The notes under the pieces: generated by a model
Database searches by the model: none
The model's input: only the letters and a program-made list of their open reading frames with translations
What the model was told of the DNA's origin: nothing
Position numbers and translations under genes: made by a program
NCBI RefSeq assembly: GCF_017654505.1
Contig: NC_054534.1
Coordinates: 18,735,693 to 18,799,692, forward strand
Direction: 5' to 3'
DNA length: 64,000 nucleotides
Source: Polyodon spathula
Lineage: Eukaryota > Chordata > Actinopteri > Acipenseriformes > Polyodontidae
Shown: positions 1 through 64,000 of the stretch, one piece after another
Position numbering within the stretch: the first letter of the stretch is position 1
How the letters are laid out: each line of letters opens with the position of its first letter

Positions 1-705
1 GCATGTGTAAATGTCATTTTCTGTAGATGTTCCTAAATGCAACATTTTCACATATCTGCCGGCTATACCCCAGTCTAGTGAGTTGTGACGTTGTAACTTC
101 CAGGCGAAAAGGGAGTGAACAAATACTGCAGTGGAAAGGCTAAAATAATATAAATATGACTTACAACAAAAACTTAATTACCTCCCGTAATCCACGCATG
201 TCAACAACGCTGGATTTGAATAACTGTGGTTTAATGGGGACTAAACAGTCATAGGATTGTCCACGATATATTTTTTACATTGCCCCACCATTATAATGGA
301 ATTATTCTTCTGGTCAAAATCTCATTCCACCACTCATAAAATCGCACATACTCAGTAAAGCAGTGATTCAGCAGGGGGTAGGTGGGTTTGAGTTGCTCCT
401 CCAATTAAAACCAGGGATCAGACTACATCATCTGCTATTGCTTGTACTGTGGTTATAGCAAATCGTTTGTAACGGAGGCCTGTCTGATGAAAAAGAAATT
501 AAAACCAGTGATCTGCTACTGCTAGTACTGTGGTTATAAGCAGACAGGAGTTTATAACGGAGCCTTACCCCCCGATGAGGAGCTGCTGCTGTTACTATAG
601 GAATCTAGGGTTTAGGCTAGAATGTAATTTTTTTCTTGCATTTTAGACAGATTTTTGTTTTTGTTTTATTGAACATTATTATATTATAATGCTACACAAA
701 TGTAT

Positions 706-860
706 TGTAGCATGCACGGGGGAGGGCAGTAGCAGGGCTGGTAATTGACATAATCACATACAAAGACATAAGCTCTATATACGCTCCTTGCAAAGGATAC
801 CGCCTCTTTTCTACAGCGGTATCGGTGCTATGCTGGAGTGTGAGAAGTCCTGGGTTCATG

Positions 861-866
<6 letters not shown>
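706..866 (+). repeat. Pieces of a tRNA-derived SINE, permuted order
   Basis: Two pieces match the better preserved copy at 48703-48974. The segment 706-745 matches that copy's 3' part (gtgcacgggggagggcag region), and 807-866 matches its tRNA-like head (gcggtatcggtgctatgctg, then tcctgggttcatgcc, a B-box-like sequence). Here the tail piece precedes the head piece, so these are probably remnants of two adjacent SINE copies. The second is cut by the (CT)n(TA)n(GATA)n tract that follows at 862-929. Confidence 0.5.
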
Positions 867-1114
<248 letters not shown>

Positions 1115-2629
1115 AAAGAAAAACAAATGAAGATGCTACTAGAAAAATACAAGAGTGCAGAATAGATGTCTACTATGGAATCATGACTATAACACTCAGA
1201 TTAAATCCGTTTACCTATTCATTGTGTAATGACTTTATTGCTTTTTCTTGTGTGACATGCTTTAGCCACAGTCTTGTGGCTCAGCCTGGTCACATTTTTT
1301 TAACCCTAATCTCATTCCAAGGGGTCACACTAAGGTTCTTGGGTGTCCAGTGGATCAAAATTAGATTTAAAGGTCACTATTTGTGTTTGATTCCAAATGT
1401 TAAAGAATGCATCATTATACTGTAATATTTCAACCCCTTTGAAAAGTAACTACTACATATTACAATACTAGTGACATGTAGCATATATTTTGTTACTTAA
1501 AGAAGATTTGTGCTGCATATACATGTTATCTTATTTTAAAACAAAAACATAAAAATAGGAGTTACCGTGAGTGCAGATTTATGTTTTTGTCTCAGATGTG
1601 GTTTCACGTGCCGTGTCTGGTTTGGCTGGCATTTTGAGCAAGGCTGTTTTTGCTTGTGGTAGTCTTGCACCTGTTTTTTTCTACATTAAATAACTTAAAC
1701 TATTGTAATAGAAGAGCCTTTGGATATGATTTTAACACAGAGCTCATTTGTACTGAGATAAATGTGTTTTCCAACCTGTGACTTAAGCAGGGTATCCCCT
1801 TCCTTAGTTTCACTGTAACTATTATAATAAAACAAAGCTTGACAGGAAGGGATACTATGAAACACAGATGACAGTATGCAACATGAAAGGTGAATATAAT
1901 TGGTAAACATCCTTATTTTTGTTCTCAAAAAGGAAGTTACATACTGACACACAAAACCATCATAGAACACAAAACACAAGTTTTTAGTCTTTTACACAAA
2001 CATCTGGGTAGCCTTCTAAAAGTTTACCAATGTAAATTTTGCACAGTGATTTTGCAGTTTCTCTATGTTTTTCCAATGGCTATACTATGCATTTTCCATG
2101 CATTGCCATGGTCTGTAATGTTTTTGTAATATGCTTTACCATACCTCTCAGTGATTTTACCATGCTTTCACTGTGTTTTAATACACTTTGCCATGCTTTT
2201 GCTGTTGTAAACTTTTATTAGGGGAGAAAAGTCTGCAAATCTAAATTGGAAACCTAATTTTCTTCAGTACCATATATCTAAAAACTGCACAAATACTCTG
2301 CCTCTCAAGCATGTACTTTTCAGATTGCAGTTGCCACATATTGCTGTGAAAGGAATGTAGTTTGTGTTTTTATGTTCAGTATCAACATGCCTGAACTGGC
2401 TTTTGCTGTAGTTACCAAAATATATCAGTGTAACTTGTCATACACATCCACACAATGAGAGGCAAATAAAAAACTTGGTTGGTAAAAATATGTCTGAGTC
2501 TTACTGAAGAACAAAGTTGTTTTTCTGACCAGGGAGTATTGTTGTTTTCATAAAATATGTATTAAAAGACTCTCTCTCACACACACACATGCACACACAC
2601 ACATATATATGTATGTGTATGTGTGTGTG

Positions 2630-3070
2630 GGTGGAGGGACTACATTCCCCGGAAGGCCGTGGGGCTGAACAGCCTATAATTTCTAATTGTCTGTTCAGTG
2701 TTAATTATTATGACCAGCTGGCAGGCATTGAAAATTAGAGCCAGCTACAGATAATAAAAAGATAGCAACTAGTCTGTTCTGGGCTGCTGCAGAGTGAAAC
2801 TATAAAGGGAGGCAGTAGGAAAACCTGGTTGTTTGTGTGAGAAAACTGTGTTTTTGAGGTGTATGTTTGAAACCGGTAAGCGGAGTAGCTGCACGATTTG
2901 ATTGGAAGATTCCAGAAATAAATGTGTAGTTAGTGCTTGTTAGGTTAGGTTTGTTTTCGCAGTGTTTCGTAAATAAAGTAGCGCAACTGCAGTGTTAAAA
3001 GAAGTTCCTGTGTGTAGGGTTAGTGTTTACGTGCTGGAAATAAAACCTGAGAGAGTGTAAATCTTTATAT
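2630..3070 (+). repeat. LTR-like interspersed repeat, unclassified
   Basis: A GC-richer block in AT-rich surroundings. It has a TATA-like ctataaaggg near 2800 and AATAAA hexamers near 2919, 2972 and 3040, the layout of a solo LTR. It ends at a (TA)n(GATA)n tract. No terminal duplication was found, so the class is uncertain. Confidence 0.3.
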
Positions 3071-3094
3071 ATATATAGATAGATAGATAGTAAC

Positions 3095-3550
3095 ATGACA
3101 GGGGGGGAGTTAATATCCTCCCTGCCAAAAACATGTGCATATACAAGTTTTTGGTTGAATTATTTAATGAGTTAATTGTTAATTTTCCCCTGCACCAGGG
3201 ATGCATTGCAAATTAGTAACAGGTTCAGGATGTTTAAGGTGAGCAGTCAGTCTGCTCGGGATGGCTGAGTAGAAGGAAGCAGGAGGTGTACCTTGCTGCC
3301 GAGTTGTCATACGGTATGTGTTTTGTAAACTTGTGTGGTTATTTTAGGTTTGCGAGCTAGTCAGGAACATGCAACGAATGCTTAGTCAGTGCTCCAAAAG
3401 AGCAAGGCATTTGTTTTTGTTTTAGTTGATTTTTGTAATTAAAAGTGTGCATCAGTGCTATTTCATTTAAATCCTGTGTGTCGGTCGTGACTTTGAAGGG
3501 AAAAGAACCAGAGCGAGCCTGGTTGGCGATCTGGCTTTTCACTCACATAT
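3095..3550 (+). repeat. LTR-like interspersed repeat with ccctgccaaaa hairpin
   Basis: Starts with a G-run and an inverted-repeat-like head ending cctccctgccaaaaacatgt. The same head motif occurs near 16940-16975 and, more weakly, near 52480-52520, so this is a dispersed family. The body is GC-richer than its surroundings. The class is uncertain; the LTR-like label is inference. Confidence 0.3.
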
Positions 3551-4749
3551 ATATAAATTTTAAAGTGTGTGAAAGATGGTGCATTACTAGTAGTTATGTA
3601 CACAGCTGCTAATTATAAGTGACTGAAATACAGGAAGAGGGGAGCTTGGGTGATATATCAGTTGTGCTGATGGTGGGACTATGTGGTCAGATAGCCGTCC
3701 ACACAGACACAGCAGTTTCAGACTGTGGTTTTCTTCTTTCATGTGTATTGCAAGCAGTGTGCATACACATCAAAACACAGGAAAGCACATTTATAGTATT
3801 GCCTTGAAAAATACTTTAGGGTGTCACTTTAGTTTGCAAAGAGATATGTTTATTAAAAAAAAACAAATTTAAATAAATGAATACAAATACACTTGCTGCA
3901 TGCAATTCACCATTTAAACTATAGCCACACTTTCTGCAGAAGTTCATATTTGCATATTTATGGAATTTTTATCCCATAACTTTTTTAAATTATTCATATT
4001 AATATTTTTCAATGCGGAATGTTTTTAAACTCAAAACTGAGTGGCATTTTTTTGGCAGGATAACCATTTCAGTTCATGCTATTTGTTCAATTGCACAATA
4101 CTTTTCATTAAAACTGAATTAGCTATTTGAGGACTGTTTGATCAGATTATATTTGAATACTGCAGTTAGATAACATGTTCTATGAGGTTTCGGAGCTAAT
4201 CATACATATAAGGTGTCTGCTGTTAGACCTACTTAATATTTGCCCAATAAAATAAGTGAAGTTTAATTTTAGAATTGTTTTTTTTTTAGGCATCCTTTAT
4301 TGAAAAGAGTGAAACTGAGGTTCACTATTCAAGCGCATCCCTGTTATACAATACACAGCAGAGAGATCAATATTTCTCCAGCCTGTCAATCACTTTGTCA
4401 GTTGCTATAAAGCCACAATACAAAGCTGTCTGTTTTCTTCACTCACAATATAGGATTTCCGTATGATTACAAATTTATAACTACCTAGTGCAATCACCTT
4501 CCCATCATTGCTGTCGAAAAGCAGCACAGAAAATAGGTTAATCTTGGTTTAGGAAGTGAAAAGACTGTTTTGCCAACAGTTGACCCCAACCAAATAATGG
4601 ACAATATGGTCAGCAAGTTTTACTAATGGACATTTTTCATAAGGTTTTTAAAATAAGAATCAACAGTAGACAATGATCAGACATTCAAGTAAAATAATGA
4701 GGTAGTTTCATGAGAACCATGCTAGAAATGGTAGAAGGCACTGGAATGG

Positions 4750-5405
4750 GCATGATGTAACCAGGGTGGTACCTGCTGAGGGGCGAGAGGGATGCAGAGG
4801 GTTAGAAGTTGAAACTCGGGTGTCCAGGTTTTATTTGTTTACAAGGGGTTGCAGTGATTGGTGGCCGCCACTAGGGTAGAAGGATATATATGCACAGGTA
4901 CATGGTACAAAAATAAAAAATACAAGTACAAGTACAAGTACAAAAACAACTAGAAAATAAAGTGTCCAAGCTCGGGCGTGTGCTACTCCTGCTATACAGG
5001 GATGTCCCACACCTTGAATCTCCTCCCTAACAAAAGCTAAATAAAAACTCCTGGGATTAAATCACACAGTGGCAAAGGTTCTTCTCCTTCAGGCTTGCAT
5101 ATAAAACCACCAAACAAAGAAAGAACCAAGGGCTGGCTTTCCAGACCCTTTTTAAAAGCAGGTGGCCAGTGTTAATTGAACATCAATTATGCAATTGACA
5201 CCTGGCCACCTGCTGCACATTCCATTTCAATTAGACAAGGGAGGGAAGTCTAACCTCCCAGCCTTGCCATATCTAGCACACACTTATTTTTACTCAAACT
5301 TTTGATACAAATTTAACACATTTTTAAACACAAGAAACCCAAAACTGCATTCATTTACAGGGGCAGGCTGAACACACACGCCAGGGATTGTGCTCATACA
5401 AGATA
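4750..5405. repeat. Interspersed repeat, LTR-like, unclassified
   Basis: A block of higher GC content from ggtacctgctgaggggcgag to gattgtgctcataca, with a short aagtac tandem array near 4921-4942 and an imperfect inverted repeat (aggtggccagtgttaatt / aattgacacctggccacct) at about 5160-5212. It resembles in composition the other LTR-like blocks in this window, but no coding domain is present. Confidence 0.3.
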
Positions 5406-6954
5406 GCCAAGATGGTTTGTTAAAAAAAAAAAAAAAAAAAAAAAATCTGTATGTTCTGTTCACCCACTGTTAAAAGTGTATAGAGATTTTCAGATCAGTC
5501 TCAACAAGGTGTTCATGCAATCAAGTGCTGCTCACAAATGTAATAATAGCAAAATACAACAACTGTTAAAACAGAAATACTGTAGTACAGGAGCTGGGAT
5601 TGGCAAACACTAGATTAGCTCATGGGTCATCACTGAATGCTTTTTTTCCTTTTTTTTTTTTTTTTTTGGAAATGTACAGGATGATTTTGCTGTACAGCTG
5701 ACAAAAGGAAGCACATATGACACCACAAGTGTGTAAAAATATTGGTTTAGCAGTAGCATTTCACAAAGGGATTTAGTGAGTCAGCAAGGTCCATTATTAA
5801 ATCCACATTTTTTTCAATTCTTGTCCTCATGCAGACCTATTTGAATCCCTGAGAATGATAGAGACCATGATAAAATTAAACAATTTGGAAATGAAATATT
5901 ATTAAAATGTAGACAGAACAGGTTCCAAGTCCTGTCTGGGACCATATTTATTTAGCTATCTATACATTTCATTATTTAAAATAGTGATTATTATTGCTGG
6001 TGTAAAGTGGGAGAACTTGACAAAGATATATTTAAAACAAGTTCAAACAGCAAAGAAAAAAGATGAGTATGTGATTTTAAAGAGAATGTAGATTTTGGGT
6101 GCAGGGTGAAATGCACAGTAAGACCATGTACACTGCACAATAGTGTTTGGCAGAACAACCACATAAACTCTACAATACCTTTTGAAAAAAGGGTGAGTGC
6201 GTCAAATGCTATATACAGTACACAGATCTACTGCGTTTAATAGAGTGTAAGTAGGAGGCTTTGTTATTCCAGGCCTTTTCTTTGTTCTAGATTGGTTAGG
6301 AGACAGTGGTGTGTAATGAAATTCATAGTGCCACACAGATTACACTGAAAACTGTTAAAAAAAAAAAAAAAAAAAATGTATAGAACCGTGCATAACAATC
6401 TGAGTGAGATTATTGTTAATTATGAAAAATGAGACAGGTCAAATAAGACTGGAAACGAGGCACGGTGGCAGTGACCAAGGCTGACTAAGAAAAAAACACC
6501 TTACCTTCCAAAAAGTACCTAGATATATATTTTTAGCCAATACGATTAACACACAAATAGTGTGCTTCAGTAAACAGTAATTTCAGCCTTATTTATTGAT
6601 AAAATCTAATTGGCATAAATGTTACATTTTTGACAGCCTGGGGACCTCTGTGTGTCTGTCAGATATCATACTTTGATTACACTGTTAGTGATTTTAAATC
6701 ATATTGTATAGGTTTCTTTGAGTAACCCTTCAGGAAACCTACTTATTTGATGCCGTTTGATAGAAAGGGGCAACTGAAAGAAGAAAAAGGATAAAATGAA
6801 TAAAGTTTAGTTTCCAAAGCAACAAAGACTCCATTTTCATTTACACAATTTCAATACCATCTGCGGATAACAGCAGTATACAGTAGCATACAACATTTAC
6901 CCAGGGTTGCTATTGATAGGACAGGAGAACCTTACAGATTAAAAACTGTTCACA

Positions 6955-7145
6955 CAGTCAGGGGAGCGCAGGTTCACGTCCTGGCTGTGCAACGTCGTTG
7001 GCCTATGCTTTGGGGATTCTGGATTCGTTGCATTGGCTCTGGCGCTCCCGTGGGTTAGGAAGGCATAACCGGCAGGCTGTTTCTCCCCATCGCACTACAT
7101 CGGCCCCTACCAGCCAGGCACTTAGGGAGCTCAGGTGGGCACCTG
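6955..7145 (+). repeat. tRNA-derived SINE-like repeat
   Basis: A GC-rich block with a B-box-like ggttcacgtcctgg near 6970, followed by an unrelated body (ggcgctcccgtgggttagga, gggagctcaggtgggcacct). It stands out from AT-rich flanks. A short open frame through it is incidental. Confidence 0.4.
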
Positions 7146-8046
7146 CAGAGAATGTTTGTCTACTTGACATAATTTATTATGGAATATGGTACGTGAGACA
7201 TTCTGATTTACACAGAGCTCTTAACTGTACAGTAGCTAGTTATGGCAATGGGTTACTTATATTTATATACCATAGCCTACCAAAAAAATGTAAAACCTGG
7301 TTACGATGATAGGGGTTGGTATGCAATTGACCCCAATCAAATCACTTTAAGAAATGTCTTTGTTAACCCTAAATAGATAACCAATCTCTCTTCAAGAATA
7401 GGGTTTCAAAAATCATTATGTACCCACAAGTAATGTGGTTTCTACAAATGTTATATATAATGATCTATTTGTAGAGGTAAAAAGCAAAATGGAGAACATA
7501 CAGTATAGACAAGTACAAAAATGAAATGCAACAGCATACAAGATGCTGCATATTTGGTATATCGATTTTGCTAAGAAATGGGAGGACATTAATAGTAGTT
7601 ATAGCATGCCCGGCAGCTCATAAAGTCTGATTTTTAATCAGTAGCTGATATATTGCAAAACATTTTATACAGTACTTGTGACACATGGTACAAGTGATGG
7701 CACAGCTGGGAACACCTCCTGTCATTAAAGACCACGCCTTTTTTCTTTAATAAACAAGACTGGTTCACAGAACGTTTAAAATAAGATTGAGAGAAGTAAT
7801 GCATTAATATGTCTGAAAATATTAGTAAATAAAAACAACTTGGCTTTTATGTGTCCCAATGTATAGACCACTTATTGTTTTTTTTGTGACTATTATTTGT
7901 CTGGAGGAAGAAGAGAGTAAAATACCGGAATGGGTGTTTTGTTTTATAACATCGGAAAAATTAAACATTCATTACTGTTTAATACACAGGCTTACCACAT
8001 GTATTGGTATTCCTTTTAATTTATTTTTCCTTTTTCTGCATTTCAG

Positions 8047-8178
8047 TAATGGCAACCTCAGATCAACTAGACTAATGGTCAATAGTTCTGATAAGATCAG
8101 TGGGAGGGGAGGACCTGCACTCTTCCAGCATTCAGTCGAAGGCTGGAAAATCAATTCTTCCTTGGTATTAGAGATAAG
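8047..8178 (+). CDS. st8sia4: ST8SIA4 exon 2 (polysialyltransferase, stem region)
   Basis: This is the first recognisable coding exon of polysialyltransferase ST8SIA4, the Golgi type II membrane enzyme that builds alpha-2,8-polysialic acid on NCAM and other glycoproteins. It begins after a pyrimidine-rich acceptor (tttttctgcatttcag) with the third base of a split codon, and ends AG before the donor gtaagc. The visible peptide contains [19 protein letters not shown] and LVLEIR, matching the stem of vertebrate ST8SIA4 from about residue 39. Two N-glycosylation sequons are present, N-S-S in VNSSDK and N-S-S in INSSL, corresponding to the first two of the known family sites. [12 protein letters not shown] starts the polybasic region used to recognise NCAM. 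The first exon (tail plus transmembrane anchor, about 38 residues in human) is not in view. Reading the upstream open frame into the intron would be wrong, because the acceptor lies inside it. Confidence 0.93.
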
Positions 8179-8698
8179 GTAAGCTTAATTTTTTTAATTG
8201 ATGAGAATTGTAACAAAAGACACACATTTTCCTTTAACAAAGGGCATTCAATCTTGGTACAGAATGACTCTAAAACTAATTAACACATACAGAAAAGTCC
8301 TCTCTAGCCTAATTAGGTGAGACAATACATGTGTTAAAGTATGTACCCAAACAGGAATCTGTTCTTACTGTGTTTGTGCTATGCTGTATGTCGGTATCAT
8401 GAAATCCCATGACTGGAATTCAGTTTCTAAACAACACTACCATACTTAAGCGCATATTATTGCCTTTCATCGATGTACTGTGTACAATATGGTTTGTTTT
8501 TCCTCTGTCACAGGTGTACTCAACCAGCATCTCTGGTGTAAATGAGTGGAGCTCTCTCTCTGTGAACTGTTTTCACTCATATCACTTCAGCAGTGTATAG
8601 TTAAACTATTGCAGTACATGATAACTGTAGCTTAAACTTTCCTTTTACTGTGTTTTAGGCAACACAGCTGAAAATAGCCATGGTCTGACAGTGTTTTA

Positions 8699-8729
<31 letters not shown>

Positions 8730-10224
8730 GTTTTCAAGGTGTACTTTTGATGTACATTTCACCATGTATGTACATTTTAGAAATGCAAGCCTTTTATTTC
8801 GTGCTTGCCAGAGAACTTGGCTCCCCACTTTAACACCTCTTGTGCATTTGCACTCCTGCAGGGTCAGAGAGGAAAGTAAACCAAGGGTTGTTTTCCTCCT
8901 TGCTCTTCAGTTACAAATACGAGCCAGGTGCTCGACCAATCCAGGCAGGAACACCCCTTAGTTTAAGCTAGGCACTTAAATCCAGGGTTAAGTTGCTTGA
9001 TAACGTCGTTGTTTACTGTAAGTTATTGGTTGCAAAAGGCAACATTCGAATTGGGAATTTCTTACTTTGTAGAAACATTGAGAAAAGATGTATCAGAGAA
9101 AAAAAGTTAGGTATTTTGTGTGTTACTAAGTGCGGTTCTGAGAAAAGACAATTATTACTATTTCATTAGCTGTAATACTCTCCTTCAATAAAATTTAGAC
9201 AGTACTTTGAAAGAAATAAAAGGCTGTCTAGGAATGTGAGCAGAGTGTTGTGCAAATCAGTGTGTGTGTGTGCATGAGCTGGAATGACACAATTATTATA
9301 CTGTCCCCTGTTGTATGTGATGTGCAGATTTGGAAGGACAAAATTGTGCGTCTCGTTTTTAATAACAATTTGGAGAAAAATACTTTTAAAATGTTGCCTG
9401 TAATGTCATGATGACAAATACAAAATTGAATACAAGATCCAGATATTATTGGAAGGGACATACTCTTGGCCTTGTTCCTACGGAAACGTAAATGAATGAA
9501 TTTATCACCAGAAAATGAATTGCTTAACTCCAGCCTGCCAAGCCTGCTGGGCAGTGTGTATAGATGGTGGTACAGTGGTGGTAAAATAATAGACATTCTG
9601 CCAACTGTAGGTGCAGCTGCAAGCAAACTCAGTGCTCTAATTTCTGCTTGTTCAAAAGCATAATCAAAAGCTATGTATGTAGACAAAGATTTTATACTTG
9701 AATATGGAATATATACTATACAGGAATATTGCAATATTAATTAATGTATTTTTCCATTCAGTCAGTAGTGCAAATCCTACTAGTGACATACCAAGGAATT
9801 AATTATAGATCAGAAAGATACGGTAAGCTTTGACACTCCCCACTCCACCGACCCCTACATTACTGACTGATTTTCAGTTGGAATTGCAGCAGCATAGGTA
9901 AGATTTTTTTAAATATAAACTACTGTAAGAGTATACTGATTTTGACGCATCACAACTGTTCAACTGAAGTACTGCATTAGGGAAAAGATCCAGGGAATGT
10001 GCTGCTTTAGAAATCAATCTGAGTCGTTGAAGAGGTGTTCAAGCATTGTCCCTCATCACAGTGAAAGCACTGGTTACAGCAACTGAAAATGCTGCTGCCT
10101 TTTAACTAACATTACTGATGAGTATAGGAAACAAACTCAACAGAGAACATAATACATTTGACAGATTATCCGTTTGCCTGGCAGTAACTGATAGAATTTT
10201 TTGATGCCAAAGCTTTAGACCGAT

Positions 10225-10926
10225 TGTAACAGAAAGACGTTGGTTCTTGGTGGTAAATCTCCCTCCCGACTTGTGAGGGCACTAAGTAACGGGAAAAGAA
10301 TACTTTGGACTACTTGACCTAACAATTCGTTCCGAGGGTTACAAGGAAGTCTTGTTGTAGAAAAGAAACAGAGCTTCGGTACATTAACTCATTGACCCGG
10401 AGGGCAAATGATGTGGCAGCCGCGGATCATAAAAAGCAGCTGCAATCGTTTACCAAGGGTCATGAGTGACGGTGTAAATAGGGGTTGAAGCGCTGTTATC
10501 TGTTCCTTCGTTTCGGTTTTGTTATTGACCTGAAAGGACCTGTACTGTTGGTGAAATAAATAGTAAGTGTTTGTTAGTACTGTCTATCGTTGAGTGTATT
10601 CACTAGACCAGAGGCCAGCACCAACCCGGAACAGCACTTCACTTGTACCACTGTAAAACTGTATCGCACCACAATCACTAATTCACGCACTAACCCGGAC
10701 TTGTATATGTGTTTTGTGTTTAATGTGGGGTTACAAGAACGGGACAATTATTTCGGGACCAGTTTGGGGGATTATAAATGTAAGTAATACACACCGCATT
10801 ATTATTTCCTGCTTTGCCATCAGGCACTGGACAAAAACAACTAATAAAAACAAACCTTTCCACCTGGATTACAACTGTCTGTCTGTTCTTTAATCACATG
10901 TACACTATTAACTGCTTTGCTACACA
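10225..10926 (+). mobile_element. Solo LTR-like element, family shared with 34079-34821
   Basis: A block that starts TGTAACAG and ends GCTACACA, the TG...CA form of retrotransposon LTRs. A TATA-like cataaaaagc lies near 10428 and an AATAAA near 10554, in the order expected for U3 then R on this strand. Its start (ggtaaatctccctcccgac, agggcactaagtaac) and its end (cacatgtacactattaac, gctttgct) match the element at 34079-34821 in opposite orientation. No clear target duplication is seen, and there is no internal coding region, so a solo LTR of Ty3/gypsy type is the best guess. Confidence 0.45.
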
Positions 10927-11767
10927 GATCCACTAAAATTATAGGCAGCATTTAACTGGTTAAACTCACATTTCAAAATGTTGTTTCCAAGCAACATTCA
11001 ATTATGTTGTTTATTTTTATTTTTGATATGTTTTATATTGCAACCATTTTGAAAGAGTGACAGTTCCTGTTACAATGACTGTAAAGCTGTGTGATTAGGA
11101 GACTGTTGACACTGGGAAGAAAAGGGAAATGTTTTGCTTCAGTAACAACAAAAGGCTAAATATTGTCAACCCTTATAAATATCATAATTGTTGCTCACCA
11201 GACTTCATGGCCCAGGGCTGGTTAAAAATAGTTTTTACCACAAAGCTTTTCAAGCACTTAAATTAACAAAACTCTCCCTCCTCTACATCTGTATTGGAAA
11301 AGAAAAATTTTCAGCACAGATGAGAGACCAACAGTTGATGCCACCGGTAACTCTATTGTCTCTCCATAGACAGATGAGTAGATATTTGTGAAAGGTGATT
11401 GCATGGCCTGTTAATGACTGCTGTTCTAAAGCCCATTTCGATTTGCAGACCATGAACACTTTTTCAACTATTTGTGGAGAGGATTATTTACATTTTTGCG
11501 TTATTATGTGCCAAAAAAGAGTTTAATGGAAAATGATGATCAGGAGAAAGCTGCCAAAAACAAAATGTCTCCTGTTTGGTGGATAGAAATATCAAGGCCC
11601 TGGGGAGCCAGAGTACTGAGAGCACATACCAGAAAGTGTTTACTAATTGTTGCATGTTCCAGTGTTCTGCAAAGCAATAAGGAAGCGTGTCTGTTTGACA
11701 ACGTAGACGTCTGACAGTGATGTAGTTTCAGAAGAGAGGAGGAATTTCCCTCGTGGCTCACATTACC

Positions 11768-14220
11768 GCAGCCCTTTTTTATATGGGTCGCTTCATGAAA
11801 AGGGGGTTACCAAGGTATGGTTAGTTAACTTGTGTACGAAAAAAAAAATACAACAGGACTACAGTTATAATTCTAAATCAGTAAGGGGTGTTTGTATAGC
11901 TAAATAAGATAACGTGAAAGTCAGAGGATGTGTCATATCTGAATTCTTATCTCTATCAAAAACACACAATGTAACATACCTCGTGTTACTTCTGTTACTA
12001 GGACAGTGAAGCAAATACTGTAAACTGTGTCTAAATGCCCATGCTATATTTACAGCAATCCTAGAGTTGAAGAAATCTTTAGAATGTGGCAGCAGCTTAG
12101 GAAGAATTGTGAAACGCTGATAACAACAATCGTAAAACAGATGTTGTCCACGATCATTACATGTATTACCTTGTTACATTCAAGCTATGTTTAAGGCTAC
12201 ATAAATAGAACCTGTTACATAAGCAATCTCCACTGTATATTATATAAATAGAGCACTGCATAGGTGTTTGTTTTATTGTTAGGGAAACTAGGGAGATAGT
12301 TAATGCCGGGGATCAAATATGCTGGTATTACTCAGACACTAGACTGGCTTGGTGTCTGGGATACAATTAAAACACCCTCTTATCATGAAGAAAATATAAC
12401 GGTGTGAAAATAAACTATATAATTATACGAGAAAGCCTCTTTAAAAATGTATTCAAATTCATAATGATGTAAAATATATTGTGAAAAAAAATATGACTAA
12501 GAGCTGACACACAAAACATGGTGTCTTAAACCCCTTTCACACAAATGCTGCTACTGAGCTGTCTCGGAGATGTTAAAATGTATTTAAAATACCCATTCAC
12601 ACTGCACGAAATTGCGCAAAATCTATGGCTGTATAATACAGCCAGCACTTGGAGATACGACACTCAGATACACGTCAGTCACATTTTACTGTCCTTGTTT
12701 TAAGAAACAAATCAATTCCCATTATAGGTATATGTAAGAAATGAATGCACTTACCTGTCACACGCAATTTCCAACTCCATCACCAGTTTTCTGATACAAA
12801 GCCTCAATGTTTTCAATGTTACAGTTTATTTGTTTAAAATACTACTTCTGTTGAAAATATAGTAGGCTACTATACCAACAAAACCAACTACAGTACATCT
12901 AAATGGGTGCCTACTTTTTTTAAATAAAGTCCTTTCAGCTATGTATTTTTGAAATTGTATCTTTTTTGTGTGCCCTGAAAAAAACGGTCAAGCGTTGGAA
13001 CGGGCCAAAATAAAATAATCAGTTATGCATCACACAGTCAAAGGGATCATGTGAGTACAACTTTCAAACCCGTCAGTCAACAGATCGTTTTCATGGCAAC
13101 GGAAACCAAACAAAATCCCAAAACAAAATGGCACCATTGTTTGTTAAAGAAGTAAATTTGGCTGTGTTTTGTTTGCTTTTAATTTTCTATTATGTTATAC
13201 AATGTAACAACCTGTTAAGTGTCAAATTTGCAGGAGCTTCAGGCACAATGTAGGCTGCGTGTTTTATTGCAAAGGTGATACAATATATTTAAAACAAAGA
13301 GAGTCCAGCTCTTCATGCAAAAGCAAAGTCCCTTCTATTTGTGAATTCACCTCCTCATCAGCCTGTATTCCTTAACTTCTTCTGGACTCCACCTCACGAG
13401 GTGGTTCAGAGACGGCATAAAATATGACGGCTCTGTGACGGTATAGGCAATTCACACAGACCAAAATATCGCATCGGTGACCCTGTTCACACATGCGGTT
13501 TAGGCCGGTCCAGGGCTGCCTTATCTTGTGTGAACGCTCAATAAATGAAAAGGCGGCCCTGGTTCGGGTGAAATTTAGACCAGCTTTTTGATGTGGCCTA
13601 AAGTAGGCAATGCCGCCTGAGGGATGACCTATCTGTATGTGTGAACCCAATGCAGGCCCTGGGCCGGCTTTAACGCTTTAATGCGGTGACGTAGCTCAAA
13701 CCACACCCCTACTAGGTCGAGTGTAATAGAGCAAACAATAGCAGCTGGGACGATGCAGAAATGAACCCTTAGCGGTCCATTTATTCAGCGCTTGTCAGGC
13801 TGGCTCAGTAAGTGTGAACAGGGCCAGTGTCGATTCTGAGCCATCATAACTCGTCTGTGCGAAAGCAAATGTATTTGCTGTTTTGCAGATTTATTTTTTC
13901 TCTAAATAGTTTCCTGTTGCTAATATGTTCACTACTGTATTAAACAATAATAACATATTTTAGATTTCTTGAAATGTTCTTAACATTTTATAATGATTTA
14001 AATTTTCTTTTTTGTGTCCTGTTACACAAGCAACTCCAAAAACATTGTACCCATTTTCCTTAGTCCCCAGGAAGTAGATTATCTTGCAGCATATACCATG
14101 ATTCTTCTTAAGGCTAAAGTGTTGTAATTAACATTTGTTTGATTTTTGCATTTAAAAAATACGTCATCATGTCACACATTGGTAATCCCTTTTTCATGAA
14201 GTGACCCATATAAAAGCTGC
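11768..14220. repeat. Pair of inverted ~45-bp repeats, 2.4 kb apart
   Basis: The sequence 11768-11815 (containing tatgggtcgcttcatgaaaa) is matched by the reverse complement of 14177-14220 (containing ttttcatgaagtgacccata). These could be the terminal inverted repeats of a DNA transposon that holds the MITE-like block between them, or two separate MITE fragments. No target duplication or transposase was recognised. Confidence 0.35.
12530..13835. repeat. MITE-like block rich in gtgtgaac motifs
   Basis: Several copies of gtgtgaac and its reverse complement occur at about 13455, 13480, 13532, 13640 and 13815, and ttcacac also occurs near 12537 and 12597. The GC-rich core 13370-13830 differs from its surroundings. 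Recurrent gtgtgaac words are typical of some non-autonomous DNA transposons. Boundaries are uncertain. Confidence 0.3.
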
Positions 14221-14650
14221 TTTGTATTGTATGGAGTTCTGATTGAACTACAAGTATATTCCAAAAACAATGAATCTGCGTTGCTAAATTTCAAGAGCTT
14301 TCTTTCAGCACTGGAAATACGATAAAGTCAAGGAGCTTTCAGAAGCTTTTAGGGTTCTCAGTAAATGGAAACTGGAATATTATTTTTTTAACTCTATGCT
14401 GCACTGCATCTGTTAAAAAGAAGCTGTAGGCTACTGCAAATTGTACTGTGTATGTTGCCTTTGCGTGGGCAGGCTGCCAGTTTAACTTTGAAAATTATAA
14501 TCAATTAAGCTGTCTTGTGTAGTCAAAAGCCATAGTTGTAAGTTATGCTGCTACATTCTATAGTATATAACCTAAACTGTTTTTAACAGTAAACCTATAG
14601 TAAAAACAAACAGAAAACCAACTGATATAAAATGGGGAAGTAGTCTAGAC

Positions 14651-15461
14651 CAGTGGTTTTCAACCATTTTTTTTAACTGTACCCCTTCTGTTTGGAGGTT
14701 TCAGCTCAAGCACCCCTTTTAAAATGGAATGGTGCAAATATGGTACTGAGTTGTGGTACTGAATGATACCACAATGGCAATAAAAGTAAAATAATATTAA
14801 CATTTTTTCCCCCCATTTAATATATAATTTGTCACGACAGTTTGGGACTGACAAACTGCTGGTAGAAGCAGTAATTCTTTTTTTTTTTTTTTCGTTTTAT
14901 TACAAGTCTTTGTGTGCACAGAATTAGAAGACAGTGTTCTGAAAAGTGAATGTGTGTGCTTTTCTTCGGAAGCACACATATTCCAGCTCCAGGGTCCTGG
15001 GTTTGATTCCAGCCTCAGAGGTCTGTCTGTTTGGAGTTTGCATGTTTTTTCTCCGTGTTGGTTTTCTCCGGGTACTCCGGCTCCCGCCCACAGTCCAAAG
15101 ACATGCTGGCTAGGTGTATTGGCCTCTCTAAATTGCTCCTTAGTTGCCCTGCGATGGACTGGCATCCCGTCCAGGGTGTAGTCCTGCCTTGTTAGGGTCC
15201 GGCTCACCGCGACCCTCTGTAGAATTAAGCGGTTTCAGATAATGGGCGGATGCATGATTCATGATTTAGTATTCAATTATACAACGAGTTCATGAGCAGC
15301 ACAGAGCGCTCTCCATAGCCACATGTTAATTTTGAAACTATACCAACCTTTTGAGCTGATAAACAAAAATGAAATATTTATGCACAGTGGTTTAGAGATA
15401 ATATATAATACAATTTAAAAAATACTCAAGATCATTAGATCTTTTACTTTAAAAACCACTG
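14651..15461. mobile_element. Non-autonomous hAT transposon with perfect 8-bp TSD
   Basis: The element starts cagtggttttcaacc and ends aaaaccactg, short imperfect terminal inverted repeats of the hAT type. It is flanked by a perfect 8-bp direct repeat, gtctagac, at 14643-14650 and 15462-15469. The duplication fits the nTCTAGAn preference of many hAT elements. There is no transposase. A SINE-like sequence (14985-15260) sits inside, and a T-run at 14879-14892 precedes it. Confidence 0.85.
14985..15260 (+). repeat. SINE inside the hAT element
   Basis: It contains a B-box-like gggtttgattccagc followed by the widespread fish repeat body: ttctccgggtactccggc, cacagtccaaagacatgc, gccctgcgatggactgg, cccgtccagggtgtag and an end near ccgcgaccctctgtagaa and taagcggtttcagataatgg. 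A reverse piece of the same 3' end (ccatccat...aaccgctt) occurs near 56330-56358. Confidence 0.65.
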
Positions 15462-16899
15462 GTCTAGACCGTTTTAAGTTAAATAAAAATATTACCCAGA
15501 TTTCAATTAACCTATTTTTTAATGTTTTTTTCCTCAATGTGAACATCTGCTCTGTTCTCACATTTTTAGTACAACAAATTATACCCCTATGATGTGTATG
15601 TAAATGATACTGGCACAGTAGATTGCAGTCTGTTATTATGTATTGAATTAACTGTACATACCGGAGCAGTTATGCTGTGTTCTTTTCTTTCTCATTTACA
15701 TCTCATTTTTTATGAAATACACAAAACATTAACATGTCAGGGGCAAGCCTTCTATCTACTGCAGGGCCTAAATTAAAGGTGTATTGCTCTTCACATAATT
15801 GTCAGGTCTGACACGAAGTCCTGCTTTACAATTTTAATGCTTTCTATCACATTTAAAAAGACCATTCGTAAAGACATGTTGTGTTTTGAAAACAGGACCC
15901 TTGTAGATCAGCCGTTGAGCTGCATAGTATTTCAAGAGCTTTGGATAATGGCTTTATAGTAAGTTTGCTCACAGGAGTAGTTTGCCTATTTCACAGAACC
16001 AACAGATTATTTTGCTCTCACTTTCTTGCCTTTGTAGCACAGAAAACAATTTATGTCTATCTTTGTTGTGCAGGACCCAGAAGTCCTCAAGGCCTTGAAG
16101 GGAAGGGTAAACAACATTAGGGTTTTTAATAGTTCCCAATTCTGACTGTCTTCCTGTGATGAATAGTATCCCCAGATGGGTATATAAATCTTTCTCTGAG
16201 ACAAATGGAACACTTATTACACCTGTGTCCACACATATAACCCCAGAGGTTATATTTATAGCTGACCAGAAGTATCCCATGTATTAACTGCACTAAATCT
16301 CTTAGTTCTTGCGTTCCTCCACCCACAAGCATTTATAAAAGCTATTTGCTTACAGCTTGGATGGATGTTCACCCCCACTCTGTGAAGATCAGCTATAATG
16401 GTCCCTTCTTTCAGGAAGTGGTGGTGTTATAATTAGTTTTGTCATTACTGTGCAAGCAGCATGTTGTTGTATCTTACAAGCAATTTCAAAATACTTCATG
16501 CAAAGTGCTCTTTTACAATAGACACACAGCTCTATGTGCTATAATAACAATTAATGTAGTGTAAAATAGTAGTGCAATTACTGTAGTGTAAAATTTCATT
16601 TAAATGTAAGTAGCACAACTTTTAACTGCACAAATATTTGAAAAAAACACTGTTTTGAAATGGCAATAATTATAATGTTCATAGATATTTCGTAGATATT
16701 ACCATGTAAAAGATATCTCGCTAAGGAAACCAATGTGTAAATAACATCTTATACATTCTACTGTGTTTTATGCTCTTGTTCATTTGGTGGGATGCCACTG
16801 TGTTTATTTTAGTCTAAAGAATATTAGAACATGAAAAATAGCAAAATAATATCATGTAGAAAAAATAGTACTATATGTCAACTCATAGTAACCCACTGT

Positions 16900-17215
16900 G
16901 AATTGCCTGGGTGTTTTGGTGGTGGTTGGCATGGACAGGGTTCATTCCTGTCCCTGCCAAAACCATGTGAGAATTGGAATAATTGGTACTAAGTGGGAGA
17001 AGCCACATCATATAATAAAAGAGCTGGAAGCGCCATTAGTGAGACCATCGGGGAGCTGGTAAGAGTTTGCGATGTGTGCTGTATAGAGAAGGAAACCAGT
17101 GAAGGCTTTTGCCCAGCCTGGTTCAAAGAAAAGAAAGGTTTTGTTGGGGAAACGGCTTAGCAGTCCCAACCCTGTAGCAAGGAAAACTGAAAAGTTTAGT
17201 TACCACTCCATGTGG
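16900..17215 (+). repeat. Interspersed repeat with ccctgccaaaa hairpin head
   Basis: The head forms an imperfect hairpin (ggcatggacagg / cctgtccctgcc) followed by aaaaccatgtgagaatt, like the copy at 3095. A TATA-like tataataaaagag lies near 17010. The LTR-like interpretation is an inference. Confidence 0.3.
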
Positions 17216-18179
17216 AATTAGGTTTTTGTTTTGTTTGTTTGTAAAAGTAAACATGTGCAACCATGCTAAAATTGCAGTTTCTATGTCTGGGTCAGTGTTT
17301 TTAAAGGGTGCAATGAGCTCGAGCTGAAGGCTTTGTCAAACCACTTATAAATAAACAAATAAAATCAGTATTACTTTTCACTGGACATGTGGCAAAAACG
17401 TAAGAATGACATCCATCAAGAAGTGTTCTGGTTTCCTGTGAACATGATGCTTCTGTTGTCTCTAGCATTATCGCTTTGCTCAGGTGGTGATAGCAGCTGG
17501 GGTATACATATGTTGCTGCCAGACTTCTAAAAACATCTTCTGCTCCATGTTTTCTATAAATGTAAATGAGCGTATTAATATGCAACTGCAAAACCTAGCA
17601 CATCAATAATACCATCTATCTTTGTGTATTAATATGTAAGGCTGCATTTTTTTTTTCACAGTTATCAGAGTTCACGATTTCTGTTAAATGTACCCATTGC
17701 CGTCTTGTATGTAGTTTCTTGTGAAAATTTCCATTTCTGAAAGAATAGTGGAAATATATTTTTTATCACTTAAAATAAATACAGCAAACATTTGCTTTAT
17801 TGGCGCACTGCTTGTTAGCTGCATTTAGAAACCTGGCAGCAGGTTTAGTTTGCTTCCGGTAAATGTTTGAACACACTGCCTAGATCTAAACTTTTCTTAA
17901 AATGTCTTCAACGAAAAAGACACCAGCTGCATCAAAGATTGAAATATCTCTGATAAAGAACGTTCTGTGTTCAGTGGTAGAAGGGTGTTCACGTGTCTGT
18001 CATTATGTTTACATTTATTTATGTTTTTATTTTGTTTGATAATTCACTGATGCTGTGAGGCGAGAGTGTATTAAATGGAATGTCCAGACAGTAATTTATG
18101 TGTACAGAAATAAAATAATGTATTTTTATTATGTATACACAACAAAATAATTAAATAACAAAAGAAAACAAAATGGTGT

Positions 18180-18625
18180 GAGGGAAGGAGTGCAGGGGTG
18201 AAATCCAAAACAAACCGTGATGACTCGTCTTTAATCGTCTTCGTGGCGAACCATACATAAACAAAAAAGACAAAAGAATGTTAGTGTTTTTTGTTTTAAA
18301 AATCCCGCTGCACCAACCTAGTCTCCCCCTCCACCCGTTACTCCTCCTACTTTACTTTCGGACCAACCCCGAACACAGTAGTACGTTCCCTTTAGTATGT
18401 AATGTCCCGCCTCTGTGGAACACCAATCCCCAACCGACACGTGTCCTTATCCTTCACTTGACTCCAGTGGATGGAATTTACATACTCGTACTTCCGCCCC
18501 TCACCAAGGTGCCGCCCCTCAAAAGATGACTTTTGCCATGGTCATGAGATCTTGGTAAGGGAAGTCCCGAGTTGGTTTGATGCCATCTACTGTCGGGAGG
18601 CTGAATCACAGACCGAAATCCCTTT
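18180..18625. repeat. Interspersed repeat, LTR-like (TGTGA...TCACA ends)
   Basis: A GC-richer block starting tgtgagggaaggagtgc and ending ggctgaatcaca. Short inverted ends TGTGA/TCACA are compatible with an LTR. No target duplication is visible and no coding region is recognised. Confidence 0.3.
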
Positions 18626-18998
18626 GACTCATCACAGATGCTAAAATAGAATTTCTTTAAACGGTGAACATACAAAATAACAGGTTTTTAAGAAGTTCCT
18701 ACTATGTTGTGCAAAGTGTACTCACCTGTTTTAAACTATGCGTATGATTCATATCAAATTAGCTTTATACTGGGCTTGTTTATATCCTGAATATCTCAGA
18801 GGTAACACAAAGCATCTCACGAACACATGAGAGCGTCTCACCGACGCTAATGAATCAGCCTTGTATGAATTATCCTTAAGAGGGCAGAAAATATAAACCG
18901 TGTCACAGTGCTGTATAGGGGGATAACTGCAAACAGTAACTGCAGACTGGCGTTTCTCACATTTTTATACGGCACAAATGCAGCTCCACAGTCGGGAG

Positions 18999-18999
<1 letters not shown>

Positions 19000-19075
<76 letters not shown>
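19000..19075. repeat. (TA)n microsatellite
   Basis: About 37 TA repeats. Open reading frames of alternating Ile-Tyr across it on both strands are artefacts of the repeat. Confidence 0.95.
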
Positions 19076-19081
<6 letters not shown>

Positions 19082-20504
19082 CCTCCATAATGCATTATGA
19101 AGTGCAACACCAATCACATTGACTATACAAGAAGAAAAAAAGCCCTTTTAGAAAAAAGGCAATTCTCAAGTCTTCAAAGCATAAAAATGTCTAATTTAAA
19201 GGTAAATACTGTACAGTGACAGCTTCTGTATTTGTCACCTTTTTATTATTTTTTGTGCAAACTCCATGTGTTTAAGAAAAATAAAACCATGCTCAGTTCT
19301 TCTCAGCGCTGTAAAGGAGTGGGCCGGAAATGTCCACTCCGCGCTCCACTCCAGCAACTACCCTGCTCTGCTCCCCAGCTCCATATACAGTTGCCGCGCT
19401 GTGCTCCACTCACACTCTCTATTAGGAACATAAGTACTTTCCACGGTTCTGTAACATTGTGATTTGTATTAAACATTGAAAAGCATTTGCTTCTATAGTA
19501 TATTTAAAAGCATTGGTCAGTATGTCCTTTTTCACATTGAGTCCTATGGTATTATTACTTACGGTTTGATTACTCTCTTTGTTATTGTATCTGCAAACTT
19601 GTTTCCTCCAGAAAACCCAGTACCCAGGTAAAAATTCACAACCAAGCATTTCATTCAGTTTAACCTTACTTTTAAGCCTTAAACGACTAATCTAACTGTA
19701 GATTAGGAAACACAATCATTATCTCCTGTACTAAAAAGCAGTGTTTACAGATTATTATTATTGTAGTCTCTTCGTACTCTACAAGTCTCAAAATAGTTTT
19801 CAACAAATGAGGACTATAGATCATGTCTGAGCTGATATGTACGTAATATAATGTGTATTTGCAGATCATGACTGAATGACTATATTGGGACACTTTTTAG
19901 CATGTCACATGTTATTAATAGATGACAGATACTTCTGATGGTGGCCACATACTAAACATACAATATGCTAATTAATTTAGCAAACAAGTACTTCATTAAC
20001 ATGCATTTCCCATTATGGCAGTAAATTCAACACTATCCATACGATGTACATAATTGTGTACTTTCTTTAGGTCTTTCTTGTGATCTTTCTTGTGCTTTCT
20101 GTCAAAATATGTTTGTGTGCATACTGGTTCATTCATGGCATTATTATATTATGCTCAGGGGCTGAATCAGTATTGTATTCCCACCTCAATGTTGATTTCT
20201 CTCTCATTCATTGAATATTGCCTTGACGAGCATCAAAAAAAAAAAACTTATCACTGTTATAACACATTTATTAAAAAAAGGTATATAAATGATGGACATT
20301 GACAAAATGTTTTTGATTTTTTTTTTCATTCATCCTTGACCATGACACGCTTGAGTGATTATGACTGAAGCATATGAACTTAATAACCTATTTAGTGAGA
20401 CAGTTGATTGGACACTGGGCATGGAGTGATTTCAGCTGTTGAATTGCAAGCTTGAATAAAAGCAATAAAGAAAATCACAGAAAAAAAAAACAATACGTCA
20501 CGTC

Positions 20505-20640
20505 TGTCAAGAGAGCAGCGCCTTCATGCAGTCGGCTTGTCGGAGGCTGGACTAAGGCAGCGTACTGTGGCTCACCGTCTTGGGAGCTCACAGCCAGCAA
20601 TTTCAAACCCGGCGAGACGGTAGAACCAAACAAACTGTAG
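20505..20640 (+). repeat. SINE-like GC-rich fragment
   Basis: A GC-rich piece (gcagtcggcttgtcggaggc, ttcaaacccggcgagac) preceded by an A-run, with a B-box-like ttcaaaccc. It resembles a tRNA-derived SINE end. The family is not identified. Confidence 0.3.
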
Positions 20641-20689
20641 GACATATTCCCTGAATATGATAATACATGAACATGTATTAATGATATAA

Positions 20690-21660
20690 CTGGACTAATA
20701 AATGAAACTGTTGTGTCTTAGGAAAAAAGCAAACTGCTGTGTCTTAGGAAAAAGAGCCACTTGGTTCCTTGCAGGAATAGTGAACTGAAGATGACCAGGG
20801 ATGGGAGGGGGCATCAGGACTGGGTGAGGCTGAAAGGACAGTGAAGAGACTGCGAAACTACAAACACAAGCAGTTTGGTGCAAGGAAGACAAAGTATAGA
20901 TGTCAAGAAGTACCAACTGCAACAACAAGCTGCTGGACGAAAGGAAGCAGACAAAGAACAAATCTCTAAGATTTGTGAGTTAAAAAGGCAACATACACAA
21001 ATGATCTCATGAAAGTGGCAACTCACAGAGGAAAGACTATAAAAATCAAAGCAAAATTGAACATTTTGCGCTCCGCATTGAATGTTAAACAAGGTGCTGT
21101 CACCCTGCTAAGCAAAGCTGCAACTCCGGGACTGCCTAAAAACGGAATCAAGACGGGACCTAAAACGGACCCAAGATGAAGAAGCAAGCTGCCAGCGAGT
21201 CAACGACCACAAGCAACGAGACTGAGGCCTGACTAGAAGACTGCCGTAAAACTTACAGTGACTATTAGCAGACAAACCAGTCTGGGTCTGCTATACACCT
21301 AAAACCACAGTATCCAAAAGAAACTGTACCCTGCTACCTGCGTAGCTAAAAGATTCAGCGAAGAGGACAGAGCAGACGGGCGCTGTTGTGGATCCTATAC
21401 CGAGGGCTGAAGACTTTGTTGCAGCTGTTTGTTGATTCTATCAAGAATTGAAAGCTTTGTTGACGAATTTGCTCCAAAGTGGGATTGAAGACTTAGTTGC
21501 GGAGAGGAGAGTTTTGTACTGGACACTTCAACAGATTAAGTTTCCAAACCAGCGGACCAAAAGTCTAAGCTTCAAGGAACCATTGAGTATAATTCCAGTT
21601 GCATTTTCCTTTCATGGAACTAAATTAATTAATTGTAACACATGCACATAGAATTTAACT
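20690..21660. repeat. Unclassified repeat-like block, purine-rich
   Basis: An AG-rich block with a tandem duplication near its start (ctgttgtgtcttaggaaaaa / ctgctgtgtcttaggaaaaa, 20708-20755), a TATA-like gactataaaaatc near 21037, and no coding domain I recognise. Its composition differs from its flanks, which suggests an old retroelement, but no terminal structure could be shown. Confidence 0.2.
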
Positions 21661-21740
21661 GTTTATTTAGTTTGCACACTTTGCCTGTGAAATAACTTTT
21701 AGCATCCCCTCAGTTGAGGCTGTGTGCTTGGATGTGGGAG

Positions 21741-21767
21741 TGTGTGTGTGTGTGTGTGTGTGTGTGA
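21741..21767. repeat. (TG)n microsatellite
   Basis: About 13 TG repeats. Confidence 0.9.
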
Positions 21768-22401
21768 GAGCAAGCTACTATGTCACAGCCTGCTTGATTG
21801 CTTGCTTGCTGCTGAAGCTGCTGCTTGTGTATGAGGAGACAGGCAGTGTCATATTTCAATTGCCTGCTAGTCAAGCATGAATGTAGTGAGAGCTTTGGAA
21901 TTGTCTTTGTGCTTAGAGAATATGTTAATGAGGATTAAAGGGAAAACAGTGGCAAGAGGCTCTAAGCAATTCCCAAGTACTTTATAGCCATAATAGGAGA
22001 TATTGTCAAATTCCATCTTCATACTATAAGTAGGAGTTGTACATTTTTGGGAGACGATTGGCGAAAGATAGTTCTCCCAAACGTGTGCAAACCCTTGATT
22101 TAAAATCCCATTAGACTTTACGGAAGCCCATGGAAATCCTGGAGACGGAGATATTGGACCCTCGTATGTTTTCAGATCAGCAGTCTGCAGTAAAAAAAGA
22201 AGGGGTGAAAAGCGTTTCTTTTCATTTAATTTGAAATACTAGTAAGTAATGGTCTCTCTTAGATTTAAAGCACATGGGATAACCCTTTTACGTACCTTAC
22301 CTGTCTTGGATGTAATGCTGCTGATTGATGTCACTGTGTGTTTTATAAATGTGATTATGTACTTTTTGTTTCCCCTTGTATTGTCATGTCTCTTGAGTCT
22401 G

Positions 22402-22405
<4 letters not shown>

Positions 22406-22473
<68 letters not shown>
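22406..22473. repeat. (TA)n microsatellite, 400 bp before exon 3
   Basis: About 34 TA repeats in intron 2. Confidence 0.95.
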
Positions 22474-22474
<1 letters not shown>

Positions 22475-22871
22475 CTATGCTTACTAACTATTCCAACACA
22501 GATTGCTTGTAAAAATACAAAGCAGAAGGATATCAGTGTTACAATGCTTTAACTATGGGCTTCTTTGCACAGCGTAACACTAATGTACTTTCCTATCTCA
22601 ACCATCAGCATTGAAGCAATTTTGCTGGAATATGTAGTAAATAATGATCTAAGCAGAAACTACAGATAATCATACAGGTCAAATTTAGATAAAGTATCCA
22701 TTTGATATCACTTTTTTTACCTGTATTGTCACTCATTCTGTGAAATCTGATTAATCTGTTTGCATGGTGTCTTACAATAATTTTTTTAAATTATCAAAAA
22801 AAAAAAAAAAAACTTAAACTTGATCATGCTGTATGCAACAGAATTGAATCATGCTGTTTGTTCACACACAG

Positions 22872-23129
22872 GAAAGATATTCTTCGATTTCTCGATGCAG
22901 AGAAGGATGTCTCAATTGTCAAAAGCAGCTTTAAGCCTGGTGATGTAATCCACTATGTGCTAGAAAGACATCGAACACTCAACGTTTCACATAATTTACA
23001 CAGTCTACTGCCAGAGGTGTCGCCGATGAAAAACAGGAGATTCAAAACCTGTGCTGTGGTTGGCAACTCAGGGATTCTTCTTGACAGTGGATGTGGAAAT
23101 GAAATTGACAGCCATGACTTTGTAATAAG
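22872..23129 (+). CDS. st8sia4: ST8SIA4 exon 3 (polybasic region and start of sialylmotif L)
   Basis: Exon 3 completes the Arg codon split from exon 2 (AG|G) after the acceptor ttcacacacag, and ends AG before gtgggt, again splitting an Arg. It reads [14 protein letters not shown], then [40 protein letters not shown] and [19 protein letters not shown]. The polybasic region that binds the acceptor glycoprotein continues here. The third sequon is N-V-S in TLNVSHN. Sialylmotif L starts at RRFKTC and binds the CMP-sialic acid donor; its two cysteines (TC and SGC) are those that form disulphides in the human enzyme. The [13 protein letters not shown] and EIDSH wording fits ST8SIA4 rather than its paralogue ST8SIA2. 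By recall, human has Glu and Lys where this copy has the Gly of DSGCG and the Asn of GNE. Intron 2 upstream is 14.7 kb. Confidence 0.95.
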
Positions 23130-24931
23130 GTGGGTTTTTGTAAGCTGTTGGAATGGATCAGCTGGTTCAGTTTGATGTGTGAACACATTGTTTGGTTACA
23201 GTACCATATACATCATCTTTACCTTTTAGTTACGTTCATTAGAACTCCAAATATAAAACGGGTATCATTCTACTGTCATCATCATTGTCCCCCTACAATA
23301 TATTTTAAAAAATACTGGGAACGCACAGAAAAAAACAAGCACAAGAGTCAGCAGTTATATATAGTCCTTAAAAGAAGTAAACAAATTAGCTTTTAAAGGT
23401 TTAGTTTAGGGGTCTCCTGTATTTACTAGGGCAAATGTGTCTTTACTTAAGTGCTTCTAGAATAAAGGTATTCAAAATAATGTTTTGCTTATGTGAAGTT
23501 TCCTGTTGCATATTTAAACTGTAAGGCCCCACCTTCAACCCATCTACAACCCCAACCCCTGCCCCACAGTTTTAGAATAGCTACTGTTCTGTTTCACAAA
23601 ATAAATGCAAAAACACTTAAGTTTTTTTTCTTCAAAACAAGTTATCAAAGCTAAAGCTTTTTATTTGACGTATTTGTCTATCTTTTCCTGTCTCACCACA
23701 GTAAACAAAAATTGCACTAAAAAAATTAGAAACTAAACAGCTCAAGGTGTACTGTGATAAAATCTTTGCACTACTTACTATATATAATATTATTCTGTGA
23801 CAAAGCCGGCTGTAGTGGGGACGTCAGACCAGAAGAAACACACAGTACTGTGAGATGAAATGATGAATGCATGCGCTGCTGCGCGGTTTATTATTATTAG
23901 AAAATAAAACAGTTGTACAAAAAAACAGGACTCGGCACTTGACACCATAATAAATGGACAAACAAAATGGACTAACACTTAAACAAACAATGGACTAACA
24001 GACAAACACGGTGAGTCAAAACAACAGTTATATATTTACTTTGTTTAGTTCTCGATTTAAATTCTCTCCTCTCCACACCCGTTCTCCACTCACTGAACAC
24101 ACAACCTCGAGCGAGTGAAAACATGCTGCTTTTATGCAGCTGTACCCAGACTCGATTCCTAATCAATCATTCAATTAGAGTCTCGGTACAACTGCACTTG
24201 AATTAATAAAAGTGCAATTCCCTGTGCTCACATATTATTACATTTTACCTGCACTTGAAGTGCTGTACAATCCTCGTTTTCAAATACAAATATATGTTTT
24301 AAACACTTGTGCGTATAACCCATATTATATCCCGTGTACCAATTACAATACACCAACATTAACACACTACACGCAACATACAAAACAGAAATATACACAG
24401 GGGCGGGGCAACATTGCTGCATCTTCTTAGAACAGTCTATAGGGTGGTTTAAGTGTAGTTTATTGTGCTTTCCTCTTTAGTTCCATAGGTGAAAAAAAGG
24501 TTACCTTTTATGTTTGATAAATATATTGACCGCACAATCCATCTATAGAAATGTGTATTTTTTTTAAATATATATAAATTATTGTTTTCTCTCATTTTAT
24601 TGGTACCTTTGCAAACCCACTCCTTTTGGTTTGTTATTTTTTGATGGTAAATAATATATTATTAAACAAATTGATATCCTTTCTTTTTAATAAAAAGAAT
24701 GTGTAGAATAATGTGCATATGTATGTTTTCATGTTGCGTTTGCTGAAGAGTCAACACATTTTTCTTCTGAATATTAAAGTGTTCTTGATGCATGGGTTAT
24801 TGATGATTATTATCTGTCTAATATTTGATCAGGAAATTGGTTGCCAATTGCACCTATACAGATTAATATTTTATTTAAACCCAGGCTTTATATGCAGTCT
24901 GTTTAAAATCCTAAATGTCCCTTTTATCCAG
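23130..24931 (+). other. ST8SIA4 intron 3
   Basis: A 1.8-kb intron bounded by gtgggt and tatccag. About 600 bases in its middle (23796-24413) look like a dispersed repeat with LTR-like character. No gene is seen. Confidence 0.85.
23796..24413. repeat. Interspersed repeat in intron 3, LTR-like
   Basis: A block from tgtgacaaagccggctgtag to ggggcggggcaaca that is GC-richer than its flanks, with TG...CA ends. It has no target duplication and no coding domain. Similar in style to the other TG...CA blocks in the window. Class uncertain. Confidence 0.35.
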
Positions 24932-25225
24932 ATGTAATTTGGCACCCCTGTCAGAGTTTGCAGAAGATGTGGGAATGAGCTCCGATTTCATCACCATGAA
25001 TCCCTCTGTTATACAGAGAGTGTATGGAGGATTTAAGAATGAATCAGACAGAGAGAAATTTGTCCAGAGGCTGGCCATGCTGAACGGTAGTGTCCTCTGG
25101 ATCCCTGCCTTCATGGTGAAAGGTGGAGAAAAACATGTGGAGTGGGTTAATGAGCTGATCCTGAAGAATAAATTAAAAGTGAGAACTGCCTATCCATCAC
25201 TAAGACTTGTCCATGCGGTGAGAGG
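24932..25225 (+). CDS. st8sia4: ST8SIA4 exon 4 (rest of motif L, PSTD, start of motif S)
   Basis: Exon 4 follows the acceptor cccttttatccag, completes Arg (AG|A), and ends GG before gtaagt, splitting a Gly. It reads [79 protein letters not shown]. It holds the end of sialylmotif L and the fourth and fifth sequons (N-E-S and N-G-S). It also holds the polysialyltransferase domain, the basic stretch from about KGGEKHVEW to [10 protein letters not shown] that is needed for chain extension and is found only in ST8SIA2 and ST8SIA4. Sialylmotif S begins at YPSLRL. Because all five N-linked sites are retained, autopolysialylation and Golgi trafficking are expected to be conserved; that is inference. 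The intron before it is only 1.8 kb. Confidence 0.95.
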
Positions 25226-25764
25226 GTAAGTGGCTGAATAACAAAGATGTGTCCTTGGAAATCTGTGTACTTTCATTGGTTTCTGAGTGGGCTGAATGGT
25301 ATTGTCACCAAACCTATATGGTCCCTTTGTGTGCTGAGTTTCATGCCTACAGTTAGTAACACAAAATACAGAGGCACTAAAGTTAAATCTGAAAAAGGTT
25401 TGAAAATCAATGGCTTTGCTAACTGACATTCTTTTGGCAATACCCGTGGGTTGCTAGATTGTGGAATACTGTACCCTACAGAACATGATACGTCTTTTAT
25501 TCAACTCCCGGAAGATGGGAAAAACAATGTAATCATACTTTTTCAAAATGTATTATACACATACTGATTTCAAAGTTTCATAAAAATTTAAAAAAAAAAA
25601 TACACATTTGTACGGTCTTCTTGGGTCTCCAGTGGATTCCCTCACCATGTAGGCCTATCTGACAGAGTAGAGACAATTCAAAACTTGTGGAGACAAACCT
25701 CCCTACCGTGCAAAGGTGTAGTGACAACAGACGCATCCAACCTGGGTTGGGGTGTGGTCTGGGC

Positions 25765-26030
25765 AGGTAGAGGAGTGAGCGGTTCCTGGACAGGCCGCTG
25801 GACATCTCTGCACATAAATGCACTGCAGCTCCGAGCAGTGCACCTTTTGCTCCAGCAAGCTCATCCTGGTGGTTCACATACACCACTACTGACATGTTGT
25901 CGGTGAGCATGAGGACATGTCCATTCTGGAGCACAAGGTGCACTGCAGTGTATTTATGTGCAGGGATGTCCAGCGGCCTGTCCAGGACCCGCTCACTCCT
26001 CTACCTGCCCCAGGTGGGGGTGGGCCGGCC
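25765..26030. repeat. Inverted repeat of the DIRS RNase H region
   Basis: The left arm (about 25765-25856) reads gggcaggtagaggagtgagc to caccttttgctccag. The right arm (about 25932-26020) is its near-exact reverse complement, starting ctggagcacaaggtgcactg and ending in ctcactcctctacctgcccc. The spacer of about 75 bases encodes the next RNase H piece on the minus strand. The right arm lacks a short segment (gctccgagca) present in the left. Confidence 0.85.
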
Positions 26031-26034
26031 TCAT

Positions 26035-26640
26035 TATAAGCAGTCAATACTGTGGCCACAATCCAGCTGCTTCGAGAGGGCATGCCCCAGGGTCACTTCA
26101 CCATAGCAAACGAAGAGCTGATCAGACTGACGCAGCTCTTTTGTCCTATCCATATACTCTCTCAATGCCCTCACCGAGCAGAGAGAATTCAGTTTTCTGT
26201 CATCCTTTGTATCAAAGGGAGGGTGGAGTCGCCATTCTGACGGGTGAGGACTGCCGCCCGGTTCACCACTCCGGGGAGGTAAACAGCCCGGAGGGACGAC
26301 AAATGCTTCTGTGCCCAGAACATCAGCTGAAAGGCTATGCGGTGTAACCCCAGGGATCGAAGCCTGTTCCCTGTTCTAATCATTGGAATTAGAGGTCTTC
26401 CATCCCCCTCCCTTTTGATTTGGAGGCGGATAGGAAACTGAATTCTCTCTGCCTGGTGAGGGCATTGAGAGAGTATATGGATAGGACGAAAGAGCTGCGT
26501 CAGTCTGATCAGCTCTTCGTTTGCTATGGTGAAGGGACCCTGGGGCAAGTCCTCTCAAAGCAGCAACTGGCCCACTGGATTGTGGACAGTATCAACTGCT
26601 CATAATGAGGCTGGCCTACCCCCGCCGTGGAGGGGTGGTC
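26035..26640. repeat. Inverted repeat of the DIRS recombinase region
   Basis: Arms of about 200 bases. On the left (26035-26232) is agcaaacgaagagctgatca, followed by ctatccatatactctctcaa. On the right (26393-26640) the reverse complements of these appear in reverse order (ttgagagagtatatggatag, tgatcagctcttcgtttgct). The spacer of about 160 bases carries the RNase H C-terminal piece on the minus strand. The arms differ by scattered substitutions and small indels, so the duplication is not very recent. Confidence 0.85.
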
Positions 26641-28361
26641 ACGTCATGGGTGCTCTTTTGAGGTGCATCATTGACTGACATTTGTACTGCGGCTAGCTGG
26701 GCTACTCCACATACATTCACAAGGTTCTACCAAATCAATGTGGTGGATCCCTCTATGCCTTCATTAGGCACAAGGGTACTTGTGGGTACATGCGCGCACA
26801 ACAAACACCAGGTGGCGAGTGAGGCGTTCCTTATATGCTGCCCGCTTATGCTCCCTCTCTAATGGCTCCAGTATACGTTCCCAAAAGTACTGGTTGATGG
26901 TCATCTTCGAATTGAAAGGGAACGTTAGGTTACTTGCCGTAACCTTGGTTCCCTGAAAGAGCAGATGACCACCAAACTTTGCGAGGTTGCATCACTCGCA
27001 TTCGCGGGTTCGATGCAAACGAAGTGGGCTCCGGAGCGACTACTTATTCCCTCGGCAGACGGGACAGAGGACATCACTCCACGGAGGGGCCTCTCTGCAG
27101 CTGTGACATAAAATGCTCAGCCAATACCTACCTAAGGCAGGCATTTCCCAAGAGCATTGGTTCCCTTGAAAAAGAGATTTTAATCTCACTGGGACTTTCC
27201 TGGTTAAAAGGTTAATAAAAAATAAAATTCAGATATATGGTCACTCACAATTTATATTGGAATTGCATATGCACACAATCCCTATTAATTCATTTTGAAT
27301 ACACAGAGTTCAGATTGCTTTCTTGTACCAGAGCTAAAAAGATGATGTGCTCAATTTCCTAAACTATTTATAATGAACTTTGTATATTTTTTACCCTCTT
27401 TTGTTGTATATCTTATTTTGGCAATAAAACTGCATTAAATTTACAAAAAAAAGCTTAGTTAAATATTATTTGCAAAAATGGGCTTTCTTAAATATTATTG
27501 GTCCTATTGGAGGTTGGTCATCATTTGAAACATCAGCTCTTAATTGAGCTTCACCTGCCTTTTTCCTATACGGTCTCCTTTTCCAGGTAGAGAAGAATTC
27601 TTATTTTAAAATGTTGACACTAACCGTGTCATGATATACAGCAAGGTCATTTACAGGGGTGAAAATCATTTTGAAAATTGGTACTAAATTGTTTTGAAAG
27701 TTTTGCACCAGAGAGACTGGTGCTAAATTATTAATCAAACCCCCTCACCACTTCCAACAGAGCATAAACCTTTTCACCTGTGCATGTGGATGAGTGTGGG
27801 TGGATCATGTGAGCAGTCCAGACTATCCTCATCAGTGGTTGCTAAGAAATTAAAACATAAAGAAATAAATCAGTGTAACATGGTGGCAGAATGTAATGCA
27901 CCCCTGGTTTACACTCCACAGGTCAGCCTCTGAGTATTCATTGGACCTTATATAGGAGCTTGCATATGCAGGTATTTATTTAAAAAAAACAAAGTGTTTA
28001 ATAATGAACCGGGTTGTCGTTGAGTCAGTATGCGAATGCAGCGTGATACAAAAAAATATATGAGAGATTAGTGACACAGACTTGTCAGTTCATTATTGTT
28101 AATTTATAGTTTTATATATTTTCTAAACATTTTATAACTAGTAAACTAAATGTTTACATGTTTAAAGTTTATTATTTTAATAAATGCAGCCCCAACCTTT
28201 TTCTGAATGTTCATTTTTCCAAAGTAATGTTCAGTTTGAAGTGAAATATAATTTATTATACTACATCCTTCACTAGTTTAGCCTTACTTATGTGCCCTTA
28301 GAAAGCAAACCATGTCCTAGAGCTGGTCATATACCAGAGCCCAATACCCTAACCACCAATG

Positions 28362-29193
28362 CAAACACTGTTGCAGCAGCAAAGGTCATTCAAAATGATC
28401 TAGACAAGATACAGAACTGGGCAGACACATGGCAAATGACATTTAAGAGAAAAGTGTAAGGTACTGCACGCAAGCAATACAAATGTGCTTATAAATATCA
28501 TGTGGGAGATACTGAAATTGAAGGAATCTATGAAAAAGACCTAGGAGTTTTTGTTGACTCAGAAATGTCTTCATTTAGACAATGTGGGGAAGCTATAAAA
28601 AAGGCCAACAAGATGCTTGGGTATATTGTGAAAAGTGTTGAATTTAAGTCAAGGGAAGTAATGTTAAAACTGTACAATGCATTAGTAAGACCTCATCTTG
28701 AATATTGTGTTTAGTTCTGGTCACCTCGCTACAAAAGGATATTGCTGCTCTAAAAAGAGTGCAAAGAAGAGCGACCAGAATTATTCCAGGTTTAAAAGGC
28801 ATTTCATCTGCAGACAGGCTGAAAGAATTGAATGTAGTCATTCTTGAACAAAGAAGACTATGCGGCGACCTGATTCAAGCAATCAAAATTCTAAAAGGTA
28901 TTGACAATGTCAATCCAGGGACTTTTACGACCTGAAAAAAGAATCAAGGACCAAGGGTCACAAATGGAGATTAGACAAAGGGGCATTTAAAACAGAAAAT
29001 AGGAGGCACTTTTTTATACAGAGAATTGTGAGGGTCTGGAACCAACTCCCCAGTAATGTTGTTGAAGCTGACACCCTGGGATCCTTCAAGAAGCTGCTTG
29101 ATGAGATTCTGGGATCAATAAGCTACTAACAACCAAACGAGCAAGATAGGCCGAATGGCCTCCTCTCGTTTGTAAATTTTCTTATGTTCTTAT
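28362..29193 (+). mobile_element. 5'-truncated CR1/L2-group LINE copy
   Basis: Matches the 3' part of the long LINE at 58.4-61.4 kb, starting at aacactgttgcagcagcaaa and running to the tail ttcttatgttcttat. It holds the C-terminal part of the reverse transcriptase ORF (YEKDLGVFVDSEMSS, VEFKSREVMLKLYNALVRPH), broken by a CAG to TAG change in the position of VQFWSP and by frameshifts. It is useful as a comparator because it keeps the coding end that the long copy loses to a premature stop. Confidence 0.9.
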
Positions 29194-29849
29194 TGGCTAC
29201 CCTATCAGCTAATCACAGTTATTGTTTCTTCATCAGTAGTGCCAACATATGTGTCTAAGAGGGAAAATAAAATAATTCAGTTAAAGCAGTCAGACGGAAA
29301 ATAGGCCAGTTAAATTGCCATGTGCTGCAAGGGATTTGTTAATGTGTTAGGTTTCAAAAAATACCATTAGGATACTATTATAATACCAGACTGCTGTATT
29401 ACCCTGAAGACATCCTAGAAGATCTATTAGTAAAGCTGGTTTGCAAAGTTCAGTTTCAAGAATGTCAGCAAGGATTAGATATGAGGCAATGGTTTCAAGG
29501 TGGATAATGTTCTGATTTAATAGGAAGTGAGATAGTGTTTTATTACATGTGGAGCATGTGCTTGGCTAGTGTTCTTCAAGCAGCACTGAAAGATACTCTG
29601 CCATGTTTAATAGGTGAGAAAGATGGGCAAGTTATATTATCCCAAGTGCCTCCTCATTTCGGTTAGGGTCTTATCTTTGTAACAGTTTTCCCATTTTTGG
29701 TAGAGACAGCTACCCATTTGTATCTTTCTTGACCATGGCCTTGCTTATAAGGGTCATTCTACAGAAATGGGAAAATTGAGTCCCCATCTCAAAGTAGAGC
29801 ATATTTAAATATTTAAAAAAAAAAAAAAAAAACGTTTTGTGTCAGTCTA

Positions 29850-29925
29850 TGTATATATATATATATATCTATATATAATATATATATATATATATTATAT
29901 ATATATATATTATATATATACTGTT
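29850..29925. repeat. Irregular (TA)n cluster
   Basis: Interrupted TA repeats. A short duplicated ctgttttcattaaca follows at 29921-29951. Confidence 0.85.
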
Positions 29926-31106
29926 TTCATTAACATACTGTTTTCATTAACACTTAGCAAATATGCATCATTATTTCTATGCAATATTAATATTTAAGGT
30001 GATTTTTTTTTTTTTTTTTTTTTTTTATAAAAGTTCAATGTCCCCGCTTCCAGCTTCTACTTTCTCGTCAAAACAAATTATGGAATAAAACATGGCTATT
30101 TTTTTAAAAGGAATGTTGTATCACAGTATAATGTTGAACTAGTATTTTTAAGTATTTTTTTTTCTACTTTTGAATAAAAGGCCATTGAAAACCTGACCGT
30201 AGTTTTCAATGCCATTACCGTAACAGACAGTGTATTGTCCCCTAGTGTAAATATGCCTTAGACCACCCCTTTGAGCATGTGATCATGAAAAGAGATTTTA
30301 TCAGTTCCAACATTGCCACATGGTGGGTAGATCAGTTTCACTCAATGTCTGAAAATCATTGATTTTACAAAACAAATGATTATAGGTTAGAATTATTTCA
30401 TGATTTATATGTTCAGTGTTAGGCAGGGTCAGAATCTGTAGGCCTCTGATTTTTATAAGTTCATAAAAATGCTTACAGCTGTCATTACCGTAACAGTCAT
30501 TACTGACATGACACTTTTTAGAAATGTTTTGTACTAAATTATTGTTAAATATAAATTAAATCATTAGTATTTCACAAAAGCATTTTTCCTTGAATGCAGA
30601 ATGACTAGGTTAAGGGGCTCATATTTTAAAAAAAGTGCTAACATATTTCTTAATTTAAAATATCAGTACAGAACCTGATAAGTGCCAAAACTTAACTTTA
30701 ATTTTATTAGTCAATAAATATGAAAATCAAAGTTTATCTTTTGAAAAATTAAATAAATATTTTCACTAATGTGTAACGTTATAATGCCTAATCGATTCTA
30801 TATATATTTCTCTTTTGTACAACACTTTTTAGTTGTGTTACGGTAATGACAGATTTATGTGCTGAAACATTTTGAACAAAAATATAAAAATTGTTAAAAA
30901 TAAGCTCCTTTCTGGTATTTCATATTTTTACAGAAGGAACCACACTAAAGAGACGCCCATGCACTGTTCCCCAATTGATTTCCACAACATGGCGCACAAA
31001 GGGACAATTTAAAAAATATGTAGACCGCAAGAAAATTCTTTAAATAAAAACAAAACCTGTGTCTGATATGTTCATTAATACAAATTTCTAGGAACTATTA
31101 TTAATT

Positions 31107-31293
31107 GCTCATTTAGCACTCTTTTAACCACTTACAATAAGACCTTGGTTTTACATCTCATCCAAAGGACGGAGCACAAGGTGGTTAAGTGACTTGCTTA
31201 GCAAGTCAGTGACTGAGCTGGGATTAAACTGGGAACCTCCCTCCTGGTAACAAGCCCCTTTCTTTAACCACCAGACCACACTATTCCTCCTGT
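31107..31293 (-). repeat. tRNA-derived SINE next to exon 5
   Basis: Reads in reverse as a common fish SINE. The forward-strand landmarks are catttagcactcttttaacc, catctcatccaaaggacgga, ggttaagtgacttgctta, gtgactgagctgggatt and ctttaaccaccagaccacac. A second copy with the same order is at 49748-49997. In the second copy ggatttaaagccaggaacc corresponds to a reverse-complemented B box. The element ends about 43 bases before the exon 5 acceptor cut. Confidence 0.75.
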
Positions 31294-31336
31294 AGTGACC
31301 CTGTATATTGATTTATGTTGTATCTTTGTTTTACAG

Positions 31337-31613
31337 ATACTGGTTGACAAATAAAATCAACATCAAGCGTCCCAGCACTGGACTTCTGATGTACACCATG
31401 GCTACCCGCTTTTGTGATGAGATTCATCTTTATGGCTTTTGGCCATTTCCAAAGGATTCCCATGGAAAACCAGTTAAATACCATTACTATGATGAACTCA
31501 AGTACCGCTATTTCTCAAGCCCCCATAGGATGCCACTGGAATTTAAAACCTTAAAGATGTTACACAATAAAGGTGCACTGAAATTGACAACTTCCAGGTG
31601 TGCACAGCTTTGA
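31337..31613 (+). CDS. st8sia4: ST8SIA4 exon 5 (end of motif S, motifs III and VS, stop)
   Basis: The last coding exon follows the acceptor tatctttgttttacag, completes the split Gly (GG|A), and runs to TGA. It reads [71 protein letters not shown] and ends in LTTSRCAQL. Motif S is completed. HYYDELKYR is motif III, and the H-x4-E of PHRMPLE is motif VS with the catalytic His. RFC and the C-terminal SRC carry the cysteines that pair with those of motif L in human. Relative to the human protein as recalled, two residues (Asn-Ala) are missing just before SPHRMP. The exon total fits: 319 residues here after the first split codon, against 321 expected. A SINE ends about 43 bp upstream of the acceptor. 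Confidence 0.95.
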
Positions 31614-32906
31614 AGTGTATTTTTGGGATCTGTGCTCAACCCCAGTCGTGGAAATCTTAACCAGCCATTACTAGGCAATAGAAGCCTTAGCTTATTAACT
31701 GACAGATGCGGATGTTGGAAGGAGGTTTTTCAGTAGTGCTGACAGCTAAAATGAAGATAAAAAAAATAAGTGAATGTAAAAATAAAAGTGCCAAGATGTC
31801 ATGGGACATAATTGAGTGTTTAACTATTTAGGTATCTGAATTCCAAAAATAAAAGTGCTTTTGGACTGATTTGAAGTTAACTGGTTGTCAAAATGAAACT
31901 CAAAGTTAAAAAGGCTGCTTGGCAGTGTATGGAACAATAATGCCTGACAATCTTCAGAAGGTCAAAACGATATGCTGTCAGCTAGCTATCAATTGCAGTG
32001 CACAGTCCTCTTGTTTATGAATGGTGGCAGACTCAGACAGGCTGAACATATGTGATGCCAGCAAGGGCTTTGTGGCAGTGGCCCCAAGCAACTGTTCAAG
32101 AGTTGAGAGTGTTTGGTGTGGCAAACCTTTCACTTGATAAAGCAAAGTCACACAAGCCCCTTTGTGTGCTTCATGCACCATAGCTATACACATCCATACA
32201 CCTGTCAAAGAGTGCATCGGCTGTGCTGGCATGGTGCAATAAAACCACTGAAGAAGTCACAGGTCACAAACTGTTTAGACATATTGAAAAATCAGTTTAG
32301 GATGTTTTAAATCAAAACAGGTGCCCTTAATGTTGGTACCAAAGATTCTACTGGTTGGTGTAGACATCAAAACTATATACTGTGTGAAAAGTTTAATACT
32401 GTAATGTTGTGATACTTAGCAGCCTCAGGGCTAAATTATTTTTCTACTTGTATTTGTGGGGGTGAAATGATTACCAGTAATCTAATGATGCTGCTTATCT
32501 CAACAAACCTCTTTTGATTTGAAGTCATTGTTACTTTAGAAACGTAGACAGTAAAATGGTATTGTAGAAATGTAATTTTATATGAATAGCATTTCCCAAT
32601 ACCAGTGGAATGTTCCAGTTGGCTCACGCAACCACAGCAGTGAGAAATACAGTGAAAAGTGATATGAGAGTGCCACACAATGAATGCTCTCGTGTAGTTT
32701 TTCTGTCAATGAAATGGTTTGTAAGCCCAGGACAAAGCTTTCCAAGTAAAACATAAGTACTGTGGGTTTGTTCACAGTATTTTTATTGGTGTATGCCTGT
32801 TTGCACATGCTAAAAAGTGTTGGAAAAAATAAAAAACATTTTCCGTGGTCACCAATATGTTAATTGCACAGAGGTTTCTACAGATATCTATACCACCATG
32901 AACCGT

Positions 32907-32939
<33 letters not shown>

Positions 32940-34078
32940 GTATTATTAAAGAAAAATTAAGATGCTGTGCAGTATTGTATATACAGAACTCACACAGCAA
33001 CTTAAAAAAATAGGAGGCTTTGTCCTGGGCTCTGGGCGTTGTTATACTGGCTTATTGAACTCATCTCTTATTTTTGTTACACAGACATGAAATTATTAAT
33101 TTCATGTCAGGTTGTGTTATTGTTTTGTGTTTTGTGATATTGTGTATATACATCTGTGATGTATATGGCTAGAGTAATTTGTAATATTTGGACAAATACC
33201 AACTTTAAGGTACTGAATGTTGTTCGTTTGTATTGTTTTGAAAAACATTTGATACTGATTGTTTTACTACATGTACAGTTATGAATTTTATGAGTTTTCA
33301 ACTTTCTTTTGTAAATTATATGTTAAAGTAATATTTCTGTGTCAGTGAAAAAATACAATTGACTATTAAATGTGATTCTCTTTGTTATCATTAAAGGAAA
33401 GTAGAGTTAGAAAGTCTTGTGTAGGGCAGAAATAAGTTATTTTTTGAGCCAAACATGGTCTAAAAACAAACAAACCAAAAATATGGATATCCATGAAGTT
33501 AATATCAAGCAGCCTAGGTTAAGTACAGTAAATGGCATAAATATAAAATATTTTGACCAATATATTTGGCTGGCACTTTTGACATGACTCCAAGTATTTT
33601 AATTTTAAAACATAAAATCTGATAGTAAAAAAAACAAAATTAGGTTAAAAAAAGTTCTTAGTTTCCATGTTCCATTTTCCAGGTCATTTCACATCAGCAG
33701 CAAAGCATGTTACTAAATGTAAGCTCGTCAGTCACTAGGGCAGCCAGCTGGTTAGTTGATGACTGAAAAGAAGAAATTGAAGAGGTGACAACAGTTGCAC
33801 CCACAGGGTGAAATGACTGAGGAAGTGCACGTCTGTCTGAAAGCATAGCTTGCTTCTCTAATACTTACCAATGCAGGTTTACTGAAAATGTTTGGAATTA
33901 TTTCTTTAGTTACAATTACTTTAAAAAACAAATGTCTACATCATCCCATACATGGAGAACAACTAGGCAATCAAATTTTTCACCACATTCATCATGGACC
34001 GCACGAGTAACACTCTTGTTTTGCAAGAAAATTATATATATTCAAGAACCCTTTTCTCCATCTTCCATCTTGAACAAT
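31614..34078 (+). other. 3' UTR and downstream flank of ST8SIA4, no gene seen
   Basis: AT-rich sequence after the stop codon, probably containing the 3' UTR in its first part. It holds a short perfect inverted repeat at 33084-33108 (11-bp arms around ATT) and a (TTA)n-like tract near 32907-32947. No coding region or transposon is recognised. Confidence 0.4.
31781..31853 (+). promoter_or_regulatory. Candidate poly(A) signals of ST8SIA4
   Basis: Two AATAAA hexamers lie about 170 and 235 bases after the stop codon (31781-31786 and 31848-31853), in an AT-rich sequence. More occur at about 32237 and 32827. ST8SIA4 mRNAs are known to have long 3' untranslated regions, so which site is used cannot be told from sequence alone. 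Confidence 0.35.
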
Positions 34079-34821
34079 TGTGGCAAAGTGGTTAACAGTG
34101 TACAGGTGCAGAAGTGATGCAGTGCTTAATTAGGAGACAAGACAGTGATAATCCAATTAGAAAGGCTTTTAATATTGTAATCCAGGTCTGGTGAACTCAA
34201 ACAATAATCCCAGGCAATACACAGCAATGTGTATTGCACTGTTCAAAATAAAGGGTTTGCAGTCCCAAATAATAAACACAGTCCAGTTACACACACAATA
34301 TACAAACACAGTCACCAGTCCTGGGTGCATGCTTGTGGTGCTGATACAATTATTATCATGACACAGGTGTAGTGATGTCCAGGTTCATTCTGGCCTCTGG
34401 TGACAGCTCTGGAACATGTTAGTGGTTCACTAATAACAAGAAGTAACAATTAGAGACCAGACAGAACAAACAAAACACTCACGTACGATATTTTTTTAAC
34501 ACAGGTCCTTCCGGGTCGTTTCCTTAACCATAAACAAAGGACCAGGTCACATCACTCCGTCCCCTATTTTTACCATCACTCTTGACCCCTTGGTAAACGA
34601 TTGCAACCGCTCCTCCAATCCGCAGCTGCAACATTGTTTCCCTTCTGGGTCGAAGAGTTATTGCACCGGAGTTCCGCCCCCTTTCTAGATGACTAACTTC
34701 CTTTTAATGGTGGGAATGAATTGTCAGGCTATTCGGTCTAGGGTACCCTGTTCCCTGTACTTAGCGCCCTCAGAGGTCGGGAGGGAGATTTGCCACCAAG
34801 AATCATTCTATTTCTGTCACA
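34079..34821 (-). mobile_element. Solo LTR-like element, inverted relative of 10225-10926
   Basis: Starts TGTGGCAAAG and ends CTGTCACA. It is flanked by near-identical 5-bp sequences, acaat (34074-34078) and ataat (34822-34826). Its right part (ttagcgccctcagaggtcgg, gagatttgccaccaag) is the reverse complement of the left part of 10225-10926, so this copy lies on the minus strand. There is no coding content. Ty3/gypsy-type solo LTR is the most likely class. Confidence 0.5.
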
Positions 34822-34893
34822 ATAATATATTGTGGTTGCAGGTAAAAAAAAAACTGTCAATGGGCATTAGAAAACAGCAGGGACACCTCCCCC

Positions 34894-35850
34894 TTAACAC
34901 TAGAAAAGCTGAGATTTTCGGACTACATACATATGCATCTGCAAAATGTGCGGCTCCATTTTAAAAAGGCTTCGATATGAAAATGAAAAACAAACAATCG
35001 GATACAACTAAATATTTTTATTTATGAACATCATACATAACATTTTCAGAGCAGAAACACAGTATTTAAATAGAAAATTAAACATTTTTATTTATTCTTA
35101 TTTTCTTTCAAAAAGAGCACATATACATAAACATGAAAAACTGTAATAAAATAAACTTTACGCTATACACTGTTGTGTAAACAGGTATAGAAAGCTGTAT
35201 GCACATATAAAATTATAAAACATAGATAACTAGTTATGCAATGTAAAAGCGCTTTGGTGACACAGAGTTCAAAGGCTGTCTGTCAGTTCAGAGTTCTATT
35301 ACAGCTTTCTATGTACAATCTGTGCAGAAAACACACTTTTCAACTGTACCAGTGCATTCACCACAGACTGCCTTTTCACAACGGACGCAGACATCAAAAG
35401 ATCTGTTTTTATTGCATTTAGCAACCTAGCATTGTCTTTTATTCCGTGTGCCAGTGGGCGCAGCGCTGGCTGAAGGTTGAGGGGCATTTGCCAGCCGGTT
35501 TTCATGTCTCTTGTGTCTCTGCCGTAGCTCCAGGTCTAGCTGCAAAATGAAGTCCCTACGAGTGATTGTGTTGCCAGTGCACTTCTTGTACAAAATCAAA
35601 GCACTGATGGCTGCCAGGTCCAAAACATTATAAAAAAACAGCCACAGGCCACCTGTGAGTACCACCTTTGACAGAATTCAGCTGTGCCATTTGATCCAGT
35701 ATATTCACACTGTACTTTGTTGTGTTGTAAAATGCAACAGTCTCTGGCTTTTGTTTACCATCAGTCCCGATGGTCACTGATCTGTGCAGAGAGCTTAGAT
35801 TAGAATTTTTGTTTTTTTGCACCATCGCACTGAGGGTGGCACAGTCGTAG
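34894..35850 (-). pseudogene. piggyBac-type transposase remnant (PGBD4-like C-terminus)
   Basis: On the minus strand, about 35820-35640 encodes KPETVAFYNTTKYSVNILDQ, MAQLNSVKGGTHRWPVAVF, and after a frameshift FFYNVLDLAAISALILYKK and RRDFILQLDLELRQRH. This is the conserved C-terminal part of piggyBac transposases, with the third catalytic-region Asp in NILDQM. It then continues to a Cys-rich C-terminus (VAKCNKNRSFDVCVRCEKAV, CGECTGTVEKCVFCTDCT) ending at 35309, interrupted by one in-frame stop (TAG at about 35429). That Cys pattern is the zinc-binding domain of piggyBac proteins. A TTAA at 34894-34897 followed by cactagaaaa may be the element's end, since piggyBac targets TTAA. The matching other end was not found. 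The gene is broken. Confidence 0.8.
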
Positions 35851-36880
35851 TGTAAATAATAATAATATATAATGTGTAGAATGACTTTCATCAGTGTTTC
35901 AAGCACTCAACAGGATTATTATATGTTCTTTCATAATGACTTTGATTTTATTACAAAGCCAAGAATAAATTGTCGGCTATATTGTATTGATTTCAATATG
36001 CCGCCTAAACTGTGGGTCTGGCAGTTGAAGAAGCAAGTGCTTGTAACTTATTCATTTTTACGATTCTGCAGTTGAAACACCATATGGGTATTTAATTCAA
36101 ACATTTAGCAACACTTAAGAACTGACATGCACAAGATATTCACATACACGGAGATATTTAAATTTGTAGCCATGTCACAGCTATGACTTGTAGCATCGTG
36201 CTATAAATAACATCAAGCTCAGAGGAAAGCAGAAACATACAATAAGGATTTATTGAACTGCCGTTTTTGTTGTTAGTTAGATTATATTTTCGTCATTGTG
36301 CCAAAACAACATTTTCAAGTTAAAATAAGTAAAGACTATTATGTATTTGAAACCATATGTGGTACTATACTTTTAAGTTTCAAGATCAGCAGTGCAGAAC
36401 TGTATAAAGAAACAGACTGACACAATGATAGAGTAGCTCTGCTGGTTGCAGTATAATTGAGTCTGGCTATCATTGGAGACTACTGAACACAGTTGAATAA
36501 GAATAAAGGCAATATTGCCTAGAATGAATACAGACTGAATCGAAAAATGTTTTTTTCCAGACGGTAGTTATTTTAGATAGGACAAAAAAAAATACAGTTG
36601 AAAAATAATTTGGTGATGGATAACTGAGTGATGGCATTCCAGTACAGAAGCAACATGATACAATATTTATATTGCCTTCTTTCAATGTATGGCAGGGACA
36701 TTTCTTAGAAACCATGGGGGCTTTAAACACTATTTAACATCTAGCTACCCAGGATTATATATAATTTGAAAAAGGAAAACGCTGTGCACCCAACGGAGCA
36801 AAATCCAAAAGAAAGAGGTAATGTAGACACAAAAAATGTGATTTATTAATACAAACAAATATATTATATAGGACATTTCA

Positions 36881-36934
36881 GACTACAAGTCTGTCGTCAG
36901 CTTTTTCCAGCCAGCTGAAGGACGACTTGTAGTC
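36881..36934. repeat. Imperfect hairpin, gactacaagtc arms
   Basis: gactacaagtctgtcgtcag and its reverse-complement partner gacgacttgtagtc flank cagctttttccagccagctg. Such a hairpin end is common in dispersed repeats of fish; 36760-36960 is probably a TE fragment of unknown class. Confidence 0.4.
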
Positions 36935-36967
36935 AATTATTTAAATTTTTCTGTAGGTGTTGTTTAT

Positions 36968-38559
<1,592 letters not shown>

Positions 38560-38579
38560 ATAAAAACACCTGTCTCTGT

Positions 38580-39012
38580 GAGGTTCCTTGGTCAGGTAGT
38601 GGATTTCAAGCAAAGACTCAACCATGAAGACCAAGGAGCTTTCAAAACAAGTCAGGGATAAAGTCATTGAAAAGCACTGATCAGGAGAATGGTACACAGT
38701 CTACGCAATCATCAAAAAAGAGAAGGTGCATTGTACCATCCAGACACTGCCTAGGTCAGGCCGTCCCTCCAAATTGAGCAGCTGGGCAAGGAGGAAACTG
38801 GTGAGGGATGCCACTGGCTGAGATGGGAGAAAATGTGCATCAGTCAACAGTATCCAGAACACTTCACAAAAGTAGTCTGTATGGCAGGGTGACAAGAAGG
38901 AAGCCATTACTAAAAATAAGCCATCTCAAAGCCTGCATGGAGTTTGCAACAAAGCACCTGAGTGATCCTGCAAAAAATGAGGCAAAAGGTGTTGTGGTCA
39001 GACGAGACCAAA
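38580..39012 (+). pseudogene. Tc1-like transposase remnant, copy 2 (5' half)
   Basis: Belongs to the same subfamily as the copy at 53-54 kb. From an ATG at 38624 it reads MKTKELSKQVRDKV, then degenerate sequence with LPRSGRPSKLSSWARRK, then SRTLHKSSLYGRVTRRKPLL and KACMEFATKHLSDPA, and reaches the TGGTCAGACGAGACCAA site of the first catalytic Asp. Direct homology stops at about 39012. The expected continuation then appears as a non-reversed complement at 39025-39160. There is no 5' inverted repeat; the left end abuts Tc1 copy 1. Confidence 0.85.
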
Positions 39013-39024
39013 TTATAAATAATC

Positions 39025-39159
39025 ATTTTTACCGTTCGCAATGTACACCACCGTGTCTGGTTGTCCAATGTGTAGAGGGTTAGTCGTGGTAGGGATAGGT
39101 GAGTTCGTACGACCACCGTCGTAGTATACATACCCCTACGAAGAGGAGCTTCGGGACTG

Positions 39160-39160
<1 letters not shown>
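39025..39160. other. Plain (non-reversed) complement of Tc1 transposase sequence
   Basis: Neither strand of this segment resembles anything when read normally. Its base-by-base complement, kept in left-to-right order, aligns with Tc1 transposase DNA. Three 18-base pieces show it. 39077-39094 complements to cccaatcagcaccatccc (17/18 with 53718-53735). 39104-39121 complements to aagcatgctggtggcagc (17/18 with 53743-53760). 39129-39146 complements to gtatggggatgcttctcc (16/18 with 53766-53783). Order and spacing agree, and the segment follows directly where copy 2 stops. It ends at a (TA)n tract. Confidence 0.85.

Positions 39161-39241
<81 letters not shown>
39161..39241. repeat. (TA)n microsatellite
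   Basis: About 40 TA repeats directly after the complemented Tc1 segment. Confidence 0.95.
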
Positions 39242-39243
<2 letters not shown>

Positions 39244-40708
39244 TATAAATTCTAATTGAAAGTGCAATAAAACATGTAAATTCATCATTTATCATATTTA
39301 TGAAGTCTTGTAGTAATGCTCTTACTGAACAATAAGAAATTACACCCTTATGTGATTTCTAATTATTGTATATTAAATAATTCATGGTTTTAAAGTACAA
39401 CAAAATACTACACAATCTTACATTCAAGGAATACAGTATGAATATACTGGTCCTTGAGGAGTTGCAAGTCAGCCAAAGGAGACATATGTCAAAAACAATT
39501 TGGGAAAGGGGGTCTTGGTCTTTTTAAAGGTAGGGGGATCCACCTCTCCTATAGAATAATGGTACGCTCCTAAAAAGAGTGTGCTATATTCCAGAACGCT
39601 TTGCAATTGATAAGGTTGATTTCTGTATAAGGTCATGATACAAAAGAAGTTCAGTCACGTCATTTGAAGAAGACATTCCACATCATCTGCTTCTCTTCCC
39701 TTTCAATTTCGTATATTTTGAAAGAACATTCTATTTCAGTGATCTAAATAGATGCAGATCCTGATCTTACTGGTCTAAAATTCGACACAAGGCTGCTCTT
39801 TTACTGGTGCGGGAATATTAAGACAAAGCAGTCATATTTTAAGCTGCTGCTGTTAGATCCTAAGATCAAAATGCATTTATCTGAATTTGTGAAGTTTAGC
39901 ACAATAAATTTGCACAATATTTTTGCAGTTTTCCCATTCATGTCCCATGACTTTCTATGGTTTGCCATGTTTTTTTTTAATGCTTTACCTTAATTCTGTG
40001 AGCTTTACAATGCCTACCTATACTGCTTTCACTGTGATCTACTACACTTTGCTATGCTTATACCATGACACACTTTTATAAGGGCAAAAGAGCGGTAAAG
40101 GTAAACTGCACATTTTTTTCTACTTCTGTTAGATCATCTACACCACCTGTTAATGTACCTGTTTGTAGATTGACTTTCTGAGATTCTAAATTGTTTCACT
40201 GTAAAGACACTGCATGATCCAGGAGAAGTTTGTAGACTACCAAATTATTATGTTCGATTTTTTTTTATTATTGTACTTTTTTTTAATGGAAGGACGATAC
40301 ACTGTGCATCACACAATATTCATGAATGATCATAAATAATGATGTTTTCATCCGTCTTCATCATGACTGTCCAGACTAAAAAGTGGGACAGTTTGAAAAT
40401 AATTTGTTAAATAATAAATACATTTTAATTGAATTTAAACTGTATCCAAAATAGTAGAGATAAAAGGGGTAGAAGCTTCTAAAATGGTGATTGAAGTATT
40501 TGGTGTGTGTCAAATACATATTGTCTGAGTGCAGTGGCTTTTGATATGCTTTATTTCTGCCAAGGTATCTAAAGAATTATTTTAGCTAAATTCGTCCCCC
40601 ATCAGACTGCCAAGATATCACACAGCATTTACACTTAGTAAGAATTCTGTTGTGCCAACATTTTAACTTCAAACCTGAATAATAAAAAGAGCTAGGTGTT
40701 ATATACCA

Positions 40709-40772
<64 letters not shown>

Positions 40773-41669
40773 ATATATAAACTAAGAAGTAAATACATTT
40801 CTAATAATTGCTTTTAATTTAGCTGTTTAATTTTAATCTGTAGAACATATCATTTTGGATCCAGTCAAGAACAGAATGAATACAAATCCCTTTCAAAGGC
40901 CTACTCGACCTGCACAAAATGAGTTGTTAAACTCGGTTTCTATCAACCTGTTTGTTGAGTCTCCTCTTCCTGGTGATGAAAATGTCAGTATGAAAACAGA
41001 ATCTATAAAACTGAGCTACAGAAAATATACTAATATAAAAATAAGGGAATTCTGATATTGTTATTAAGCTCATTCATAATATGTGCTTATTACTTTTTAA
41101 ATTTAGAAATCTTATCTCAATTGCTCAAATATTGCTTTATTCACTTTCTGAGTCTGGATAAGGTGTCTGTCCTTTGTTCAGGCTGCTCGTAGGTTCTTGT
41201 TGCCAGATTCTCTTTCACCAAGGACCTTTGTTACATGGATGTAGTTATAGGAGTCAGGAAACTTGATTAGCAGCAGCTGTTCACTTGATGACACTGACTT
41301 ACTACAATACAGACCCTTTGACCGAGCTTGCCAGTGTCACACACGGCTATCATGAATGAGAAACTATCAACCTAGAACTAAAGAGCAGATCTTGAACACA
41401 TTCCAAAGCACCTAACAGACTACATCACAAAATGCATACACAATATTTGAGTAACTGAAATAAAAAGAACTTACCAACATTATAAAAAGTTAATACAAAG
41501 CGCAGGTCTAAATAAAGAAGAGCTGTCAGCTATTTAATACTTTGAAGTATAAGAAAGCTTCCCAAGCAAGATGACCATTGTAACAGTTAAAAAGCTGTAT
41601 GCTGTCTGGAACTGCATCCTGCTAATAATTGAATTTCTTACAGTAAACTGGTGTTTGTGGTGTCGTCAC

Positions 41670-41724
<55 letters not shown>

Positions 41725-42440
41725 ACTGTTGGATTTTATAGTGCTAAAGTGCTTTTCAGAAGTATAAATGTATTGAAGCCAGAAACATTTTCACTGCCAA
41801 ATCATTAATACACATTTATGACATGATTTTTTAGCCAGCCCCTTGGACTGCCTTAATGCTATTACAAAACAATTATAAAATTAACACAGCAACTCTGACC
41901 AATAACAATAAATAGCACTACACCCAAGAAAAATAGTTCCAGTGAAGAGTAAACAACATTTGTTTAAGTGTTTTATTTTAATAAAGGAACATCATTTTAT
42001 TCATAAATATAATAAATATTGATTAAAATGTGTATTAAGTAAATAATTTTTGTATATCAATTATATTAAAGTATTACTTGCTAATTCACTATTTCATTAA
42101 TGGAGATACATATTTAAACTTAATACATTACATAAATACATCTGATAAAACTTCAATTAAATTATTTATAGATCAGGGATTTTGACTTGAAAATTGGCAG
42201 ACAATGTGCAGTTTGAAAAACTTCCAGAAGGCGAGCTGCAGGTGAAAGCAGCGGCATCTGTTTTTTTTCTTTGAGCTTCTCCAGCTCTGTTGTTGTTAAT
42301 GGGGGATGGTGTGTTGTTTTGTCTTTTCCACTTGGTCTTTGTTTTTTAATTACTGTTCAGCTCATCATTATAAAGTACATTACATAAATGTAAGTCTACC
42401 TTTTTCTTGAAGAGTTTTGTAGAATATTCACAGCCCATTT
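39242..42440. other. AT-rich sequence, no gene recognised
   Basis: Holds (TA)n at about 40711-40779, a run of 18 C (41669-41686) followed by (AC)n to about 41722, and otherwise unremarkable sequence. The open frame at 40855-41055 shows no recognisable domain. Confidence 0.5.
41669..41722. repeat. (C)18(AC)n tract
   Basis: An 18-base cytosine run followed by about 18 AC repeats. Confidence 0.95.
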
Positions 42441-42469
42441 AGAAGCCTTTATGGTGGTATTTATTTATT

Positions 42470-43105
42470 TATTTTTTTTAGTTGATTCGGTTCTGGTTCT
42501 GTTATATCACTGTGCCATTTTTCTTTTAACATTTGATTTACTGGCATTTTGTCCGGATCAAGAAATCTATCTTCATACCATTCTTCAACAGTTTTTCCAA
42601 TAAAAGGATTACAATTTAATTCTGGTCTGACATTTTTTGTAAGTTAGTGGTTACTTAAGCAATAATACACGACAGGGTGTGTGTTATCATGAGATACACC
42701 ACACCTTGGGTGCCAAGAAGTGGTGATATCTCATGATAACACACACCTAAGGAAGACTTGAAACTTTTTTTACATATATAATTTATATTTGTGTAACCTT
42801 CCACTGAGAGAAAAAGTAGTTCCACAGTAACAAAAATTGTTAGCTTAACAATAAAACATTTGATTTTAAACCGTTTTGTATAATATTTTATTTTTTGGTG
42901 CTTCAATAATAGTTTCTTGTTTAGGCTTTGTAGATATTGAACTGGGTGTTGCCATTCATTGTTTCAACATGTATGTATGGGTTTTGTCCAGTAGAAGGAG
43001 CTACTGTTGTGACTTTTTTTAAATTTTTAAATCAATGCCAGTGTTCTTTTCAGTTAGCCAGTCACGGAAAACTTTCATAGGCCATTTTGTCTGGCGCTTG
43101 GTTCT
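42470..43105 (-). pseudogene. Possible Crypton-like (DUF3504-type) transposase remnant
   Basis: Read on the minus strand, 43105-43025 gives RTKRQTKWPMKVFRDWLTEK then NTGIDLK. That resembles the start of the domain shared by Crypton tyrosine recombinases and the KIAA1958/ZMYM/QRICH1 group (N-T-x-x-x-T-x-W-x-x-x-x-F-x-x-W). Further on, 42631-42490 gives VRPELNCNPFIGKTVEEWYE, DRFLDPDKMPVNQ and KEKWHSDITE, a coherent but unidentified peptide. Between them lie stops and an inserted hairpin. I cannot confirm that both pieces belong to one protein. Confidence 0.35.
42676..42747. repeat. Long near-perfect hairpin, 27-bp arms
   Basis: ggtgtgtgttatcatgagat followed by acaccac at 42676-42702 pairs with 42720-42747, with one bulged base. 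The 17-base loop contains a nested cttgg/ccaag stem. A related word, gttatcatcagatatc, occurs near 43342. This may be a snap-back MITE or a structured RNA; no expression evidence is visible. Confidence 0.75.
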
Positions 43106-43874
43106 TCAGTTGTATTCATTTATAGGTTGTTTAAATCTGCTTAATTTACCACAGTATGATGAAGTGTTGACGTTTTATTTTTCAATGTTTTCATCTGCAG
43201 AACTTTGTTGTAATCTCAGGGATTGCTGTCATACTGACTGACTCAAGTGGTTTTGTTTACTCAGGTGTACAGTTACAGTTGACGTATTAGTTTTGTTTAC
43301 TGTGATGAAGCCGCTTTGGAGAAAGAAGTTCCATACTGTTGTGTTATCATCAGATATCTAATGGCAAGGGAGAAGGTCTCAGCCAATCAGAATCTAATAT
43401 TTTTCGCCAATTGTTTCTACCCATGTAATAACTATAGATTTTAAATGTTATTTAATTAGGACAGGCAAAAGTCGGAGGAATTTGAATCAAAGTCTATGTG
43501 TCTGTTGAAAGGTTGTGTGAGATTAATGTTTGGCTGATAGAACGCAGCTAACCAATCAGAGAGTAGGATTTTTCCAAGTAGGTTTATAATCAATACAAAA
43601 ACATTTAAAGAACACCTTCTTGGCACCAATAAGGATTTGATCACAACTGATACAGTACTGTTTTGTAACCTGATAACTCATCATCATCATCAAACTTCAA
43701 TTAAAATGGTATACTCAGTTTTTTCAAATGTGACTTGTCATCGCTAGAGGCACACTGAATGGTTTATGAAATTTTTCCAGAACAACCATCATATCATTGA
43801 CTCGTCTGGTATTCTGATTTCATCTGAGTGCATCTCATCACTACAAAATGTGCATCTGTTTCTTTTGCTGCAAT

Positions 43875-43952
43875 AAGTTGGAAATTGTTCGAGCCCTTGA
43901 AAAAAATTTGAATCAGACACAAGTCACTGAGCAATTTGGTGTTTCCTATTCT
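43875..43952 (+). pseudogene. Possible pogo/Tigger-type HTH remnant
   Basis: Translates as KLEIVRALEKNLNQTQVTEQ then FGVSYS, 26 residues fitting the first half of the CENP-B/pogo (psq-type) helix-turn-helix, in which a K-L-x-I-I/V start leads to a turn of the form A-x-x-F-G-V-S. The frame is lost on both sides. Confidence 0.4.
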
Positions 43953-44389
43953 GGTGAGTTGCTTCACCATTCTGTTAAATAATGTTCATGCCTTGTTTAT
44001 TGCTGCTGCATTTTTTAGAGCATGTAGGGGTGATGTGTTAATTTTGTTTGACAGTTTGTTTGTTAACAATAGTTTGTCTGTTACTTTATTATTATAGATT
44101 ATTAGCATACACTTGCCTATTGCTTTTCTTTTACTTATTCAGTTAATATATTTTACTTATTTAGTTGATGCACATGCATCATGACAAGTAATACATATTT
44201 ATTTATTTATTGAGTTATGTCGTGTCTGATGGCTAACTCAGTCTTAGAGAACACATCAAGCTAGTAGCACTTTGCTTGCTTCCCAATGGGTATTCTTTTA
44301 GCCGGAGACTACTTTAATGCAATTAAACATTAACATAATGTTAAAAAAAAAAGTTTTCATAATTACAAATTCATTTCCACATAAACACC

Positions 44390-44650
44390 CTCCTTCTTAT
44401 TTTTATTTCACATATCTTCTGGATGGGATCATGAACAGCGATTTCATCATCACTTAGTAAATCTCCTCTAGTTACACAGACGTTAGATTTAAACTCAGCG
44501 TTTGCATTTCTTTCGTTTAACCATTGTTCAAACATGCTTACAGTCTACTTACATTTTGCCTTCAAAGTACTTCTTCAAAACTAACTGCTGCCAATGATAT
44601 TTAGGTCTTCCATCAAACTCTGAGGAACTCATGTCAACATTCCCACAATA
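44390..44650 (-). pseudogene. Unidentified degenerate coding fragment, possibly pogo-related
   Basis: On the minus strand two short coherent peptides occur: MSSSEFDGRPKYHWQQLVLK, then KYFEGKM and a stop (about 44631-44549), and MFEQWLNERNANAEFKSNVC, VTRGDLLSDDEIAVHDPIQK (about 44535-44415). The second is rich in acidic residues after an aromatic start and could be a transposase linker. The assignment is weak; it may be related to the fragment at 43875. Confidence 0.2.
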
Positions 44651-47266
44651 TGAAAGACAAACAACTGTTTGAACGAAGCGTAACAAAAGAGCAAAACAAA
44701 ACAAAAACAAACAAAAAAAAAACAAATCCAATTATCAAATTAACAATCAATTGAAACTAATTATCATATCAATTAGCAAGAAATGTTTTAGTGGCATAAA
44801 CAACTCAGTGTTGAAACGGTAGAAAACGGTACTCGAAAAAAATGACTTATTTTTTACTGATTTAATAGTTATTGTTGTTTAACCCTTACATATTTCAGTA
44901 TAATACTACCAATATGCTATGTAATTAAAAAATTAGCTACCAAGATCATGGGGCATAGAGCAACAATTATCTGGAATGACTGAGATTCCCCAGAGCCACA
45001 GGGTTTTCTTTATTTATGAGTCTGGGACAACTAGACAGAATTTTGGAAGAGGTGACAGATGTATAATTCAGCTGCTGGACTCAATGGTCTGTTTACAGAA
45101 ACAACATCTAACAGATTGTATCCAACCGAGCATTTTCTTGGAGTTATTTCTTGGAGCAGTGGTAGCAATTTATAAGACAGAATAGTAACAGTATTGTCCG
45201 CACTAAAACATAATATCATATGTAGTGCACAGAGGAAACTAATACACAATATAAACTAAATAACTAAGCCATTGGACACTCAATATTTAACTGTAGGAAT
45301 CTCATTAATATTGCCAGAAATGTTCAGTGCATTGGTTCCTGTTTGGACTTGGGTTGCCATCGAAAATAAGGAACACCATTCATTGACTGTCCTTGACAAA
45401 CTGCTTTAATGAACTTAAAAACATCTCAACAATATCTTTATTAAAGTGCAGTGCCTGATTGCCTCAATAGGATGCATAGGTAAACATTAGACATAGTGAG
45501 ACTGATTTAGTTTAATTATTACTATATTCAGTTTCGTGAACTAGCATCACTAATGTTCGGTGTGCCAAACCCTGTAACACAACACCACTGTTGCATGGAG
45601 TCCAGTTGATTATATCTGTACTCTGTAGACAACAATAATAATAATGTGGATGCTTAATTCCAATTTAACACATGCATTTGCTTTCTGCAAATTATGCTTT
45701 TATTTCACCTAACATTCTTCAAACAAAACAAACATGCTTCCTGTTTGAAAATTAGATATTAGAATATAATAATAACAGATAATTTGTTGAAGTTACCTAA
45801 TGCCCCTTTCATGAACCAATTGATCATATGACATTACCATAAAATGATTATGTTTTCACTGAAATTAAACAGAAGAATATGAAAAAATGCAATACTTTAA
45901 ACTTTTTCTGATCTGAGTTATTTTTATATTCATTTTAACAGTTTTTTCCATAGCAGAAGTAACATAGTGTCTAGACTTTAGTTAAAAAAAAAAAAAAAAA
46001 AATGACCCTAGGCTTAACTTTCAACAAAATAAACATAACACTTATTTTTAAGTGTATGATGTTAATTGGATTTTAATTGACATGTGTTGCTTGTGTTACA
46101 AATGTTCATATCTACTGCTGCATGTTGTTTGACATCGGTGACTCCATCATAAGGAATTAAAGAATCCCTATTACAAACTTTTCAATATACTTTAAAAAAA
46201 AGTTGAACAACAACTCCTATGATATGTAAAGTTTTTGCTTATAAGTGCAAAGGTCCAAAAACCTTGTGAGCCCCCCCCCCAAAATAAAAACAGTTTAAAA
46301 AAAAAAAGCTAATAGAGAGAGGCAAAGGGAAAGTAACAGAAATTAGCACTACAGGATTTTACACATCAGTACAGGGTCCTTTGCTCTGTCACAGTCACAT
46401 ATCAAATTGAAGGGCCTGTACAGAATGTCATGCTCTATGAATTATAGAGGTGAAGGGTCTGCATGTCAGCTCTGAGCTGTGGTTGAAGTTTATAAAAGGG
46501 CAGAGAAAATAAAATTAATTAAGCTTCCAATTATAAAAAAGATTGGCATGCACCTTTAGGGCCTTGATTGTACGTGTTCTAACAGTGTAAGGACCCACAA
46601 TAATATTTTCACGTTGCATTGTTACCTACGTATTAACATTTTTCAAATGCAGTATGGAAATAGTTCAATCCTATGAAATGTTATAAACTGCATAACAGAA
46701 AATGAAACACTAATGAAAGATAGCAATATATACAATTGTATAAGTCGCATATTCAGCAGTTACAAAAATACCGGAAACAACATACAAAGCTTTCCATTTT
46801 TGTTTTCTAAAAGCTATCAGAACTTTAAGTTCAGTATCAACCAAGACATCAATCATACCATGTTGAGATTGGACTTATTCTCGTGCTTTATTCTCATAAA
46901 TCTGCACAGTTGATGTCTCCTGCTTTGAAAAAAAATATACCTTTTTTTCCCCCTCATTTCATTGAAAATCACAATGGAAAAATAAAGGTTGACCATGAAT
47001 AGAAAACAACTGTAGCTGTACTTTTTTTTTTTTTACCTTTTACAATAACAATGAAGCAGTATACTATAGAGTTATAGGACTGTCCTAGGCTATCTATGGA
47101 TTATATTCACATTTGCAGCGCTTAAAAAGACCTTGGCTTTCCACATTGAAAAGTTCAGTTCAGTGTGTACCAGTATTCCCACATACACAAACAGTTTTAC
47201 AATTGTCAAAAATAAAATTAAAAAATGGTGAGCGAAGGGGTTTAGGCAGCATTTACAGATTTTACA

Positions 47267-47341
47267 TTTTTCAATCATATCTTGTTTTCTATGTCGACTC
47301 CCACGCTCTTGTGACATAGAAAACAAGATACGATTGAAAAA
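47267..47341. repeat. 29-bp-arm hairpin with 17-base loop
   Basis: Left arm 47267-47295 contains caatcatatcttgttttcta. Right arm 47313-47341 contains tagaaaacaagatacgattg. They pair at 28 of 29 positions. The loop is gactcccacgctcttgt. It is too short for a typical transposon pair and of a size that could fold as a small RNA precursor; no other support. Confidence 0.8.
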
Positions 47342-47822
47342 AAAAACTTGCATTATTTTATGCTTTGCTTTTCAACAACAGATTTATAAAGATTAATTAC
47401 TTAGAAGTCGAAGACAGACAAGGCTATAGAGAGCAGAAAAGTGTAAAGAAAGATGGATGATTTTTAAGTTAGATCTGACACTTTCTCCCTTCATGAAGCT
47501 ATTATCACATAATGTTTACAGTACAATAAGGTCTGGCTGGTACTCAATTTTACATATGGATGGATAGACACAGGAGTATGTCACTGCAGTATCTTCCATT
47601 AGTGTCACATGGTGGCTATGCTGGTAAGTTAAACCAAGTGTATGATTTAATTAGCATTTTAATTGAGCAACTCTGGTTTCTTCAGGTAGATTGTCTTCTT
47701 TTTCTTGATGTTATTCATTCTAACTAATGTCTTTCATAATTTAACAGGTAAAGAAAGTGTATATTACTGTTTCACTTTGTAACATTGGGCCAAAGAAATA
47801 TAATTAATGCTTAAAATCATTT

Positions 47823-47840
47823 GATATATATATATATAAT

Positions 47841-47892
<52 letters not shown>
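47823..47892. repeat. (TA)n microsatellite, interrupted
   Basis: TA repeats with two phase breaks. Confidence 0.9.
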
Positions 47893-47893
<1 letters not shown>

Positions 47894-48617
47894 CTTTAGA
47901 TAGAACATTTCATGATTTGTATTGAGTAATGCCTGAAGGTTTATGATTATAGCCACAATTTTGCATTTCTTACTACCAGATGGACTGTTTCTACAATACA
48001 GTTCAATACAGTCTGTATTTATCTATTTATTCATTTATTTTTTTAACTGTAGCTTGCAATAGATTGGAGAATACACTAACTACACTAATGGTGTAATTAT
48101 ATTGTCTAGTAGTTTTGCATTTGACCATTTAGTAAGTTTAGCATCATTAATTAAATTTCTGTTGTCACAGATCCATTCAAATTACTGCAGGTCTATGCAC
48201 AGTAACTAACTAGGGGTGGTTCAGCGTTCCACTTTCAATAATGCTTTATTTTTTTTATTTTGTTCAATAAAGTGTTAGGATATGCAGGTTGCATGTTTGT
48301 GTATGTCTGGCATGGAGCCTGATTATTCCAAGTCTAGCCAAGTGATAAAACGAGCTACCTGTCATAAAAATACTTTTTAATGGAAGGGAGGGAGCTTCCA
48401 TATTGATGAAACCAAGTAAAGGTCATATGACCTGAAGTATAGGCAACCATTTTAAATGGGCTTTTGACCCCAGTCCCTGTTTTTGTTCTACTTATATTTA
48501 CTACTTAAATTGGAAGATCAAGTCTTTTTATGTGTGCTTAGAGTACTCATGTTATTTATACTACACAATTGACTAAGAATACTTTAATACTAAATCTAGC
48601 CTAAATAATAATAAAAA

Positions 48618-48625
<8 letters not shown>

Positions 48626-48695
<70 letters not shown>

Positions 48696-48697
48696 TA
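48626..48697. repeat. (TA)n microsatellite before a SINE
   Basis: A-run followed by about 35 TA repeats, ending six bases before the SINE head. Confidence 0.95.
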
Positions 48698-48702
48698 ACT
48701 GG

Positions 48703-48974
48703 CTCTTTTGTACAGCGGTATCGGTGCTATGCTGGAGTGTGAGAGGTCCTGGGTTCGTGCCCGCCCTCTACCTGTGTGTGGATTGCCTTGCCCTGTGTGA
48801 TGCACCTGCCTGCGGGAACCGAGGTACGCTGCATTGGTGTCAGAAGTGGACGCAGGTACCCTGGCATACACTTGTCGGACTGTAGCCTGGTGAGCAAGTT
48901 CGGGGCGGACTTGAGGCTGGCAGGGGAGAGTGTAGCGTGCACGGGGGAGGGCAGCAGCAGGGCTGGCATAGCAT
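48703..48974 (+). repeat. tRNA-derived SINE, best copy
   Basis: The tRNA-like head (cagcggtatcggtgctatgc, gtcctgggttcgtgccc with a B-box core ggttcgtgcc) is followed by a GC-rich body (ccctgtgtgatgcacctgcc, tgcgggaaccgaggtacgct) and an end gtgcacgggggagggcagca. It is abruptly joined at about 48974 to Tc1 sequence. The head and tail pieces also occur at 706-866. Confidence 0.65.
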
Positions 48975-49395
48975 ACCAAAAGATATTGGCCAATCCTCTG
49001 AAACTCTCCGCTACAAAACTTGGTTTAAAACACAACTGGACGTTCCAACACAAAAACGACCCAACGCACACATCAAAATCTACTTCAGAATGCTTAAAGA
49101 AGAATACAGTCAAGGTTCTGGAATGGCCTAGACAAAGTGCCGATCCAAATCCGATTGAGAATCTTTGGTATGAGTTGAAGAAGGTTGTGCACACGAGAAG
49201 TCCTCGGACTTTGAATGAACTGGAACAATTTTAAGTTGAAGAATGGTAAAAAATCACTAGAGAATCATGCCAAAAGCACATTCGTAAATATCTTAATAGT
49301 TTAAAAGAGGTTATTATTGCTAGCTATTAATTAAATTTTCCTTGTCAGGGTATGAATACTTTTGAATTAGCATTTTTTGGAGTTTTGCCTACTGT
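48975..49395 (+). pseudogene. Tc1-like transposase remnant, copy 4 (3' end)
   Basis: Encodes LGLKHNWTFQHKNDPTHTSK, EWPRQSADPNPIENLWYELK and SPRTLNELEQF, the last third of a Tc1 transposase. The second catalytic position reads HKND, so the Asp that normally follows QH (Q-D/H-D-N-D) is Lys, while the last acidic residue (IENLW) is kept. The sequence continues to a Tc1-like right end, gggtatgaatacttttga, near 49348. The left two thirds are absent, replaced by the SINE. Confidence 0.85.
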
Positions 49396-49747
49396 CACCT
49401 AATGACATATTGTAGTAACAAAGTGCATGTTTAACACACTACTCCAACCTAACTGAACTATTTAAACAAACAACACAAGTTTAAACAGCATGATACTATG
49501 ATAGTCATCACGCATAGGTTTGTGTGGCACCAAAGCTGGAGCTCAAACACACCTAACTAGAGGCACAGTATTACACTCTTGTACATAGCCATCAGCAAGC
49601 TATTTAATTATACTCAGTTTAAACTTAAGCATAACTTAGTGAGTTGGGTAAAAAAGTAAAAAGGATTTTATTATAGAAGAAATCAAGTTTCCTGAATAAA
49701 CATATTTATAATGAATAACTATATTAGTAGTACATAATAATATTAAT

Positions 49748-49997
49748 TTATTTAGCAAACACCTTTATCCAAGGCAACTTACAGAGGCTAAGCTGTGAAC
49801 TATACAACAGCAATCACTTTTGCAGGGTTATTAGAATTGGATCTCGGTTTCACACCTCATCCTAAAGGCAGAGCATATAAGAAAGTTAAGTGACTTGCTC
49901 AAGGTCACCCAGTGAGTCAGTGGCTGAGCTTGGATTTAAAGCCAGGAACCTCATGGTTCTAAACCTTTTCTTTAACCACTGGACCACAGAGCCTCCA
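49748..49997 (-). repeat. tRNA-derived SINE, second copy
   Basis: Forward-strand landmarks are tttagcaaacacctttatcc, aaggcaacttacagaggcta, gttaagtgacttgctcaagg, tcacccagtgagtcagtggc and ctttaaccactggaccacag. This is the same family and orientation as 31107-31293. Confidence 0.8.
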
Positions 49998-52900
49998 CAT
50001 AATATAACTAACAAAAAATAAAAAAAAACTGTTGTAAAAAAATTCAGCTTAAGTCGTCTGCACCATCACACATAAAATAAAGCAAGAGAAAGATATTCAC
50101 CGTTGGGCATTCATATTGTAAGATATTTGATTTAATACACTGCTTCAAGCAAACACATTTAAAATTAGATTATTTAAATGCAAAAAATAACTTTGGTAAA
50201 GGTACAGAAAGTACAACATGAATACAAATGTATTTATCTTTGTATATGTTGCCCTTTGTGAAAGAAAGAATGCTTTAAGTTGCTTGCAGACCCATAGAAG
50301 AATAATAAACAAGTACAAAATAGCCCCTCTTATTAATGCATGATGTAGTTATAGCTTTTGTAAATACACTTTAGCTAGAGCAATCTGATTTTCAAGAAAA
50401 ACTCCACCAGTATTCACAAAAATCCTAGTTTCTTATTGTATAATAAAAAAAAACATATACTATCTGCTGTCAAATTTTAAAAATTGAATTATTTCACATC
50501 AAAAATAAAAACTGTGCTTTATAAAGTGGAAAATGAAAGACCTTTCTACACCAAACTCCCTGAAAAGCTGTGTGCTGTGAACTCTTGAGAGCTTGCATTG
50601 TTTTAAGACTCCCACAGAACTACAGATCTGAGATAGCCTGATGTTTCACCATTTTCCATTTGCAAAAATTCCACTATAAATGCAGTGTTTTTTAAACACC
50701 AAATCTTAAGATTTTTGTATTACCAGTTAAAGCATCATCTTACGGCCATCCACTTCCTCCCCTAGAAATTTCAGGCCAAAACTCCAAACTTTGTCAGCTC
50801 TAGGCCTCTTAAAAAATGGTCTTAAAAACCTCTGACTGGAACGAATTCGACAACCTCAAGAGATAGTTACCCTACAAGACCATCCATGCAAAATGTCATG
50901 CCAGTCCATTTAACAAGGTCAAAATTATTAAAGTGCAAAAATTTGTGTATAGCCTACTCAACCCTAAATGCGGTGGTAAAACGCCACTATAATGAACAAT
51001 TCAGTTTATACTGTAATACCTGGCAGTATTTAGAGTAGAATTTAATCTGTGAGTAGAAGCGCAGCAAAGTTTACATTTTTATATAAGAAAGGTAAGGCAT
51101 ATACTTTATAGGTGCACATAAATCAGCTAAAACAACAAGATCTTATGAAAACCAGTACTTCAAATGTGCCTCTGTATTGACTCTGATTAGCAAATTCAGA
51201 CTAACGAACATCAACAAATACAGAGAAAAATAATTTTATCTAATAAGGTACCTTACTGGTCCTGATTTATTCGTGCTCTGGTTGTCTGAATGTTTGACTT
51301 CTTAAATGTCGCACTAACTTTCTGTTCCTGTAGTCTGCACTACTGAACGCACAAGTTATTTCCCGCAGGCAAAAAAAAAAAAAAAAGGTCCTGAATAAGA
51401 ATCCCTGGACAGTCTGCCCCGCCTTTGAGCAGGACAGCCAGCTTGTTATACTTTTGATTAGCTTGGTGTGCTTTCCAAAAGATTATTTCATAACCCGAAT
51501 TGATGGCTGCTCTGTACTACTGCGTACCAGTAACCGAGAGTTAAATTAACTTAATATTCTTCTCAGGAGTCATTTACTTGCCTGGTGCCGGTATGGTTCC
51601 AACTACCATTCATCTAACTTGTTTTTTTGTATACTCAGAGTCGTTGCTCTACCCTGCGGACGCCATTGTATGTTTGTATGTATGTGTGTGCATCTCCTGA
51701 ACAACATTATATGCCTGTCAGCCTAGAAACACTTTTCTCTTAATTACTTTCCAGATTGCAAATTCTGTCAACTGCACCACTTTCGCTGAACACCTAATCT
51801 AATTCCAACATTTAGTTAAATGATTTAATGGGACTAATCACCATGCACCATGTTTTTGCAGAATGAATTGTAGTGTCTACATCCATGTCTCTCCAGTGAA
51901 TGGAAATATGTTAAAAAAAAAAATAAAAAATTAAAAAAATCATCAACCGGTGACTGTGAGTAATATTGATGTGTTTGCTCTTTTTCAAGCTCTACAATAG
52001 TAGGTTTCTCAAAGAGAGGTTTATCAGCAGTGCAGAATTATTCTGTTACTTCAACTCATACTATGCCTCTTGCATCCATTATCTCTTGCCTAGTCCAAAA
52101 TGTATCCTATCTACCTTGGCACCTTGAGAAATTTCCATTCTGTCTCCTGTACTTTTCTTTCCAATCATGAATTCAAATCCAGGAAGGATAGTCAATCCAT
52201 AGAGCAAGCATATGTAATTATATACTGCAGATGATGTAGTGATTCAGTCCAATATTTGAAATGTATAATTCACTGCACTCATAAAAGCATTTTCCAAAAC
52301 AACTGTCTTCTTGACACTTATAGTTTGATCTCAGAATGTATTATTTTTAATGTTACATGTTTTTAAATGTTATTTAAATTAGGCCCTGTGGCAGGGCACA
52401 AAAGCCCTGCTGTTAAATTAATTATTTTGCTTAATATGATATGTTGTATTTAAAGAATATATTTTTGCTTTGTGTGTTGTTGGTAGTTAATTCCTATCTC
52501 TCCCAAAAACATGTAAGAATCATGGGGTTTCCATGCGAGTTTTTTTTTTTAACTCGAGGACATTTACATGAGAAAAATGTCTCATGTAAAATGCTTTTTT
52601 GGGTTTCCATTCGCTCAGTTTATTTTACTGGACTAAACCAGGCTTTTCACCCGACGTCATGCAAATGAATTGGAAAGGTGGGGGTTGATATGTAAATTAG
52701 CAATGCGAAAAGTACTCGTGCTGTTTTTGTAGATTACTAGTGAACTTTTGTGGACAAGTGGTTTCCATGTGCATAGAACTGGTACACGAGTGACTCTAAG
52801 CTGCTGTATTAAAGCAAAATACAGTTAGCCCTCTTTATAAGCCTGGTAAGGGTCATGGGAAAAAAGGGCAATAAGTGAGAGTGTTGTTATAGTGAGCGTA

Positions 52901-53012
52901 CTCCACAACACTTTCAAATTAGAAACTACACAAACTACTCCACATTGATAAAGTTAAAAAATGCATATATAATAGAAATAAGTAATATTTACAGAGAAAA
53001 ACAGATTAATCT
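49998..53012. other. No gene recognised
   Basis: Mostly AT-rich sequence without recognisable coding content. A GC-richer stretch at about 51395-51660 has no domain or splice evidence. The repeat at 52380-52800 is listed separately. Confidence 0.45.
52380..52800. repeat. MITE-like block with hairpins and repeated gtttccat
   Basis: It contains the hairpin ttacatgaga/tctcatgtaa at about 52565-52590 and gtttccat in three places (about 52527, 52604 and 52761). Its left part has ctcccaaaaacatgtaaga, similar to the heads of the repeats at 3095 and 16900. Boundaries and class are uncertain. Confidence 0.3.
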
Positions 53013-54235
53013 CAGTTGTGTAAGTATTCAACCCCTTTGCTACTGCAGTCCTAAATCAGCTCAAGAGCAAATGATTTGTTTGAAAGATCACAAAATTATT
53101 GAAATGGTTTCAGTCTGTGTGTACTCAAAGTGGTTTAACTTATAGATCATTTTCCTCAGGTATATAAAGACTTTCAAGCTGCAACTCACATAGTGATCCA
53201 ACAAAGCAACCATGAAGACTAAGGAGCTTTCGAAACAAGTCAGGGATAAAGTGGTAAAGAGGCACAGAGCAGGACAAGGGTACATGAACATTTCAAAGGT
53301 GCTGATTTTCAAACACAGCACAGGGAAGTTCATCATTAAGAAGTGGAAGATGCATCATACCATCCAGACACTACCCAGATCAGGTCACCTCCTAAACCGA
53401 ACAGCCGGGCAAGCAGGAAACTGGTTTGGGATGTCATTCTGAAGCAAACAACGAACTTGAGAGATCTGCAAAGTTTTATCTCTGAGATGGGAGTCAGTGT
53501 TCACACATCAGCAATAAGCTGGTCCCTACACAAAGCTGGCCTGTATGGACGGGTGGCAAGAAAGAAGCCATTACTCAAAAAGCCTCATCTTAAAGCACAT
53601 ATGGAGTTTGCGAAAAAGCATATAGATGATACTGCAGACATATGGAAAAAGGTTTTGTGGTCAGACAAGTCTAAATTCCAAGTGATTCATCTGGCCCAAG
53701 CCCAACACTGCACATCACCCAATCAACACCATCCCAACTGTCAAGCATGGTGGTGGCAGCATCATGTATGGGGATGTTTCTCTCCAGCAGAGTCTGGGAA
53801 GCTTGTCAGGATAGAGGGGAGAATGGATGGTGCAAAGTACAGGCTAATCCTTGAGGAAAACCTGTTTGAGTCAACCAAGAATCTGGGGAAACTGGGGAGG
53901 AAATTCACATTTCAGCAGGACAATGACCCGAAGCACAAATCCAAAGACAAAGCCGCACTGGAGTGGTTGAACAAGAAGAGAATGTTCTTGAGTGGCCCAG
54001 TCAAAGGCCTGACTTTTATGGCGAGACTTGAAGATTGCAGTCCATCGACGATCCCAAACAAACTTATCAGAACTGCAGCAATTTTCCCTTGAAGAATGGG
54101 GAAAAATGTCACCATCCTCCTGTGCAAAGCTAGTAGAGACCTATCCAAAAAGACTCATAGCAGTAATTGCTGCAAATGTGCCTAGACCAAGTACTGACTT
54201 AAGGGTCTGAATACTTATGATTTACATACTTTTGC
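53013..54235 (+). mobile_element. Tc1-like DNA transposon, copy 3, degenerate
   Basis: Left end cagttgtgtaagtattcaac and right region gggtctgaatacttatga are imperfect inverted repeats around a transposase pseudogene of the same subfamily as the remnant at 38.6 kb. The right boundary is approximate. Confidence 0.85.
53212..54210 (+). pseudogene. Tc1-like transposase pseudogene (copy 3)
   Basis: Begins MKTKELSKQVRDKVVKRHRA with the helix-turn-helix part ([20 protein letters not shown]). A frameshift near 53390 then leads into a long open stretch with [47 protein letters not shown] and [16 protein letters not shown]. The first Asp (WSDKSK) and second Asp (QQDND) of the DDE triad are present. 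The third position is lost: a short deletion just after ARGPs equivalent, at about 54005-54015, removes the segment that should read N-P-I-E-N-L-W. The frame then shifts, and a last piece ([20 protein letters not shown]) ends near 54210. The element cannot move by itself. Confidence 0.9.
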
Positions 54236-55779
54236 AATACGTGACATATGGTTTAATGTACAATTTAAAAAATCTAATTACAAGCAGTTAGAAAATGAGT
54301 GGGCCTTCCAGTCTTTGTAACATTGTTCAGTCCTTTAATGACAAACAGAATACGATGAAACTGCAGTGTTACTTTTCGCGGTTTTTAGTGAGGGTTGGAA
54401 TGAACAACTCCCTCACAATCACATACTGCACATTCATCTAATAGAAAACTTGATTTGTATAAATTACAACACACATGTTGTATACAATAGCAGAAGGAAA
54501 TATCCTCTGAATTCTCATACAAAGAACTTGTTCATGAAGCAGATTCATCCTTCCCTTTACGGTACTCAGCTTACTGTCGCCAGATGGTGGAGTTATCCTT
54601 TCTGAAATTGGTGATAATATGGTAGCATACAGTCATTAACCCTGTGAATCAGCATAGCGCTCCTTCAGAATCGGTCATGCTTAATGTGTTTTGCACTTAC
54701 AGGTATTTCCAGAATAATCGTATGAAGTGACAAAACACTTACAATAGGAATTTAAATTAAAAACATCAATAAAAAAATGTTAGTAACTTAACAACTATTG
54801 TTTTTAAGTTTAACAAATACATATACATTTTTTGCTATACAGTTGCTTGTGTGAAGAAACGAACATTTTCCATACAACACAATTGAATGTATATTTAAAC
54901 CTGCTGTCTAAAAAAATCTGGTGACACTATTTTTGTGCTAATTTTAAACAGTCAGTGAAACCGAAGACCCTCCAGAGTACTCATGGTGAGGTAAATGTTG
55001 AAGAGCTCTGGGATGCAGTTTGTCTTGAGATGATTTCCTGTGGCTTTGTTTCTAGTAAGTGTTACTTTTTAAGTTATGTATTAGATTGTTTTTTCATAAA
55101 TCATGCTGCATGCTTCTAGGTCTCACGTGATTTTGTGAGTTTCAGAGTATAAATGGACAGGTGACAGAGAGCATCAGTTTAGAATGCTGCAGGTCATGTA
55201 GCTGCAGATGTGGTAGTAATAATAATTTAATTGTCCATCATAGTCTGGCTCCATATAATTGATTTAATACATACAAATAGGATGTAGAAAACACTGTAAG
55301 TCATTATGACTCAATACATTTTTGATGATCAGATAGATACTCTCATTTTGGTTTTTATTGTTTATAGATAAACCAACCTAACCAGTACAGCAACTTTCAT
55401 TTTATTCTCATGATAGCATAATTTGTACAGAAAAAAATAACATAGAATGGTATTTAAAGAATGAACTTACAGTCTGATTTTAATTAAAACAATATTTCAA
55501 AAGACTAAACTCCTTACTTTAAAAGCACACTTCACTCTTTCTTGGGTTTAATAACAAGTCTGTGTTGATACAGAGCTTTCCAATAGTGATGTACCATTTT
55601 AATGTACCATATTAATCTGTTGCAGTGTTTTACTTTTTTTTTTTTTAATAAGTTGATCATCCACTCTTATACATATCCTTGATCATATTATTTTGTATAA
55701 ATGAGTACATGTTTCACATTTTTATATAGAAATAACAAAGCAATGTATTCATATTTAATTGGTAATATCTGTTAGCATT
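54236..55779. other. No gene recognised
   Basis: AT-rich sequence with no recognised coding region or transposon. Confidence 0.45.
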
Positions 55780-56110
55780 TGTAACAGTGTGAAGTGCGTA
55801 TGTGGGTCGTCACTAAACAATACTGAGGCAGACACAGATCACTGGGTGCTGACACACCGCACAGACGTGCAGATTTAATTAACACAAGTGCTGACACTAG
55901 AGTACCAGCAATGGTAGCCCTAGTGTCACATTTACTAAAGAAAACAAAACAAAACAAAGCTAAAAATAAGTTTGTCACATAAATGGCGAGCACTAGTCCC
56001 ACTAAAAGGAATGTTGAGATTAGCACTGGGCGTGCCTAATTGCTCTATTGGTTGCCTAGCAACGCATCTCCTTTGCACAGGAACCAGCGACAGGCCTTCT
56101 CTCTGTCACA
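55780..56110. mobile_element. Short solo LTR-like element
   Basis: Starts TGTAACAGTG and ends CTGTCACA, 331 bases, with near-matching 5-bp flanks gcatt (55775-55779) and gtatt (56111-56115). There is no coding content. The ends resemble the LTR-like elements at 10225 and 34079, but the interior does not obviously match them. Confidence 0.45.
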
Positions 56111-58390
56111 GTATTACAATTCAAGGAGCAAATCATACAACAGCATCTTTGAAAAAACTGAAACATTTTACAGAAGATTCAGTGCTATTAAAATAAAGCA
56201 GGCCTGTCAGCACTTGTATGTTTAATATATGTCATGCAGTGCTCTTCAAGTGGTAATTACATTCATTATTTTGGCTTCAGTAGCATTTGTATTAACTTCA
56301 ATTTTTTCAATATATTTTCCATAACTATCCATCCATCCATTATCATTAACCGCTTAAACCTTTTTTTTCCATAACTAGTGTTTTAAAAAAGAAAAAACAA
56401 CTTCTTGTGAGAATTGGTCAAAAACAGTTTATGGAAGTTTGATATTGATAATCTGCCAGATAGTACATTTGAGCCATCACTGTATGTGGATCTGATTTTT
56501 ATTTTATTTTTCAGTTTAAATTGGTACTATGTCTTTTCTCAATTTGCAGTGATCTGTTGGTATGTCAGTGTCTTTCTATTGGTTGAAAGGAACTTTCATG
56601 TCATTGGTTCTTTGTTTCGCTGGGACAGGGGTTGTGGGAATGACGTCTTTTTGAAGTTCAGTTGAGCTGTGGTGACCAAGGAGGTAACATGTCCTGTACG
56701 AAGTGATGGATTTACTCACCAAGGCCCAAATTACATATAAAACATTTATTTCTTAGACTAGTTGCTATGCCTCATGGTGATTGTTATGTGTGCTGTTCGC
56801 TTTCAGAGATGTACTATTTGTCGGTTCCTGTTCCTTGTTCATTGGTTTGGTGTAATTCTCAAATTCACTTTGTTTGTCCCATATTTTCATTCTGACGATT
56901 TCTGTTTGTATTGTAAGGGTCTAAATCAAGCTTACAATGTTTGAAGTGAAAGATAAATCTTTGTAAATGTTTCACCTTTTGTGCTATGTTTAATATCTAC
57001 AGTACTTAAACTGAAATACAGTAAAATTAGATCAGGCTAAGGATCAAAATGTTCTTCCACTCACACTGATCTGTGTGGCTGAGACGTTTTATGGGATTCT
57101 CTTTCTGATAACCATGATGGTAATACATGGGACAAAAGTGATGACCATGTGGACCAAACCTAAACACCTTGCAGCCTTTTCATCTGGAGTTGGTGCTGTG
57201 CTAGCTGTGTATCAGCCAGTTTGGAGTCGATTGAGTGTGCAATTACATTTTTCATGTGCTTAACCTTAAAAATTAGACACATTTTTTTCTGTACAACTTG
57301 AAGGGGAAATTACGTATTTTTCACACATTATACTGCTGATTATCCTGTACAATAGATCTCACCCTCATTTAACAACTGGAACTTAAAAGATTCTTAGAAA
57401 GTTGACTGCCAGCCTGTTAAAAAACAATAAAAAATAACTAATTAAGATTTATGCTAGAAGGGATTTCTCATGTGCACTGCAGCTCGCTGTGCAATAACAT
57501 TTCCATCATTTTCAAACAAACACTCACCTACAGTGTATGTCTGATGATCGGTAAATGGAAAGCATAATGAATGTTTTGGACATATAGTTTACATTCCTTT
57601 TTATAATTAAAATGAAATAATGGTACTTATCATGTTTAGAAATAGTAGAAAGAGAAGCATATTATTGGAATCTCAATGCACTTGCTTCTCAAGCCCACTT
57701 AATCAGAAAATTCCACACATTGCAAACTATTTTGGAGATGAGTCATTACCTTAATGGGTACAAAGAACCCTCTACAGTGTTTACAAAATAAACACATTAC
57801 TTTACTTGCTGTATCCCATGTTGTTCATATGGCAACCATTTTCCTTCAACATTCCCAGAATGTTTGCCAGGTCGAAAAATATTTATTTTTCTTCTAAACA
57901 TTATAGTGAATCCAGCAGCAATGCTGGTGCACTGATTGAAATGAATGGTGTATTTTGTAAAAAGAAAAGCAGCATTGTTGCAGGAGGGAGCAGATAAAAT
58001 ATTGGCAATTGTGTTGTCCCATGATGTGTGTATCTATATGTTTTAAAATATAATGCTACGATACGGGTAAGACAGGAGATGGAAAGGTAATTTGTATACT
58101 TTGTTGTGTTTTGTAACACTTTAGAGGGTACATAACAAACGATCTGCCTCAGGGTTCTATCCATTGTCTCTGAGCGTTAATGAGCTAGGTAAGCCATGAT
58201 CTCGGGTCACAATTCCATGTAGTATAAAACCACGTACCTGCATCAGACCCGGTTTGACCTGGGTCCCTGCGACCCACCTCAGGATGTGGTTCCACATGCT
58301 TTGACCCCGGGTTGGGCGAGACAAAATGCATGATGAAATAAAAGCCACACCTGTGTGAAGGTTTCACTTCTGCAGGGAAAGTTTATGTTT
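56111..58390. other. No gene recognised
   Basis: It holds a SINE 3'-end piece in reverse (ccatccatccatccattatc, 56331-56358). At about 58160-58350 is a GC-rich block with ggtttgacctgggtccctgc and gaccccgggttgggcg that looks like a MITE fragment. The rest is unrecognised AT-rich sequence. Confidence 0.4.
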
Positions 58391-59689
58391 ATTCTGTTTA
58401 GTCAAATTTTCTTGCTTGAGATTCACCATGAGCCAAATTGCAGGAAGGGGGGAGAAATCAACAAAAAAACAGAAGGGAGACCGCATCAAAACAAGAACAA
58501 CAACTCAGGTAAGACAACCATTAAATGTATTTATCTAAATGCTAGAAGTATCAGAAACAAAATTCTAGAACTTGAAGCTACTGCACTAACAGGTAACTAT
58601 GATGTGATAGGTGTTACAGAAACGTGGTTATCTGAGAGTGATGGGGACGAATATAATATTTGTGGGTATACACTGTATAGGAAAGACAGGCAGGACAGAA
58701 GAGGAGGAGGGGTAGCGCTATACATAAGAAACAGTCTTGAAGCCCAGGTGTTAAACCTGGACAAAGAAAATAAAACCGAATCAATATGGGTCAGAATAAC
58801 AGACAAAAATTCAAAAGGCATAATAATAGGAGCATGCTATAGACCGCCAGATTCAGACGGTGAGCACAATAATCTGTTATACAATGACATTAGAAATGTG
58901 TGTAGCAAAGGAGAAGCCATACTAATGGGGGATTTCAACTTCCCCCAAATAAAATGGGAAAACCCGGTGGGTAGCGCGAAGGATGAAATAGAAATGGTGG
59001 AAATGACAAATGACTGCTTCCTAACACAATTTGTGAAGGCACCCACTAGAGGGGAGGCATGCCTTGATTTAGTCTTTTCAAATAACGAAGATAGAATAAC
59101 TAAAACAGAGGTCAGAGAACCACTGGCAAACTCAGACCACAACATGGTCTCATTTGAAGTGTTTTTTAAATCCCCAAAAGAAATGACTAAAGCTAAGGTT
59201 TACAATTTTAGAAAAGCAAACTATGAAGGTATGAAACAGAGACTAACAGAAGTAGATTGGAGTAAAATAGAGAAAACACCCACAGAAGAAGGATGGTTAT
59301 TCTTCAAAAATGTAGTACTAGAGGCGCAAAACAATTATATCCCTAAAGTAGACAAATCTAAATGTAAAACTAAATTGCCAAAATGGTTTAATAGATCAAT
59401 TAAAAAAAATATTCAGCGAAAAAAGGCACTTTACAGAGCATTAAAAAAGGACCAAAAAGAAAGTACGCAGAAAGAGTACACGGAACTGCAAACGCAAGTC
59501 AAAAAGGAAGTTAGAAAGGCCAAGAGAGAAATAGAAATAAACATTGCTAAGGGAGCTAAAACCAATTCCAAAATGTTTTTCCAATATTACAACAGCAAGA
59601 GAACATTCAAAGAGGAGATTAAATGTTTAAGAGATACAAATGGCAAAATCGTAGAGGAAGAAAAAAAAAATAGCAAATATGTTAAATGA
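58355..59689 (+). CDS. LINE ORF2, endonuclease half (frameshifted)
   Basis: An open frame of 444 codons; the first 30-40 codons may be flanking sequence. The endonuclease runs from about residue 53: IKCIYLNARSIRNKILELEA, VIGVTETWL, RGGGVALYIRN, IIGACYRPPDSDGE, AILMGDFNFPQIKW, ANSDHNMVSFEV. These are the motifs of the exonuclease-endonuclease-phosphatase fold, with the N of LNAR, E of TETWL, D-N of GDFN and the SDH all present. It nicks target DNA to prime reverse transcription. A Lys-rich linker follows, and the frame ends KKNSKYVK after an A10 run. Without one of those bases, the reading passes directly into the reverse transcriptase frame. It overlaps the next frame by 11 bases. Confidence 0.85.
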   Translation: MKVSLLQGKFMFILFSQIFLLEIHHEPNCRKGGEINKKTEGRPHQNKNNNSGKTTIKCIYLNARSIRNKILELEATALTGNYDVIGVTETWLSESDGDEYNICGYTLYRKDRQDRRGGGVALYIRNSLEAQVLNLDKENKTESIWVRITDKNSKGIIIGACYRPPDSDGEHNNLLYNDIRNVCSKGEAILMGDFNFPQIKWENPVGSAKDEIEMVEMTNDCFLTQFVKAPTRGEACLDLVFSNNEDRITKTEVREPLANSDHNMVSFEVFFKSPKEMTKAKVYNFRKANYEGMKQRLTEVDWSKIEKTPTEEGWLFFKNVVLEAQNNYIPKVDKSKCKTKLPKWFNRSIKKNIQRKKALYRALKKDQKESTQKEYTELQTQVKKEVRKAKREIEINIAKGAKTNSKMFFQYYNSKRTFKEEIKCLRDTNGKIVEEEKKNSKYVK

Positions 59690-61356
59690 TTACTTTTCAC
59701 AAGTTTTTACAAAGGAAGATACTGACAACATGCCCCACATGTCATCCAGTTCCTATCCAGTTTTAAATAACTTTAGCATAACTGAGGCAGAAGTGTTAAA
59801 GGGACTAGGAGCTCTTAAAATAAACAAATCCCCTGGGCCGGATGAGATCCTCCCAGTAGTACTCAAAGAAATGAAAGAAGTAATTTACAAACCGCTAACC
59901 AAGATCATGCAGCAGTCTCTTGACACAGGGGTGGTACCGACAGACTGGAAAATTGCAAACGTAATACCGATCCACAAAAAGGGAAACAAAACTGAACCAG
60001 GTAACTACAGACCAGTAAGCCTGACTTCTATTATATGCAAACTTATGGAAACTATAATAAGATCCAAAATGGAAAATTACCTATATGGTAACAGGATACT
60101 GGGAGACAGTCAACATGGTTTTAGGAAAGGGAGATCGTGTCTAACTAACTTGCTTGATTTTTTTGAGGATGCAACATCGATAATGGATAATTGCAAAGCA
60201 TATGACATGGTTTATTTAGATTTCCAGAAAGCTTTTGACAAAGTCCCGCACAAAAGATTAATTCTCAAACTGAACGCAGTTGGGATTCAAGGAAACACAT
60301 GCACATGGATTAGGGAGTGGTTAACATGTAGAAAACAGAAAGTACTGATTAGAGGAAAAACCTCAAAATGGAGTGTGGTAACCAGCGGTGTACCACAGGG
60401 ATCAGTATTAGGTCCTCTGCTATTCCTAATCTACATTAATGATTTAGATTCTGGTATAGTAAGCAAACTTGTTAAATTTGCAGACGACACAAAAGTAGGA
60501 GGAGTGGCAAACACTGTTGCAGCAGCAAAGGTCATTCAAAATGATCTAGACAAGATTCAGAACTGGGCAGACACATGGCAAATGACATTTAATAGAGAAA
60601 AGTGTAAGGTACTGCACGCAGGAAATAAAAATGTACATTATAAATATCATATGGGAGATATTGAAATTGGAGAAGGAATCTATGAAAAAGACCTAGGAGT
60701 TTTTGTTGACTCAGAAATGTCTTCATCTAGACAATGTGGGGAAGCTATAAAAAAGGCTAACAAGATGCTCGGATACATTGTGAAAAGTGTTGAATTTAAA
60801 TCAAGGGAAGTAATGTTAAAACTGTACAATGCACTAGTAAGACCTCATCTTGAATATTGTGTTCAGTTCTGGTCACCTCGCTATAAAAAAGATATTGCTG
60901 CTCTAGAAAGAGTGCAAAGAAGAGCGACCAGAATTATTCCGGGCTTAAAAGGCATGTCATATGCAGACAGGCTAAAAAAATTGAATCTGTTCAGTCTTGA
61001 ACAAAGAAGACTACGTGGCGACCTAATTCAAGCATTCAAAATTCTAAAAGGTATTGACAGTGTCGACCCAAGGGACTTTTTCAGCCTGAAAAAAGAAACA
61101 AGGACCAGGGGTCACAAATGGAGTTTAGAAAAAGGGGCATTCAGAACATAAAATAGGAGACACTTTTTTACACAGAGAATTGTGAGGGTCTGGAATCAAC
61201 TCCCCAGTAATGTTGTTGAAGCTGACACCCTGGGATCCTTCAAGAAGCTGCTTGATGAGATTTTGGGATCAATAAGCTACTAACAACCAAACGAGCAAGA
61301 TGGGCCGAATGGCCTCCTCTCGTTTGTAAACTTTCTTATGTTCTTATGTTCTTATG
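58400..61356 (+). mobile_element. CR1/L2-group LINE retrotransposon, nearly full ORF2
   Basis: An apurinic-type endonuclease followed by a reverse transcriptase and a 3' UTR ending in three TTCTTATG repeats (about 61333-61356), typical of the CR1/L2/Rex1 group in which the 3' tail is a short tandem repeat rather than poly(A). ORF1 is not found, so the copy is probably 5'-truncated close to the start of ORF2. The left boundary is approximate. Two lesions are visible: a frameshift at an A10 run (59661-59670) and a premature TAA at 61149-61151. The truncated copy at 28362-29193 is of the same family. Confidence 0.92.
59679..61151 (+). CDS. LINE ORF2, reverse transcriptase half (truncated C-terminus)
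   Basis: An open frame of 490 codons. It carries the reverse transcriptase blocks in order: SPGPDEILPVVLKEM, WKIANVIPIHKKGNKTEPG, NYRPVSLTSIICKLME, SQHGFRKGRSCLTNLLDFFE, MVYLDFQKAFDKVPHKRL (first catalytic Asp), VTSGVPQGSVLGPLLFLIYI, KFADDTKVGG (the FADD active site), then the thumb region YEKDLGVFVDSEMSS, FKSREVMLKLYNALVRPHLE, RRATRIIPGLKGMSY and RRLRGDLIQAFKILKG. It stops at FRT with TAA. In the 28-kb copy the same place is open and the frame goes on for about 50 more residues (RRHFF, VRVWNQLPSNVVEADTLGSF, LLDEILGSISY), so the stop here is a mutation. Confidence 0.9.
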   Translation: MLNDYFSQVFTKEDTDNMPHMSSSSYPVLNNFSITEAEVLKGLGALKINKSPGPDEILPVVLKEMKEVIYKPLTKIMQQSLDTGVVPTDWKIANVIPIHKKGNKTEPGNYRPVSLTSIICKLMETIIRSKMENYLYGNRILGDSQHGFRKGRSCLTNLLDFFEDATSIMDNCKAYDMVYLDFQKAFDKVPHKRLILKLNAVGIQGNTCTWIREWLTCRKQKVLIRGKTSKWSVVTSGVPQGSVLGPLLFLIYINDLDSGIVSKLVKFADDTKVGGVANTVAAAKVIQNDLDKIQNWADTWQMTFNREKCKVLHAGNKNVHYKYHMGDIEIGEGIYEKDLGVFVDSEMSSSRQCGEAIKKANKMLGYIVKSVEFKSREVMLKLYNALVRPHLEYCVQFWSPRYKKDIAALERVQRRATRIIPGLKGMSYADRLKKLNLFSLEQRRLRGDLIQAFKILKGIDSVDPRDFFSLKKETRTRGHKWSLEKGAFRT

Positions 61357-61415
61357 TAGAAACATTTGCTCTAATCAACATTTTGGCCGACAGTTCTACC
61401 CAGTCGTATCTAGAA

Positions 61416-62306
61416 CAGTGGTCCTCAAAGTGGTAACCGTTCGTGCCCGCAAAGCCAGGCCATCGTGCCCGCGGCAGCTGTTCTTAAATTATGGGTCGTG
61501 AACACATTTCTGGTGGGTATAACGCGGGAAAATAAATAATGCTTCAAACACGTTTTCAACAAAACCATCGCAGCAGTCTGTTGACAGTGCTGCTCGCTAA
61601 TGCTGTGCTTGTACGTACTCGACATATATATATTTTTTTTTCCTGAAGGGCCTCTGTGATATGATAAACCAATTAAATATCTGCATTTTCTCTGCGGTAG
61701 CCCAATCATAAGTTAGCTGGATGGGACATAAACTGTGTCTGTTTCAGTTGCAGGAACTGACAGTAAGTTTAACTAATAGGAGAGTCAAATATCTGCCAAG
61801 TTTTACACAGCTGTCCAATCATAAGAAAGCAGAGGCTGTTCACGGTATTATGAAAATTGAAGGTGTGCGAGTAGCCACTGGGAAAATGAAAGATCTGACA
61901 GCTGTCCAATCATTCGTGAGCAGAGGCGGGGTGTTAATATGCCGTGTAAGCACTGAATTTCTTCAACTGCTATTGAGAAAAATAATACATTTCAGTATTT
62001 AGAATTGAACTTTCTCAATACATTTTTTTTAATTTCACCAGAAAAGGGAAACACCGTAGATTTAGTTCTGAATCCACTTTTTCTGAATAATTGTAGTTTG
62101 TTGACAAATTTGCCAAATTGAAACAAAGTGAGACGCTATCTATTCTCTTTTGTTTTAGTTTATTTATGGTTATCTGTGTAAACATGCTATTTAAACATAT
62201 TTGTATTGCATATTTTATATAAATTATTTAATGAATAAGCGCAGCATGCACAATTGCTGCCTGAGACTTGGCCTTATCAGTGAGCCAAGAATAACTCCAA
62301 CTAAAA

Positions 62307-62383
<77 letters not shown>

Positions 62384-62495
62384 TGTATATGTAGAGGGAA
62401 GGCAGTGTTTAAGAACCTATGCAATAGTCAGCGTGCCCGTAAACAGCCAAGTAGATCAATTTATGCCCGTGCCCAAATTACTTTGAGAACCACTG
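61416..62495. mobile_element. Non-autonomous hAT transposon with 8-bp TSD
   Basis: Starts cagtggtcctcaaagt and ends actttgagaaccactg, which are reverse complements at 15 of 16 positions. It is flanked by atctagaa (61408-61415) and acctagaa (62496-62503), an 8-bp duplication with one mismatch. The interior (1080 bases) has no transposase and holds a (TA)n(CA)n tract (62310-62382) and three copies of a caatcataag-like word near 61706, 61817 and 61910. The TSD again fits a TCTAGA-type target. Confidence 0.88.
62310..62382. repeat. (TA)n(CA)n microsatellite
   Basis: About 18 TA, then a TACA transition, then about 12 CA repeats. Confidence 0.9.
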
Positions 62496-62503
62496 ACCTA
62501 GAA

Positions 62504-64000
62504 GAACATTTTCTTATGTTATGTATTTTGCAGTAAGTCAGAAAAGTAGTATTTAAGACTGTAACATGACCTGCTCAAAGACCAAGTGGTCTCAATTACA
62601 GTATATATTACCTAGTGGAAATGGAGTCTTAAAAAGCACTACCAAAAACCATAACAACAGCAATCGTGATACTGCATCTCTGGATATTATGTCCATGTGA
62701 CACAAATATACATTTTGGTATCTGAGTACAATAGCCTGATTTCTCAACAGAATTGCCCCACCCCAGCCTACAATGGGACAGGTCTACTATGCTTTTGCTC
62801 CAATGCAAAGTGAATAAAACTGCTAAGAAAAATAATAATGTAGCTGGATGTAAGAATCCTTAATTTAACAATGAGTTGTTTACGTCTTGTTTTAAAGCAT
62901 TAGTGGAACAAACTTTGCACTGGGGCAATAGCTTAGTAGATCTGTCCCAATGTGTGTTTTAAAACTTAAATACTTTAACTATCTGTTTATAAATTACCTA
63001 CTTTATTATTGCAGCACTTATATTCCTGGCATACAAATAAACATGCAAAGGCAAAGTTTACTGCATAAAGTTAGAACAGACACCTTGAACACCAGAAAAT
63101 TTATCATCACTGGTTTCAGGAGGCCAACATAGGAAAAGTCGCTAATAAAGACAAGAACGGACTAAACCTTTTTTGAGAAAGAGACTTACAAAGACTGATG
63201 ACAAAAGAAAGAGAGGATTATACAATTGTAAAGCACAAAGGGTTTCATTATAAAAGCAAGGGAATAGTCTGCATAATGGCTTGCTGTCAAAAGCCATTTT
63301 ATATGTAACCTTTAGTTAAGATAACATGGTTCACACAAAAGTGCTTAATTCTGCAAAGCAAAAAGGCAAGACTTTTGCTTTGTCAGCCTGCAAATCGTTT
63401 AAGTAATAGCAATAGTAATTCATTAGTATTTAGCGGATTGGTAAGCAAGTGCTACCTAGCAGAAGTTTCAAATTGTTTCTAAGACAGGTTTAAGTGAAAA
63501 ATGCTAACATGAAAAAAGAGAGATTAATAGTGATCAGGTGCAAGCAACATATACTGGTACACTATATAGATGACCCCTGAATGATTTAACTATTTTTTAT
63601 CATACATTTATACCCAACCATCAATTCAAAATGAGTTATCAGTATGAATCCATTGCACAATATTGAGCTACAGTATGTAAACACGCAAGTGCGACTGTCT
63701 CTGTATTGGGAGATGGGAAACACCAGCAGTACAAGACAAGTGTAGTTGGGAGTTATTACTGTGCAAGATATTAATTCTAGAAAAACTGAAAAAATTACAT
63801 TTCATTCAAAGAAATTAAATATTTTTATTCTGATGTACATATATATGTAAACACATGCATTCAAATATGTTTTAGCAATAACTGTACTGTATCTGGCAAG
63901 TATTCTTCATTCAAAATATAATACTACAAATAAAATTACATTCTCAGAAATTCATTTTATAAACACAAATATAAATTGGAAAATTAATAACAATACATTT
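62504..64000. other. No gene recognised
   Basis: AT-rich sequence to the end of the window. No coding region, RNA gene or transposon was recognised on either strand. Confidence 0.45.

Follow-up and report, generated by a model that had tools for sequence, protein, structure and literature searches.

Unreversed complement of Tc1 transposase sequence in the Polyodon spathula assembly, a probable assembly artefact

Letters rich in small indels, at sites such as (TA)n tracts and minisatellites, are typical of unpolished long-read fills or bridges in hybrid assemblies. According to the available sections of PMC8042750, the American paddlefish assembly (total 1.54 Gb; Chr1, 110.67 Mb) combined Platanus contigs from Illumina reads, DBG2OLC with PacBio reads and then Pilon, and these steps were followed by SSPACE-LongRead, SSPACE, GapCloser, GapFiller, Pilon again and Hi-C. 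An exchange of A with T and of C with G has been described by Seligmann as "swinger" DNA in nuclear and mitochondrial genes, especially ribosomal ones, an example being the 16S gene of the Kamimuria wangi mitogenome record (available sections of PMC4942731), and related passages are present in the accessible part of PMC7027195. The parts covered of the Kamimuria wangi paper (PMC3900512) make no mention of such an exchange.

Here we describe a patch of the paddlefish assembly whose letters, once complemented, are those of a Tc1/mariner transposase. The element is a Sleeping Beauty-like Tc1/mariner transposon of fish, which is itself nothing new here and is present at this site as a fragment, the Tc1 copy B. 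The letter relation of the patch is that of swinger DNA, which also switches sharply from normal sequence, but the swinger literature reads the exchange as biological polymerisation (PMC4942731, in the sections available), whereas here the error spectrum and the recurrence of the fault point to assembly. An unpolished long-read fill or bridge is alike in its small-indel-rich letters, in its sharp change of quality and in its location at (TA)n and minisatellite sites; the patch differs from it in having letters that are, in addition, complemented but not reversed.

Plain-complement Tc1 sequence at 39 kb

The window, i.e. the whole stretch of 64,000 nucleotides that was analyzed (C1:18735693-18799692), contains the following features relevant to the patch.

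37085-38558, forward strand: Tc1 copy A (~37.6 kb), in normal orientation, with terminal inverted repeats at 37085-37135 and 38508-38558; comparison copy.
38600-39014, forward strand: Tc1 transposase copy B, in normal orientation, of a young subfamily; its alignment to Tc1 loci of the genome extends to 39014.
39010-39020, forward strand: left copy of the 11-bp direct repeat AAATTATAAAT, spanning the left junction.
39015-39148, forward strand: plain-complement patch, bases complemented and order kept, with a right end that is uncertain between 39148 and 39161.
39162-39240, no strand: (AT)39.5 tract, adjoining the patch.
39240-39250, forward strand: right copy of AAATTATAAAT, where the (AT)n tract ends.
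53207-54218, forward strand: Tc1 copy C (~53 kb), in normal orientation; comparison copy.

Copy B represents the middle of a Tc1 transposase copy, its 5' third being absent, and a Polyodon spathula transposase (P0005) matches it with 87% identity over 54 residues. It has neither of its element ends, since on the left it adjoins the end of copy A (38558-38600) and on the right it stops at the patch (39148), and misjoins around copy B may account for the missing ends. To its right, at 39015-39148, the Tc1 transposase sequence goes on as a complement that is not reversed, and it keeps the register of the normal Tc1 letters to the left. When the stretch 39013-39161 was complemented, its local alignment scores were 91 against copy C and 61 against copy A, whereas the direct, reverse and reverse-complement readings scored between 16 and 22 against the same copies. 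Dinucleotide shuffles, 1000 per copy and taking the best of the four readings, reached at most 30 (copy C) and 31 (copy A), so that the control suggested in the original prediction speaks against a chance resemblance. An ordinary inversion, or a template switch, predicts the reverse complement, but that reading scored only 17-22 in the patch (complement, 61-91), and 95 against 380 in the minisatellite patch described below. Chance and inversion were rejected on these scores, and we regard the probability of either as negligible.

A blastn comparison of the complemented window with the window itself aligned 39070-39145 to 53711-53782 (85.5% identity, E 6e-16). The 18-base blocks at 39077, 39104 and 39129, which had been proposed to match the 53-kb copy when complemented, did match 53013-54235 at 17, 17 and 16 of 18 positions, with the spacings of 25 and 23 bases given for that copy, and in the direct, reverse-complement and reversed readings they reached at most 12 of 18. 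The whole genome (1,541,705,134 bases) was then queried with 149 patch letters. As written they had a single match, namely the patch itself, which bears out the claim that about 135 letters match nothing. Complemented, they yielded 864 first-look candidates, and all 40 of those that were scored matched at 80-84% identity; 38 of these matches started at query position 16-17 (39028-39029) and two at position 6, all of them ended at position 135-136 (39147-39148), and a more permissive alignment stretched the complemented match back to 39018. The 20 genomic loci that were fetched align as one family continuing copy B. Local alignment, blastn and the genome search thus agree that the unreversed complement reported at about 39 kb is real.

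At the protein level, the complement frame reads NGKRYMWWHRP...HHPYPLKHAGGSI, in which the transposase core is recognisable by eye. The two complement-frame peptides gave no Pfam hit, and the same piece of copy A likewise gave no real one. A tblastn search with six Tc1 proteins (E 0.01) found no match in the complemented window, an outcome that the abundance of small indels would account for. Scans with a conserved Tc1 block as the pattern detected nothing in viral contigs (normal and complement readings) or in genome contigs (normal reading). As a control, 20 Tc1 loci compared with themselves produced 1047 normal rows, 20 of them self-matches, and a single plain-complement row, which is a 24-bp mirror.

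At the left junction, the normal reading stops at 39014, close to the end predicted at about 39012, and the complement reading is underway by 39018, so that the start predicted for the patch (39025) was 7-10 bases late. A two-orientation pair-HMM placed the switch at 39012-39025, with a median of 39016. In the coordinates of one genomic copy, L028, raw position 39014 corresponds to 1485 and complemented position 39018 to 1491, a difference of two bases. Because these coordinates run on from the raw part, the patch is a complement in place, as had been predicted from the restored position and order of the Tc1 sequence, and the left junction has next to nothing duplicated or lost. The letter exchange is exact and the switch is sharp, as in the A with T and C with G exchange of swinger DNA.

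At the right, clear homology extends to 39148 and to 39153 at most, and the (AT)39.5 tract that follows reads alike when complemented, so that it gives no clue to its own orientation. AAATTATAAAT occurs only twice in 264 kb (the window plus 100 kb on each side), and its two copies bracket the patch and the (AT)n tract. A return to the normal orientation before the (TA)n tract was suspected since the raw letters around 39150 resemble Tc1, but it was rejected: only 43 of 2000 sampled pair-HMM paths switched back, and the raw tail did not stand out from 5000 shuffles, 17% of which reached its score.

Error spectrum and CpG content of the patch

To describe the errors of the patch, we used as reference the majority of 20 genomic copies, which were the best 20 of the 40 scored. 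Over 124 aligned bases, the patch differs from this majority by 12 substitutions (seven of them transversions) and nine indel events, consisting of six insertion events (12 bases) and three single-base deletions. The drop in quality is confined to the Tc1 patch, as the adjoining raw sequence at 38816-39012 shows four substitutions and one inserted base in 196, and the 20 natural copies show 74 substitutions (52 transitions) and only two indel events in 2523 bases, an indel rate that is a low estimate because these copies are the best matches. Copy B is less clean in its part 38600-38815 than at 38816-39012, and over the wider raw stretch 38600-39012 there are 15 substitutions in 394 bases and two large deletions amounting altogether to 77 bases. 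Copies A and C are older (85% identical to the majority, compared with 81% for the patch), and they carry 19 and 17 substitutions with zero and one indel events, respectively. A jump in small indels at the very point where the orientation switches is not expected of transposon ageing, and from the letters it resembles a raw long read. PacBio errors are insertion-rich; the substitution load of the patch (12 in 124) is above that usual in PacBio reads, a point against such a source.

The CpG record gives a second view of the history of the patch. Vertebrate DNA loses CpG, and the observed/expected CpG ratio is 0.36 in the whole window and 0.14 in the normal part of copy B. As written, the patch core (39029-39146) contains nine CpG (ratio 1.20) and one GpC (0.13), and when complemented it shows a CpG ratio of 0.13 and a GpC ratio of 1.20, like normal copy B. 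Its excess of CpG over GpC, eight, is the highest among all 118-bp stretches of the window (the next is six), and two other places in the window hold nine or more CpGs. Because the complemented core is CpG-poor like copy B and the core as written is CpG-rich, the CpG loss seems to have taken place in the normal orientation, before the flip, which seems to have undergone no decay of its own.

These data bear on the possibility that the patch is real DNA, that is, that a polymerase or repair event wrote the plain complement in place by parallel-strand or swinger copying. The letter relation, the sharp switch and the register would all fit such an event, and comparable stretches of database records have been described as swinger DNA (PMC4942731, available sections). 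Nevertheless, it has no known chemistry, the patch contains small indels like those of raw reads and the adjoining Tc1 sequence almost none, and the CpG decay to be expected since the flip is not seen. The indels and the CpG pattern thus constitute indirect evidence against production of the patch by polymerisation in the organism, and we consider such an event very unlikely.

Further plain-complement patches in the surrounding 264 kb

A scan of the whole assembly for other segments with plain-complement matches had been proposed. It was carried out on 264 kb, i.e. the window plus 100 kb on each side, which was complemented and compared with itself and with the Tc1 loci, and it revealed two further in-register patches and one possible further pair.

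C1:18860076-18860341 (L019:384-649), outside the window: second patch, 266 bp long and lying within a GC-rich minisatellite with a 27-bp unit.
C1:18668750-18668992 (L006:3058-3300), outside the window: third patch, in a repeat related to that of L024 and followed by (TA)n.

The minisatellite at C1:18859979-18860495 is at first in normal orientation, turns into a plain complement over 18860076-18860341, a stretch that includes ten odd bases, and then returns to normal. Against a perfect array, its middle scored 380 as complement, 95 as reverse complement, 61 as reverse and 24 in the direct reading. As in the Tc1 patch, where it is held in the coordinates of L028, the register with the flanks is held here in the unit phase, which goes from 26 to 0 across the left edge, where there are four odd bases, and from 21 to 20 across the right one. 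Indels in this patch amount to ten events in 255 bases, a mild excess over the flanks (zero in 97 and four in 148). In the third case, the repeat is related to L024 in the normal way up to window coordinate -66973 (77% over 78), this relation stops about 31 bases before the plain complement starts, and the latter runs from -66942 to -66700 (71% over 244, E 3e-16) and is followed by (TA)n. The possible further pair consists of C1:18892123-18892193 (L022) and L030:2765-2839, 80% identical over 75 bases, and either of the two sides may be the flipped one.

Other plain-complement rows were discarded: those at 50478-50534 and 44323-44371 are mirrors, that joining 2603-2633 to 62339-62369 involves microsatellites, and that joining 2543-2620 to 106495-106572 was set aside, its window side being a CA/TG microsatellite.

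Testing in this way depends on a normal relative in the comparison set, which exists for just 23.6% of the 264 kb, so that more patches may be hidden. The fault looks systematic, with three patches in 264 kb of one chromosome of which about a quarter is testable by homology. All these sites are hard to assemble, (TA)n twice and a GC-rich minisatellite once, and the recurrence at such sites is a further argument against real DNA. We give very little credence to the wider proposal that plain complements exist in paddlefish DNA and that replication or repair writes parallel letters at (TA)n and minisatellite sites.

Composition was also explored as a detector. A k-mer polarity score ranked 39030 (or 39002) first among the fixed-length stretches of the window, but segmentation of the window put 18.2 kb first (20 versus 17.5-17.9) and also flagged ordinary repeats, and composition alone was rejected on these grounds. 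Among the 17 segments of the 264 kb that scored at least 8.5, three had plain-complement relatives (39.0 kb, -66.9 kb and one GT microsatellite), seven had raw relatives only and seven had neither. The segment 18213-18496 has the top complement-like score in both the window and the 264 kb (18-20). In the set, its sole relative is a weak raw one (L025, 72% over 69 bases), none being a complement, and the segment may be either a further patch or a repeat rich in CpG. The family at 10223-10897 and 34122-34823 (10.2/34.4 kb) has complement-like composition and ordinary orientation, and it was rejected as an ordinary dispersed repeat, which retains CpG and has about ten further matches in the 264 kb. 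The window also contains a 0.84-kb direct duplicate (28361-29193 and 60507-61347, 93% identical), and 5000 N at C1:18730693-18735692 lie directly to its left, possibly an assembly gap.

Origin and significance of the plain-complement letters

Because the same fault recurs nearby and the patch bears damage like that of sequencing errors, we regard the patch as almost certainly an assembly mistake rather than new biology. Judging from the letters, it is highly probable that the patch is an artefact, in which a PacBio read from the opposite strand would have bridged a gap after being reversed without complementing. The contigs built from Illumina data would have stopped within Tc1 copy B on one side and at the (TA)n tract on the other, the gap would have been closed with part of a PacBio read that was uncorrected and came from the opposite strand, and a reverse-complementing step would have reversed the letters of this read and left them uncomplemented. 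A reverse complement that is reversed is a plain complement, and such letters would therefore come to lie in place and in register, as they do in all three cases. Since short reads cannot be mapped to letters of this kind, short-read polishing would then fail and the raw-read errors would stay. We know of no documented bug that produces a plain complement; Perl list-context or letter-case bugs may be the cause. No paper on plain-complement errors was among those listed for the open-licence literature.

A handling error at a later stage, apart from gap filling, such as a change made to the finished sequence when it was edited, masked or converted, would result in an in-place complement as well, but it would explain neither the excess of small indels in the flipped Tc1 letters nor the location of the flips at (TA)n and minisatellite sites, and we hold it to be unlikely, if less so than an event in the living cell.

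The original prediction had stated that no copying mechanism yields an unreversed complement and had named a consensus or data-handling error as the likeliest cause, and the small-indel jump, the CpG pattern and the two additional in-register patches agree with this view. Its fallback, parallel-strand copying as new biology, gains nothing from these results, and even as a claim the plain-complement relation is not undescribed, because it is in print as swinger DNA (PMC4942731, in the sections available).

Plain-complement letters are invisible to ordinary similarity searches, would resist polishing and can disrupt both gene models and the annotation of repeats. Assembly pipelines could include, at little cost, a self-comparison of the plain complement as a check. 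As biology, the patch very probably means nothing; as an artefact, it offers a concrete non-biological route to sequences that have been published as swinger DNA.
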